Position numbers and translations under genes: made by a program
NCBI GenBank assembly: GCA_947166275.1
Contig: CAMVDP010000013.1
Location: 1-52,922 of the forward strand
Direction: 5' to 3'
DNA length: 52,922 nt
DNA from: an uncultured Clostridia bacterium
GTDB lineage: Bacteria > Bacillota > Clostridia > Oscillospirales > Ruminococcaceae
Part shown: positions 1 through 52,922 of the stretch, piece by piece
Numbering within the stretch: position 1 is the first letter of the stretch
Layout: each line of letters opens with the position of its first letter
Notes under the pieces: model-generated
Databases searched by the model: none
Seen by the model: the letters and a program-made list of their open reading frames with translations, nothing else
Told to the model about the DNA's origin: nothing

Positions 1-65
1 AACGTCTGGATCATTCCCAGCTTATACGGGCATTTTTCACACGGTTTGATGAGTTTCACGAACAT
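1..65 (-). CDS. N-terminal fragment of a CxxC-containing protein (runs off the window)
   Basis: On the minus strand an ATG at 65-63 follows a strong AGGAGGT ribosome site (66-72 on the plus strand) and opens a frame to the window edge. The 21 visible residues begin MFVKLIKP and contain a CEKC pair, which may be a metal or zinc-ribbon half-site. The start lies 13 bases after the stop of the upstream phosphoesterase remnant, so the two were probably one transcript. Too little is visible to name a family. Confidence 0.55.
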   Translation of the reverse strand, partial: MFVKLIKPCEKCPYKLGMIQT

Positions 66-78
66 ACCTCCTGCCTTT

Positions 79-753
79 TTATTTTGCGTAGAATTCTTTC
101 ATATCGTCAAGTCTGAGGAAGCCGAGCTGACCTCTGTCGCCCATAGCACAGCCGCAGTCAACTCCGATACGGTCATGGTGATGCCATATTTTATTGCTCG
201 GTGTTTCAGGATGTCCGAATCTGAGCGGGTCTCTGACTAAGCGGATGTTTTCGTCCTCCATTTGCAGCATAGGAGTGGGGGTATGACCGAAGATGTACAT
301 GACATCATATCTCGGTGGCTGTTCAACTGCTGCCGAGCTTAAATGCGGCATCATCGGAGCTCTCTCCCACACGCTGAACTTTGCTTCGTTCAGATAATCG
401 TCGTAACTGCCTTTTTCAAACTCTTCTGTTGGGGCTGCATGAACGAGTTTGTACTTCTGTCCGTTTACCTCGACATCATAATTCAGCGGCAGAGCAAGCA
501 GGAACTTTCTGATCTTGTCCCGGTCTTCCTCTGTGAGTTCATCCCAGCCGTTATGTGTGACCTCGCTGCCGTTTCTGTACCAAAGCATCAAAAGACTGCT
601 CTGCGATTCGTAAGCAGTGTCAGTCCCGCCATACGGAAAACCAAGTGCTTTCATCATCATATACTCATGATTTCCGAGCAGCATCTTAACGTTCGGCATC
701 TCCGTGATCTTCTGCAGTATTCTGATAGCGCGGGCTTTCTGCTCTGCCGCCAC
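79..753 (-). pseudogene. N-terminally truncated calcineurin-like metallophosphoesterase
   Basis: The 224 or so residues contain the second half of a Ser/Thr-phosphatase-like metallophosphoesterase: GNHEYM near residue 27, a GHTP motif and a final HHDRIGVDCG block, all metal or phosphate contacts in this family. The N-terminal part that should carry the DxH and GDxxDRG metal-binding motifs is missing. The only possible start near the break is a GTG at 753 without a ribosome site, and an in-frame stop lies at 772-774. No other frame upstream shows the missing motifs. It is most likely a deletion remnant that cannot form the two-metal centre. A sequencing error is possible but would not restore the missing 40-50 residues. 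Confidence 0.7.
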
Positions 754-874
754 TGTGAGCTTGCGATAATGTCATGATTATTAGCATAGAATATCAAAAC
801 GATCGTCTGTTATTTTATGGAAAGTTTAATACGATTCATCAAATCGCCTGCCATAATCGAACAGACAAAACCGT

Positions 875-918
875 AAAAAAGGGCAATGACTTCCATGTAC
901 GGAGGACATTGCCCTTTT
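875..918 (-). terminator. Rho-independent terminator of the 2HCT transporter gene
   Basis: A perfect 12-bp inverted repeat (877-888 and 907-918, stem containing GGGCAATG) with an 18-nt loop is followed on the minus strand by a run of T (880-875). It sits 39 bases past the transporter stop. The rest of 754-956 shows nothing recognisable. Confidence 0.85.
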
Positions 919-956
919 ATTAAACCGCCATAAATACCGAACAATCTATCCCGCAT

Positions 957-2243
957 TCAGAAAAAAAGCGGAATTATGATCGATGCCATAAGAATAATGA
1001 ATGCTCCTCCGAGACGCGAAGAGATCTGTGCAAACGGCATCAGCTCCATTCTGTTCGCCGCCATAAGGACAGCAACATCACCGGTGCCGCCCATATTTGC
1101 CATACAGAGCCCTGCTGTTATTGCCGCTTCTATCGGATAAAATCCGACAAGCCGTCCTATGAGAGCCGAGCCTGTAACAGCTCCGATAATTACGACCAGA
1201 ACAAGTACAAGGTACATTGGAGAGAAAGCTTCGATTATCTGTCCCATGTCTGTGTAAGCTATGCCTATTCCGAGCATAAGCGCAGCAGTCCAGTTCTTTG
1301 ACACGAAGTTGTACCAGAGTGCAGCGTCATCCTCATAGCGTTCCGGAATAAGCCCGAGACATTTTACAACAGCTACGGAAATAATCATCCATGCGTAAGG
1401 GTGAATATCTGCACCGAGCATTTTTACGAGTGACGAGATAAGCGAACCGAATGAAAAGAAAGCTGTGGAGATGATAACACCGACAGCGTAATTCTCTATT
1501 CCGCTTACATTAAGTTCCTTCTTATCTTCCTTCAGTGAAGCGTCTTTTGATATAACAAGCTGTCCGTTGCCGCTGAGTTTCGGGAAAGCCTTTCCGAGCC
1601 TGTTCAGAAGGCCGCCGAAAACTATCGCAAAAGCGTTGCCAAGTGCAACTGCCGGAACAAGCCGGCTAAGAATTGTTTCGGAGGGAATCCCGAGAGCGCC
1701 CTCAAACACATTTGCAATAGGTACTGCTCCTGCACCCATACCGCCACCCATTATCGGTATTCCGATATATGCAACGGACTCTCCGATATTCATGCCAAAG
1801 AAGTTTCCAAACAGAGCAACAAGTCCAAGTGCTGCCGCAACAGCTCCGATAATACACGGAAGGTATCTTATGGCAGCCTTTATCAGAAGTTTGCGGTTCA
1901 TTCCAAGAATAGAACCTGTGATGAGTGCCGATATGTAAAAATCGAGGAACCCTGCGCTTTTCATGAACGAAGTGCAGTTTTCCGTGACTTCAGCCGGTAT
2001 AATATTCCAGTATGTAAGAGCAGCACCGCCGAAAATACATACTATCGCGCCGCCGCCGAGAAAAGTCTTGACAAAAGGCGTGATATTGCCAATTACGTTC
2101 AGGAGTGCGCCGAATATCATCAGAAACAGAAATGCTCCTACCATTCCAGTGGGAAGAACGTTGAGTGCACAACAAGCAACAACAATCAGCACAATAATTA
2201 AAAACCACTTCAGATCTAATCCGATAATTTTTATGTTTTTCAT
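957..2243 (-). CDS. 2-hydroxycarboxylate (citrate/malate) sodium symporter, 2HCT/CitS family
   Basis: This is a 428-residue polytopic membrane protein of the normal length for the 2HCT family (CitS, CimH, MaeN), which imports citrate or malate with Na+ or H+. The two re-entrant-loop signatures are visible: a GGGMGAG glycine block around residue 167 and GGTGDV near residue 390. The first membrane segment begins at about residue 13. The start ATG at 2243 is preceded by GGGAG. The gene stands alone between its own promoter and terminator, with no citrate lyase or malic enzyme nearby, so the substrate cannot be assigned. Na+ dependence is inferred from the family. Confidence 0.88.
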   Translation of the reverse strand: MKNIKIIGLDLKWFLIIVLIVVACCALNVLPTGMVGAFLFLMIFGALLNVIGNITPFVKTFLGGGAIVCIFGGAALTYWNIIPAEVTENCTSFMKSAGFLDFYISALITGSILGMNRKLLIKAAIRYLPCIIGAVAAALGLVALFGNFFGMNIGESVAYIGIPIMGGGMGAGAVPIANVFEGALGIPSETILSRLVPAVALGNAFAIVFGGLLNRLGKAFPKLSGNGQLVISKDASLKEDKKELNVSGIENYAVGVIISTAFFSFGSLISSLVKMLGADIHPYAWMIISVAVVKCLGLIPERYEDDAALWYNFVSKNWTAALMLGIGIAYTDMGQIIEAFSPMYLVLVLVVIIGAVTGSALIGRLVGFYPIEAAITAGLCMANMGGTGDVAVLMAANRMELMPFAQISSRLGGAFIILMASIIIPLFF

Positions 2244-2289
2244 AGCAATTCAACAGCTCCCTGATAAAATGGATAAACAATTTATATGT

Positions 2290-2318
2290 ATTATAGCACA
2301 TATACCAGGTTTTTGCAA
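2290..2318 (-). promoter_or_regulatory. Sigma-A promoter of the 2HCT transporter
   Basis: On the minus strand TTGCAA (2318-2313) and TATAAT (2295-2290) are separated by exactly 17 bases, about 50 bases upstream of the ATG. Confidence 0.75.
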
Positions 2319-2423
2319 TAAGCAGAGAATATTTGTATATGTCCGGAGGGTCAAAGGAAAACAATACTTATATAGTGCGCTAGGTATGAGCTGAATTATT
2401 TATGAAAGTTGATCGTGTTTTTA

Positions 2424-2452
2424 TTGCATTTTTCAATCAATTGTGGTATAAT
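2424..2452 (+). promoter_or_regulatory. Extended -10 promoter of the hydrogenase-like/GGDEF gene
   Basis: TTGCAT (2424-2429), a 17-base spacer ending in TGG, and TATAAT (2447-2452). It lies about 100 bases before the start codon. Reading starts upstream of the chosen ATG would fall within or before this promoter and are therefore unlikely. Confidence 0.75.
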
Positions 2453-2555
2453 AAATATCAGCGACATTGCACAAATATGCTCATGCTCTTTGTGCGGTAT
2501 TGCCAAACGATTAATAAACCGTGACTTATTATCATATCCACAGGAGATGAATACA

Positions 2556-4325
2556 ATGAAAAACGGTTTGATATTCACTAACGAAAAATGTATAGGATGC
2601 AACAGATGTGTTCGTATCTGCTGTTCTTTCGGCGCTACAATATCCCATAACCGCCCTGATCACAGTTCTATACGAATTAATCCGGAACGCTGCATCAACT
2701 GCGGAGCGTGCATCGATGTATGCGGTCATTCTGCAAGAGAATATCATGATGATACCGAAACTTTTTTCGCAGACCTGAAAAAAGGAGAGCACATTTCTCT
2801 TCTCATAGCTCCGTCATTTGAAGCGAAATATCCGGACGAATACCGAAAAGTCCTCGGTGCACTCAAAGCACTCGGCGTGAAGCGTATGCTTCCCGTGTCT
2901 CTCGGTGCTGATATATGCACCTGGGGATACCTGAAACTGATAAACGAAAAGGGATATAAAGGAATGCTCTCAACGACGTGTCCCGTTGTTGTCTCATTTG
3001 TTGAGCACTGGAAGCCGTATCTTATCCCGCTTCTGATGCCAATAAAGAGCCCGATGATGTGCGCGGCCCGTTATTTCCGCGACAAACTCGGCATCACCGA
3101 TAAATTTGCGTTCATAGGTCCGTGTATAGCTAAACGCATGGAAACAGATAAATATCCGGAGCTTGTTCAGTATAACATTACATTTCCGAAGCTCATCGAA
3201 TATATAAACAAGAATGATCTCGGAGATGAGGAGAGTTTTGAGGGTCTTGATGCTGGTCTCGGCACATTCTATCCTGCCCCCGGCGGTCTTAGCGACAATA
3301 TAAAATGGTTTCTCGGTGATGATACGCCGGTTCGTGTTGTTTCGGGGAAAACATACCTGTATGAACGTTTCCTCACGAGCTGGAAAAAACTGCTCGAGGA
3401 TAATAAGCCTTTTGTACTGTATGACGCGCTGAACTGCCGTGAAGGCTGTCTTGAAGGCACCGCCAAGGTATATACCGAAGACCGGGAATTCAAGGGAATT
3501 TCCAATATAAACGATATCAGGACAAAAAGCAAGAAATTTTCTCACGATTCACCGTGGTCTCCGGAGCTTTCTCCCGCACAGCGCCTCGAAAATCTGAACA
3601 GGCAGTTCGGAGATCTTGATCTGAACGACTATATGACAGAGTTTGAAGACAAAAGCCAGACCTGCAGGATTTCCTATCCGACAGATGAAGAAGCCGAAGC
3701 AATATACCGCTCTATGCATAAGGACGATGAAAGCTCAAGAAATATCAACTGTTCTGCCTGCGGTTATGAGACCTGCCATGAAATGATGATCGCGATACAT
3801 AACGGCTTCAACACCCGCCACAACTGTGTTTACAGCGAAAAAGAGGAAAGCATCTATCTCGCAAAGATGTCATTCAGCGACCAGCTCACCGGCGTTATGA
3901 ACAGAAACGCCTATGAGAGAAAGCTTAACACTATGTTCGGGCGCGGCGGTTCGGTCGGTCTTATAGTTGCCGATGTCAACGGATTAAAATACGCTAACGA
4001 TAATGAGGGTCACGGAGCCGGAGACCGTCTTATCATAGAAACTGCACATGCACTTGCGAACGAGTTCGGTGTGGAGCGGGTATTCCGTACCGGCGGCGAC
4101 GAGTTTCTTGTCGTTTTGCAGGATTTCACTGAGCAGGAACTTGAAAATGATATAGTTCTTGTAAAGGAATATCTTTCAAGTGTTAAAGTAAGCACCTCGT
4201 TCGGTCTTGCCTTCTCGGAACATTTCAACGGCGATATGAGTGCGCTCCAGGAGATCGCCGACAAGAAAATGTATGAGGATAAAGAGTGTTACTATAAAAT
4301 GACCGGAAAGGTCCGCAGAATCTGA
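2556..4325 (+). CDS. Ferredoxin / [FeFe]-hydrogenase-like H-cluster sensor fused to a GGDEF diguanylate cyclase
   Basis: A 589-residue cytoplasmic protein with four parts. Residues 11-57 hold two 4Fe-4S ferredoxin motifs (C12, C15, C18, C22; C46, C49, C52, C56). Residues 80-305 match the large-subunit domain of [FeFe] hydrogenases: C142 in TTCP, C190 and K193 in PCIAK, and C294/C298 in a CxxxC. These correspond to the four H-cluster cysteines and the cyanide-contact lysine. The cysteine normally preceding C142 (the proton relay) is Thr141. Residues 399-424 form a further 4Fe-4S site (CxxC, CGxxxC, distal C). Residues 438-589 are a GGDEF domain with an intact GGDEF at 513-517 and no RxxD inhibitory site. 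AGGAG lies 9 bases before the chosen ATG. Likely role: c-di-GMP synthesis controlled by H2 or redox state. Reader or sensor function is inferred. Confidence 0.85.
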   Translation: MKNGLIFTNEKCIGCNRCVRICCSFGATISHNRPDHSSIRINPERCINCGACIDVCGHSAREYHDDTETFFADLKKGEHISLLIAPSFEAKYPDEYRKVLGALKALGVKRMLPVSLGADICTWGYLKLINEKGYKGMLSTTCPVVVSFVEHWKPYLIPLLMPIKSPMMCAARYFRDKLGITDKFAFIGPCIAKRMETDKYPELVQYNITFPKLIEYINKNDLGDEESFEGLDAGLGTFYPAPGGLSDNIKWFLGDDTPVRVVSGKTYLYERFLTSWKKLLEDNKPFVLYDALNCREGCLEGTAKVYTEDREFKGISNINDIRTKSKKFSHDSPWSPELSPAQRLENLNRQFGDLDLNDYMTEFEDKSQTCRISYPTDEEAEAIYRSMHKDDESSRNINCSACGYETCHEMMIAIHNGFNTRHNCVYSEKEESIYLAKMSFSDQLTGVMNRNAYERKLNTMFGRGGSVGLIVADVNGLKYANDNEGHGAGDRLIIETAHALANEFGVERVFRTGGDEFLVVLQDFTEQELENDIVLVKEYLSSVKVSTSFGLAFSEHFNGDMSALQEIADKKMYEDKECYYKMTGKVRRI

Positions 4326-4435
4326 TGATCGTATAATAAGCCCGGTTTCTTTATTTCCCGCGATTATCATAGATATTTTCTTCAGGTTCATAGTATTAGT
4401 TTCAATTATAAAGATATACTGCTATTTTCAAAACA

Positions 4436-4464
4436 GGTTCGGAACAATCGCTCCGGACCTTTTT
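4436..4464 (+). terminator. Rho-independent terminator downstream of the GGDEF fusion gene
   Basis: An 8-bp stem (4436-4443 with 4452-4459, one G-U pair) closes an 8-base loop and is followed by TTTTT (4460-4464). It lies 110 bases past the stop. The rest of 4326-4615 is AT-rich with no recognisable gene. Confidence 0.7.
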
Positions 4465-4615
4465 GTTGTGTATTCTGACCGCCATTATAAAGAAATACAG
4501 ACGACAGGATCCGACACGACAGACCTGTATTTCTGTTATTTCTTAACGCTGTCATAAACAGAACAGCCGAATATTTGAAAAAACGCGGCATATCTTTTAG
4601 AAAGGCGGTGAAAAT

Positions 4616-4723
4616 TTGGTCATAAACAAATACAAGACCGAAAATGAAAAGGAAAGAAGCGAGAAGCTCAACGATCTCCTGGCGGAGTTCATCAACAACA
4701 GAGAAAACAACAAAACGGTCTGA
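4616..4723 (+). CDS. Small 35-residue ORF leading a recombinase stub
   Basis: A TTG start at 4616 stands five bases after AAGGCGGTG. The peptide is hydrophilic and highly charged (Lys, Glu, Asn-rich) and lacks a membrane segment. An inverted repeat (4709-4718 with 4758-4767, AACAAAACGG arms, T-rich after the second arm) overlaps its end and separates it from the recombinase stub. That arrangement looks like a leader or accessory gene of a recombinase-bearing element. I do not recognise the family, and no ATG is available in this frame. Confidence 0.4.
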   Translation: MVINKYKTENEKERSEKLNDLLAEFINNRENNKTV

Positions 4724-4767
4724 CCCTGATTGCCTATAATCAATTAGCAGCAACCGGCCGTTTTGTT
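4709..4767 (+). terminator. Inverted repeat between the small ORF and the recombinase stub (attenuator-like)
   Basis: Ten-base arms AACAAAACGG and CCGTTTTGTT enclose about 39 bases. The second arm ends in a T-rich stretch just before the recombinase ribosome site. It could act as an attenuator. Confidence 0.45.
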
Positions 4768-4783
4768 TGCGGGAGGAAACAGA

Positions 4784-4966
4784 ATGACAGATCTACCGAA
4801 AGCTGCGATCTATTGCAGGCTGTCCGAGGAGGACAGGAACAAAGTGCGCGGCACGGATGACAGCGAGAGCATCAAAAACCAGAAGGCTATGCTCACACAG
4901 TATGCGGCCGATCACGACTGGCTCATATACGACATATATTCGGACAGAGAGATTCATACCGTATAG
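4784..4966 (+). pseudogene. Serine recombinase N-terminal remnant
   Basis: The start ATG at 4784 follows GGGAGG. The first 54 residues match the catalytic N-terminus of large serine recombinases: AAIYCRLSEED with the expected catalytic serine, then SESIKNQK, and W-x-IYDIYSD. In intact homologues an EDYSG-type sequence and about 400 more residues follow. Here the match ends at about base 4945, and the frame closes after a few unrelated residues. The rest of the enzyme is gone, so it cannot recombine DNA. The next bases encode a GGDEF tail in another frame, showing that two genes were joined by deletion or recombination. Confidence 0.8.
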
Positions 4967-5199
4967 GCGGCGACGAATATGTCGCGTTCTTGACAGACCG
5001 GCCACTCACAGATGTTGAGAACAAGTTATCCGAAATGAAGAAATGTATGGCCAAAAAGGGGTATCATGCGGCAATAGGATATGAATTCTGCGACACGAAG
5101 GATGTCATTATGAACAATCTTATTGTCGTCGTTGAATCGAAGATGTACAAGGACAAGTCGGAATACTACAAGACCCATGAAAGACGCACACGGCAATAA
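4946..5199 (+). pseudogene. C-terminal fragment of a GGDEF domain protein
   Basis: Starting near base 4948, in a different frame from the recombinase stub, the translation reads DSYRIGGDEYVAFL and continues to an alpha/beta tail ending in ESKMYKDKSEYYKT at 5199. This is the second half of a diguanylate cyclase domain, including an intact GGDEY loop, but everything N-terminal is missing. The only start-like codon is an internal TTG at 4990, after the GGDEY, without a convincing ribosome site. It is a remnant of a further GGDEF gene in this signalling-rich locus. Confidence 0.75.
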
Positions 5200-5255
5200 A
5201 ACAAAACCGTTATTCTGAAATGGTATTGCTCATATTCCTTCATAGATCTGCTCAA

Positions 5256-5804
5256 TTAAAACGCATATACATTTCCCCTGAAATTACCGATAGTTTCCGG
5301 ATCAAAATCCGTTTTATTATAGATCCCATGAATAGTGGCATCTATATATTCGCGTTCTGTCTGAGCTTCCATAGGAAGAGGTATTTCATCTCCATAGGTC
5401 ATTCGTATATTCTCAAACTGAAAATACACTTCATTGTATTTTCTGAAAAATTCCGCATTTGTCTCTTTATTACAAAAATTGTCATATCCAAAATCATTAT
5501 GAAATCCTATAAAGAAAGCAATGATCGAATTATCGTCGGTCATATTGCCGGCGAATTTAAGATCACCGTGCACGCCCGGCCTGCCTTCATAATAATTGAC
5601 AAATATAACCTGTTTATCCACAGCACATGATCTGTTGTATTCATCGAGATAATTCTCGATTTTAATTTGCAGTTCTGATTTTGGTGTAAAAATATAAAAC
5701 ATGGACAATTGAATAATCGGATATAAAAACCATATAGCGGTCGCACCGGCTATTATTATGATGAGTATGATTATATTTTTTCGGATTGCTTTTTTATCTT
5801 TCAT
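5256..5804 (-). CDS. Hypothetical single-pass membrane protein
   Basis: A 182-residue protein with a Lys-rich N-terminus, one membrane segment (about residues 9-30, rich in Ile) and an extracytoplasmic domain of about 150 residues without motifs I recognise. AAGGCGG lies 8 bases before the ATG at 5804; a GTG three codons upstream overlaps that site and is less likely. Codon use and composition are clearly more AT-rich than the flanking genes, and it sits next to recombinase debris, so horizontal acquisition is plausible. Its upstream region carries four TTACAA repeats at 11-bp intervals, which suggests control by a response regulator. Confidence 0.6.
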   Translation of the reverse strand: MKDKKAIRKNIIILIIIIAGATAIWFLYPIIQLSMFYIFTPKSELQIKIENYLDEYNRSCAVDKQVIFVNYYEGRPGVHGDLKFAGNMTDDNSIIAFFIGFHNDFGYDNFCNKETNAEFFRKYNEVYFQFENIRMTYGDEIPLPMEAQTEREYIDATIHGIYNKTDFDPETIGNFRGNVYAF

Positions 5805-5825
5805 ATTTCTCACCGCCTTAATACC

Positions 5826-5854
5826 ATTTTACGACATACTGACATTAAAAGCAA
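5826..5854 (-). promoter_or_regulatory. Candidate promoter of the 5256-5804 gene
   Basis: On the minus strand TTGCTT (5854-5849) and TAAAAT (5831-5826) are 17 bases apart. The weak -35 directly abuts the 11-bp repeat array, as in activator-dependent promoters. The leader would be only about 15 bases. Confidence 0.4.
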
Positions 5855-5893
5855 TTACAAACCGTTTACAATGTGGTTACAAAGCGATTACAA
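5855..5893 (-). promoter_or_regulatory. Four TTACAA direct repeats with 11-bp period (Pho-box-like operator)
   Basis: TTACAA occurs at 5855, 5866, 5877 and 5888, exactly one helical turn apart, lying 51-89 bases upstream of the 5804 start codon. Spacing and sequence resemble boxes of OmpR/PhoB-type response regulators (Bacillus PhoP binds TT[ACT]A[CT]A-type repeats with this period). The regulator is not in the window. Confidence 0.6.
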
Positions 5894-5928
5894 AAACAAG
5901 CGCATCATTATCGCCGATGCGCTTGTTT
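5894..5928 (-). terminator. Rho-independent terminator of the cotJ operon
   Basis: A perfect 13-bp stem (5894-5906 with 5916-5928) with a 9-base loop lies 15 bases past the cotJC stop. It is followed on the minus strand by TTG and immediately by the TTACAA array. Confidence 0.85.
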
Positions 5929-5942
5929 AATTTCTCATAAAG

Positions 5943-6500
5943 TCACTTTATCTTGCTCTGGAGTATGTCGAGGAGCTCGCCGAAGCGCTGGAAATGCACT
6001 ACCTCGCGCTCGCGCAGATAGCGTATCACGTTTGTGACATCGGGGTCATCGCACATACGGAGTATGTTATCGTATGTGGCTCTTGCTTTCTGTTCGGCTG
6101 CCATATCCTCCATGATATCGGCGATCGGGTCAGCCTTGCTCTGCATGTACGCTGCGCTGAAAGGCACTCCCGACGCGCTTGCAGGGTAGACTGCGTTGGC
6201 ATGGTCGATGTAGTAATCGCCGACGCCGTAGCGGTCAAAGCTTTTGGCGCCTTCGCCCTTTGTGAGCTGGGTGACTATGCTTCCTATCATTTCAAGATGT
6301 CCGAGCTCTTCGGTTCCTATGTCAGTGAGCAGTGCTATACCGCTTTTTTCGGTCTGTGCGAAACGCTGGGACAGGTATCGCAGGGATGCTCCAAGCTCAC
6401 CGTCGGGACCGCCGTACTGGCTTAAAATGTAGCTCGCGAGCCTTGGGTTCTTGTTGTTTATCTTTACAGGAATCTGGGTCATCTTGGTGAAAACAAACAT
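5943..6500 (-). CDS. cotJC: Spore coat protein CotJC (manganese-catalase-like)
   Basis: A 185-residue ferritin-like protein of the CotJC/Mn-catalase family. The carboxylate and histidine ligands of a di-metal four-helix bundle are visible in EELGHLEM (near residue 65) and EREVVHFQR (near 165). AAGGAGG precedes the ATG at 6500. In Bacillus subtilis the cotJ products sit in the inner spore coat; CotJC homologues resemble Mn catalases, but peroxidase activity here is only inferred. It is the last gene of cotJA-cotJB-cotJC and lies 12 bases from cotJB. Its presence argues that the organism makes endospores or recently did. Confidence 0.93.
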   Translation of the reverse strand: MFVFTKMTQIPVKINNKNPRLASYILSQYGGPDGELGASLRYLSQRFAQTEKSGIALLTDIGTEELGHLEMIGSIVTQLTKGEGAKSFDRYGVGDYYIDHANAVYPASASGVPFSAAYMQSKADPIADIMEDMAAEQKARATYDNILRMCDDPDVTNVIRYLREREVVHFQRFGELLDILQSKIK

Positions 6501-6512
6501 TGCGGTGCCTCC

Positions 6513-6779
6513 TTACTGCATTTTCTGCGACGGCCATGTGCCGACCAGCCATTCCCAGCTGTCGCTGCAGTCGGCGCTTGTGGCGTACAGCGGATAATAA
6601 CGGCTCTCAAACGCTTCGACGCAGGCTTTGGCGTTTGCGGAGGCTTCCGCGAACATCCGCAGCGCTTTCGTATCGTCCGGGTGTGTGTCAAGATACAGGT
6701 TGAGGTCGGTCACATAGAACAGAGCTTCGCTCACCCTGCGCATAAGCTGCTGAACCGACATGTTCATGTTACTTGCCAT
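6513..6779 (-). CDS. cotJB: Spore coat protein CotJB
   Basis: An 88-residue protein with the CotJB pattern: a helical N-terminus with QQLMRRV and FYVTDLNLYLDTHP, and a C-terminal WEWLVGTWPS. That is the usual length for the family. The ATG at 6779 is preceded by GAGAGGGGG and overlaps the end of cotJA by 11 bases, implying translational coupling. It works with CotJA and CotJC in the spore coat. Confidence 0.9.
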   Translation of the reverse strand: MASNMNMSVQQLMRRVSEALFYVTDLNLYLDTHPDDTKALRMFAEASANAKACVEAFESRYYPLYATSADCSDSWEWLVGTWPSQKMQ

Positions 6780-6960
6780 CGTAAAGCCCCCTCTCGTATT
6801 CTCCTATGCCGATGTCAAGCTCGGGAAATACTGTGCCCTGCTGCATCGCACGCTCGGGAGTGTATACCCGTCCGAGACGCTGGAAAGGCACGAAGGCATA
6901 TCCCACCTTGCCGCAGGTCATATCGGGCATTTGCTCCATGCTGCATTCGTTGTTGTTCAT
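6769..6960 (-). CDS. cotJA: Spore coat associated protein CotJA
   Basis: A 63-residue protein with the CotJA signature AFVPFQR followed by VYTPERAMQQGTVFPEL. The start at 6960 is chosen because AAAGGAA lies 9 bases upstream; an earlier in-frame ATG at 6984 overlaps that site. First gene of the operon; in Bacillus it is needed for assembling CotJC into the coat. Confidence 0.88.
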   Translation of the reverse strand: MNNNECSMEQMPDMTCGKVGYAFVPFQRLGRVYTPERAMQQGTVFPELDIGIGEYERGLYDGK

Positions 6961-7000
6961 GGTATCAGTTCCTTTCATTCGCATTGCCGTATGGCTTCTT

Positions 7001-7009
7001 TATTCTATG
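7001..7009 (-). promoter_or_regulatory. Candidate sporulation-sigma -10 box for cotJABC
   Basis: CATAGAATA on the minus strand fits the CATAnnnTA -10 shared by mother-cell sigma factors E and K, about 40 bases before cotJA. No sigma-A promoter is evident there. The -35 is not clear. Confidence 0.45.
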
Positions 7010-7057
7010 CGCGTATGTTCACGAGTGCCACACGGACTTATGATGCCACAACACAAA

Positions 7058-7084
7058 TGACCGGCTGCGAAATACAGCCGGTCA
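7058..7084 (-). terminator. Terminator of the lipoprotein gene
   Basis: A perfect 10-bp stem TGACCGGCTG/CAGCCGGTCA with a 7-base loop, six bases past the stop of the 7090 gene and followed by TTTGTGTTG on the minus strand. Confidence 0.75.
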
Positions 7085-7089
7085 TAGTC

Positions 7090-9435
7090 TTATTTTTCGC
7101 TTCCGCCCCATTCAACAAGCGTGAAGCCGGTTCTCTCATAATGCGGCAGGGTCTGCTCCGGGATATCCACAGGAGTATCGCTCGCGTAGTAAGTCATGAA
7201 TACGCGAATCTGCGTATCGGGTATGGGTGATACATCAAGCGGAACGCTCGCCGCATAATCTGCGGTGTGCAGGGTGATGACATTATACGGGTTGTCCTGC
7301 ATCTTCGGCAGCCAGTAGATAATAAACTCGTTGGCTTCGCGGGCTGTCAGACCTATGTACATCAGCTTTTCGCGCAGGAATGCAGCGGTGTCAGCTCCCG
7401 CAACGCAGAAGCCCGCCGCATCCGACATAATATCACGGCTCACGCCCTCCCAATAGAGGCAGTAATACTCGTCTCCGTTTGCGTCGTACAGCGTGCCGTC
7501 AGGCATTGCGGTCACGTTCCAGCCGTCGCCGTAATCCGGGTATGTGCAGGTAAGCTCGCCGCCGTAGGGGAACTGCACTTGTACCGAAACATCGGTCTGC
7601 TGTTCGGGATAGAGGTAGATGACCGGCTTTTCCTTTGCGCCCTCGAACGAGATACCGTAGTATGCCTCATAGACTGCGCTTTCCTTGTCCGTGTAGTACA
7701 CGTTCAGCAAGTCGTTCGGGAAGCTCTCCGACGGCGTGAAGTAGTACGCGAATTTACCCTCTTCATACGATTTATCGTCACAGAGATCGTTCTTCACGCG
7801 AAGGTTGTACCTTTTGAGTTTATGAAACTCGTCACCGAGGTTCTCGTACAGCATATCGTAAACCTTATAAGGATTATCCGACATTACAGAGTAGCCGAGA
7901 GAATTTTTGCTTACCCACTTGTAGTATGTCCTTGACTGTCCCGTAAGAGGATTGTAGGCATCATACGGCTCTATGACGATCTTTTCGCCGAGATAATAAT
8001 AATCCGACTTATCAAATCCGTTTTCATCTATTTCGCCGTTCTTGCGGGATTCAGTAACACGGAGTATGTCGAGCTTTCCGTTCTTTATCGTGAGCAGGCA
8101 GTGATCCTTATAGTCCGTGAAATGCCAGCCGTGCTCGCCGGTGGGGAGATATATCGCTTCGTCAAAGGGTTCGTATTCTACCCTTGTGAACTCGCCGAGA
8201 TTCTTCATCACTCCGTTGTCGAGCCGGAACACGCGGCAGTGCAGAAATCCGTAGGGACAGCCTACCTCATCGGGGTTATCGCTGTACTGTGTTATTACCT
8301 CGGGAACGCCGTCGAAGTCGAGGTCGATGAGATCGAGTGCGAGCGTGTTATCGGTAATGATCTCGTCCTTCGCCGCAAGCATAGCTTCTGCAAGACCCGG
8401 TTCGGAGTCCTCAACCACGGGAATAACTCCCCCGTTTATGATGCTGTCGGTGTCCTCGGTTATCGGCTCTATGTACACAATATCGCCGCCTACAAGCGCG
8501 CCGCCGATGTTGTCATAAGTGAACTCGGGATGCATCAGCACGATCTTCGCGTAGATGAATTCGTCGTTCTGGTACTTTGATACGCTCTCACCGCCGTCGA
8601 GATAGCTGACATTAGTCACATACCCGTGCATCGTGTCGGCGTAGAAATCCGTGCCGTTCACGGTGAACTTCATCTTCTCCGGATCATATTCCGTCACGGG
8701 AAGTGCAAGGCGCTGCATAAACAACGGGTCAATGATGATCTCGTAAGCGTCCGGCTCGGGCATAATGTTGTCGATATGATGCTCCTTCGCACGGCGTACA
8801 AACGCATTGACAACGAACATTTTATCATAGCACTGCGTTTCGTAGCCGTACTTTACCTTTTTCAGAAAGATCGCGCCTTTTTCGTCGACCTTGTCTATGT
8901 CCATTCGCGTGTCCAAAGCCTTGAACGTTTCGTCATAGTATCCGCCGAAATCGCCGCCCGTATGTTCCGTGCTCTTTACGGCAGTCCTGAACGCGTTGTC
9001 GCACTCCTTTGACATCGCACCGCTCGAATATCTCGCCTGCGGTGTGAAACGACCGCTGTCGTACGTAAACTTTAAGTACGGATTTTTTCCGTCGTAATCG
9101 AGCTTCGGAGCTTCGCCCGCTTCAAGCTTCCATTCTCCGGTACGGAACATGTGCAGGGATTTCCGATTTTCACAGTTAATGCTTTTTCCGTTCAACTGAT
9201 TGAGCGTGTACCGCATTATGTCAGTCTCGGTCTTGACCTCGGTAACAGCCGTTGTCGTACTCGCAGCAGTCGTAGTCTCTGCTGTAGTGTCCACAGGTGT
9301 ACTTGTTGCCTCTGCTGCGCTTGTTGTTACATCCTTCTCCCGCTCCGTCCCGGAAGGCGAGTTGACTCCGCCGCAGCCCGAGAGCAGCAGAGTCGCTGCA
9401 ACTGCGACCGAGATAAGCTTTGTTCTTGTTTTCAT
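7090..9435 (-). CDS. Large secreted lipoprotein with Thr-rich linker and conserved C-terminal module
   Basis: A 781-residue protein with a lipoprotein signal (lipobox LSGC, Cys21), then a Thr/Ala/Ser-rich linker (about 30-68) typical of surface proteins of gut clostridia. The middle carries DLIDLDFDGVPEV, a calcium-loop-like repeat seen in FG-GAP/VCBS-type proteins. The last 170 residues begin KPVIYLYPEQQTDV and include WNVTAMPDGTLYD and LYWEG. I recognise this as a module recurring in secreted clostridial proteins, but I know of no biochemical role. GGAGG precedes the ATG. Probably anchored on the outer face of the membrane; substrate and function unknown. Confidence 0.7.
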   Translation of the reverse strand: MKTRTKLISVAVAATLLLSGCGGVNSPSGTEREKDVTTSAAEATSTPVDTTAETTTAASTTTAVTEVKTETDIMRYTLNQLNGKSINCENRKSLHMFRTGEWKLEAGEAPKLDYDGKNPYLKFTYDSGRFTPQARYSSGAMSKECDNAFRTAVKSTEHTGGDFGGYYDETFKALDTRMDIDKVDEKGAIFLKKVKYGYETQCYDKMFVVNAFVRRAKEHHIDNIMPEPDAYEIIIDPLFMQRLALPVTEYDPEKMKFTVNGTDFYADTMHGYVTNVSYLDGGESVSKYQNDEFIYAKIVLMHPEFTYDNIGGALVGGDIVYIEPITEDTDSIINGGVIPVVEDSEPGLAEAMLAAKDEIITDNTLALDLIDLDFDGVPEVITQYSDNPDEVGCPYGFLHCRVFRLDNGVMKNLGEFTRVEYEPFDEAIYLPTGEHGWHFTDYKDHCLLTIKNGKLDILRVTESRKNGEIDENGFDKSDYYYLGEKIVIEPYDAYNPLTGQSRTYYKWVSKNSLGYSVMSDNPYKVYDMLYENLGDEFHKLKRYNLRVKNDLCDDKSYEEGKFAYYFTPSESFPNDLLNVYYTDKESAVYEAYYGISFEGAKEKPVIYLYPEQQTDVSVQVQFPYGGELTCTYPDYGDGWNVTAMPDGTLYDANGDEYYCLYWEGVSRDIMSDAAGFCVAGADTAAFLREKLMYIGLTAREANEFIIYWLPKMQDNPYNVITLHTADYAASVPLDVSPIPDTQIRVFMTYYASDTPVDIPEQTLPHYERTGFTLVEWGGSEK

Positions 9436-9570
9436 TGTTATGACCTCCGATGTGTGTTATTATTCCTCTGATAATAAAGACGATGTATCGGGGTGAAATG
9501 TTACGCTGGTTTTTATGATTTGTTAAGTATGACGGAAATATTTGGCAGAAATCACAAAACACGTGCATAG

Positions 9571-10002
9571 TCAGGATGTCCGGCATTTCACGATAGTCTC
9601 CGTCACTGCGGTGAGTACACGGTCACCGTTCTGGTTTCGCACATCGAATGACACTTCCGCGAGCCCGTTCCTTTCATTGCGCTTCTCAAGCTTCGTGACA
9701 GTCACTGTACCGGTGAGCACATCGTCCGCAAATACAGGCTTGAGCCATTCGATGCTTGTGGATTTACCTGCGAGAAGCTGCTCGCCGAAGAAATCAACGT
9801 CGATGTACTTCGACCATACAGCCATGAATGACATGACTCCCGGAGCGAGAAGCCTGCCGAACGGTGTGGTCTTTGCGTATTCCTCGTCCGCGTGCAGCGG
9901 GATATTGTTGTACTCACGTGCAAACGCGAGCATCTTTTCCTTTTCGATGACTGCGGGGGCAGTCTCAACGGTCATTCCGACCTTCAGATCGTCAAAATAC
10001 AT
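9571..10002 (-). CDS. MaoC-like hot-dog-fold acyl dehydratase
   Basis: A 143-residue single-domain protein of the MaoC/(R)-specific enoyl-CoA hydratase family. The hydratase-2 pattern is recognisable as YNNIPLHADEEYA followed by FGRLLAPGVMSF, which supplies the Asp/His-type catalytic pair and the acyl pocket. AAAAGGAG precedes the ATG. It is alone in its transcript, with no polyketide, PHA or beta-oxidation genes nearby, so the acyl-CoA substrate is unknown. Confidence 0.85.
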   Translation of the reverse strand: MYFDDLKVGMTVETAPAVIEKEKMLAFAREYNNIPLHADEEYAKTTPFGRLLAPGVMSFMAVWSKYIDVDFFGEQLLAGKSTSIEWLKPVFADDVLTGTVTVTKLEKRNERNGLAEVSFDVRNQNGDRVLTAVTETIVKCRTS

Positions 10003-10038
10003 AATTGGTCTCCTTTTATGCTTATCGGGGATGATTAC

Positions 10039-10067
10039 ATTATAGAGCGGCGTGCGGGATTTGTCAA
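10039..10067 (-). promoter_or_regulatory. Sigma-A promoter of the MaoC-like gene
   Basis: On the minus strand a consensus TTGACA (10067-10062), 17 bases, and a consensus TATAAT (10044-10039). Confidence 0.85.
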
Positions 10068-10101
10068 GGAGAGGGATATACTGAAATGACGAAAAAAAAT
10101 A

Positions 10102-10130
10102 TTGACAAAACGGGCAAATAAAGATATTAT
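10102..10130 (+). promoter_or_regulatory. Sigma-A promoter of the DUF5131 gene
   Basis: TTGACA (10102-10107), 17 bases, TATTAT (10125-10130), about 37 bases before the start codon. Divergent from the MaoC promoter. Confidence 0.8.
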
Positions 10131-10166
10131 ATGTATAAATGCAAAATATGACATCAGGGGAACTTT

Positions 10167-11066
10167 ATGCACGATATATGGAATCCGTGGCACGGCTGCA
10201 TCAAAAAGAGCGAGGGCTGCGACAACTGCTATATGTACTTTCTTGACAAGATGCGGGATATGGACGGGTCGAAGGTGTTTCGCACTAAGGCGGGCTTCGA
10301 CTATCCTCTGCATACCGACAGGCGCGGCGGCTACAAGATAAAGAGCGGTGAGACGGTACGCGTCTGCATGACCTCGGATTTTTTTCTGGAGCAGGCGGAC
10401 GAGTGGAGAAACGATGCCTGGGATATTATGCGTGAGCGCAGTGATGTTGTGTTCTTCCTGCTGACGAAGCGCCCGGAGCGTGTGGCGACGCATCTTCCCG
10501 CAGACTGGGGAGATGGCTGGGAGAACATCTTCTTCAATGTTACCGCTGAAAACCAGCGCCGCGCCGATGAGCGCATACCGATACTGCTGGAGCTGCCGTT
10601 TAAGCACAAGGGCGTGATGTGCGCACCGTTCATCGGTCAGGTGAGCATGAGAAAATACCTTGAGACCGGACAGATAGAACAGGTGCTGTGCGACGGCGAG
10701 AACTACGACGGCGCGCGTCCGTGCGATTTTGAATGGGTGAAGCTGCTGCGCCGGGAGTGCGAGGATAACAATGTGACCTTCACATTCTGCGGTACGGGCA
10801 GACGCTTCATCAAGGACGGAAAGCTGTACCGTATCGAGGGTAACAGTATACAGAGCAATCAGGCATATAAGTCCGGTATGAGCTTCAAGGGGAAGCCGAT
10901 AGAGTTCAGGCTCGTCGATAAGTGGGGACTGCCGATTAGTGACGAGGACCGCTATGTGCCGTTTTTCCGCGAGAGATGCGAGACCTGCGGCATGCGACAG
11001 TCATGCAACGGGTGCAGCAGCTGCGGCAGGTGCGAGACAGGCGGCAGAGGCGTTGACGCAGAGTGA
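10167..11066 (+). CDS. DUF5131 (phage Gp37/Gp68-like) protein with C-terminal Cys cluster
   Basis: A 299-residue protein. The N-terminus WNPWHGCIKKSEGCDNCY (C11, C18, C21) is the hallmark of the DUF5131/Gp37-Gp68 family, whose cysteine triplet resembles an atypical radical-SAM cluster site. CMTSDFF and LLTKRPER follow as further conserved blocks. The last 25 residues add a separate cysteine-rich segment (CETCGMRQSC, then CSSCGRC), perhaps a second Fe-S or zinc site. The start ATG follows AGGGGAA. It is seven bases before a conserved unknown, probably cotranscribed. No function has been established that I can cite. Confidence 0.82.
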   Translation: MHDIWNPWHGCIKKSEGCDNCYMYFLDKMRDMDGSKVFRTKAGFDYPLHTDRRGGYKIKSGETVRVCMTSDFFLEQADEWRNDAWDIMRERSDVVFFLLTKRPERVATHLPADWGDGWENIFFNVTAENQRRADERIPILLELPFKHKGVMCAPFIGQVSMRKYLETGQIEQVLCDGENYDGARPCDFEWVKLLRRECEDNNVTFTFCGTGRRFIKDGKLYRIEGNSIQSNQAYKSGMSFKGKPIEFRLVDKWGLPISDEDRYVPFFRERCETCGMRQSCNGCSSCGRCETGGRGVDAE

Positions 11067-11072
11067 GGGAAT

Positions 11073-11615
11073 ATGTATCTGTATCATTATTTTGATAAAC
11101 GTTCGGGGCCATTCAGGAGCCTCACCGCGCTGCCGGATGATGAGTCGCGCCTGCTGCTCGGCAGGATAAAGTCGGAACGACCCGGGTCCTTCTGTGCACA
11201 GAGAGATGAGGACTATATCGGGAAAAGAAGAAACTGTGAGGCGATCATACGCCGTGAGTTCATCGCAAAGGGCGGCATCGCGGAGCTTGAAACACCGTAC
11301 TATATGACCGTTGAGCACAGCCCGTGGCTGAACACATGGTATGAGCAGGGCGGCTTCATAAAGATCCGCATCGGGGAGTTTGATGTCCGTACGATATCGT
11401 TCACATACGGAGATTCCATGCCGACCTTCAGTCCCCGCGCAAACGACGGGAAAGAGTACAGAATGACGGTGTACACATACGATGAGATACTCGGTATCAT
11501 AGATAAATACGGCTTGCCGCAGGACTGGAACGACGACGGGCGGTACGGACCGGAAAGGTACATCGAAGCTCATGTGTGGAGCAGTAAGACGATCATGAAG
11601 TATATTGGCGGATGA
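11073..11615 (+). CDS. Conserved clostridial protein of unknown function (about 180 residues)
   Basis: A soluble 180-residue protein opening MYLYHYFDKRSGPF and containing MTVEHSPWL, SFTYGDSMPTFSP and LPQDWNDDGRYGPERYIE. I recognise this as a family widespread in Clostridia, often annotated only as hypothetical. The conserved His, Glu, Asp and Trp residues suggest an enzymatic or ligand-binding site, but no fold can be named by eye. It starts seven bases after the DUF5131 gene, with weak GAGGGA in the junction, and is followed 45 bases later by a MATE exporter. Confidence 0.75.
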   Translation: MYLYHYFDKRSGPFRSLTALPDDESRLLLGRIKSERPGSFCAQRDEDYIGKRRNCEAIIRREFIAKGGIAELETPYYMTVEHSPWLNTWYEQGGFIKIRIGEFDVRTISFTYGDSMPTFSPRANDGKEYRMTVYTYDEILGIIDKYGLPQDWNDDGRYGPERYIEAHVWSSKTIMKYIGG

Positions 11616-11660
11616 AGCCTTGCGCAGTGCCGGCGGATCGTTCCGCGGAAGGTGATAGAT

Positions 11661-13019
11661 ATGAATCAGTACGCAAAAACTATGAATGAGGGCAGTGAGA
11701 TAAAGCATATCCTGCTTTTTACTCTGCCGCTTTTGTTCGGAAACCTGTTTCAGCAGTTCTACAATGTCGTCGATTCGGTCATAGTGGGACGCTATCTCGG
11801 CAGTAACGCGCTTGCTGCCGTCGGAGCTACCGGCTCCATAACATATCTGTTCTATACCCTGTGTATCGGGCTTTCGGTGGGTACGGGAATACTTATCGCA
11901 CAGCACTTCGGCGCGGGTAACGAAAACAATGTCAGGAAGCTTATCGTGAACTCGTCGTATGTCGTGGTGGTGTTCGGGATCGTTATGACAATTATCTCAA
12001 TTGCGCTCGCGCCTGATCTGCTGAGGCTCCTGGAAACGGAGGAGGAGATATTCGACGACGCGGTATGTTATATGCGGATAGCCTGTTCCGGTACGCTGGC
12101 TGTGGCGGCGTATAACTGGATAAACTCGGTCATGCGCTCACTCGGGAACTCGACGATACCGCTTGTGTTCCTTATCGTAGCGAGCGTTGTCAATGTCGGA
12201 CTTGACCTGCTGTTCGTGCTCGTTTTCGGCATGGGGGTCGGCGGAGCGGCACTTGCTACGGTCATTGCGCAGGGAACCGCCGCTGCGGGAAGCATAATCT
12301 TCGCGTTCGCGAAATTCCCGCAGTTCAGGCTGACCCGTGAGCATATCCGGCCGGATATCAAGACGGCTGCGAACTGTATATCCAAGGGTGTGCCGCTCGC
12401 TCTGCAATACGCGTTCATTTCCGTGTCGATGATTTATCTTCAGAGGACTGCAAATACCTTCGGCGTTACGGTCACTGCGACATACACCGCGACGATGCGT
12501 GTTGAGCAGCTTATCCAGCAGCCTTTCATATCATTGAGCACTGCGGTATCCACCTTTACCGGGCAGAATCTCGGTGCCGGGCTGCTTGACCGATGCGTGC
12601 GGGGCTACCGGAAGTCTATGGTAGCTATGATATGCTTTGCGGTGTTAATGCTTGGCGTGTTCATGCTTTTCAGCGGGAATATCGTGGGCTTTTTCGTTAC
12701 CGAACCGGAGGTCATCGCGATAGGCGATGTCGCACTGAAGCTGTCGGCATGCTTCTATGTGTTCCTTGGTACGATACACGTAACGCGAGGTCTGCTCAAC
12801 GGTGCCGGAGATGTAAGTTACGCGATGCTGAACGGTTTCGTAGAGGTAATAGGCAGGATAGGCTTCGCGACGGTACTCTCACTGATCCCGGAGATAGGCT
12901 GCTGGGCGGTGTGGGCAACATCGGGACTCACGTGGTTCATCACCGGACTTATGAGCTATATAAGATATAAGCGCGGGCATTGGAAAGGACACGGTATTTC
13001 CGTGAAAGATCCCGTTTGA
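11661..13019 (+). CDS. MATE family multidrug/cation exporter
   Basis: A 452-residue, 12-helix membrane protein in two homologous halves. The family opening PLLFGNLFQQFYNVVDSVIVGRY is clear, and GVPLALQ starts the second half. MATE proteins export organic cations or metabolites using Na+ or H+. The ATG at 11661 is chosen over the GTG at 11652 because GGAAGGTG sits right before it. Downstream by 40 bases is a radical SAM enzyme on the same strand. The cargo is unknown. Confidence 0.92.
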   Translation: MNQYAKTMNEGSEIKHILLFTLPLLFGNLFQQFYNVVDSVIVGRYLGSNALAAVGATGSITYLFYTLCIGLSVGTGILIAQHFGAGNENNVRKLIVNSSYVVVVFGIVMTIISIALAPDLLRLLETEEEIFDDAVCYMRIACSGTLAVAAYNWINSVMRSLGNSTIPLVFLIVASVVNVGLDLLFVLVFGMGVGGAALATVIAQGTAAAGSIIFAFAKFPQFRLTREHIRPDIKTAANCISKGVPLALQYAFISVSMIYLQRTANTFGVTVTATYTATMRVEQLIQQPFISLSTAVSTFTGQNLGAGLLDRCVRGYRKSMVAMICFAVLMLGVFMLFSGNIVGFFVTEPEVIAIGDVALKLSACFYVFLGTIHVTRGLLNGAGDVSYAMLNGFVEVIGRIGFATVLSLIPEIGCWAVWATSGLTWFITGLMSYIRYKRGHWKGHGISVKDPV

Positions 13020-13059
13020 CAATGATATTGCCGAACCGGATAACGATTGAGGTGGATTA

Positions 13060-14466
13060 GTGAAGATAAGATTCATTGAACCGGGAAATCTCCCGTACCG
13101 CAGGTCGATCAAAAACCTGTATGTTTATGACAAATACATACGGACTCCGTCAAACGGAATCATCACGCTCGCCACGGTGCTGAAAAGCAGATACCCTGAT
13201 GTGTTCTGCTACAGCGAGTCGATATCAAAGATAAAGTACGATGACATCTACAACGCGGATATAGTTTTCATCAGCATTTTCACGTTCAATGCGAACCGCG
13301 GCTATGAGACAGCCGAACGCATACGCCGGAACAGCTCCGCGCTTATCGTTTTCGGCGGACTTCACGCTACCCTTGACTGGCGGGAGACGATAAAGCACTG
13401 CGACTATGTGATCCGCGGCGAGGGCGATGAAGTACTGATACCGTTCGTGGAAGCGATAGAAAGCGGCAGTGTGCCGGAGCTTCCCGGAGTGGTCATGCGC
13501 AGGAACGGGGAAGTGACATCGTTCGGTGAGCCGGTACCGCCGACAAAGCTCGATATCGTACCTGACCGCGATCTTATGTACAATTTCCGTAAAATGGCGA
13601 AGCGGTGCACGCTGTGGCCGCAGGTGCACGCGTCGAGGGGCTGTCCGCACAACTGCGATTACTGCTCGCTTGTCGCGGCATTCGGCAGGAAGGTGAGAAC
13701 TCGCTCGCCGCAGAATGTGGTCGAGGATATCAGAGCTGCCATAGATTTCTTCGGAAAGCGGATGCTCAATATCCTGTGGATAACAGATGATAATTTCTTT
13801 GCTGACCGGAAGTGGGCAGTCGAGACTCTGAACGCGATAATCGACAGCGGTATCAGGTATTCGTTCACGATACAGGCGCGCTTTGAGGTGGGTTTTGACG
13901 ATGAGATGCTCGATCTGCTCAAACGGGCGGGCGTAGATGAAATAGCAATGGGTATCGAGTTTCTCGATGACAGGTCTTTTGCCGAATACCATAAGAAAAG
14001 CACTTATGACGAGATCCTGCGCTCCGTGAAAAACATACAAAGTCACGGCATAAGAACGCGCGGACTGTTCATCTTCGGCGCCGATGATCACACGCCGGGC
14101 ATAGGAAAGCAGCTCGCGGATTTCGTTATAGCGAACAACATCTGCGGGGTGCTTATACAGTCTATGTATTTCGTGCCGGGAACGCCTGTCTATGAATCGC
14201 ACAAGGAGCTTCTCATAGACGCCGGCGACTGGTCGAGATGTGTCGGTAAGACAGTGCATTACCCGAAAAATATGACTCCCGCCGAGCTCCAGCGTGAAGT
14301 GATAACGGCGAGTCGTCTGATATATTCCCGAAGACGGCTGTTGGACGCGGTGCTGCATAAGCGGGGCACGGAGAGGATACTGTTTATCGGTGAATACTTC
14401 TGGCAAAGGGAGGTCCGAAAAGATATGAAGCGTGAGCTGAAATACCTTGAGAGTCTGACACAGTGA
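13060..14466 (+). CDS. B12-binding domain radical SAM enzyme
   Basis: A 468-residue cytoplasmic protein. Residues 1-150 form a Rossmann-like cobalamin-binding domain (IVFGGLHATL, then YVIRGEGDEV). The radical SAM core follows with C195, C199 and C202 in RGCPHNCDYC. Later segments (ITDDNFF, MGIEFLDD, GLFIFGADD) are the usual barrel strands. The start is a GTG with GAGGTGG five bases upstream. No DxHxxG B12-tail motif is obvious in the N-terminal half, which is common for this class. Possible reactions include methylation or ring chemistry; the neighbours do not identify a substrate. Confidence 0.85.
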   Translation: MKIRFIEPGNLPYRRSIKNLYVYDKYIRTPSNGIITLATVLKSRYPDVFCYSESISKIKYDDIYNADIVFISIFTFNANRGYETAERIRRNSSALIVFGGLHATLDWRETIKHCDYVIRGEGDEVLIPFVEAIESGSVPELPGVVMRRNGEVTSFGEPVPPTKLDIVPDRDLMYNFRKMAKRCTLWPQVHASRGCPHNCDYCSLVAAFGRKVRTRSPQNVVEDIRAAIDFFGKRMLNILWITDDNFFADRKWAVETLNAIIDSGIRYSFTIQARFEVGFDDEMLDLLKRAGVDEIAMGIEFLDDRSFAEYHKKSTYDEILRSVKNIQSHGIRTRGLFIFGADDHTPGIGKQLADFVIANNICGVLIQSMYFVPGTPVYESHKELLIDAGDWSRCVGKTVHYPKNMTPAELQREVITASRLIYSRRRLLDAVLHKRGTERILFIGEYFWQREVRKDMKRELKYLESLTQ

Positions 14467-14498
14467 TAAAATGAAAGAACAGGAGAATACACAGAATC

Positions 14499-14533
14499 AT
14501 CCCCCGGAATGACCGAATGCCATGCCGGGGGAT
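14499..14533. terminator. Hairpin between convergent genes
   Basis: A 9-bp GC-rich stem ATCCCCCGG/CCGGGGGAT with a 17-base loop lies between the converging radical SAM and HD-GYP genes. Neither side has a good T-run, so termination strength is uncertain. Confidence 0.5.
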
Positions 14534-14539
14534 AGTTGG

Positions 14540-16105
14540 TTATTCGTGAAGCGCGTATGTCTTGTCGGAATCGATGATCTCAAGCATACACTTCGCCGCG
14601 ACAGGGTCGAACTGTGTACCGATGTTGTTTTCGATCTCCGAGCGCGCGTCCTTCTGCGGGATGTACTGCCTGTAGCTGCGGTTGGAGGTCATTGCGTCAT
14701 AGCTGTCCGCTACGGCGATGATACGGACAAGGAACGGTATCTCCTCGCCCTTCTTCCCGTCGGGATAGCCGGTGCCGTCATAGTATTCGTGATGCCACCT
14801 TGCGCCGAGCGCGAGGTCAGGCTCGCTCTTTATCTTCTCAAGTATCTCGTATCCGAGTATCGGGTGGGACTGTACCAGCTCGAATTCCTCGTTTGTGAGT
14901 GATGTTTTTTTACAGATTATGCTTGACGGGATACCGATCTTGCCGATGTCGTGGAGCAGACCCATATAGAATATCTTTTCCTGCTCTTCCTCGGACAGCC
15001 CGAGCTTTTTAGCGATCATCCTCGCGTAGATCGCGACGCGTTCAGAGTGACCGTTGGTGTACTCGTCCTTCGCGTCTATCGCTTTCGCGAGGGCTTCCAT
15101 GACATCTGCGGTGAGCTGTTTCATCGCAGTACGGGATCTCTGTATGCTGCTGATGTAGTCATCCATTTCCACAGTAAGCTCTGACAGATCGTTTGCCAGC
15201 AGACCGAGCTCATTGTTGGCGGTGATGTGCTCCATATCCGAGATAACGTCAGTGCTCTTTTTGGAAGCCATGTACTGCCTGATGCTGCTTTGCATGCCTG
15301 TGATCGGGTTTATGACCCTGGTGCGGAGAAATCCGAGCAGTACCGAGCCGAGTATCGCGACTACCATGATTCCGAGAAGTGCCATGACCACGAGGTTCTG
15401 TGATATCGTATCGCGGAAGCGGCTCCAGTCATACTCGACGCAGATGACGCATTTTACCTGACCGTCCAGTGATAAAGGCGCATAGCCGATATACAGGCTG
15501 TCGCCATTCTCATGGTTGTATACTTCATATTCGGTGTCGTTGTACAAGCCCGATCGGATGTTTGCGAGGACGGGCTGTCTGTTGGTGTCTATATCTCTGT
15601 GTCCGCCGAGAGAGTCAAGGAAAGTGTAATCCTCATCGTTGCCGATGCAGTAAATGAAACCGTCAGCGCTGCTTCGGATATCCATGAGATATATGCTTAC
15701 GTAATCGAGGCGTTGAGTTTCACTGTTGATCTCGGCGCAGAGTGAGCGATACCTGTCCTTGGCTATACAGCTCTTCGCTGCGTCGGAGAAACGTGCGAAG
15801 TCGCTGTCGGTGATCTCTCCGTTGAGCTCGCCGAGTGCAATGTTGCCGGCTTTTTCTTCCTCATCGGTATAATCGGATAACACGCTTTCAGGGTTTTGCT
15901 CCCAATAGTCGAGTATGCTTGATATCGCGGGCAGCTGCATCACATATTCCTTCATACGCAGAAGATCGCGGTCGATCATCTCGTTCTTGGAATTGAGGAA
16001 CATCGATGTGCTCCCGACGTAGATAACGAAGCCGAGAACTATCAGTACGGCGATAAGGAACGCCGTTATAAGCAAGCCCACCTGGAACAGCAGCTTTTTT
16101 GTCAT
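14540..16105 (-). CDS. Membrane HD-GYP domain protein, probable c-di-GMP phosphodiesterase
   Basis: A 521-residue protein with a membrane segment at 7-30, an extracytoplasmic sensor of about 200 residues, a second membrane segment near 235-260, a HAMP-like linker (NPITGMQSSI) and a C-terminal HD-GYP domain. Catalytic motifs are complete: HDIGKIG (H385, D386) and HHEYYDGTGYP (438-448). HD-GYP proteins hydrolyse c-di-GMP, so it should oppose the GGDEF cyclases in this window. The start is supported by GGGAGG upstream. The external ligand is unknown. Confidence 0.9.
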   Translation of the reverse strand: MTKKLLFQVGLLITAFLIAVLIVLGFVIYVGSTSMFLNSKNEMIDRDLLRMKEYVMQLPAISSILDYWEQNPESVLSDYTDEEEKAGNIALGELNGEITDSDFARFSDAAKSCIAKDRYRSLCAEINSETQRLDYVSIYLMDIRSSADGFIYCIGNDEDYTFLDSLGGHRDIDTNRQPVLANIRSGLYNDTEYEVYNHENGDSLYIGYAPLSLDGQVKCVICVEYDWSRFRDTISQNLVVMALLGIMVVAILGSVLLGFLRTRVINPITGMQSSIRQYMASKKSTDVISDMEHITANNELGLLANDLSELTVEMDDYISSIQRSRTAMKQLTADVMEALAKAIDAKDEYTNGHSERVAIYARMIAKKLGLSEEEQEKIFYMGLLHDIGKIGIPSSIICKKTSLTNEEFELVQSHPILGYEILEKIKSEPDLALGARWHHEYYDGTGYPDGKKGEEIPFLVRIIAVADSYDAMTSNRSYRQYIPQKDARSEIENNIGTQFDPVAAKCMLEIIDSDKTYALHE

Positions 16106-16233
16106 TGGGTATCCTCCCTGTGATCAAGCCATGATCCGGGCTCGGCTGTTGAAGTCTTCAGAAAGTACATTCGGGGAAACATGCTGCCGGGTGCGCTTTG
16201 TTACGGATCAGGGTTTCATTTTTATCAGGTACT

Positions 16234-16262
16234 ATTTTAGCAGAAATTATCATGCTTGTCAA
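16234..16262 (-). promoter_or_regulatory. Sigma-A promoter of the HD-GYP gene
   Basis: TTGACA (16262-16257), 17 bases and TAAAAT (16239-16234) on the minus strand. The leader is about 120 bases and contains an 11-base palindrome TGAAGACTTCA, but I recognise no riboswitch in it. Confidence 0.75.
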
Positions 16263-16295
16263 TAACATAATGAGTATACATATGAATATTAAGTA

Positions 16296-16324
16296 TTGCA
16301 ATAGTGGACATGATATGGTATAAT
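16296..16324 (+). promoter_or_regulatory. Sigma-A promoter of the ANT(6)-like gene
   Basis: TTGCAA (16296-16301), 17 bases, TATAAT (16319-16324), about 30 bases before the start. Confidence 0.75.
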
Positions 16325-16353
16325 GGAAAAAACGAAGGACGGAGAGGGCAGAA

Positions 16354-17211
16354 ATGAGCGGTAATAAAACAGCTGACAGATATTCCGGGATAAAGGAGAA
16401 GATCATAGGTTACGCGGAGCGTGACGACGATATCCGGGCGGTCATTATGATCGGTTCATCTGTAAGAGATGAGCTGCCCGCGGACGAGTATTCCGACCTT
16501 GACCTGATAATTGTGACTCGTGAGCCGGAAAAATGGTTTTCCGGGGAATACCCGGAGCTGTTCGGCGATTTGAGCATATCATTTATCGAACCCACGCTGG
16601 GTGGTGGAAAGGAGCGCCGCAGCATCTACGATGACGACAAGGACGTAGATATGATAATACTGACCCCGGTGCAGTTTGAGAGCGCTCTTACAGAGGGCGT
16701 TGCGGAGTGGGTCATGAATCGCGGGTACAGGCTGCTGTACGATGCCGGAGGGTACTCCGAAGCGGCAGCAAAATATGTGAAGCTTGAGGTGCCTTGTACG
16801 GTGATGACGGAGGAGGAATATGCAAATACAATCAACGATTTCTGCTTTCATATCATCTGGTCAGGCAAGAAGCTGCTGCGCGGTGAGGTGTGGGCGGCTA
16901 AAATGTGCATAGACGCGTATCTTAAGGAGCGTTTGCTGAAAATGCTGGAGCAGTCCCGCATTGCCGAAGGTCATACCGATATCTGGCATGACGGTCGGTT
17001 CATCGACCGCAGAGCCGATGTGAGCGTGTTGAATGAACTGAAGGAGTGCTTTGCACATTATGATACGGAGGACTGCAGGAGGGCTCTCGCGGCGACATTC
17101 GCTCTGTTTGTGAAGCTTGCGGAGACTGTGGCAAAAAAGCGCGGCTACAGCCGACCTGAAAAGGCGCTTAAGTGCGCGGAGCGTTTCCTGGACTGCCTGG
17201 CGCAACGATAA
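16354..17211 (+). CDS. Aminoglycoside 6-adenylyltransferase (ANT(6)/AadE) family protein
   Basis: A 285-residue nucleotidyltransferase. The GSSVRDELPADEYSDLDL block (residues 30-47) is the metal-binding GS...DxD core of the streptomycin adenylyltransferase family, and a C-terminal helical domain completes the normal length. Family members transfer AMP to the 6-hydroxyl of streptomycin. Many chromosomal clostridial members have no shown resistance role, so the substrate is uncertain. It has its own promoter and terminator and shares the composition of the neighbouring genes, with no sign of recent transfer. Confidence 0.82.
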   Translation: MSGNKTADRYSGIKEKIIGYAERDDDIRAVIMIGSSVRDELPADEYSDLDLIIVTREPEKWFSGEYPELFGDLSISFIEPTLGGGKERRSIYDDDKDVDMIILTPVQFESALTEGVAEWVMNRGYRLLYDAGGYSEAAAKYVKLEVPCTVMTEEEYANTINDFCFHIIWSGKKLLRGEVWAAKMCIDAYLKERLLKMLEQSRIAEGHTDIWHDGRFIDRRADVSVLNELKECFAHYDTEDCRRALAATFALFVKLAETVAKKRGYSRPEKALKCAERFLDCLAQR

Positions 17212-17243
17212 TCATCCGGTTTCCGGGTCACATCTGAATGACC

Positions 17244-17275
17244 GGCGCGGCATGAAAGACTGCTGCGCCTTTTGT
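17244..17275 (+). terminator. Terminator of the ANT(6)-like gene
   Basis: A 9-bp stem GGCGCGGCA/TGCTGCGCC (one G-U) with an 8-base loop, then TTTTGTT. Confidence 0.75.
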
Positions 17276-17328
17276 TGTGCAAAGTTACAAACTTTATTGG
17301 ACAAAACGTGGAAATAAAGGTCATGTAC

Positions 17329-17357
17329 TTGTAATAATAACTGAATAGTGATATAAT
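17329..17357 (+). promoter_or_regulatory. Extended -10 promoter of the chemoreceptor gene
   Basis: TTGTAA (17329-17334), 17 bases ending in TGA, TATAAT (17352-17357). The leader of about 90 bases holds a hairpin TGTCTC/GAGACA (17396-17401 with 17418-17423) of unknown meaning. Confidence 0.7.
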
Positions 17358-17454
17358 ACAAAATTAACGGATAATGAAAAATTTTGTTTTCGGAATGTCT
17401 CGATGTTTTTTAGCTTTGAGACACAGCAGAATTCATATTTCGGAGGTCAATGAC

Positions 17455-19407
17455 ATGCAGAAAAAGCGAAAAACACTTAAATTAAGACTCACACTTCTTT
17501 CCTCTATACCGGTATTGTCAGCGTGCATATTGCTCGTTCTTATTTATATCACCATAAGCTACGGCAGATACATGGCGATGTACAAGGACGAAGGCATAGC
17601 TCTCGCAGATGCGTACAGCTCCGCTGTCGAGCACAACATTTCGATCCTGTCGCAGCAGTTTGATGTTATCACCAAGAATACGAGCATAGTTGATGAAAGC
17701 TTCACACTCGACGTAAGAAAGAAAATACTGAAGGACGCCGCGGAGACAAGCTTGTTCAAAGATTTCGCCATTGCGTACAGCACGGGTAAGACTTACAATG
17801 ACACCGATATATCCGAGCGTGAGTACTTCAAACAGGCTATGGCGACAAAGGGCGCGTATGTATCGAGCCCGGTAGTGCGCAAAACAGATAACTCCATAAC
17901 TATAATGGTCGGTAAATATTTCTCCGTAAACGGGAACAATTATGTAGTTTATGGCGGACTTGGCGCAGACACGTTTTCAGATATCATCAAGAATGTCCAC
18001 TATGAGGAGAACGGTATCGCGTTCATCATGGATAAGGATGGCATCATAGTCGGCACAAGCACAAATCTCGTTCCTCTGCTTACCGAGCTCAAGGGCGACC
18101 AAAGTCTCGGCAAATCCATGACAGATGCTGCGACGACGATGCTTTCGGCTGACGATGGCACCGTTGAGTTCGAGCTGAACGGCGTTAAGTACATAGGCGC
18201 TTATTCCAAGGTGAACACCGCGGAGGGATGGCGCGTGATCGCGGCTACCCCCGAAAAGCCTGTAATTGACAGTATTTTCACTGCTGCTCTCATGATCGTT
18301 GTAGTTGCGCTTCTTGCTACGGCACTGTCAATAATCATCACCAGCATTCGTATCAAGAAGATCGCAGGCCCGATCGCAGCTACAGCAGCGCGTATGCAGG
18401 CTATGGCTAACGGCGATGTTATGAGCCCCGCGGAGATCTTCAATACAAACGACGAGATACAGACCATGTCGGAGGCCGCGCATGCGCTTGTCACCAACAT
18501 GAGCGCGATAATAACCGATCTCGGAGGAGTGCTTTCGTGCGTTGCCCAGGGTGACCTCACGGTAAAGACAAACGTGGAATATCCCGGCGATTTCGTACAG
18601 ATCGAGGATTCGCTAAACAATATCCTCAAGGCTCTCAATGAGATAATGTCCGGCGTTGATATGAGCAGCGCGGAGGTCCTCACAGGCTCCAATCAGATGG
18701 CGGAAGGTTCGCAGGCTCTTGCTGACGGTACGACGAGACAGGCATCCGCTATCCAGCAGATCTCCGCTACAATTGCCGAGGTTTCTTCGCAGATATCCGC
18801 TACCGCACAGAACGCTTCCGATGCGGGTCGTCTTTCTCAGCAGACACAGGATAAGGTCAACGAGCAGGATGCTGAGATCCAGAGCATGGTTTCCGCTATG
18901 AACGATATAAGCAACACATCGCAGGAGATCGAGAAAATCATCAAGACAATCGAGGATATCGCTTTCCAGACCAACATACTCGCCCTCAACGCCGCAGTGG
19001 AAGCTGCACGTGCGGGTGACGCGGGTAAGGGCTTCGCAGTCGTTGCGGATGAAGTCCGCAACCTCGCGAGCAAGTCTGCTGAAGCGGCAAGCTCCACAAC
19101 ATCGCTCATCACAGCTTCCATTGACGCTGTCGGCAAGGGCAGCAAGATAGCTCTTGCCACCGCGGAGTCCATGAAGTCCGTCAAGGATATGTCTTCGCAG
19201 ACCGCGGAGCTCATTACGCAGATCGCTTCCGCAAGCGCAGAGCAGACCGAATCTATCCGCCAGATAACCAGCGGTATAGAACAGATCTCGCAGGTCATCC
19301 AGACCAACTCCGCTACCGCGGAGGAGACTGCCGCTTCGTGCGAGGAACTTTCCGGACAGTCGAAGCTGCTCAAGGATCAGGTTTCGAGATTCAAGATCAA
19401 CCACTGA
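17455..19407 (+). CDS. Methyl-accepting chemotaxis protein with Cache-type sensor
   Basis: A 651-residue transmembrane receptor: membrane segment at about 12-35, an extracytoplasmic double-Cache-like domain ([10 protein letters not shown] and a later [11 protein letters not shown]), membrane segment at about 272-297, HAMP, and a cytoplasmic coiled coil. The signalling tip is canonical ([20 protein letters not shown] from about residue 502). There is no CheR-tethering pentapeptide at the C-terminus. GGAGG lies 8 bases before the chosen ATG. It should pass an attractant signal to CheA/CheW, implying that the organism is motile or uses the pathway otherwise; no che or fla genes are in the window. 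Confidence 0.93.
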
Positions 19408-19425
19408 TAACACTATACGGAATAA

Positions 19426-19459
19426 AACGGCATCGGGTATTGCGCCCGATGTCGTTTTT
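19426..19459 (+). terminator. Terminator of the chemoreceptor gene
   Basis: A 12-bp stem (19426-19437 with 19445-19456, one G-U) followed by TTTTT. Confidence 0.85.
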
Positions 19460-19492
19460 GTTTGCGCGGGAAGTGTTTTTTTCATTTCCGAG

Positions 19493-19521
19493 TTGATTTT
19501 GCGCACGATTTGTGTTATAAT
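19493..19521 (+). promoter_or_regulatory. Extended -10 promoter of galE
   Basis: TTGATT (19493-19498), 17 bases ending in TGT, TATAAT (19516-19521), 60 bases before galE. Confidence 0.75.
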
Positions 19522-19581
19522 CATAGTGGCGGGGATCGGCGTGCCGGTTGACCCTGAAAAAGCGATAACGGAGGTATTGTC

Positions 19582-20598
19582 ATGAGAATACTTGTAACAG
19601 GCGGAGCGGGCTACATCGGCTCACACACGGTGGTGTCACTTCTGGAGAACGGTTACGAAGCCGTTGTGGTGGATAACCTTGTCAACGCTTCAAAGAAAAG
19701 CATCGAGAGAGTGGAGCAGATCACAGGCAAAAAGGTCACCTTCTACGAGGCGGATACGCTGGACCGTGAGGCTATGAAGCGTATACTCGACACAGAGAAT
19801 ATCAACGCGTGCATACATTTTGCCGGACTCAAGGCTGTAGGTGAGTCGGTCAAGAAGCCATGGGAGTACTATGAGAACAATCTCCAGGGTACGCTCGTGC
19901 TGGTGGATGAGTTGAGACGACATAACGTGAAGAACATCATCTTCTCGTCATCCGCGACCGTGTACGGTGATCCAAAATTCATACCGATAACCGAAGAGTG
20001 TCCGAAGGGGACCTGCACCAATCCGTACGGATGGACGAAATCCATGCTTGAGCAGATACTTACCGATATACAGAAGGCCGATCCGGAGTGGAACGTGATA
20101 CTGCTGCGCTATTTTAACCCGATCGGTGCGCACAAGTCCGGTCTTATCGGCGATAATCCGAACGGCATACCGAACAACCTGATGCCGTACATCACACAGG
20201 TCGCTGTGGGAAAGCTCAAAGAGCTCGGCGTGTTCGGCGATGACTATGATACCCCTGACGGCACCGGCGTGCGAGATTATATCCACGTAGTCGACCTTGC
20301 GGACGGTCATGTAAAGGCGCTTGATAAGATACGCGAGAAATGCGGTCTCAAGATATACAATCTCGGCACCGGCAACGGCGTGAGCGTTCTCCAGCTCGTG
20401 AAGGCATTTGAGGAGTCGACGGGAAAGAAGATACCCTACTCCATCAAACCGCGCCGTGCGGGAGATATCTCGACCTGCTACGCGTCCGCGGAGCTCGCGG
20501 AAAAGGAGCTTGGCTGGACTGCAAAGTACGGCATCAGGGAGATGTGTGAGGATTCCTGGCGCTGGCAGTCGATGAACCCCAATGGATTCGAGGACTGA
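19582..20598 (+). CDS. galE: UDP-glucose 4-epimerase
   Basis: A 338-residue short-chain-dehydrogenase-type enzyme of typical GalE length. It interconverts UDP-glucose and UDP-galactose with bound NAD. GGAGYIGSH (7-15) is the NAD-binding loop; SSSATVYG and YGWTK (Y149, K153) supply the catalytic Ser/Thr, Tyr and Lys. GGAGG precedes the ATG. It stands alone between its own promoter and terminator, without galK or galT, suggesting a role in envelope or exopolysaccharide precursors as well as galactose use. Confidence 0.95.
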   Translation: MRILVTGGAGYIGSHTVVSLLENGYEAVVVDNLVNASKKSIERVEQITGKKVTFYEADTLDREAMKRILDTENINACIHFAGLKAVGESVKKPWEYYENNLQGTLVLVDELRRHNVKNIIFSSSATVYGDPKFIPITEECPKGTCTNPYGWTKSMLEQILTDIQKADPEWNVILLRYFNPIGAHKSGLIGDNPNGIPNNLMPYITQVAVGKLKELGVFGDDYDTPDGTGVRDYIHVVDLADGHVKALDKIREKCGLKIYNLGTGNGVSVLQLVKAFEESTGKKIPYSIKPRRAGDISTCYASAELAEKELGWTAKYGIREMCEDSWRWQSMNPNGFED

Positions 20599-20613
20599 AC
20601 CGGATAAAACAAT

Positions 20614-20650
20614 ACCGCACAGCGGAGCTTTCGCTTCGCTGTGCGGTTTC
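20614..20650. terminator. Terminator between galE and the convergent GGDEF gene
   Basis: An 11-bp perfect stem ACCGCACAGCG/CGCTGTGCGGT with a 12-base loop and short T-run on the plus side. It lies between converging stops and may serve both genes. Confidence 0.75.
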
Positions 20651-20666
20651 GTTGTATTCGTATGTA

Positions 20667-21857
20667 TCAGTTCAGAAGATGACTCGTGATGCCGTTCGCT
20701 TTGAGCGCTTTCTTGTTTTCATACATCAGCTTGTCAGCCTGCTTGTAAAGCTCTTCGTAGTCGTAGTCGCCGCTGCCGAATATCATACCGCATGCCATTG
20801 AGCAGAACATCGATGTATCATCTGCGTTGAGCTTGTCGAGAGCGGCCTTCCAGTCGGCGTGTATCTTTTCTGCCTCTGCTTCGGTCAGGTTTACCGCGAC
20901 CATGACGTACTCGTCGCCGCCCATACGGAAGCCGTACACATTACCTGCGGTAACTGCGGCGATGCTTTTGGCAGCCATGACGATAAGCGCGTCACCGTAC
21001 TCGTGACCGTAGGTGTCATTGATGTGCTTGAGATTGTTGACGTCGAAATTGTATATAGCTATCGTGTCCGGCTTACCGAACGAAATGCTTTTGAGCGCCA
21101 TGTACTTGCCTTTGTTATACAGCCCGGTGAGCTTGTCGTGCTCACTTTCGTACACGATGCGGTCGCGGAGTATGCAGTTCTCTATGAACAGGCTTATCAC
21201 GTTGAACACCGACAGGTCCATCGGATCGGATTCGCCGGAGCCGTCCGGAGTTTTCACGAGTACCACGCACGCGTGCTGCTGTACGGTGGAGCTCAATATG
21301 CAGGTGAAGCCGTCTATGGTATCGCCGCGCTTCATGGAGAAATAGCTCTCATATTGTGTGCGCTCACCCGCGTTTACGCGCACGAGCTGGTCTGTGTAGG
21401 AGCTTCGGGTGACTATGCCGCTGTTTTCGATGAACATCATGACTTCATCTGAACCGCAGTAGTCTGCGAGACCCGGCAGGAATGTGTCGTATGACATTGA
21501 GAGCTTCTTCATCACGCTTGTCTGGAACTTCGCCATGCTCGATATCGAGCGCGTGTACGAGGAAACCTCCTGTATCAGCAGGGTATATTCCCGTATGTCG
21601 GTGACAGAGTAGCAGTTGTATTTCAGACCGTCAGAAACGATGACAGTCTTTTTTACGCTGAAATATGCGTCGTGCTCCTTGTCCATGAACTCCTGCTCAT
21701 CGATGCCTTCGGGTATCCTGTTTATTTTCTCCAGCACAAGCTCCGGCGGGAGATCCATGTTTACGCTCCTGTACAGGAGTTTGCCATGTTCGTCGGTTAT
21801 CAATATATTCTTTTCTTCGAGTTCTCTGAACCTGTTGAGCACGTTGCTGATATCCAT
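20667..21857 (-). CDS. Soluble diguanylate cyclase (GGDEF) with unclassified sensor region
   Basis: A 396-residue protein without membrane segments. The N-terminus (residues 1-110, ILITDEHGKLLYRS) is PAS-like, residues 110-230 may be GAF-like, and the C-terminal GGDEF domain starts at about HDKLTGLYNKG. The active loop is GGDEY (313-317), a functional variant, and FDVNNLKHINDTYGHEYGD is intact. No RxxD inhibitory site is seen just before the loop. GGAAGGTG precedes the ATG. It is transcribed away from another GGDEF gene across a shared regulatory region. It should make c-di-GMP in response to a cytoplasmic signal. Confidence 0.88.
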   Translation of the reverse strand: MDISNVLNRFRELEEKNILITDEHGKLLYRSVNMDLPPELVLEKINRIPEGIDEQEFMDKEHDAYFSVKKTVIVSDGLKYNCYSVTDIREYTLLIQEVSSYTRSISSMAKFQTSVMKKLSMSYDTFLPGLADYCGSDEVMMFIENSGIVTRSSYTDQLVRVNAGERTQYESYFSMKRGDTIDGFTCILSSTVQQHACVVLVKTPDGSGESDPMDLSVFNVISLFIENCILRDRIVYESEHDKLTGLYNKGKYMALKSISFGKPDTIAIYNFDVNNLKHINDTYGHEYGDALIVMAAKSIAAVTAGNVYGFRMGGDEYVMVAVNLTEAEAEKIHADWKAALDKLNADDTSMFCSMACGMIFGSGDYDYEELYKQADKLMYENKKALKANGITSHLLN

Positions 21858-21935
21858 GTCAAGTCACCTTCCGTCACGGTATAATCGTTGTTTGCTGTCA
21901 ATGTCGAGTTCTGCGAATAGTTACGCACCGTACAT

Positions 21936-21964
21936 ATTATACTATAAAATTAAACTTTTTGCAA
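21936..21964 (-). promoter_or_regulatory. Sigma-A promoter of the 20667-21857 GGDEF gene
   Basis: TTGCAA (21964-21959), 17 bases and TATAAT (21941-21936) on the minus strand. Confidence 0.75.
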
Positions 21965-22006
21965 GTGAAAATCATAAAAAGAATATATTGTTTTTTGTTC
22001 ATAATC

Positions 22007-22035
22007 TTTACAAACTGTAAAAAAAGTGATATAAT
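22007..22035 (+). promoter_or_regulatory. Sigma-A promoter of the 22050 GGDEF gene with overlapping palindrome
   Basis: TTTACA (22007-22012), 17 bases and TATAAT (22030-22035), extended by TGA. The palindrome TTTACA-aac-TGTAAA (22007-22021) covers the -35 and could be an operator. Confidence 0.75.
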
Positions 22036-22049
22036 GATATAAAAGTAGT

Positions 22050-23207
22050 TTGCGGGAGGTGAGGATAACGGAACATACTCTGCAAAGCGCTGCGATCATA
22101 AACACAGTGCCGATACTGATAATTATATTCCTGCTGTTTTTCCTCCGCGCAAACTGGCGGTATGAAGTCAGGATGACCTCACAGTTCATGCCGCCCACAC
22201 TTCTGCTTATGATCCTGCTGGTGCTTGATAACCTCGACTTCTATGGATTTATCAACAACCGTTTCGGAGACATGAACCAGATACTCCACCGTTTTGTGGG
22301 AATGCTCCAGTACGATGTGCGTATACTGCTGATGGCGTTTCTTATATCAGCAGTCTCGGTAAGACTGAGCCCGCGAAAGCATACAAAGTTCTGGACGATA
22401 CTGCCTGCGGCTGTCAACGTGCCGGTGCTGCTGCCGTGTATGTTCACCGACCTTTATTTCTGGTATGATGAATCATCGCACATAGTGCGCGGTCCTCTGC
22501 ATTATGAGCCGCATATACTGTCCGCGCTGTATATCGTGTTCCTGTTCGTTCTTGCGGTTCTTGCAAGCAAACGCGGCCGCAACACTGAAACCGGGATACT
22601 TGTGATAACGGGGACATCGGTAGTGACTGCCGTAGTCGTGGAGATGATATTTGAGGTACGCGGAATACTTCTGTCGGTAATAGCGCTCTCTATTCTCGGG
22701 TATTATCTGTATGTACATATCGAGCATTTCCGGTTTGACAACCTTACCGGCGTATTGAACCGCGAAGCGTTGAAAGTTGATGTCGAGAGATACGGAAACC
22801 GCACGATATCACATGTTCTCAGCATAGATATGAATGGTCTCAAGGTGATCAATGACACTAAAGGACATGAGGAAGGCGACAAGGCGATAAAGGCTGTGGC
22901 GCACGCACTTGAAAGCTCACTGCTTCCAAAATGCCGCATATACCGCATAGGCGGAGATGAGTTTTCTGTTCTGTGCATACTGAAATCCACCGATGATGTG
23001 AACATGATGATCGAGAAAATGTACAGTACCGTTGAAGCGACGGGGTACACCTGTGCTGTCGGTTACTCCGAATGGTACAGCGGAAAATCGTTCAATGAGG
23101 TCTATAATTCCGCCGATAACGCGATGTATGAGAATAAACGCAGAATCAAAGCATGTCTTGCCGAAGACACAAAAAGCGGTGAAAACGTGACCGGCGGCAC
23201 TGTATGA
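22050..23207 (+). CDS. Membrane diguanylate cyclase (multi-helix GGDEF protein)
   Basis: About 385 residues: seven or so membrane helices (residues 18-230) and a cytoplasmic GGDEF domain starting at FDNLTGVLNRE. The active loop is GGDEF (301-305), and SIDMNGLKVINDTKGHEEGD is intact. The start is unclear. The excellent ribosome site GGGAGG (22054-22059) points to codons at 22065-22070, which are ATA and ACG; the only standard choices are TTG at 22050 (no ribosome site) and GTG at 22059 (overlaps the site). An in-frame stop at 22035 rules out anything further upstream. The first membrane helix is retained with any of them. Confidence 0.85.
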   Translation: MREVRITEHTLQSAAIINTVPILIIIFLLFFLRANWRYEVRMTSQFMPPTLLLMILLVLDNLDFYGFINNRFGDMNQILHRFVGMLQYDVRILLMAFLISAVSVRLSPRKHTKFWTILPAAVNVPVLLPCMFTDLYFWYDESSHIVRGPLHYEPHILSALYIVFLFVLAVLASKRGRNTETGILVITGTSVVTAVVVEMIFEVRGILLSVIALSILGYYLYVHIEHFRFDNLTGVLNREALKVDVERYGNRTISHVLSIDMNGLKVINDTKGHEEGDKAIKAVAHALESSLLPKCRIYRIGGDEFSVLCILKSTDDVNMMIEKMYSTVEATGYTCAVGYSEWYSGKSFNEVYNSADNAMYENKRRIKACLAEDTKSGENVTGGTV

Positions 23208-23224
23208 TCAGCGCCGCCGTTTTT
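23192..23224 (+). terminator. Terminator overlapping the stop of the GGDEF gene
   Basis: A perfect 7-bp stem CGGCGGC/GCCGCCG followed by TTTTT. The TGA stop (23205-23207) is inside the loop, so translating ribosomes could affect folding. Confidence 0.8.
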
Positions 23225-23816
23225 ATATATTATTTCGTGTCATAAGGTATGCGCGGCAGGGTGCTCCGTCGCTTCCGCCGAGATTCAGCGGAGCGGCACT
23301 CAAAAAATACGCGCCTTCCTGCACTTCGGCGAGGTTAAGCCCTTCGAGCAGCACTATCCCGGCACCGAGCAGTATCAGATGGACCTCCATCGGTGCGTCC
23401 TCGGGACCTACGGTCTGGCTCTCGTTTCCTATCAGGACGATGCCGGACTGTGCGAAGGCGCGGGCAGCCTCCGCTGTCACGACCGCCTTACCCGCGATCA
23501 GTATGCGTTTGGCTGCATCTGCCTCACGTGCGGCTTCCATGATATCCACCACATCGTCCGCCGTCAGGTCGCCGTCACGGCGTGCAACATAACAGTCTCC
23601 CACAAATAACGACAGGTCGAGCCGGTCGATAGTTTTTCCGTCTTTGATGAAGTGATAGGGAGCATCGGTGTGAGTGCCGTTGTGAGCGCACATGGAAATG
23701 TTCGTGAGGTTGTACATGGCGCCGTTATCCATACTGCTCACGAGCTCGCGCTGCGGTTGGCTGTCGCCGGGGAAAACGCGGCATGAAAAGACTTCCTGGG
23801 ATATGTCGATTATCAT
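23223..23816 (-). CDS. Cyclase-family metal-dependent hydrolase (kynurenine-formamidase-like)
   Basis: A 197-residue protein of the putative-cyclase/KynB superfamily. The signature HNGTHTDAPYHF (near residue 45) supplies the His/Asp metal ligands. Members hydrolyse amide or ester bonds, as kynurenine formamidase does, but many are of unknown substrate. Its neighbours give no tryptophan-pathway context. It converges on the GGDEF gene and is divergent from rmlB, with both promoters in 100 bases. Confidence 0.82.
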   Translation of the reverse strand: MIIDISQEVFSCRVFPGDSQPQRELVSSMDNGAMYNLTNISMCAHNGTHTDAPYHFIKDGKTIDRLDLSLFVGDCYVARRDGDLTADDVVDIMEAAREADAAKRILIAGKAVVTAEAARAFAQSGIVLIGNESQTVGPEDAPMEVHLILLGAGIVLLEGLNLAEVQEGAYFLSAAPLNLGGSDGAPCRAYLMTRNNI

Positions 23817-23856
23817 GGATTATGCCTTCTTCCTGAATGAAGATCATGTTTTGTTT

Positions 23857-23885
23857 ATTATATATCAAATCTGTAAAAAAGTCAA
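23857..23885 (-). promoter_or_regulatory. Sigma-A promoter of the cyclase-family gene
   Basis: TTGACT (23885-23880), 17 bases and TATAAT (23862-23857) on the minus strand. Confidence 0.75.
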
Positions 23886-23896
23886 TATTATTGTAT

Positions 23897-23925
23897 TTGA
23901 CAAAACCTCTTGTTTCTGATAGAAT
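23897..23925 (+). promoter_or_regulatory. Sigma-A promoter of rmlB
   Basis: TTGACA (23897-23902), 17 bases ending in TGA, TAGAAT (23920-23925). Its -35 is 11 bases from that of the divergent gene. Confidence 0.75.
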
Positions 23926-23951
23926 AAAAACGAAGAAAAAGGAGCGTAGCT

Positions 23952-24971
23952 ATGACTGTAATTGTAACCGGAGGAGCCGGATTCATCGGCTCGAATTTCA
24001 TCTTCCACATGCTGAAAAGCCATCCGGACTATCGGATAATATGTCTTGATAAGCTGACTTACGCGGGAAATCTCTCCACGCTGAAAAGCGTTATGGACGA
24101 CCCGGGATTCAGGTTCGTGAAGCTCGATATCTGTGACCGTGAAGGAGTATATGCGCTGTTCGCGGAGGAAAAGCCGGATATCGTGGTGAATTTCGCGGCG
24201 GAGTCACACGTTGACCGCAGTATCGAGGATCCCGAGATCTTTCTGCGCACAAACATAATCGGCACCGAGGTGCTTATGGATGCCTGCCGCAAATACGGTG
24301 TGTCCCGCTATCACCAGGTCTCCACCGACGAGGTGTACGGAGACCTGCCCCTTGACCGTCCCGATCTGTTCTTCACCGAGGAAACGCCGATACACACGAG
24401 CAGCCCGTACAGCAGCTCGAAAGCAGGCGCCGATCTGCTCGTCATGGCGTATCATCGTACATACGGGCTGCCGGTGACGATAAGCCGCTGCTCGAACAAC
24501 TACGGCCCCTATCACTTCCCGGAGAAGCTGATACCGCTGATGATCGCGAATTGTCTGAACGATAGGCCGCTGCCGGTGTACGGTGAGGGAAAGAATGTGC
24601 GGGACTGGCTGTACGTTGAAGACCACTGCCGCGCGATCGACCTGATAATACACAAGGGGCGTGTCGGTGAAGTGTACAACGTCGGCGGACATAACGAGAT
24701 GGCGAATATCGACATCGTGAAGCTCATCTGCAGAGAGCTCGGCAAGCCGGAGAGCCTCATCACCTTCGTGACGGACCGCAAGGGGCATGATATGCGTTAT
24801 GCGATAGACCCGGCCAAGATACATCGTGAGCTGGGCTGGCTTCCCGAAACGAAGTTTGCCGACGGACTTAAAATGACGATAAAGTGGTATCTCGACAACA
24901 GACCGTGGTGGGAGGAGATCATAAGCGGCGAGTATATGAGCTACTATGAGAGAATGTATGCTGACCGATGA
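23952..24971 (+). CDS. rmlB: dTDP-glucose 4,6-dehydratase
   Basis: A 339-residue enzyme that converts dTDP-glucose to dTDP-4-keto-6-deoxyglucose, the second step towards dTDP-rhamnose and other deoxysugars. GGAGFIGSN (7-15) binds NAD; STDEVYGD carries the catalytic Thr-Asp-Glu, and YSSSKAGAD the Tyr and Lys. HVDRSIEDP and SNNYGPYHFPEKLIP are further family blocks. AAAAAGGAG precedes the ATG. The usual partners rmlA, rmlC and rmlD are not in the window, so the pathway must be completed elsewhere. Confidence 0.95.
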   Translation: MTVIVTGGAGFIGSNFIFHMLKSHPDYRIICLDKLTYAGNLSTLKSVMDDPGFRFVKLDICDREGVYALFAEEKPDIVVNFAAESHVDRSIEDPEIFLRTNIIGTEVLMDACRKYGVSRYHQVSTDEVYGDLPLDRPDLFFTEETPIHTSSPYSSSKAGADLLVMAYHRTYGLPVTISRCSNNYGPYHFPEKLIPLMIANCLNDRPLPVYGEGKNVRDWLYVEDHCRAIDLIIHKGRVGEVYNVGGHNEMANIDIVKLICRELGKPESLITFVTDRKGHDMRYAIDPAKIHRELGWLPETKFADGLKMTIKWYLDNRPWWEEIISGEYMSYYERMYADR

Positions 24972-25024
24972 GAGTCGGAAGACGGAAAACATCCTTTCAG
25001 AAGGATATCAGCAGTTTTACGCTG

Positions 25025-25055
25025 AAAGGAACAGCTTTGTGTGCTGTTCCTTTTT
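25025..25055 (+). terminator. Terminator of rmlB
   Basis: A perfect 11-bp stem (25025-25035 with 25043-25053), 7-base loop and T-rich tail. Confidence 0.85.
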
Positions 25056-25072
25056 CTTTTTTTTGAAAAAGG

Positions 25073-25101
25073 TTGATTTAATTAACAGAACGTGATATAA
25101 T
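25073..25101 (+). promoter_or_regulatory. Promoter of the first MoxR operon
   Basis: TTGATT (25073-25078), 17 bases ending in TGA, TATAAT (25096-25101). The leader would be about 165 bases and contain the palindromic element at 25155-25221. Confidence 0.7.
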
Positions 25102-25154
25102 AATTATGTATATAATTATCGCTTTTATATAAAAAGCTCTGTAATATCATTTGA

Positions 25155-25221
25155 CTGATTTTTTAGTGCACAGTGTACAGGTTACAGTTAACAGTAACTG
25201 TACACTGTTAACTGAAATCAG
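25155..25221. repeat. 67-bp palindromic element upstream of the MoxR operon
   Basis: Arms 25170-25185 and 25194-25208 (ACAGTGTACAG plus GTTAC, one bulged G) enclose an 8-base loop. An outer pair CTGATTT/AAATCAG (25155-25161, 25215-25221) extends the symmetry. As RNA it would fold into one long hairpin in the operon leader. It has no T-tail, so it does not look like a terminator. It resembles a small mobile or dispersed repeat; no second copy is in this window. The rest of 24972-25272 holds only the rmlB terminator and the promoter above. Confidence 0.65.
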
Positions 25222-25272
25222 CCGTTTGTTGAGACACAGCAATATGAAATCAATATAAAGGAATACAGAATA

Positions 25273-26217
25273 ATGATCCACAACAGGAAGATACAGCAGA
25301 TAGCCGACGAGGTAGAAAAAGTCATAATCGGAAAGCGCGATGTTGTCACGATGCTGATGATAGCGCTGTTATCGGGAGGACACGTTCTCGTGGAGGATGT
25401 ACCGGGTACCGGCAAAACAACTCTTGCCACTGCAATGGGTAAGGCGGCGGGACTTGTCAGCCGCAGGGCGCAGTTCACCCCCGATGTCACTGCATCGGAT
25501 ATCACGGGCTTCACCATGCTCAACAAGGAAACGGGAAGCTTTGAGTACCGTCCCGGCATGGTAATGACGAACATACTGCTGGCGGACGAGATAAACCGTG
25601 CTACGCCGAAGACACAGTCTGCGCTGCTCGAAGCAATGGAGGAGCAGACTGTCACCGTTGATGCCGTGACACATAAGCTTCCTTCGCCGTTCATGGTAAT
25701 TGCCACGCAGAACGAGCTTGGTTATGTCGGTACATTCCCGCTGCCCGAGGCGCAGCTCGACCGATTTATGATGAAGGTGTCAATGGGCTATCCGACTATC
25801 GAGCAGGAGGTGGGCATCATCGCCGACCGCCGCAAGAATGACCCGTTCGAGCTTATAATACCGACCTGCACCCGTGAGGACATTCTCGCGGCAAAGGAGG
25901 ATGTCAAGGATACCAACATCGAGCCTTCCGTGTATCGCTATATCGTTGAGATCGTTGCGGGGACCCGCGCACATCCGGCCGTGGAGCTCGGAGCGAGCCC
26001 GAGAGCTTCTCTCGCACTTATGCGTGCCGCACAGAGCTATGCTTTCCTGAACAGCCGCGCTTATGTGGTGCCGGAGGATGTGCTGCGCATGACACCGTTC
26101 GTGCTGCCGCATCGTATAAGGCTCACGCAGGAGGCGAAGATAAAGCACGTTGACACCATGGCTGTGCTGCGCGATGTTATCAAAGCTGTCAAGCCGCCGT
26201 TCACGAGAGGTAAGTGA
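25273..26217 (+). CDS. MoxR-family AAA ATPase (module 1)
   Basis: A 314-residue AAA+ ATPase. GTGKTT (Walker A, about 45-50), LLADEINRATPK (Walker B) and the MoxR sequence AQLDRFMMK are all present. MoxR ATPases are thought to act as chaperones that activate partner proteins, usually together with a DUF58 protein encoded next door. That protein starts four bases after this stop here. AAAGGAA precedes the ATG at 25273. It opens a three-gene operon with the DUF58 protein and a transglutaminase. Confidence 0.92.
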   Translation: MIHNRKIQQIADEVEKVIIGKRDVVTMLMIALLSGGHVLVEDVPGTGKTTLATAMGKAAGLVSRRAQFTPDVTASDITGFTMLNKETGSFEYRPGMVMTNILLADEINRATPKTQSALLEAMEEQTVTVDAVTHKLPSPFMVIATQNELGYVGTFPLPEAQLDRFMMKVSMGYPTIEQEVGIIADRRKNDPFELIIPTCTREDILAAKEDVKDTNIEPSVYRYIVEIVAGTRAHPAVELGASPRASLALMRAAQSYAFLNSRAYVVPEDVLRMTPFVLPHRIRLTQEAKIKHVDTMAVLRDVIKAVKPPFTRGK

Positions 26218-26220
26218 GCC

Positions 26221-27426
26221 TTGGCAAAATACAGGGCGCTGTACGCGCTGGTATGGATAGGTTCGGCGGTTTTCGCGCTGTCATACGAGAGCAAGCTCAC
26301 GTTCGTGCTTTTCGCGGGCGCTACGGTGCTGCCCGTGCTCACGCTGGTGCTCATGGTGCTGTCGGGAGCGCTCCTCAAGCTCGAAGTAGCGCCTGACGCG
26401 GGCTATGTGGGCAAGCTGCAGGATTTCGGCATCAAGGTGAAGGTTGTGAACCGCTTTGCGATACCGGTCTCTCCGATGATGATAATAGGTACGTTCCATG
26501 ACAGGAGCGGAAGTGTCATCGAGGGCAGGCGGTTGGTCATGAGCATTGCTCCGCTGCGTAAATGCGAGTATGTGTTCGACGGCTGCATACGGTGCAGGGG
26601 AGAGTATATCCTCGGCATCGAGCACGCGGAGATCTTCGACCTTCTTCGCATTTTCAGGTTCAGGCTCCGCAAAACACCGATGTGCAGGGTAGTGGTCATG
26701 CCGCGCCGCATAATGCTCGATGAGGCAGCTGCGCTCTGTACCGACGACTACGACAGCAGCATTACAAAGATATCATTCATGGAGAGCGGCTCGTTTGCCT
26801 CGGTGCGCCAGTACAAGGACGGCGACCTGATGAAGCACGTGCACTGGAAGCTCTCCGCGAAGCATGACGAGCTCATGGTGCGACAGTCCGAGCAGAACCT
26901 CGGAAGCAGCGCTGTCATAATCACCGACCTTCACTCGGTCTCGGAGATCGAGGAGGAGGATCTGCGGGCGGCCGATGCAGCAGTTGAGACTGCACTGGCG
27001 CTCACCCGCAAGATAATAGCCGACGGGCGTACCGCGGTGAACATTTACCGCACCGGAGATGCGCGTCCGGATGTCATGTCCGCAGCAAAGCCCGATGACT
27101 ACGAGCATCTGCTCGCGGCATACTCGGTGATACCCGTTACCGAAGCGGGCGCGGGAGCCGAAGCCCTTGCACAGAACGCCGGAGAGTACCTGACGGGAAG
27201 CGAGCCGGTGTTCGTTATCACTACCGAACTCGACGGAGATAACCTCGCGTCGATACAGCGCACTGTCGGCAAGGCTTGTGGAGAGATACGCGTATATCTT
27301 ACGGGATCGCGCCCTGACGCTTCGCTGCTCGCACGTGCGGAAGCGTCGAAGAACACCTCGGTGTGGAGGATAGACCCCGAGGATATATCGCTGTCATTGA
27401 GAGAATCAATGCAGCCGTCATTCTGA
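26221..27426 (+). CDS. DUF58 domain protein (module 1)
   Basis: A 401-residue protein with one or two N-terminal membrane helices and a large cytoplasmic region. VRQYKDGDLMKHVHWKLSAKH is the DUF58 core (near residue 200), followed by a von-Willebrand-A-like tail. The start is a TTG, four bases after moxR, with AGAGG upstream. DUF58 proteins pair with MoxR ATPases and transglutaminase-like membrane proteins; the precise activity is not known. Confidence 0.88.
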   Translation: MAKYRALYALVWIGSAVFALSYESKLTFVLFAGATVLPVLTLVLMVLSGALLKLEVAPDAGYVGKLQDFGIKVKVVNRFAIPVSPMMIIGTFHDRSGSVIEGRRLVMSIAPLRKCEYVFDGCIRCRGEYILGIEHAEIFDLLRIFRFRLRKTPMCRVVVMPRRIMLDEAAALCTDDYDSSITKISFMESGSFASVRQYKDGDLMKHVHWKLSAKHDELMVRQSEQNLGSSAVIITDLHSVSEIEEEDLRAADAAVETALALTRKIIADGRTAVNIYRTGDARPDVMSAAKPDDYEHLLAAYSVIPVTEAGAGAEALAQNAGEYLTGSEPVFVITTELDGDNLASIQRTVGKACGEIRVYLTGSRPDASLLARAEASKNTSVWRIDPEDISLSLRESMQPSF

Positions 27427-27448
27427 AAGAACGGAACTTCGTATAAAA

Positions 27449-30160
27449 ATGAGATTCGGAAAGTATCGCAGCGACGAGAAGATACTGCATGACGAATATT
27501 TCGGCGAACAGCCCTCCACGGCATTTCTGCTTGCGGCGCGGCTGATATTGCTGTGTCTTATGTCGTCGTCACTGGTAATGATATTCTGCGATCTGTACGG
27601 CTTTACGGGGAACATATGGATCCCCGCCGGCGTTGCTGCGACTGCGTCGGGATCGATATACATCCTTGTGTCGCTGTTCCCGCCTGCGGTGGTGTACGGT
27701 TCGGTGCTTGCCGCGTCCGCGGGAGTTGTATGGCTGCTGCGTGACCGTGCGGTGAAGCTTGCGGAGTACTTCTGGGACTATATGGTCACCCGTCTCGACA
27801 GCAGGCTCCTGCATACATCGGGAATGCTTATCCGTCCCGTGCCTGCTACCCGTGCCGCGGAGCTGATGCGTAATGAGCTTATGGAGTCGGCGCTGTTCTG
27901 GGCTGCCATTGTTCTGGCTGTGCTCGTTTCAGTCCTGTTCACCTATGCGGTACGCACCCGGTTCAGACTCTCGATCCCCTGCATCGTGGTCACTGTCGTG
28001 ACCGCGCCGGCCGTGGCTGCGGAGAACGCTGGTTTCATGCCGTCGTTCCTGTTGTTTGCGGTGAGCATGTTCGGATTTGAAGCAATTGCTTCGAGCTATG
28101 AGCTTGACTGCGGCTTTATCTACGGCAGCCTCACCTCCGCACGTATGTCAGTGCTTCGCTCTGACCGCGAGTATGCGCGTAGGGCTGCGAAGCTTCCTTT
28201 CGGCAAGCGCGCGGAGCAGGATACGATACGCTATCACCGTTATACCGGCAACATGATAGCGGTATCGGTGCTGAGCGCGATAGCATTCTTTGGTGCCGCG
28301 GCGCTGATACCCGAGGGAAAGGGCCTGAACTATAAGGAAGTCTTCGAGCTTCTTACATCGGTGTACAATACAGCGACCGATGCTGTCGGTGAGATCATCG
28401 GTGTCCCGATAGGCAAGCCCGATGACCGCGGATATTTCAGCTCCGGCTCTTATGGTGACATGGCAGGCAGTATAAGCATACAGCCGCCCGGTGACAGTGA
28501 CCGCACTGTGCTTGAGGTGACGCTTACCCGAGGTGATATACCTGTATATCTGCGCGGAGATATCGGTGTGGAGTACACGAATGGTTCGTGGAGCAGCGTC
28601 ACCACCGTTTCGGCACGGTACGATGACACTGTTGGAGACAGCTTCTACCCGGAGACCGAATACCAGCTCTTCCGCCGCTACATTTCATCGGAGTACGATC
28701 CCCTTGAGTATGAGATCTCACCTGATGATGTGATGCCGCTGCAGATGGTGAATGTGAAGTACCTGCGAAGCACCCGCGTGGTGTTCAGTCCGGTGGCGAC
28801 GTATGAGCTTGACTACCGCGACAGCGGATACTATGATTGTTTCGGAGATCATATACTGCGGACCCGTGACGGCTATGTGAAGCATTTTGAGTCGCTTGCG
28901 CTGACACCGGCTCTCGACGGTCGCGTTTTTGGGACCGGTGGTCTGAAAAAGACGAGCGAACAGCTCGCTGATGAAGCTGGCGTCAGTGTCGACGAGGCTC
29001 TTCGCAGCGGTCTGATAACTGTCCCGGAGAGCACAGACGGTGATTATCTCACGGATATCGCCCGGTACCGCGATTACGTGCGCGGAGTATACTCCGGCAG
29101 CAACCCTGTCATCAAGCGCTTTGTGCATGATTCCGGACTCTACGACAGCACCGTATCCGGTCTCACCGCATACAGCAGAGCACAGTATATCTGCGACTAC
29201 TTCAGCGCTAATTACCGCTATTCGCTGTCCCAGAACGGCGGCAGCGATATGCTCGGCGATTTTCTGTACAGCTCTCATGAGGGGCACTGTGCGCTTTACG
29301 CCACGGCGATGACGCTTGCTATGCGTGAAATGGGCTATCCGGCGCGGTATGTGACCGGGTATGTGATATATCCGGGCGGTGAGCCTGACAAGGACGGGCT
29401 GTACCACCATACGCTCACGGAGCACATGCTCCACGCGTGGACGGAGGTGTACTTTGAGGGCATAGGCTGGCTTCCTTTCGATCCGACATCGGTGGTACCC
29501 GGATACCTGGGTCCCGGTCCCGACACGAGCGTCGGGGAGGTCACAGCTGTTTCATCAGCGCCGGCAGTCACGACAACTCCTACGGAAACGGATGTCACCG
29601 ACGAGACCACGGCTCCTGACGTACCCGACAGTACCGATGATACAACAAAAGCGCCTGCCGAGACCACGGCTTCGCAGCAGACTGACATCCCCGGTGAAGA
29701 TACCGGAGATCTGTGGATAAAGCTGCTGCCTGCGATAGTGATAATGGCTGTGCTGGCAGCTCTGGCGGCAGTACTGCTGATGTTCGCGAGAAGTGTCAGA
29801 GCTGCCGAGGACCGCACTGTGTCGAGCTTCGTAAAGCTGCCGCCGAACGAGGCTGTGCGCGTGATGTACCGCTTCATCATTGCAATACTGTCAAGGAAGG
29901 GTCTCATACCCGGCAGCGAGCAGCTGTACGACTTCGCCGAGCGCGTGGACGGCAGCATAGAGCTCAAGGGACTCAACTCGTTCCTTATGGACGTTATTCA
30001 TATCATTGAAAAAGCGGAGTTCGGACGGGACGAGGACGCGCCGGTGTCTGAAGACGAGCGTGAGGCTGTATATCGCTACGCTGCGGCGGTTTACGCAAAA
30101 CTGATGTCCGATGTATCGCCTTTCAAAAGATTTTTTATTAAAATTTCACTTTTTTTATAA
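27449..30160 (+). CDS. Membrane transglutaminase-like protein (TgpA type, module 1)
   Basis: A 903-residue protein with several N-terminal membrane helices (about 25-215 and 270-290), a long external region with a transglutaminase-like core, a Thr/Pro-rich linker (about 695-750), a further helix (about 755-775) and a cytoplasmic tail resembling DUF4129. The catalytic triad is visible: C614 in EGHCALYATAM, H662 in HAWTEVYF, and D678 in WLPFDPTS. Such proteins may cross-link or cleave peptides at the envelope. The MoxR and DUF58 proteins upstream probably control or assemble it. Confidence 0.88.
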   Translation: MRFGKYRSDEKILHDEYFGEQPSTAFLLAARLILLCLMSSSLVMIFCDLYGFTGNIWIPAGVAATASGSIYILVSLFPPAVVYGSVLAASAGVVWLLRDRAVKLAEYFWDYMVTRLDSRLLHTSGMLIRPVPATRAAELMRNELMESALFWAAIVLAVLVSVLFTYAVRTRFRLSIPCIVVTVVTAPAVAAENAGFMPSFLLFAVSMFGFEAIASSYELDCGFIYGSLTSARMSVLRSDREYARRAAKLPFGKRAEQDTIRYHRYTGNMIAVSVLSAIAFFGAAALIPEGKGLNYKEVFELLTSVYNTATDAVGEIIGVPIGKPDDRGYFSSGSYGDMAGSISIQPPGDSDRTVLEVTLTRGDIPVYLRGDIGVEYTNGSWSSVTTVSARYDDTVGDSFYPETEYQLFRRYISSEYDPLEYEISPDDVMPLQMVNVKYLRSTRVVFSPVATYELDYRDSGYYDCFGDHILRTRDGYVKHFESLALTPALDGRVFGTGGLKKTSEQLADEAGVSVDEALRSGLITVPESTDGDYLTDIARYRDYVRGVYSGSNPVIKRFVHDSGLYDSTVSGLTAYSRAQYICDYFSANYRYSLSQNGGSDMLGDFLYSSHEGHCALYATAMTLAMREMGYPARYVTGYVIYPGGEPDKDGLYHHTLTEHMLHAWTEVYFEGIGWLPFDPTSVVPGYLGPGPDTSVGEVTAVSSAPAVTTTPTETDVTDETTAPDVPDSTDDTTKAPAETTASQQTDIPGEDTGDLWIKLLPAIVIMAVLAALAAVLLMFARSVRAAEDRTVSSFVKLPPNEAVRVMYRFIIAILSRKGLIPGSEQLYDFAERVDGSIELKGLNSFLMDVIHIIEKAEFGRDEDAPVSEDEREAVYRYAAAVYAKLMSDVSPFKRFFIKISLFL

Positions 30161-30167
30161 AAAACTG

Positions 30168-30196
30168 TTGCAAAAACAGAAATTATTTGTTATAAT
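30168..30196 (+). promoter_or_regulatory. Extended -10 promoter of the DHH phosphoesterase
   Basis: TTGCAA (30168-30173), 17 bases ending in TGT, TATAAT (30191-30196). Confidence 0.75.
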
Positions 30197-30293
30197 TATT
30201 TGGAACAGTATATCAACCGACCGGATTCTTGTGTTCCGTCGCTACAGTGTACGGAATGCGTAAAAAATCATATCTACACAGGGGGAAACTACT

Positions 30294-31214
30294 ATGAATC
30301 TTATCACGCGCTCTGATTTTGACGGACTTGCGTGCGGCGCACTGCTCTATGAGGCCGGCATAATCGACTCTTTTACCTTCAAGCATCCGAAGGACATCCA
30401 GGACGGTCTCGTACCCGTGACCGAGAACGATGTTCTCGCAAATGTACCGTTCGTTGAGGGGTGTGGACTCTGGTTCGATCATCACTCCAGCGAATTCGAG
30501 CGCCAGGAGCTTGCCGGTAAGTACAAGGGTGAGAGCCGTATCACTCCGAGCTGCGCGAGGATAATATATGAATACTACGGCGGCAGAGAGCGCTTCCCGC
30601 AGTTCGACGACCTCATGGAGGCTGTTGATAAGGTGGACAGCGGTAACCTTACCGTTGACGAGGTGCTCAACCCCAAAGGATGGATTCTCGTTGGCTTCCT
30701 CATGGACCCGAGAACAGGTCTCGGACGCTTCCGCAACTTCACCATAAGCAACTACCAGCTCATGGAGAAGCTTCTTGTAAGCTGCCGCAGCATGACCACA
30801 CAGGAAATACTCGATATGCCCGATATCAAGGAGAGAATAGCTGTTTACAACGAACAGGCGGAGCTCTTCAAGAAAATGGTACATGAGCATACCGAGACAA
30901 AGGGCAACGTGATAATCACCGATCTGCGCGGTGTTGACCCGATATATACAGGCAACCGCTTTATGATCTACAGCCTGTACCCCGAGCAGAACATCTCCGC
31001 TTGGATCGTTTCCGGTAAGGGCGGCCAGGGCTGCTCTGCGGCGGTAGGTTACTCTGTCATCAACAAGACAAGCAATGTCGACGTCGGAAGCCTTATGCTC
31101 AAGTACGGCGGCGGCGGACATAAGAAGGTCGGCACCTGCCAGTTCAAGGACGAGGATATACCCGATAAGCTCAACCAGATGCTGTCGGAGCTCGTCAGCA
31201 TGGCAAACGCTTAA
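30294..31214 (+). CDS. DHH/DHHA1 family phosphoesterase
   Basis: A 306-residue soluble protein. The DHH domain shows DFDG (8-11) and DHH (62-64), the Mn2+-binding residues, and the DHHA1 domain has GGGGHKKVGTCQ near the C-terminus. Relatives include exopolyphosphatases, nano-RNases and cyclic-dinucleotide phosphodiesterases (GdpP/DhhP). The chain lacks PAS or GGDEF parts, so it would be a stand-alone enzyme. Given the c-di-GMP-rich window a nucleotide substrate is tempting, but that is inference. AGGGGG precedes the ATG. Confidence 0.88.
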   Translation: MNLITRSDFDGLACGALLYEAGIIDSFTFKHPKDIQDGLVPVTENDVLANVPFVEGCGLWFDHHSSEFERQELAGKYKGESRITPSCARIIYEYYGGRERFPQFDDLMEAVDKVDSGNLTVDEVLNPKGWILVGFLMDPRTGLGRFRNFTISNYQLMEKLLVSCRSMTTQEILDMPDIKERIAVYNEQAELFKKMVHEHTETKGNVIITDLRGVDPIYTGNRFMIYSLYPEQNISAWIVSGKGGQGCSAAVGYSVINKTSNVDVGSLMLKYGGGGHKKVGTCQFKDEDIPDKLNQMLSELVSMANA

Positions 31215-31226
31215 ACAGTACATAAC

Positions 31227-31263
31227 ACCCCCGCGGGCGCACTGCGTCGGCGGGGGGTTTTTT
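31227..31263 (+). terminator. Terminator between the DHH gene and MoxR module 2
   Basis: GC-rich stem ACCCCCGC (31227-31234) with 31250-31257, followed by TTTTTT. Confidence 0.8.
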
Positions 31264-31279
31264 AAAACGGAGGTATCGT

Positions 31280-32227
31280 ATGACAGCCAAGGAGTTCGGT
31301 GACGTATTCACCGCCAATATATCAAAAGTCATCATGGGCAAGGAGCGGGAGATACGCATTGTCTGCGCTGCTTTGCTTGCGGGTGGTCATGTGCTCATCG
31401 AGGATGTCCCCGGCACCGGCAAGACCATGCTGGCACGCGCTGCTGCACGCTCGCTCGGCGTAACGTTCCGTCGTATACAGTTCACTCCCGATCTGCTTCC
31501 GTCCGATATCACCGGCATCAACTATTATAACATGAAGACGCAGGAGTTCGTGTTCCGCAGGGGCGCAGTGTTCACGAACATACTGCTGGCGGACGAGATA
31601 AACCGTGCCACGCCCCGTACCCAGTCAGCGCTCCTTGAGTGTATGGAGGAAAAGCAGACCACTGTGGACGGCGAGACATACAAGCTCGGTTCTCCGTTCT
31701 TTGTCATCGCGACCCAGAACCCCATAGAGAGCGCAGGAACCTATCCGCTGCCGGAAGCTCAGCTCGACCGCTTCCTCGTACGGCTGAAGCTCGGATACGG
31801 CGAGAGGAGAAGTGAGCTTGACATGCTCGCCGCGATAGGCGAGACGCACCCCATAGACGCGCTCGGTGAGGTGCTTTCAGCCGACGATCTCGCGGGAGCG
31901 TCGCACGAAGCCCTGAATGTGCGGCTGGGCGAAGCTGCGGCAGGCTACATCTGCGACATCGGGGACGCGACCCGCAGGAACGAGAAGGTGCGGCTCGGAT
32001 TGAGCCCACGCGGACTGCTGGCGCTGAAAAAGCTGGCACAGGCGTATGCGGCGCTGGAGGGAGCACAGTTCGTGACTCCGGACCATGTTAAGGCTGCCGC
32101 GCCGTATGTGATACCGCACCGCCTGATCTGCCGCGAGTACGCGATAACAAAGACCGGAAGCACTGCGGAAGATGTGGTGCGTCAGATACTCGAAGACACT
32201 CCGGTGCCTACCGAGCAGTTTGAGTGA
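31280..32227 (+). CDS. MoxR-family AAA ATPase (module 2)
   Basis: A 315-residue AAA+ ATPase closely parallel to the module-1 MoxR in length and motifs (GTGKTM, ILLADEINRATPR, AQLDRFLVR). GGAGGT lies before the ATG. No promoter is obvious between the terminator and the start, so read-through or a weak promoter must be assumed. It starts a second three-gene set with its own DUF58 partner six bases downstream. Confidence 0.92.
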   Translation: MTAKEFGDVFTANISKVIMGKEREIRIVCAALLAGGHVLIEDVPGTGKTMLARAAARSLGVTFRRIQFTPDLLPSDITGINYYNMKTQEFVFRRGAVFTNILLADEINRATPRTQSALLECMEEKQTTVDGETYKLGSPFFVIATQNPIESAGTYPLPEAQLDRFLVRLKLGYGERRSELDMLAAIGETHPIDALGEVLSADDLAGASHEALNVRLGEAAAGYICDIGDATRRNEKVRLGLSPRGLLALKKLAQAYAALEGAQFVTPDHVKAAAPYVIPHRLICREYAITKTGSTAEDVVRQILEDTPVPTEQFE

Positions 32228-32233
32228 AAGAGC

Positions 32234-33346
32234 ATGGAAATAATTGCGATACTCGTCGTTGTGGCGATACTGCTGTTCATCGAGCATCAGGTGTTCCTGC
32301 GCCTTGTGCTGAAAAACGTGACTTATACCGTACGGTTCAGCACCAATGAAGCCATGGAGGGCGAGACCTTCGAGATAGTAGAGGAGATAGTCAACGACAA
32401 AGGGCTTCCGGTGCCGTGGGTAAAGACGGAGCTGAGCACGAGCCGCTGGCTGGAATTCTCGGGGACGCAGGCTGCACGAGCGTCGGATACGCGCTTCGTG
32501 CCGAGCGTATTTTCGCTGCGCCCGCATCAGAAATGTACACGCACGCGTAAAGCGGTGGCAATGAAGCGTGGAAACTTCAGACTTGAGAGTGTTTCGCTCA
32601 TAGGCAGCGATCTGCTGGGACTGGTGTCGGTATCCCGTGCGCTCAGCATAAACGAGAGCATACGCATACTGCCCGCGCCGTATGATCTGCGGGAAAGCAT
32701 GCTGTCGGATCTGGAGCTGTCCGGTGAGCGTACAGCGCGGCGTTTCATCTGCGACGATCCGTTTCTTATATCCGGCTCTCGCGAGTACACCGGGCGTGAG
32801 CCGATGAACCGCATACACTGGAACAGTACCGCGAAAAACGCGCGGCTGATGGTGTTTAATAACGACTTTACCACGCGAAACCGCGCCGCGGTGCTGATAA
32901 ATATGCAGAAGACTCCAATCGGTGAGCCGCGTCCGATCATGTCGGGTGACGCGGAGACTTACATCAAAGCGGCGGCTTTTCTGCTTGACCGGCTTGCGGA
33001 GATCGGAGCTGAATGTGACCTGTATACCAACGGCTCCGGCGGCGTTCACGAGAAGGGCGGCGCTGACGGCGAGGACTACATGCGGCTGCTGCGCGTGCTT
33101 GCTGACATTGAAAACACTTGCACGCTCGATTTCCGCGATTTTCTCGCGCAGGCGGAGGAATCGGGGATATACTTTAACGACAGGACAGACATACTGATAA
33201 TAACAGCTTACATCGATGATGCCATGGCAGATTTCGCGTCTGTACAGCGTCGCAGGGGGAAGCACGTAGCATTCTACTGCAACGATGACAGCGTGCATGA
33301 CCGTGAGATACTGCGCGTCGGCAGGGTCGGGCGTTACTATAACTGA
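32234..33346 (+). CDS. DUF58 domain protein (module 2)
   Basis: A 370-residue protein. A membrane helix at the N-terminus (about 4-20) is followed by an immunoglobulin-like region and the DUF58 core SREYTGREPMNRIHWNSTAK. It is 31 residues shorter than the module-1 partner and differs widely in sequence, so the duplication is old. It lies six bases after moxR and 14 bases before the next gene. Confidence 0.88.
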   Translation: MEIIAILVVVAILLFIEHQVFLRLVLKNVTYTVRFSTNEAMEGETFEIVEEIVNDKGLPVPWVKTELSTSRWLEFSGTQAARASDTRFVPSVFSLRPHQKCTRTRKAVAMKRGNFRLESVSLIGSDLLGLVSVSRALSINESIRILPAPYDLRESMLSDLELSGERTARRFICDDPFLISGSREYTGREPMNRIHWNSTAKNARLMVFNNDFTTRNRAAVLINMQKTPIGEPRPIMSGDAETYIKAAAFLLDRLAEIGAECDLYTNGSGGVHEKGGADGEDYMRLLRVLADIENTCTLDFRDFLAQAEESGIYFNDRTDILIITAYIDDAMADFASVQRRRGKHVAFYCNDDSVHDREILRVGRVGRYYN

Positions 33347-33360
33347 AAGGGGGATCGCCT

Positions 33361-34629
33361 GTGAGGGGCTTTGTGCTGAAAACATTAGCGGTCATAGCTT
33401 TCGCGGCGGTAGTGTTTCCGTTCCTTTTCAGCTTCGATATCAACACATACGGCAATATCGGCGTACCTCGGATGTTTTTCTACTACGGCGTGGGTGCAGT
33501 GGTATTTTTGATCGGATATGTCAGCTCGATGGCGGAGAAGTCGCATAAAAAGCTGCGGCTGCCGCTGCGTATTGCGGGATTCCTGACATTTGCGGCGGGT
33601 TTTCTGTCACTGGTCATCGGAGGCGACGGAGTAACGGTATTCGCTCTCGGCGCGAGCTGTGTATTCGCGTACTTTATCGGCGAGCGTGCAGGGTACAAGA
33701 ATTTCGCCGATATGTTCCCGTTGAGTGCATTCGCGGTGTATATCGTGCTTACGATAGCATGCTACATCTTCATAAGGCTGGCGGCGAACGAGGATATAAA
33801 CGCTGTGGCATCGGATACTGTGGTGGCGGCGTTTGCCGCGGAGTTTCTTGCGGCGGCGCTGCTTGTGAACCAGAGCGGGATCTTTGACCGGGCGAATATG
33901 CGTGCGGAAACGAAGTCCTCACTTCCGAAGGGGCTTGCGGCGTACAATGCGGCGCTGGTGCTCGGGATAACGGTTACAGGGCTGACGCTCTGCGTTTTCC
34001 GAAAGCAGATAGCGTGGCTGCTGAAAGAATGTATATTTGCGGTCATGCGGCTGATACACTGGCTGTTTTCGCTGTTCGAGGCAGAGGAGATGCCGCTTGA
34101 GGCTGTCGAGGATGGTCAGATCGGCACGGGCTGGGGCTTCTACGAATACTCATGGTATCTTGCGGAGGTATTCGCGATCGTCGCGTTCATCGCGCTGATC
34201 GTTATATTCCGGCATAAGATATTCTCGGCGATCAAGGCGTTCTTCGCACGGCTCGGAGCGTTTCTGAGCAGCAGACCCGAAGAGTCGGCTCACCCTGAAT
34301 TCACTGATGTTTTCGAGGACCTGTCATACGGCAGGAAGCGGCGCGAATACAGCGACAACATATATGCCGTAAGGCGGGAATACCTGGCGGAGAAGGACCC
34401 GGCAAAGAAATACCGGGCAGGCTACAGGGTGCTTTTGTACCGGATACGCTCGGTCAACAGGAGTCTGACACCGGCGGATACCGTGCCTGTGCAGGCGGAA
34501 CTCGGTGCCGAGTATCTCGGGCGTGATGAGCTTGCCGGGGTCGCAAGGGTGTATGAGACCGTGAGGTATGATAACGCAGTGCCGGACAGTGAACAGCTTG
34601 AAAAGCTCAACGACCTGGTAGAAAAGTAA
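33361..34629 (+). CDS. Polytopic membrane protein of MoxR module 2
   Basis: A 422-residue protein with about eight membrane helices (first at 7-25, last about 280-300) and a cytoplasmic tail of 120 residues resembling DUF4129. It has no transglutaminase core. It occupies the position of the module-1 transglutaminase and may be a partner that lost, or never had, the catalytic domain. The start GTG follows AAGGGGG. I do not recognise a named family for the membrane part. Confidence 0.7.
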   Translation: MRGFVLKTLAVIAFAAVVFPFLFSFDINTYGNIGVPRMFFYYGVGAVVFLIGYVSSMAEKSHKKLRLPLRIAGFLTFAAGFLSLVIGGDGVTVFALGASCVFAYFIGERAGYKNFADMFPLSAFAVYIVLTIACYIFIRLAANEDINAVASDTVVAAFAAEFLAAALLVNQSGIFDRANMRAETKSSLPKGLAAYNAALVLGITVTGLTLCVFRKQIAWLLKECIFAVMRLIHWLFSLFEAEEMPLEAVEDGQIGTGWGFYEYSWYLAEVFAIVAFIALIVIFRHKIFSAIKAFFARLGAFLSSRPEESAHPEFTDVFEDLSYGRKRREYSDNIYAVRREYLAEKDPAKKYRAGYRVLLYRIRSVNRSLTPADTVPVQAELGAEYLGRDELAGVARVYETVRYDNAVPDSEQLEKLNDLVEK

Positions 34630-34635
34630 ACAAAG

Positions 34636-34664
34636 AAAAGAGGGAGAACAGGTCTCCCTCTTTT
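34636..34664. terminator. Bidirectional terminator
   Basis: A perfect 12-bp stem AAAAGAGGGAGA/TCTCCCTCTTTT with a 5-base loop lies between converging genes and ends in T-runs on both strands. Confidence 0.9.
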
Positions 34665-34685
34665 TGATATCCGAATGTTTATCGT

Positions 34686-36011
34686 TTACTTGTGTACCGA
34701 GAAATCCGTTCCCACAGGATCATCTATGACTTCAGTAAACTTCTGGGTCTTGCGGATGCCCTGCACGAGCCAGTTGATAGCGAGCACATGGTGGAATGAC
34801 ATTGTCTGACCCTTCTCTACCATTATCTTGCCGTCGGTATTCTTGATCTCGCCCATGAATATCTCTGCTTTGCCTTCCTTGATGTAGTCGTAGAGGGTCT
34901 TGCAGATGTCCTCGGTACCGGTCTCGCAGCTTTCGCCGAAGTTCACGAGTCTGATCATACCTGCACCTACATCACCGCTGTATGCGCGGGGATTGAAGTT
35001 TTCGTTGACTATCGAGCGCACCTCATCAACGAGGAAGGTGCTGAAGTTGAAGAAGAAGCCGGTGAGGTAGTTTTCGGGAGCTATCTCGGGCATATTATAG
35101 CAGTTGCCGATCACCTTGATGCCCTTTGACGACGCGTATTTCACAGCGTAGTCGGACTCCATGTACGACATGATAACGTCGCAGCCCTGTGAGATAAGGT
35201 CATCCACAGCCTGCTCGATCTCCTTATGGCTGTTTGACCATGCCCAGTTAAGACGAACATCGGTGTGCGTTGACCAGATCTCCGAAGCACCGAGCACGAA
35301 TGCGTCAATGACGCCGTAAGCATTGTATTCACCGGGGTCACTGATGACACCTATGGTGTTGGTCTTTGTGTTGTGAGCTGCTGCAAGTCCGCACACTGCC
35401 GCAGTCTGGTACAGTGAGCCGCCGAAGCCGGAGATCATGCGTCCCTCTTCGGCGTTGAAAGCTATGTAGTAGGTGTCTACGGAACCCTTGTTCTCCTTGG
35501 TCGCGGAGTTAGCGAACTTCGGGCTGCACGCGACGATGATGTTGCAGCCTTCGTCCTTGAGAGTGTTTATGGCTTCCGGGAAGTCCGCGACGAGGCAGTT
35601 TTCGATGTAGCAGGTCTCAATGCCGAGTGACTTTTCTATCTGGCTTCTTGCGACCTCGAAGCAGCCGTTTGTGGCACCGTCGCTCACGAAGCCGTTGTAA
35701 ACAAAGCCGACTTTGTAGACTGTTTTTTCTTCCTCGGGCAGAGTTTCATATTCGAACTGTGTGTTGCCGCTCTCATCGGTGACGGGATTGCCTTCCTCGT
35801 CCGTTACCACGATGGTTTCGAGCGGAACGTCGGTGAGCACGGGCTCGCCGTCTTCATCTGTCACCACATCGCCGAACTCGTCAACGAACGTGACCTGCTT
35901 GGTGGGCACTGTTTCCTCGGGCTCGCCTTCGCAGGCTGTAAATGTGAGCAGGCATGCCGACGCCAGCAGTATAGCTGCTATATTTTTCAGTTTTTTCTTT
36001 ATACCGGACAT
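34686..36011 (-). CDS. BMP/Med-family substrate-binding lipoprotein with acidic repeat linker
   Basis: A 441-residue lipoprotein (lipobox FTAC, Cys27). A linker at about 32-85 repeats the pattern VTDExGxPV three times (VVTDEDGEPV, VVTDEEGNPV, VTDESGN). The remaining 350 residues form a BMP/PnrA-like periplasmic-binding fold (VGFVYNG, then IGVISDPGEY). BMP proteins bind nucleosides for ABC import. No permease or ATPase gene is adjacent, so it must work with one encoded elsewhere or as a sensor. AAAGGGG before the ATG at 36011 decides the start. Confidence 0.85.
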   Translation of the reverse strand: MSGIKKKLKNIAAILLASACLLTFTACEGEPEETVPTKQVTFVDEFGDVVTDEDGEPVLTDVPLETIVVTDEEGNPVTDESGNTQFEYETLPEEEKTVYKVGFVYNGFVSDGATNGCFEVARSQIEKSLGIETCYIENCLVADFPEAINTLKDEGCNIIVACSPKFANSATKENKGSVDTYYIAFNAEEGRMISGFGGSLYQTAAVCGLAAAHNTKTNTIGVISDPGEYNAYGVIDAFVLGASEIWSTHTDVRLNWAWSNSHKEIEQAVDDLISQGCDVIMSYMESDYAVKYASSKGIKVIGNCYNMPEIAPENYLTGFFFNFSTFLVDEVRSIVNENFNPRAYSGDVGAGMIRLVNFGESCETGTEDICKTLYDYIKEGKAEIFMGEIKNTDGKIMVEKGQTMSFHHVLAINWLVQGIRKTQKFTEVIDDPVGTDFSVHK

Positions 36012-36074
36012 TTCTATTCCCCTTTTTTGCGTTGAAGATATGAATAAACGCATAGTATTTCATATTACTACCCT

Positions 36075-36080
36075 ATTATA
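36075..36080 (-). promoter_or_regulatory. -10 box of the BMP lipoprotein gene
   Basis: TATAAT on the minus strand, preceded by TGT (extended -10); the -35 at the 17-base distance is poor (ATGATT). Confidence 0.5.
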
Positions 36081-36121
36081 ACATACTTTTTCAAAAAAAT
36101 CATCACTTTTTGAAAATTTTT

Positions 36122-36137
36122 TCGAAAAATTTTTCGA
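36122..36137. repeat. 16-bp perfect AT-rich palindrome in a divergent promoter region
   Basis: TCGAAAAATTTTTCGA lies between the divergent BMP and SurA-like genes, upstream of both promoters, in an A/T-tract-rich stretch (36085-36142). It may be an operator or bent DNA. Confidence 0.5.
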
Positions 36138-36194
36138 TTTTTGCGCAAGACCCGTACAAGAGGCATAATAATACACGGGAAATACAACATATCC

Positions 36195-36223
36195 TTGATT
36201 TTTTGGCGGTTTTGTGCTATACT
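36195..36223 (+). promoter_or_regulatory. Extended -10 promoter of the SurA-like operon
   Basis: TTGATT (36195-36200), 17 bases ending in TGC, TATACT (36218-36223). Confidence 0.7.
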
Positions 36224-36271
36224 AACTATTATGGGTGTTTTGTGCTCAAATCAGAAACAAGGACGTGCAGA

Positions 36272-37681
36272 ATGAATAGAATAAACAGGACCGCACTGAC
36301 GGCGCTTATCACGGCAGCGGCATTAGCTCTGTCATCATGCGGAGGCCAGACTGCCGATGCTCCCGCAGGCGGAACGGCGGAACAGCCGGTGCGCGTGCAG
36401 GTAAGCGATGCGGCGCGTGAGATAGCAAATGATTACTTTCCCGGTGACATCAACAGCTACGCAGCGTGGAAGGATGTGGACCGCTCGAAGATAATATGCT
36501 CGGTGAGCGACCCCGACCCGATACCCGAATTCAATGTTACTTTTGACGAGTTTATCAGCGAGTATATGTATTACCTTGCGATATACGGCATAGAGGACGA
36601 TATGTCGGATGACTTCTACGATGACTGCAAGAGCTATCGTGTGAACATTGTGAACTACCTGATGTTCGAGAAGATGTACCTCTATACAGCCCGTACCGAA
36701 TACAACATCACTCCCGAAACTCTCACAAAGGAACAGCTTGATGAAGTACGTGAGACAGCTGACGGGGTACGTGCGGACTGGGCATCGAATTTCTACAGCA
36801 CTGCGAATGAAAAGCTTGGCGAAAACGCTTCCGATGCTGATATAAGGGCGCTCTGTGATGAAGTCCTCCAGGTGATACTTGAGAAATGCGGTGTCACATA
36901 CGATATGTTCTACCAATGGGAGCTCAATTCGAAGATACAGACGCTCACGCTTGAGGAGATGGTCAGGAATGTGACCGTATCGGACAGCGATATCGACTCG
37001 GAGCTCGATACACTGCGCGCTCATGCGAAAGATGCCGCTGTATCCGATGTCGGGACATACGAGTCAATGCCGACATACCAGACTTTGTATATACCCGAGG
37101 GTACGAGAAAAGCACGCTTCGCGGTGATACCGTACTCGCCGGAGTCGGTGGAAGCGATATCCGCCGCGGCTGAAACCGGCAATACCGATGAAGTGTCGAA
37201 GCTTATAGATAAAGCATATACCTCCGAGCTTCGCAGTAAAGCGCAGGATATCGCGTCAGTGCTCGCTTCGGGTGTTGAGCTTGACGCGGCACAGGCAGAT
37301 TACAGGATAGTGACCGACGCGCTCGTTCTCAAAAACTCCGTACAGTATGACAGCAGCTTCGTTTCCGCGCTGTACGGGATATCGGAGATCGGCGGAACTG
37401 CCGAGCCTTACGCGGCGCGTGACGGTGTGTATGTTATACAGTACACGGGCGACGCGGCAATATCCGACAGCGAGCTTGAAGCGCTCAGAAGTGACCTTCG
37501 CGATTACCTCAAAGAGCAGGCAGAGACGCAGATACAAATGGACGCGTATAACAACTGGACCTCGAACTATTCCTACAAGGTCGACTGCGAGACGCTGCAG
37601 ATAGACGAGAGCGATGTGATACAGAACGATACGGGCGATGATATCGTACTTGACGATTTCGATATCGATATCATCGAATGA
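36272..37681 (+). CDS. SurA/PrsA-like lipoprotein foldase-type chaperone
   Basis: A 469-residue lipoprotein (lipobox LSSC, Cys23). The helical N-terminal segment with FDEFISEYMYYL and the domain order suggest the SurA_N/trigger-factor-like chaperone class. No parvulin active-site pattern is clear, so isomerase activity is doubtful. AAGGA lies 9 bases before the ATG at 36272. It is the first of five closely spaced genes; pepF begins 18 bases later. Expected location is the outer face of the membrane, assisting secreted proteins. Confidence 0.65.
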   Translation: MNRINRTALTALITAAALALSSCGGQTADAPAGGTAEQPVRVQVSDAAREIANDYFPGDINSYAAWKDVDRSKIICSVSDPDPIPEFNVTFDEFISEYMYYLAIYGIEDDMSDDFYDDCKSYRVNIVNYLMFEKMYLYTARTEYNITPETLTKEQLDEVRETADGVRADWASNFYSTANEKLGENASDADIRALCDEVLQVILEKCGVTYDMFYQWELNSKIQTLTLEEMVRNVTVSDSDIDSELDTLRAHAKDAAVSDVGTYESMPTYQTLYIPEGTRKARFAVIPYSPESVEAISAAAETGNTDEVSKLIDKAYTSELRSKAQDIASVLASGVELDAAQADYRIVTDALVLKNSVQYDSSFVSALYGISEIGGTAEPYAARDGVYVIQYTGDAAISDSELEALRSDLRDYLKEQAETQIQMDAYNNWTSNYSYKVDCETLQIDESDVIQNDTGDDIVLDDFDIDIIE

Positions 37682-37699
37682 CGGAAAGGAGCACGCATT

Positions 37700-39499
37700 T
37701 TGAAGAAACTACCGAAAAGAAGTGAAGTACCTGCAGAGTTCAGGTGGCACATTGAGGACCTGTACCCGAGTGACGAGGCGTTTGAAGCCGAACTGACCGA
37801 TGCGGGAAAATACCCCGGCATACTTGCGGACTACGCCGGGAAGCTTTGCGCATCGGGCGCGGAGCTGCTGGCGTATATGAAGCTCGACGATGAGCTGACA
37901 GTGAAGATAGAGGATCTGATAAACTACGCGAACCGCAAGAGCGATGAGGATACAGCGGTAAGCCTGTATTCGGGATACTGCGACCGGGTGAACGCGCTGC
38001 TTGTCGCGATAAGCAGCTCCGCGGCGTTTGCGGTGCCGGAGATACTCTCGATATCCGATGAGGACATGGAGCGGTACTACAAGGAGCAGCCCGCTCTGGA
38101 GCACTACCGCCTTGCGCTTGATCGTATCCGCGCAAAACGTCCGCATATCCTCTCTCCCGAGGAGGAGCGCATAGCCGCTATGGCGGGAGAGCTGTGCGCA
38201 TCGCCGACAGTGGTCTTCTCCATGCTCGACAATGCGGATATGAAGTTCCCTGATGCCGTTGACAAGGACGGTAACAAACACCAGCTCACTCACGGCAGCT
38301 ATATCCCGATGATGCAGAGCGAGGACAGGGAGCTGCGCAGGTCGGCATTCACAAACCTTTATCATACCTATGAGGGTTTTGAGAACACGTATACAGCGAA
38401 CTTTGCGGCGCACCTGAAAACACTTGCGTTCGGCGCGAACGTACACAAGTATGAGAATACGCTCGAAGCGGCACTTGACAGTACCGAGGTGCCGCCGGAG
38501 GTATATTACAATCTGATAGAGAGCGTCCATGCCAACATGGACAAAATGTACCGCTATGTGGCGCTGCGGAAGAAGCTTCTCGGGGTGCAGGAGCTGCATT
38601 ACTACGATCTGTACGCGCCAATGGTGAGCGATGTAAAGGACGAGATCTCTTACGAGGACGCGAAAAAGACTGTGCTCGAAGCTGTGAAGCCGCTCGGAGA
38701 GGAGTACTGCGACATAATGCGCGGTGGCTTTGAGAACGGTTGGGTCGATGTTTACGAGAACGAGAACAAATGCAGCGGTGCGTACTCGGCGGGAACATCG
38801 GTACACCCGTTCGTGCTGCTGAACCACACGGACGACCTGCAATCGGAGTTTACGATAGCGCACGAAATGGGGCATGCGCTGCACTCGTACTATTCAAGCA
38901 AGACTCAATCCGTAACGTATGCGGATTACAAGATATTCGTGGCTGAAGTAGCGTCAACGTTCAACGAGAGCCTGCTGATGCAGCACCTGCTGAATACCAC
39001 GACGGATAAGCGTAAGCGCGCGTTCCTGATCAACTACTTCCTGGAGCAGTTCCGCACGACGCTGTACCGCCAGACGATGTTCGCAGAGTTCGAGCTGAAG
39101 GTGAACGAGATGCAGGCGCGGGGCGAGGCAGTTACATCTGATGCGCTGTGTGAGCTTTACGGGAAGCTGAACGACCTGTACTTCGGAGACGGCATCGTTC
39201 ACGACCCGGAGATAGATCACGAGTGGCAGCGGATACCGCATTTCTACTATGATTACTATGTTTACCAGTACGCTACAGGCTTCTCGGCGGCGATAGCGCT
39301 TTCGGAGCGCGTACTGAACGGCGGCGAAAAGGAGCGTGAGGATTACCTCGGATTCCTGAAGGGCGGCTGCTCAAAGACCCCGATAGAGCTTCTCAAAGGT
39401 GCCGGCGTTGACATGACCGGACCCGAGGCTGTAAACAACGCGTTGAAGCTTTTCGGCAGGCTGCTCGATGAAATGGAACAGCTCTGCGGTGAGATATGA
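37700..39499 (+). CDS. pepF: Oligoendopeptidase F
   Basis: A 599-residue cytoplasmic zinc metallopeptidase of family M3B, at the expected length of about 600. The zinc site AHEMGHALHSYY (H388, E389, H392) is present, with the third ligand expected in the ESLLMQHL region about 25 residues later. PepF trims short peptides after transport or protein turnover. The start is TTG with AAAGGAG eight bases upstream. It is the second gene of the operon. Confidence 0.93.
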   Translation: MKKLPKRSEVPAEFRWHIEDLYPSDEAFEAELTDAGKYPGILADYAGKLCASGAELLAYMKLDDELTVKIEDLINYANRKSDEDTAVSLYSGYCDRVNALLVAISSSAAFAVPEILSISDEDMERYYKEQPALEHYRLALDRIRAKRPHILSPEEERIAAMAGELCASPTVVFSMLDNADMKFPDAVDKDGNKHQLTHGSYIPMMQSEDRELRRSAFTNLYHTYEGFENTYTANFAAHLKTLAFGANVHKYENTLEAALDSTEVPPEVYYNLIESVHANMDKMYRYVALRKKLLGVQELHYYDLYAPMVSDVKDEISYEDAKKTVLEAVKPLGEEYCDIMRGGFENGWVDVYENENKCSGAYSAGTSVHPFVLLNHTDDLQSEFTIAHEMGHALHSYYSSKTQSVTYADYKIFVAEVASTFNESLLMQHLLNTTTDKRKRAFLINYFLEQFRTTLYRQTMFAEFELKVNEMQARGEAVTSDALCELYGKLNDLYFGDGIVHDPEIDHEWQRIPHFYYDYYVYQYATGFSAAIALSERVLNGGEKEREDYLGFLKGGCSKTPIELLKGAGVDMTGPEAVNNALKLFGRLLDEMEQLCGEI

Positions 39500-39514
39500 T
39501 ATAAGGAGGATATT

Positions 39515-40012
39515 ATGAAAATAGTAAACGTAACAGAGCTTGAAATAAACCCGTTTACACTGATCGGCAAGGACTGGCTGGTGCTTGCGGCGGGCGATGA
39601 GAGCGGCAGCAACGCCATGACGGTGTCATGGGGACATCTCGGGTGTCTGTGGAGCCCGAATCGCCCCACAGTGATAGCATACGCCCGTGAGAGCCGCTAC
39701 ACAAAGGAGTTCCTTGATAAGAACGAGCTGTTCACGCTGTCGCTGATAACCGACCGCAAAGCTCTCGGATATCTCGGCTCGCACTCGGGCAGGGAAGGCG
39801 ACAAATATGCCGCGGCGGGTGTGAAGCCGCTGTACATCGACGGCACCACGGCTATCGAGGGCGCGAAGCTGATATTTGTCTGCCGGAAGCTCTACTCGGC
39901 ACCTCTGGACATGAACGCGTTCACAGTAAGGAGCATTCCTGCTATGGATTATGCGAAAGGCGATGTCCACACTATGTACGTCGGAGAGATAATCAAGGCA
40001 TACAAAGAATAA
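39515..40012 (+). CDS. Flavin-reductase-like (FMN-binding) protein
   Basis: A 165-residue split-barrel flavoprotein. NAMTVSWGHLGCLW (about 34-47) and PTVIAYARESRYT form the FMN-binding face of the flavin-reductase-like family. It probably transfers electrons to FMN or to a partner; no partner oxygenase is expected in an anaerobe. AAGGAGG precedes the ATG; spacing to pepF is 15 bases. Confidence 0.88.
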   Translation: MKIVNVTELEINPFTLIGKDWLVLAAGDESGSNAMTVSWGHLGCLWSPNRPTVIAYARESRYTKEFLDKNELFTLSLITDRKALGYLGSHSGREGDKYAAAGVKPLYIDGTTAIEGAKLIFVCRKLYSAPLDMNAFTVRSIPAMDYAKGDVHTMYVGEIIKAYKE

Positions 40013-40026
40013 TACGGAGAGAAAAC

Positions 40027-40623
40027 ATGAAAAAGACAGTTATAACGGTTTCGAGAGAATACGGTTCAGGCGGGCGGCTCATAGCAAGAAAGCTTGCCGA
40101 CGAGCTCGGGATAGGTTACTATGACGGTGAGCTGTTGTCGCTGGTGGCGAAGGAGAGCGGCTACACCGAGGAATTTGTGCGGCGCAACGATCAGAAGAAG
40201 ACGCAGAGCCTGCTGTATCACCTTTACATCGGCAGCCAGATACTTCCCGCGTCAGACATGATCTTCATAGCGCAGTCACGGGTGATCAAGGATCTCTACA
40301 ACAAAGAGAGCTGTGTCATCGTCGGACGCTGTGCGGACTATGTACTGCGTGGTTTTCCGGATGTGGTGAATGTGTTCGTTACCGCGCCGCTGGAGAGCCG
40401 CATCGCGAGAGTACGCGACGAGTACGGAGAGACTGCCGAGAAGGGCGATTTCCGGAATTACATAATCAAGAAGGACAAGAATCGTATCGCGTACTATAAC
40501 TATTTTGCGGATGACGCATGGGGTAAGGTTCAGACATACGATATCTCGGTGAACTCGGACATAGGTGTCGATAAGTCTGCCGACCTGATAGCACAGTATA
40601 TAAAGGAAAAGTGCGGAGAATGA
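40027..40623 (+). CDS. Cytidylate-kinase-like P-loop protein
   Basis: A 198-residue protein. The N-terminal SREYGSGGRLIARKLADELG is the modified P-loop of the cytidylate-kinase-like family, without the standard GxxGxGKS. GRCADYVLRGF, VFVTAPLESRIARV and YYNYF are other conserved blocks. True CMP kinases (cmk) differ, so the phosphate acceptor is unknown. GGAG precedes the ATG; the stop overlaps the next start. Confidence 0.85.
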   Translation: MKKTVITVSREYGSGGRLIARKLADELGIGYYDGELLSLVAKESGYTEEFVRRNDQKKTQSLLYHLYIGSQILPASDMIFIAQSRVIKDLYNKESCVIVGRCADYVLRGFPDVVNVFVTAPLESRIARVRDEYGETAEKGDFRNYIIKKDKNRIAYYNYFADDAWGKVQTYDISVNSDIGVDKSADLIAQYIKEKCGE

Positions 40624-41282
40624 GCATAGACCTGAAAAAACCGGATTTCAGCGCCGCAGTGTTCGATATGGACGGAACGATACTCGATTCGATGTGGTTC
40701 TGGACGAAGATAGACGAGATGTTCCTGAAAAAGCACGGCGTTGACGAGGTGCCGGAGGACTATCTGCTGGCTATCGCACACCTGGGCGCAGTTGAGACTG
40801 CAGAGTACACGAGAAAGCGTTTCGGACTCACTGCTACTCCCGAGGAGATGATGTCGGAGTGGCACAGCGAAGCTGTGCGGTTCTACCGTGAAGAGGCGCA
40901 GCTGAAGCCCGGAGCTTATGAATACCTTGTGAAGCTGAAAAACGTGGGTGTGAAGCTCGCAGTAGCCACCGCGAGCAGCGAGGAGCTGTATCTGCCTGCA
41001 CTCACACGGTGCGGGGTGGCGGAGCTGTTCGATGCTTACGCGACAGTGGATGAATGTGCGCGCAAGAAGGGCTTCCCTGATGTGTATGAACTCGCCTGCC
41101 GGCGCATGGGAGCAGAAGTGAGTGACACTGTGGTGTTCGAGGATATTTATGTCGCGATACGCGGCGCGGCTGACGGAGGATTTCGCACCGCTGCGGTGTA
41201 TGACAGAACATCAGAGCGCGATGTGGAGCTGATAAAGGCTGTGGCGGACGAGTTCATAACTGATTTTACCATGCTTCTTTGA
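40620..41282 (+). CDS. HAD-superfamily phosphatase
   Basis: A 220-residue HAD hydrolase (beta-phosphoglucomutase-like, subfamily IA). FDMDGTILDS gives both catalytic aspartates; ATASSEELY holds the motif-2 region; VFEDIYVAIRGA is motif 4. It removes phosphate from a small metabolite, substrate unknown. Its ATG overlaps the TGA of the upstream gene by four bases (ATGA), so translation is probably coupled. It is the last gene of the five-gene operon. Confidence 0.88.
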   Translation: MSIDLKKPDFSAAVFDMDGTILDSMWFWTKIDEMFLKKHGVDEVPEDYLLAIAHLGAVETAEYTRKRFGLTATPEEMMSEWHSEAVRFYREEAQLKPGAYEYLVKLKNVGVKLAVATASSEELYLPALTRCGVAELFDAYATVDECARKKGFPDVYELACRRMGAEVSDTVVFEDIYVAIRGAADGGFRTAAVYDRTSERDVELIKAVADEFITDFTMLL

Positions 41283-41352
41283 ACCGATGTGCCGAAGAAC
41301 AGAAAATGATTGTCTGTTTGTATAAAACGATGACATGTTAACATGATCGCGC

Positions 41353-41381
41353 TTGAAATTTGTTGTATTTTCACATATTAT
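41353..41381 (+). promoter_or_regulatory. Upstream glgP promoter (P1)
   Basis: TTGAAA (41353-41358), 17 bases, TATTAT (41376-41381). The palindrome CATGTTAACATG (41334-41345) ends 7 bases before its -35. Confidence 0.55.
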
Positions 41382-41434
41382 TTTATACTGTTATGGAGAA
41401 ATTTTACAAAAAAGACAACAGCATTGAAAAAGTG

Positions 41435-41463
41435 TTGAAATTTTTGTTAACATGTGGTATAAT
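41435..41463 (+). promoter_or_regulatory. Downstream glgP promoter (P2)
   Basis: TTGAAA (41435-41440), 17 bases ending in TGG, TATAAT (41458-41463). The spacer contains GTTAACATG, matching three quarters of the P1 palindrome. Confidence 0.75.
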
Positions 41464-41537
41464 ATACATGTATGTGAAGATAAACGCTTCCGTATGCTTA
41501 TAACATACGGTACGCAACTATGTTCAGGAAGGATATG

Positions 41538-43940
41538 ATGAAATTGACTTCACCGTTAACCCCCGATTTTGTCAGCAAGAAGCTGAAGGAAACGCTCGAA
41601 TACGAGTTCCGTACCGGTCCGAAGGACGCAACGAGCACCCAGATATATAAGGCACTTTCCAAGCTTGTGGTCGAGTACCTCAAAGAAAAGCGCCATATGT
41701 TCATGACAAAGTGCAACTCCGTCGGCAGGAAGCAGGTGTATTACATCTCCATGGAGTTCCTTATGGGACGTTCCCTCAAGACATCGCTCTATAACATCGG
41801 AGCAAATGAGGTCGTTGAGAAAGTACTTAAGGACGAATACAAGATAAAACCGGATGTTATCTATGACGAGGAACCGGACGCAGGTCTCGGCAACGGCGGT
41901 CTCGGAAGACTTGCCGCGTGCTATCTTGACGGCCTTGCTACCTGTGCGTATCCTGCAACGGGCTATTCGCTGCTCTATGAGTATGGTATCTTCAAGCAGA
42001 AGATAATCGATGGCTGGCAGACCGAGCTCCCGGATGACTGGCTCCCCGGCGGCGGTTCATGGCTGTCGAAGGTGGAGGATCAGGCAGTCGAGGTGCATTT
42101 CGACGGTGAGATCCGCGAATACTGGGACAACGACTATCACCACGTTGATCATGTCAATTACAATACGGTGTATGCCGTGCCTTATGATATGTATGTTTCC
42201 GGCTATGACAGCGAGGGCGTTTCAAAGCTTCGTCTCTGGCAGGCAAAGAGCATGTCCTTCGACATGAGCGCTTTCAACTCCGGTGACTACATGAGCGCGC
42301 TGGGCGCAAGCAACATCGCTCACTCGCTCACAAAGGTGCTTTATCCGAACGATAACCACCTTGAGGGCAAGGCTCTGCGTCTGAGACAGCAGTACTTTAT
42401 GTGCGCAGCTTCCATAGGCGATATCGTAATGCGCCACATGAACATCTACGGCACACTTGAGAACCTTCCCGACAAGGTCGCTATACATGTTAATGATACT
42501 CACCCGACTCTCGCTATCCCCGAGCTTATGAGAATACTGCTCGATGACTGCGGTTACGACTGGAACAAGTCGTGGGATATCGTTTGCCGCACATTTGCGT
42601 ATACGAACCATACCGTAATGGCAGAGGCACTTGAGAAGTGGGATAAGAGCCTTATCGAGCGAATCCTCCCGAGAATTTACGGCATAGTCTGCGAGATCAA
42701 CAGAAGATACTGTGAGAAGCTCTCCGAAACACTTCCGTATGAGAAGGTCGAGGAGATGTCTATCTTCCGCAATAACCAGATCAGAATGGCAACGCTCTGC
42801 GTGGCTGCGTCCCACTCTGTGAACGGCGTTTCGAAGCTGCACAGTGAGATAATCAAGGACAGCGTGTTCCACGATGAGTACGAGCTCACACCGGAAAAGT
42901 TCACGAACGTTACAAACGGTATCGCGTACCGCCGCTGGCTGCTCCAGTCCAATCCGAGACTCACAAAGCTTCTTTCCGAAGTGATCGGTGACGGCTTCAA
43001 GAAGGATGGCGGTGAGCTTAAAAAGCTCCGTCAGTTCGAGAACGATGCGGATGTGCTCAAAAAGCTCTCCGAGATAAAGCGCGCAAACAAGGAAGACTTC
43101 GCAAAGTATGTTTACAGCACTACCGGCACGAAGCTCAATCCCGACAGCATCTTCGATGTACAGGTCAAGCGCTTGCATGAGTACAAGCGCCAGCAGCTCA
43201 ACGCGCTCAATATCATCTCGGATTTCAATTACCTTGTAAACAATCCCGATGCGGATTATCAGCCCAAGACATACATCTTCGCGTCCAAGGCTGCTCCCGG
43301 ATATTACATGGCAAAGCAGATAATCAAGCTTATCTGGTGTATAGGCGAGGAGCTCAAGAAGAACCCGAAGCTCAACGAGAAGCTCAGCGTCATCTTCCTT
43401 GAGGATTACCGCGTAACACTCTCCGAAATGCTGATGCCCGCAGCCGAGATATCCGAGCAGATATCCCTCGCGGGGACAGAAGCGAGCGGTACAGGTAACA
43501 TGAAGTTGATGCTCAACGGTGCGATCACCATGGGTACCTATGATGGCGCAAACGTTGAGATACACGAGCAGGTGGGCGATGACAACATATTTATCTTCGG
43601 CATGTCCACTCCCGAGGTCGGAGTTATGCGTCAGAACGGCTATTCGCCGGACGGCTACTATGACCGCAACGACGTTATAAGAGGCGCGATCGATGCTATG
43701 TACCGCGGCTTCAACGGCGCGACCTTCGATGAGGTGGCTAATGCTATCCGCTATGTCGACCAGTACATGTGCCTTGCAGACTTTGACAGCTATCGCGGCG
43801 CACAGGCAAAGGCAAGCGAGATATACAGAGATGTATTGAGATGGAACAAGATGTCTCTCGCGAATATCGCGGGTTCCGGCGTATTCTCCGCTGACCGTGC
43901 GGTATCCGACTATGCAAGGGGTATCTGGAAAATCTATTGA
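41538..43940 (+). CDS. glgP: Glycogen/starch phosphorylase
   Basis: An 800-residue GT35 enzyme that releases glucose-1-phosphate from glycogen or alpha-glucans using pyridoxal phosphate. EASGTGNMKLMLNGA carries the PLP lysine (K656); ISMEFLMGRSL and DAGLGNGGLGRLAACY near the N-terminus are diagnostic. Length is normal. AGGAAGG fits best with the ATG at 41538, rather than the ATGs at 41520 or 41535. The gene stands alone with two candidate promoters and its own terminator. Role: carbohydrate storage turnover or starch use. Confidence 0.95.
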   Translation: MKLTSPLTPDFVSKKLKETLEYEFRTGPKDATSTQIYKALSKLVVEYLKEKRHMFMTKCNSVGRKQVYYISMEFLMGRSLKTSLYNIGANEVVEKVLKDEYKIKPDVIYDEEPDAGLGNGGLGRLAACYLDGLATCAYPATGYSLLYEYGIFKQKIIDGWQTELPDDWLPGGGSWLSKVEDQAVEVHFDGEIREYWDNDYHHVDHVNYNTVYAVPYDMYVSGYDSEGVSKLRLWQAKSMSFDMSAFNSGDYMSALGASNIAHSLTKVLYPNDNHLEGKALRLRQQYFMCAASIGDIVMRHMNIYGTLENLPDKVAIHVNDTHPTLAIPELMRILLDDCGYDWNKSWDIVCRTFAYTNHTVMAEALEKWDKSLIERILPRIYGIVCEINRRYCEKLSETLPYEKVEEMSIFRNNQIRMATLCVAASHSVNGVSKLHSEIIKDSVFHDEYELTPEKFTNVTNGIAYRRWLLQSNPRLTKLLSEVIGDGFKKDGGELKKLRQFENDADVLKKLSEIKRANKEDFAKYVYSTTGTKLNPDSIFDVQVKRLHEYKRQQLNALNIISDFNYLVNNPDADYQPKTYIFASKAAPGYYMAKQIIKLIWCIGEELKKNPKLNEKLSVIFLEDYRVTLSEMLMPAAEISEQISLAGTEASGTGNMKLMLNGAITMGTYDGANVEIHEQVGDDNIFIFGMSTPEVGVMRQNGYSPDGYYDRNDVIRGAIDAMYRGFNGATFDEVANAIRYVDQYMCLADFDSYRGAQAKASEIYRDVLRWNKMSLANIAGSGVFSADRAVSDYARGIWKIY

Positions 43941-44001
43941 TGCAAAATGACGCTGACCCCGGTACCGGTATACGGAGCCCCGGCGGTTTACAGACAATTC
44001 G

Positions 44002-44035
44002 GGTCTTACAGGGGGCTTCTGTAAGACCTGTTTTT
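44002..44035 (+). terminator. Terminator of glgP
   Basis: A perfect 10-bp stem GGTCTTACAG/CTGTAAGACC with a 7-base loop, then TGTTTTT. Confidence 0.85.
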
Positions 44036-44107
44036 GTACTCTTATGCCGAGAAAGAGCGATAACTGCAGAACTGAACAGGCAAGCCGAAAAATATTTGAA
44101 AAAACTG

Positions 44108-44135
44108 TTGACATCTCCGAAAAAAGTGATATAAT
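44108..44135 (+). promoter_or_regulatory. Sigma-A promoter of htpG
   Basis: Consensus TTGACA (44108-44113) and consensus TATAAT (44130-44135) with a 16-base spacer that ends in TGA. Confidence 0.9.
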
Positions 44136-44139
44136 ATAT

Positions 44140-44166
44140 TTAGCACTCAAAGAGTGCGAGTGCTAA
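44140..44166 (+). promoter_or_regulatory. CIRCE operator (HrcA binding site)
   Basis: TTAGCACTC (44140-44148), nine bases, GAGTGCTAA (44158-44166): a perfect match to the HrcA operator. It overlaps the expected transcription start, so HrcA would block htpG when the cell is unstressed. Confidence 0.97.
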
Positions 44167-44190
44167 CATATAAATAAGGAGACGGTAAAA

Positions 44191-46077
44191 ATGGCAAAGA
44201 AACAGTTCAAGGCGGAATCCAAGCGCTTGCTTGAGATGATGATAAACTCGATATACACGCACAAGGAGATATTCCTGCGAGAGCTCATCTCGAACGCGAG
44301 CGACGCAATGGATAAGCTTTATTTCAAGTCGATGCAGGAAAATCTCGGCATCACCCGCGACGATCTGCAGATAAATCTCTCGTTCGATAAGGACGCACGC
44401 ACGATAACCATAGAGGATAACGGTATCGGCATGAATAAGGATGAGCTTGAAAACAATCTCGGCGTGATAGCGCAGTCAGGCTCGTTCAAGTTCAAGCAGG
44501 ACAATGCCGAGGCGGACACCGAGGAAGTGGACGTTATCGGACAGTTCGGTGTGGGCTTCTACTCCGCGTTCATGGTGGCGAAGAAGGTCGAAGTGCTCAC
44601 GAAGAAGCACGGTGAGGATCAGGCATACCTCTGGAGCAGCGAGGGCGTTGACGGCTACACGATAACCGACGCGGAAAAGGACAGCAACGGCTCGGTGATC
44701 ACACTGTACCTCAAGGATAATACCGAAGAGGAAGACTATAACGAATACCTTGCGGAGTATAAACTCAAGAGCCTTGTAAAGCGCTACAGTGATTATATCA
44801 GATACCCGATAAAGATGCCGGTAACTCACCGCAAGCCGAAAGAGGGCAAGGAAGGCGAGTACGACGAGACAACCGAGATCGAGACTCTTAACAGCATGGT
44901 GCCGATCTGGAAGAAGTCCAAGCAGGAACTTACCGATGAGCAGTACAACCAGTATTACAAGGAAAAGTTCCTCGACTACATGGATCCGATAGCGCATATC
45001 CATTCCAAGACCGAAGGAACGGCTACCTACAACGCCCTGCTGTTCATACCGAAAAAGGCACCCTTCGATTTCTACACCAAGGAGTACGAAAAGGGTCTTC
45101 AGCTCTATTCCAGCGGTGTGCTGATAATGGATAAGTGCGGCGATCTGCTGCCCGACTATTTCAGCTTCGTAAAGGGCCTTGTGGACAGTGAGGATCTGTC
45201 GCTGAATATTTCCCGTGAAATGCTGCAGCATGACAAGCAGCTGAAGCTCATCGAAAAGAGCCTCGAAAGAACGATCAAGAACGAGCTGAAAAAGATGCTT
45301 GGCAACGACCGTGAGAAGTATGAGGAGTTCTGGAAGAACTTCGGTCTTCAGATAAAGTATGGTCTGTACTCAAGCTATGGAATGCAGAAGGAATTCCTGC
45401 AGGATCTCCTGCTGTTCACATCAAGCGCGGAGAAGAAGCTCACAACGCTCGAAGAGTACGTCACCCGCATGAAGGAGGGGCAGGATGCCATCTACTTCGC
45501 TTGCGGTGAGAGCGTTGCAAAGCTCGATACTCTGCCGCAGACGGAGATGCTCAAGGAGAAGGGCTACGAGATACTGTACCTCACCGACAACATCGACGAG
45601 TTCATAATCAAGATGCTCGTTGACTTCGACGGCAAGGAGTTCAAGTCGATACAGTCGTCCGACGCGGACTTCGAGAGCGAGGACGAGAAGAAGGAAAAGA
45701 AGGAAAAGACCGAGCAGAACAAGGATCTGCTGGGTGAAATAAAGAAGACGCTCGAAGGCAAGGTGGCGGATGTTCGCATTTCAGCGAAGCTGCGCTCGCA
45801 CCCGGTATGCCTTACAAGCGACGGCGAGGTATCGCTGGAAATGGAGAAGGTACTCGGCGCTATGCCCGGAAACGAGATGAAGCCGAAGGCTGACCGTGTG
45901 CTTGAGATAAACGCCGATCACCCGATATTCGCAAAGCTGCAGTTCCTGTACGACAACGACAAGGAAAAGCTCGCGGCGTATGCTGATATATTGTACGACC
46001 AGGCGCTCCTTATCGAGGGACTTGACATCGACGATCCGGTAGAGTACTGCAACAAGGTCTGCGCGCTCATGGTATGA
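44191..46077 (+). CDS. htpG: Hsp90-family molecular chaperone HtpG
   Basis: A 628-residue ATP-dependent chaperone of normal HtpG length. The N-terminal ATPase shows ELISNASDAMDKL, DNGIGM and GQFGVGFYSAFMV; the middle and C-terminal domains follow, with an acidic/Lys-rich stretch (about 490-515) before the dimerisation domain. AAGGAG precedes the ATG. It is controlled by a CIRCE element, which differs from Bacillus subtilis where htpG is not an HrcA target. deoC follows 37 bases later on the same strand without a visible terminator. Confidence 0.96.
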   Translation: MAKKQFKAESKRLLEMMINSIYTHKEIFLRELISNASDAMDKLYFKSMQENLGITRDDLQINLSFDKDARTITIEDNGIGMNKDELENNLGVIAQSGSFKFKQDNAEADTEEVDVIGQFGVGFYSAFMVAKKVEVLTKKHGEDQAYLWSSEGVDGYTITDAEKDSNGSVITLYLKDNTEEEDYNEYLAEYKLKSLVKRYSDYIRYPIKMPVTHRKPKEGKEGEYDETTEIETLNSMVPIWKKSKQELTDEQYNQYYKEKFLDYMDPIAHIHSKTEGTATYNALLFIPKKAPFDFYTKEYEKGLQLYSSGVLIMDKCGDLLPDYFSFVKGLVDSEDLSLNISREMLQHDKQLKLIEKSLERTIKNELKKMLGNDREKYEEFWKNFGLQIKYGLYSSYGMQKEFLQDLLLFTSSAEKKLTTLEEYVTRMKEGQDAIYFACGESVAKLDTLPQTEMLKEKGYEILYLTDNIDEFIIKMLVDFDGKEFKSIQSSDADFESEDEKKEKKEKTEQNKDLLGEIKKTLEGKVADVRISAKLRSHPVCLTSDGEVSLEMEKVLGAMPGNEMKPKADRVLEINADHPIFAKLQFLYDNDKEKLAAYADILYDQALLIEGLDIDDPVEYCNKVCALMV

Positions 46078-46114
46078 GTGCGCAGTGCGCTGTGGCGCGG
46101 AGAGGATATGAATC

Positions 46115-46768
46115 ATGACAAACGAAGAGATTTTCAGACGTATTGACCACACCCTGCTTTCGCCTACAGCGACGCTTATGCAGATAAGGACGCTGTGCAT
46201 AGAGGCGCTGGAATACAAGACCGCAAGTGTCTGCATCCCCCCGTGCTACGTGAAAAAAGCGCATGAAGAGTTCCCGAAGCTGAACATCTGTACGGTGGTG
46301 GGATTTCCGCTGGGCTATCAGATGCTGCAGTCGAAGCTTATCGAAACTCAGCAGGCTATCCTTGACGGCGCGAACGAGATAGACATGGTCATCAACCAGA
46401 CCGCGGTGAAGAACGAGGACTATGACACGGTCATCCATGAGATACAGACAGTGAAGAAGTTCTGCGGCGAGCACATCCTGAAGGTCATCGTTGAGACCTG
46501 CAACCTGAAAACGGATGAGAAGATAATGCTGTGTCACGCTGTGACCACGGCAGGCGCGGACTATATCAAGACCTCGACCGGCTTCGGCTCTGCGGGCGCG
46601 ACTCGCGAGGATATAAAGCTGTTCGATGAGAATATCGGTAAGAACGTGAAGATAAAGGCAGCCGGCGGCATTAAAACACGAGAGGATATGGAGGATTTCA
46701 TAAAGCTTGGATGCTCTCGTCTCGGTACAAGCTCCGGCGTAAGGATACTCACGGGAAAAAAGAAGTGA
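46115..46768 (+). CDS. deoC: Deoxyribose-phosphate aldolase
   Basis: A 217-residue class I aldolase that cleaves 2-deoxyribose-5-phosphate to glyceraldehyde-3-phosphate and acetaldehyde. IDHTLLSP, VVGFPLG, EIDMVIN and ADYIKTSTGF (Schiff-base Lys152) are all in place. AGAGGA lies eight bases before the ATG. It seems to be cotranscribed with htpG, so heat shock might raise it. deoB, the preceding step in the pathway, follows after a terminator and its own promoter. Confidence 0.95.
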   Translation: MTNEEIFRRIDHTLLSPTATLMQIRTLCIEALEYKTASVCIPPCYVKKAHEEFPKLNICTVVGFPLGYQMLQSKLIETQQAILDGANEIDMVINQTAVKNEDYDTVIHEIQTVKKFCGEHILKVIVETCNLKTDEKIMLCHAVTTAGADYIKTSTGFGSAGATREDIKLFDENIGKNVKIKAAGGIKTREDMEDFIKLGCSRLGTSSGVRILTGKKK

Positions 46769-46773
46769 ATACG

Positions 46774-46803
46774 GGAGCCATGCGGTCTGCATGGCTCCTT
46801 TTT
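46774..46803 (+). terminator. Terminator of the htpG-deoC transcript
   Basis: A perfect 10-bp stem GGAGCCATGC/GCATGGCTCC with a 5-base loop and TTTTT. Confidence 0.9.
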
Positions 46804-46806
46804 GTT

Positions 46807-46835
46807 GACAAAAGCCGGCGGAAGGTGTATAATTA
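46807..46835 (+). promoter_or_regulatory. Sigma-A promoter of deoB
   Basis: Consensus TTGACA (46807-46812), 17 bases, consensus TATAAT (46830-46835). The -35 begins three bases after the T-run of the preceding terminator. Confidence 0.85.
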
Positions 46836-46870
46836 TACCATGAACAGTAATCTGTCGCGAGGTGGTCATT

Positions 46871-47992
46871 ATGAATAAACGTGTGTTTCTGATAGTACTT
46901 GACAGTGTGGGTATAGGTGAAGCTCCCGATGCCGCGGACTACGGCGATGAAGGCAGCAATACCGTGAAGGTGTGCTTCGATACGGGAAAGCTCAATGTTC
47001 CGAATATGCGGAAGCTTGGGCTGTTCAATATCGACGGCAACGATTACGGAGGAGAGTACGACAAGCCGATAGGCAGGTATGCGCGGCTTCGTGAGCTTTC
47101 AAAAGGCAAGGATACGACCACCGGTCACTGGGAGATGATGGGGATAGTTGCCGATAAGCCGTTCCCGACATATCCGGACGGATTTCCGCCCGAGGTGATA
47201 GGCGAGTTTGAGCGTCGTACCGGGCGAAAAGTCATCTGCAACAAGCCCTACTCCGGCACCGCGGTCATTGCCGACTACGGCGAGGAGCATATCAGGACCG
47301 GTGCGCTGATAGTGTACACCTCGGCGGACAGCGTGTTCCAGATTGCCGCCCACGAGGATGTCGTGCCGGTGGAGGAGCTGTACAGGTACTGCGAGATCGC
47401 GCGTGAGATGCTCACCGGAGAGCATGCGGTAGGGCGTGTGATAGCCCGTCCGTTCACAGGAACTCACCCGTTTACCCGTACTCCCCGTCGTCATGATTTC
47501 TCCCTTAAACCGACAAAACCTACGGCGCTGGATAAGATAAGCGGGGCAGGGTTGAGCTGCTACGGAGTCGGCAAGATCAACGACATCTTTGCGGGCGCGG
47601 GCCTCAACGGATTCGTCCGCACAAGCGGGAATGCAGACGGTATGGCAAAGACCGCGGAGTTTGCGAAGAAGGACTGGCACGGCTTCTGCTTCGTCAACCT
47701 TGTGGACTTTGATATGCTGTATGGTCACAGGAATGATGTGGCGGGCTATACCAACGCTCTTAACGAGTTTGACGCATGGCTCGGAGGCTTTCTGCCGGAT
47801 CTGCGTGAGGATGACGTTCTGATGATCACTGCCGATCATGGCTGTGACCCTGTGACACCCTCTACAGACCATTCCCGTGAGTACGTACCGCTTATGATGT
47901 ACGGCAGCGGAATAGAGCCGGGCAGCATGGGTACTCTCGACGGTTTCGACAATATCGGGCGTATGGTGCTTGATATGCTCGGAGTGAAATAA
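46871..47992 (+). CDS. deoB: Phosphopentomutase
   Basis: A 373-residue Mn2+-dependent mutase of the alkaline-phosphatase superfamily, slightly shorter than the usual 390. It interconverts (deoxy)ribose-1- and -5-phosphate, feeding DeoC. DSVGIGEAPDAADYGDEGSNT contains the N-terminal metal aspartate; KDTTTGHWEMMG supplies the phosphorylated Thr, and TADHGCDP the C-terminal metal ligands. GAGGTGG lies before the ATG at 46871, preferred over GTG 46862. Single-gene transcript. Confidence 0.95.
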   Translation: MNKRVFLIVLDSVGIGEAPDAADYGDEGSNTVKVCFDTGKLNVPNMRKLGLFNIDGNDYGGEYDKPIGRYARLRELSKGKDTTTGHWEMMGIVADKPFPTYPDGFPPEVIGEFERRTGRKVICNKPYSGTAVIADYGEEHIRTGALIVYTSADSVFQIAAHEDVVPVEELYRYCEIAREMLTGEHAVGRVIARPFTGTHPFTRTPRRHDFSLKPTKPTALDKISGAGLSCYGVGKINDIFAGAGLNGFVRTSGNADGMAKTAEFAKKDWHGFCFVNLVDFDMLYGHRNDVAGYTNALNEFDAWLGGFLPDLREDDVLMITADHGCDPVTPSTDHSREYVPLMMYGSGIEPGSMGTLDGFDNIGRMVLDMLGVK

Positions 47993-48001
47993 AATGACGA
48001 T

Positions 48002-48035
48002 CCGCTTTGCGGTGCTATGCCGCGAAGCGGTTTTT
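48002..48035 (+). terminator. Terminator of deoB
   Basis: An 11-bp stem (48002-48012 with 48020-48030, one G-U pair) and TTTTT. Confidence 0.85.
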
Positions 48036-48047
48036 ATCTGACTGCGC

Positions 48048-48076
48048 TTGACTTTTTTCACGATAAGTGATATGAT
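48048..48076 (+). promoter_or_regulatory. Extended -10 promoter of the PP2C phosphatase gene
   Basis: TTGACT (48048-48053), 17 bases ending in TGA, TATGAT (48071-48076). Confidence 0.7.
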
Positions 48077-48107
48077 AATTATATATATTCTTTTGGGAGG
48101 GTCGTTA

Positions 48108-49649
48108 ATGATTATAGACCGGAAAAAATACTCTGCTATGAACAGAATGACCGTTTATACTCTCCGCATGGGCAGAGAGAAATTCGGCGAGTTGATCGAC
48201 ATAGTAACCGGAAATGTACCTGTTATTGACTGCACGAGCGTGGACAGCCTGATCTCAGAGATATCGCTTGACCCGGAAATGGTCATGGCTGTGATGTTCG
48301 ATGCGGTACTGATAAATGAGCCCGGCTTTTCGCTGTTCAGGCGGCTGGAGGAGGACGGACGATTTGCCCCGATATCGGTCGTGGCATGTTCGGACGGTAA
48401 AGACCCGACGCTGTGTGAGAAGTGCATAGCCGCGGGGGTGAACGAGTTCATAGAGCCTCCGTATAACAAGCCGTCGCTGTATCTTCGCCTCAAGAACGCG
48501 GCAAGAGCAAAAGACTCGGTGACTTTCAACGAAATGGCGCTTATGCTCAAGGAGCTTCCCGCGAACATATATCTGAAGGATGCGAATGGCAAATACATCT
48601 TCTCGGCGCACTACTGGCATCATCTGCGCGGACATGAACCGGGCTGGACGATACGCGGCAAGTCGGAGTTTGATATCCAGAAGGATCCTGCGATAGCTGA
48701 AAAAGCGTATAATGCGGATAAGAAGATGATAGCCGAGCGCAAAGGAACGAGCTACATACTCGACCTGAACACCGACGGGATACAGGAGTACATACAGGTC
48801 ACGAAGAGCCCCACCTATGACTCTATGGGCAACGTGAGCGGCATTATAGCTATCATGACGGATGTGACCGAGCTTGAGATGCTCAAGCGCAGGCTTGAGG
48901 ACAAGACCGAGCAGTACAGCGCGGAGCTTAAAGTCGCGGAGCAGATACAGTACAGTATGCTGCCGATGGATTTTGAAGGACATAAGGATGTTGATATCGC
49001 GGCATCCATGACACCTGCAAAGACTGTCGGCGGGGACTTCTATGACTTCTTTTTTATGGACGACATCCACTTGTGCATGGTAATGGCGGATGTGTCGGGT
49101 AAGGGAGTCCCGGCGGCTCTCGGCATGACGATAACAAAGATAGTGCTGCACGACCGTGCTCTCGTGGGAGGAACTCCCGCACAGATACTGCGCGATTCGA
49201 ACGTGCGTATATGCGCGAACAACAAAATGAGACTGTTTATCACGGTGTGGTTCGGAATCCTCGATATAAGGACAGGCATAATAACCTATGCGAACGCTGG
49301 TCACGAGTACCCGGCCGTTAAGCATGCGAGCGGGCAGTATGAGCTGTTGGTCAAGGACAATATGCCGCCGCTCGGCACTGTTGATGATATTGTTTACGAG
49401 GATAACGTGATAAAAATGTGCGAGGGTGGAAGCATATTCCTGTACACCGACGGCGTTACTGATATCAAGAATGATGATGGACAGCGCTTCGGTACGGACA
49501 GGATGCTGAAGACACTGAATTGCAGCGGCGCGGATAAGCCTGACGATGTGATCGCGGTAATGAAAAGCGAGCTTGAAAGCTTCCGCGGGAGCTGCGATCC
49601 GTTTGACGATATAACCATGATGAACATAGAATATAAGGGAACACACTGA
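48108..49649 (+). CDS. REC-like / PAS / SpoIIE-type PP2C phosphatase
   Basis: A 513-residue cytoplasmic protein. Residues 10-135 look like a receiver domain, but the usual LLDxxMP is MFDAVLINEP and the KP lysine is replaced (EFIEPPY), so phosphorylation may be lost. A PAS domain follows (about 150-265, LPANIYLKDANGKYIF). The C-terminal third is a PP2C phosphatase of the RsbU/SpoIIE type: AEQIQYSMLP, VGGDFYDFF, MADVSGKGVPAA, LYTDGVTD and DPFDDITMM supply the metal aspartates. Expected target: a Ser/Thr-phosphorylated anti-sigma-antagonist protein. GGGAGG precedes the ATG. No partner gene is nearby. Confidence 0.88.
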   Translation: MIIDRKKYSAMNRMTVYTLRMGREKFGELIDIVTGNVPVIDCTSVDSLISEISLDPEMVMAVMFDAVLINEPGFSLFRRLEEDGRFAPISVVACSDGKDPTLCEKCIAAGVNEFIEPPYNKPSLYLRLKNAARAKDSVTFNEMALMLKELPANIYLKDANGKYIFSAHYWHHLRGHEPGWTIRGKSEFDIQKDPAIAEKAYNADKKMIAERKGTSYILDLNTDGIQEYIQVTKSPTYDSMGNVSGIIAIMTDVTELEMLKRRLEDKTEQYSAELKVAEQIQYSMLPMDFEGHKDVDIAASMTPAKTVGGDFYDFFFMDDIHLCMVMADVSGKGVPAALGMTITKIVLHDRALVGGTPAQILRDSNVRICANNKMRLFITVWFGILDIRTGIITYANAGHEYPAVKHASGQYELLVKDNMPPLGTVDDIVYEDNVIKMCEGGSIFLYTDGVTDIKNDDGQRFGTDRMLKTLNCSGADKPDDVIAVMKSELESFRGSCDPFDDITMMNIEYKGTH

Positions 49650-49735
49650 TATAAAATGTCCCGTGCTGCGAAGATATGATACTGAAGCTGCGGGAGAACA
49701 TATATATAGAATAAATAACAAAAGAAGGCAGAACA

Positions 49736-50941
49736 ATGGAAGGAATAGAGTATCTGAAAGACCTCGCACTTATTATCGTGAGCGCGAAGGTGTTTGGTCT
49801 TGCCGCGGGAAAGCTCAAAGCGCCACAGGTCGTCGGAGAGATAATCGCCGGTCTTATAATAGGTCCGTCTGTGCTCGGACTTGTCGGTCAGTCGGATTTT
49901 CTTTCGCGTATGGCGGAAATAGGCGTTGTGCTGATAATGTTCGGCGCGGGTCTTGAAACGAACCTCAAGGACCTTGTCAAGACAGGTCCCAAAGCGCTTC
50001 TGGTGGCGCTTGTGGGAGTGTTTGTGCCGCTTGCGGGCGGAACACTGGTATACAGCCTGTTCTTCGGTTTTTCGGAGATAGGAAGTGAGCAGTTCCTGCG
50101 TGCGGTTTTCATCGGTACTATAATGACAGCGACGTCGGTCGGTATCACGGTGCAGACGCTGAAGGAGCTCGGGCATCTGAAAGGTCATATCGGTACGCTT
50201 ATTATGAGCTCGGCGATAATCGACGATATCATCGGTATCATCGTGCTCACGTTCGTGATCGGGTTCCGCAGTCCCGAGTCGAAGCCTGTGGATGTTGCGG
50301 TCCAGACGGGACTGTTTATACTGTTCAGTCTCGGTGTGGGCGTTGTCACCTACTACTTGTTCAAGTTCATAGACAAGCGTTATCCGCATAAGCGTCGCAT
50401 ACCGATACTCGGGCTTGCGCTGTGCATGATAATGGCGTATTCGGCGGAGAAGTATTTCGGCATCGCGGACATAACCGGCGCATATGTGGCAGGGCTTATC
50501 CTGTGCAATCTGCACGACTCAGACTATATTGCTGAGAAAATGGACATCAGCTCATATATGCTGTTCGGTCCGGTGTTTTTCGCGAGTATCGGACTGAAAA
50601 CGCAGTTTAGCGGCTTTACTCCGGAGCTTATATGGTTCTCGCTTGCGTTCGTGATCATGGCGCTTGTGACGAAGGTGATAGGCTGCGGACTTACGGCAAA
50701 GCTCATGGGCTATAAAACGAAGGACAGCCTTAAGGTGGGAGTCGGTATGATGACGCGCGGCGAAGTGGCGTTGATAGTTTCGCAGAAGGGACTTGCGGTG
50801 GGTCTTATGGACCCGCTGTATTTTACGTCGGTGATACTGCTGATAATCGTGTCGTCGATAACCACACCGATAGTGCTGAAGCTGCTATATCGCGGGGAGC
50901 CGAAGTCTGACGAGGTGCAGGCGGCTGCGGCAGACTCTTGA
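49736..50941 (+). CDS. CPA2-family cation:proton antiporter (Kef/NapA type)
   Basis: A 401-residue membrane protein with about 12 helices. APQVVGEIIAGLIIGPSVLG and SSAIIDDIIGI (with the ion-binding Asp pair) are hallmarks of the Na+/H+ and K+/H+ antiporter CPA2 family. No TrkA-N regulatory domain follows, and none is encoded next door. AGAAGGCAG lies before the ATG. Role: Na+ or K+ extrusion and pH balance. Starts 86 bases after the phosphatase gene and may be cotranscribed. Confidence 0.9.
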   Translation: MEGIEYLKDLALIIVSAKVFGLAAGKLKAPQVVGEIIAGLIIGPSVLGLVGQSDFLSRMAEIGVVLIMFGAGLETNLKDLVKTGPKALLVALVGVFVPLAGGTLVYSLFFGFSEIGSEQFLRAVFIGTIMTATSVGITVQTLKELGHLKGHIGTLIMSSAIIDDIIGIIVLTFVIGFRSPESKPVDVAVQTGLFILFSLGVGVVTYYLFKFIDKRYPHKRRIPILGLALCMIMAYSAEKYFGIADITGAYVAGLILCNLHDSDYIAEKMDISSYMLFGPVFFASIGLKTQFSGFTPELIWFSLAFVIMALVTKVIGCGLTAKLMGYKTKDSLKVGVGMMTRGEVALIVSQKGLAVGLMDPLYFTSVILLIIVSSITTPIVLKLLYRGEPKSDEVQAAAADS

Positions 50942-50947
50942 GATAAT

Positions 50948-50985
50948 AAACCGCCCTTGGAGCAAGTGCTCCGGGGCGGTTTTGT
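50948..50985 (+). terminator. Terminator of the antiporter gene
   Basis: Nested stem: AAACCGCCC/GGGCGGTTT outside (50948-50956, 50974-50982) and GGAGC/GCTCC inside, ending in a short T-run. Confidence 0.85.
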
Positions 50986-51009
50986 ATTTGGTCGACGATC
51001 CTGAAAATG

Positions 51010-51092
51010 CTCCGGACAGCGAGGCAGAAAAATAACCCCGCCTCGGAAAAAACGAGACGGGATTCGCCGCCGAGCGTCCGCGGTTGGTCGGG
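51010..51092. repeat. Copy 1 of an 83-bp direct repeat (tRNA-Pro downstream sequence)
   Basis: Matches 51235-51317 at 79 of 83 positions by eye. It contains a terminator-like hairpin for the minus strand (CCCGCCTCGG 51037-51046 with CGAGACGGG 51053-51061, then T-rich) and ends with GGTCGGG, the last bases of the tRNA-Pro 3' end. No tRNA body is attached to this copy. Confidence 0.85.
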
Positions 51093-51180
51093 CTCCGCAC
51101 GAAGCGGCGAGGATTTCGCCAAAAGCGTGCAAGGATGCGCGCATATAAAGCGAATATCCGAGCGACGGAGCCCCGACCAA
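51084..51180. repeat. 97-bp structured inverted repeat of unknown function
   Basis: Arms 51084-51097 (TTGGTCGGGCTCCG) and 51166-51180 pair over 14 positions with one bulged base. The 68-base interior can form more helices: CACG/CGTG (51098-51101, 51126-51129), GGCGA/TCGCC (51106-51110, 51116-51120) and the palindrome ATGCGCGCAT (51135-51144). It lies between copy 1 of the direct repeat and a bidirectional terminator. It looks like a small structured RNA or a dispersed repeat. No open frame in it is convincing. Confidence 0.6.
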
Positions 51181-51212
51181 AAAAGACCGCAAAAGCGGTC
51201 TTTTTTTGGTTT
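51178..51212. terminator. Bidirectional terminator beside the structured repeat
   Basis: GACCGC-AAAA-GCGGTC (51185-51200) flanked by A-run and T-run extends to ACCAAAAAA/TTTTTTTGGT, symmetric enough to stop transcription from both sides. Confidence 0.8.
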
Positions 51213-51234
51213 CAGTCGAACGATTTAGATAAAA

Positions 51235-51317
51235 CTCTGGACAGCGAGACAGAAAAATAACCCCGCCTCGGAAAAACCGAGACGGGATTCGCCGCTGAGC
51301 GTCCGCGGTTGGTCGGG
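51235..51317. repeat. Copy 2 of the 83-bp direct repeat, carrying the tRNA-Pro terminator
   Basis: Includes the 3' end of tRNA-Pro at its right edge and, on the minus strand just downstream, a terminator: 10-bp stem 51262-51271 with 51277-51286 (one mismatch), 5-base loop, then T-rich bases 51260-51253. Confidence 0.85.
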
Positions 51318-51385
51318 GCGACAGGACTTGAACCTGCGGCATCGAAGTCCCAAACTTCGCGCGCTACCACCTGCGCCACGCCCCG
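51310..51385 (-). tRNA. tRNA-Pro (anticodon TGG), CCA encoded
   Basis: On the minus strand a complete cloverleaf: acceptor CGGGGCG/CGCCCCG, a D-arm with GGTGGTAGC, an anticodon stem CGAAG/CTTCG enclosing TTTGGGA (anticodon TGG, reading CCA and other Pro codons), and a T-arm with GGTTCAAGTCC. The 3' CCA is encoded (51312-51310). Length with CCA is 76 bases. Confidence 0.97.
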
Positions 51386-51399
51386 ATATCGGATAATCT

Positions 51400-51428
51400 A
51401 TTATACACCAAAAAAACTGCATTGTCAA
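51400..51428 (-). promoter_or_regulatory. Consensus promoter of tRNA-Pro
   Basis: TTGACA (51428-51423), 17 bases and TATAAT (51405-51400) on the minus strand, 15 bases before the mature 5' end. Confidence 0.9.
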
Positions 51429-51477
51429 TGGATAGCAGACTCTTTTGAAAAAAAAGCAAAAAAATCTCAAATACCTG

Positions 51478-51506
51478 TTTACAAATTGGTAAAAATGTGG
51501 TATGAT
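51478..51506 (+). promoter_or_regulatory. Extended -10 promoter of nifJ
   Basis: TTTACA (51478-51483), 17 bases ending in TGG, TATGAT (51501-51506), about 95 bases before the start. Confidence 0.75.
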
Positions 51507-51585
51507 TATAACAGTGCATACCGACGGAAAAGAAGGATATGCAGTGCGATAATCCCTGCGAAAAGCACGGGTCGCTAAAAATTAA

Positions 51586-52922
<1,337 letters not shown>

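Follow-up and report, generated by a model that had tools for sequence, protein, structure and literature searches.

Could a single protein convert hydrogen, or the redox state, into a c-di-GMP signal? This question is raised by a gene in a 52,922-nt stretch of DNA (hereafter the window) from an uncultured Clostridia bacterium of the Ruminococcaceae (assembly GCA_947166275.1, contig CAMVDP010000013.1). The gene (2556..4325), which like all features given below lies on the + strand, runs from an ATG at 2556 to a stop codon at 4323-4325 and encodes a product of 589 amino acids with the layout Fer4x2 - H-domain - FeS - GGDEF, as delimited by translation, Pfam and homologue alignment. A ribosome-binding-like AGGAG, read directly in the sequence, precedes the ATG at 2542..2546. 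We rejected a longer protein starting at TTG 2409, the mechanical start of the open reading frame, because the starts of its homologues correspond to 2556 or lie a few residues from it. On the 3′ side, a hairpin search of the region found a terminator-like hairpin at 4435..4460, consistent with a one-gene transcript; five such hairpins were found in the region versus 2.1 expected. Beyond it, positions 4517-5211 form a 695-bp insertion absent from the sister genome G060, whose sensor protein is 99% identical to that of the window. The insertion contains the start of a reading frame that we take to be serine-recombinase-like, together with part of a further GGDEF gene, namely its C-terminal half.

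The original prediction placed two ferredoxin motifs, a hydrogenase-like domain, an extra Fe-S site and a GGDEF domain, in that order, on one chain. Pfam and the motifs agree with this order, and the residue numbers given were correct. The two [4Fe-4S] ferredoxin motifs (residues 9-60, 2580..2735; translation and Pfam) have cysteines C12/15/18/22 and C46/49/52/56, with Fer4-type Pfam matches falling within residues 7-60. They are followed by the H-domain (Fe_hyd_lg_C, PF02906, residues 81-301, 2796..3458; E 1.3e-22), which also aligns with solved hydrogenases. The extra Fe-S site, C399-x2-C402-x4-C407-x16-C424, lies in an FeS match that is just over threshold (PF04060, residues 397-426, 3744..3833; E 4.5e-5, 23.5 bits vs a cut-off of 23), and its Cx2Cx4Cx16C spacing is that reported for sensory hydrogenases of groups C and D in the available part of PMC8163306. 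The chain ends in the GGDEF diguanylate cyclase domain (residues 440-577, 3873..4286; Pfam E 4.7e-18).

We aligned the H-domain to solved hydrogenases with a single-sequence search and also with a profile built from 18 selected relatives. In both alignments the H-cluster cysteines are matched by C142, C190, C294 and C298, and K358 by K193, in the numbering of CpI, which is taken in part from papers (PMC8163306, PMC10055695). These five residues had been predicted to be kept, with the cysteines superposable on the H-cluster ligands, which is where sequence alignment puts all four, in agreement with the relatives. L1 reads S-T-T-C-P, and within it 2976..2981 (by alignment) encodes T141, at the position of the relay cysteine C299, and the adjacent ligand C142; the threonine, also as predicted, fits published features of sensory [FeFe] hydrogenases. 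L2 (3120..3134, by alignment) reads P189-C190-I-A-K193 and contains a ligand and the cyanide-contact lysine, and L3 (3435..3449, by alignment) holds the ligands C294 and C298. A85/P86 align to A230/P231 and P189 to P354, positions that, together with K358, we take to be [2Fe] contacts in CpI, while G188, L292 and Y239 stand at M353, M497 and F417. A catalytic [FeFe] hydrogenase (groups A/B) was rejected, since S-T-T-C-P replaces a TSCCP-type L1 with relay cysteine and the models of catalytic enzymes scored far under their cut-offs (TIGR02512, 75 vs 406 bits; TIGR04105, 130 vs 450; the A6 model, 62 vs 765). The protein has features of putative sensory [FeFe] hydrogenases (groups C/D): the four cysteines and the lysine, two N-terminal [4Fe-4S] motifs plus the C-terminal Cx2Cx4Cx16C, and changes at all of C299, M353 and M497 (T141, G188 and L292).

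Conservation of these residues was assessed in a set of 134 sensors, from which duplicate loci and near copies (L001, L003, L007, L064-L070, L091-L093, L129, L160) and a weak, distant match (L063) had been removed, and some members of which are clipped by contig ends (L009, L032, L056 and others). Among the 14 GGDEF-type sensors (counted without the near copies L003 and L007), the four cysteines, P86, P189 and K193 were kept in every case and A85 in 13, and the F417 and M353 positions were Tyr and Gly in all 14. TmHydS has Y223 and G177 at these two positions, according to the available text of PMC10055695. Leu at M497 was found in all 126 sensors outside a divergent clade of eight (L036, L047, L049, L051, L059, L060, plus L056 and L061); the same source describes M497L CpI as lacking properly integrated [2Fe] (PMC10055695). 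The divergent clade keeps the four cysteines in all eight members, but in each of them A230 is replaced by Ser, P231 by Ser or Thr and K358 by Arg, and in five P354 is replaced by Ser. The contrast between this clade and the cyclase clade, which keeps the pocket, shows that sensors of this family can lose it and suggests a constraint on the cyclase clade to retain it. An EAL domain was seen in six of the divergent sensors, the other two being short or cut. These six have a degenerate GGDEF (GGNNF or GGNIF) and an EAL motif that reads ESL or ETL, and their EAL domain is likely active. Four genomes (G033, G048, G058, G060) hold both a cyclase-type sensor and a member of the divergent clade.

Can the output domain work as a cyclase? 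The signature R511-T-GGDEF (residues 511-517, 4086..4106; translation and alignment) is intact, and the motifs of diguanylate cyclases, namely GG[DE]EF, the metal Asp, ND and GHxxGD, are present. D473, K478, N481-D482, G485-H486 and G489-D490 are invariant in 13/13 aligned GGDEF-type proteins, which bears out the predicted intact GGDEF. The domain is thus a putative diguanylate cyclase that should make c-di-GMP. The position that we assume for the inhibitory site reads F504-G-V-E507, so that RxxD, the usual product-inhibition motif, is absent; therefore cyclase output may not limit itself. A reader of c-di-GMP could be the one PilZ protein of the genome itself, which is among the nine of 11 genomes tested in which PilZ was present. 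A search for c-di-GMP-I riboswitches gave no match, and none in the controls either.

We then compared the protein with known systems. TmHydS of Thermotoga maritima (group C/M2f), as far as available descriptions go, shares with it two N-terminal [4Fe-4S] motifs, an H-domain with altered C299, M353 and M497, Tyr at F417, and the C-terminal Cx2Cx4Cx16C motif followed by a signalling domain. This likeness is one of description: TmHydS ends in PAS, whereas the window protein has the GGDEF enzyme on its chain, and the M497 position is Ser in TmHydS but Leu in the window protein. TamHydS of Thermoanaerobacter mathranii (group D/M2e), likewise compared by description, has the same cluster plan, with no PAS or other output domain on the chain reported in the available text. 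RaHydS of Ruminococcus albus is said to be of PAS type, unlike the window protein. It is a proposed sensory [FeFe] hydrogenase in the accessible part of a review (PMC8924675), and the record of one close relative, L092, is titled Ruminococcus sp. By output, the kinase- and MCP-fused relatives resemble groups C1 and C2 of HydDB, the available part of which gives kinase-linked (C1), chemotaxis-linked (C2) and phosphatase-linked (C3) [FeFe] groups, all putative (PMC5037454). Its table, in the portion available, has no diguanylate-cyclase-linked or EAL-linked [FeFe] class, and the only cyclase-linked class there is the putative [NiFe] group 2c (PMC5037454), which shares the proposed H2-to-c-di-GMP logic but differs in metal site and protein family. 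In the literature collection searched, we recognised no description of a GGDEF-linked [FeFe] protein. We place the window protein among the putative sensory [FeFe] hydrogenases of group C or D, the GGDEF output being the feature that appears to be new.

A single-gene oddity was rejected, as the module is widespread both in the genus and in named genomes. The fusion itself was borne out; the original prediction concerned one protein, which belongs to a modular family. A sensor-type match, called as the best match of the query protein with E up to 1e-50 (our own threshold), was found in 46/71 genomes of the genus. The scan of named genomes gave at least 467 confirmed relatives, and the best 80 of these 467 all carry a recognisable output, as one would expect if the module is a sensor. 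Assigned with seeds taken from relatives that Pfam had annotated, the outputs of these best 80 were MCP (38), MCP with receiver (4), GGDEF alone (11, three of them in genomes of the genus already counted), EAL with or without a recognised GGDEF (16) and histidine-kinase types (11). By record titles, the GGDEF-only type occurs in Ruminococcus, Ruminiclostridium, Lachnospiraceae, Blautia, a ‘Bacillales’ bin, Coriobacteriaceae/Atopobiaceae and Selenomonas bovis DSM 23594. In a tree of 59 rows (53 sensors chosen from the 134, plus six HydA), the 14 GGDEF-type sensors formed one group with the single kinase-fused L101 (support 100/100), a group whose record titles come from both Bacillota and Actinomycetota. 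Across the tree of all 134, the output label changes at least 12 times (four unclassified rows included); therefore the module behaves as a plug swapped between outputs. Operon partners were rejected as well: among the 14 GGDEF-type loci no neighbouring gene was held in common except within the pairs window/G060 and G057/G058, and beyond the immediate neighbours there were only scattered matches of 21-52%.

Two other arrangements were seen among the sensors. The MCP-fused sensor L077 (G013:C7) follows, at a distance of ~1.9 kb, a HydA gene that has the same orientation. In L037 and L031, sensor modules of 561-563 aa, the C-terminal part matches no tested output domain (L037 was checked with Pfam and seeds, L031 with seeds).

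Does the H-domain receive an H-cluster? The original prediction counted absence of hydEFG from the genome against itself, and the draft indeed lacks them: neither HydG nor HydE was found, nor HydF over cut-off, in this 81% complete assembly, whose single PF02906 gene is the sensor of the window, though sister G060 has hydE, hydG and hydF side by side. Over cut-off, HydG was detected in 38/71 genomes of the genus, HydF in 35/71 and HydE in 39/71; HydE and HydF were searched for in the genus only, and among 14 control genomes HydG was over cut-off only in Thermotoga maritima. Only two of the 16 GGDEF-type genomes (G033 and G060) have HydG, and the 14 others include Selenomonas bovis DSM 23594, the record of which is not marked as a MAG. 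HydG was over cut-off in 14 of 50 further sensor-bearing genomes, which are part of a set of 75. BLAST with the G060 HydG matched 10 of 25 chosen genomes, at 76-100% identity in the known positives G060, G033 and G085. The other seven matches (21-32% identity over part of the length) we take to be other radical-SAM proteins, and nothing above 32% was found in the 14 HydG-negative GGDEF-type genomes. The genus has 41 high-quality genomes; one or more of HydE, HydF and HydG scored over cut-off in 14 of the 26 with sensors vs 14 of the 15 without, a negative link between sensors and maturases (Fisher p 0.014) in genomes that are related and so not independent.

HydA-type genes are common in sensor-bearing genomes, and 11 of the 12 high-quality genomes with a sensor and no maturase carry one. 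HydA with TSCCP was found in three HydG-negative named isolates that are not marked as MAGs (the genomes of L114, L122 and L152) and in the HydG-negative G070 (L084). In 2011 it was pointed out that [FeFe] hydrogenase occurs in a few species without the three maturases (accessible text of PMC3226654). For the 109 of the 134 sensors with a HydG result for their genome, the pocket was kept in 64/69 in HydG-negative vs 36/40 in HydG-positive genomes, and in 14/15 vs 17/21 in the high-quality genomes of the genus. Missing HydG was therefore rejected as proof of an empty pocket, given retention that does not differ with HydG status and TSCCP-type HydA in HydG-negative named isolates. A kept pocket, for its part, does not show which cofactor it holds.

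Our preferred reading, which we consider evenly poised between right and wrong, is that the protein is a one-component converter in which a sensory [FeFe]-hydrogenase module is joined to a diguanylate cyclase, the H-domain holding a [4Fe-4S] cubane and most likely [2Fe]. The input would consist of the N-terminal clusters, the H-domain and the C-terminal Fe-S motif; H2 or redox state would act on the H-domain, and a conformational change would relay this via the Fe-S motif to a GGDEF pair. The cofactor, the signal, the direction of the response, dimerisation and the conformational coupling are parts of this scheme that we infer. The original description of a sensor “wired directly” to the cyclase is doubtful as an electron wire, because H2 leaves the C-terminal cluster of TamHydS unreduced, according to the available text of PMC13104023; by this analogy, allostery is the likelier path. 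Artificial maturation gives a working H-cluster in TmHydS and TamHydS, which have the same cluster plan, in the available accounts (PMC8163306, PMC10055695), and H2-to-c-di-GMP signalling by the GGDEF-type sensor is plausible. Against the preferred reading count HydG in only 2/16 genomes, sensors that do not track maturases, and Leu at M497. The sensory role of such proteins is called putative in the available part of a 2022 review, which notes some regulatory evidence for RaHydS and TsHfsB (PMC8924675).

Three other readings were weighed. The H-domain might hold only a [4Fe-4S] cluster and sense redox, oxygen or iron status rather than H2, in the manner of Nar1/IOP1, hydrogenase-like proteins with [4Fe-4S] only and no [2Fe]. 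This is possible though doubtful: the lack of HydG in 14/16 genomes and Leu at M497 fit it, and the divergent clade, with its four cysteines but altered [2Fe] contacts, makes such a sensor seem viable in the family, but the P231, P354 and K358 positions are kept in 14/14 GGDEF-type sensors, retention of the pocket does not differ between genomes with and without HydG, and TSCCP-type HydA in HydG-negative isolates implies that missing HydG may not mean a missing H-cluster. Those HydA genes, including that of G070, also speak for an H-cluster sensor whose [2Fe] does not come from host HydEFG, either by an unknown maturation path or because maturases are absent from the assemblies, as do the maturase-free high-quality genomes with sensors (12/41, 11 of them with a HydA-type gene) and the maturase-free species noted in 2011 (in the accessible text of PMC3226654). 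We nevertheless hold this reading improbable, as the larger HydA of the HydG-negative L071 and L073 has Ser at ligand C300, as in HydG-positive G060, which puts its own cofactor in doubt. We also know of no alternative [2Fe] maturation path in bacteria. Finally, fusions of the H-domain to many outputs could persist for dimerisation, the protein being an ordinary cyclase whose H-domain is a relic that only dimerises GGDEF. This is very improbable in view of 50 invariant positions, 33 of them Cys, Gly, Pro or K193, in the 18 chosen sensors, which are 32-84% identical to the query and include none from the divergent clade.

Returning to the converter, a wider and more tentative version, unlikely as a whole, would see a gut-bacterial clade of H2-to-c-di-GMP switches, mostly without detected HydG, that use an H-cluster from an unknown route or a new cofactor in the same pocket and exert paired make-and-break control, with the divergent, pocketless module driving c-di-GMP breakdown in some of the same genomes. 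The fusion may let a single protein read hydrogen or redox state and set a lifestyle signal and, if so, gut hydrogen level would be linked to programmes of attachment, motility or surface polymers. A kept [2Fe] pocket without HydG, beside a related clade that lacks the pocket, also raises the question of H-cluster assembly. Neither TmHydS nor TamHydS carries an enzyme as output on its own chain, and their signalling was deduced from spectroscopy and genome context, as far as the available texts go. A cyclase on the same chain would offer a direct read-out, c-di-GMP per minute under H2 or N2, and would make the question of whether sensory [FeFe] hydrogenases sense H2 answerable in one tube.

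A variant L1 was found among the HydA-type genes. Seven of them, encoding 590-613 aa (L071, L073, L082, L083, L175, L176 and L177, in genomes G048, G009, G060, G001, G077, G071 and G073), have TSCSP, with Ser at ligand C300, whether the genome is HydG-positive or HydG-negative, and a TSCSP-type variant is noted in Melainabacteria in the available text of PMC3787301.
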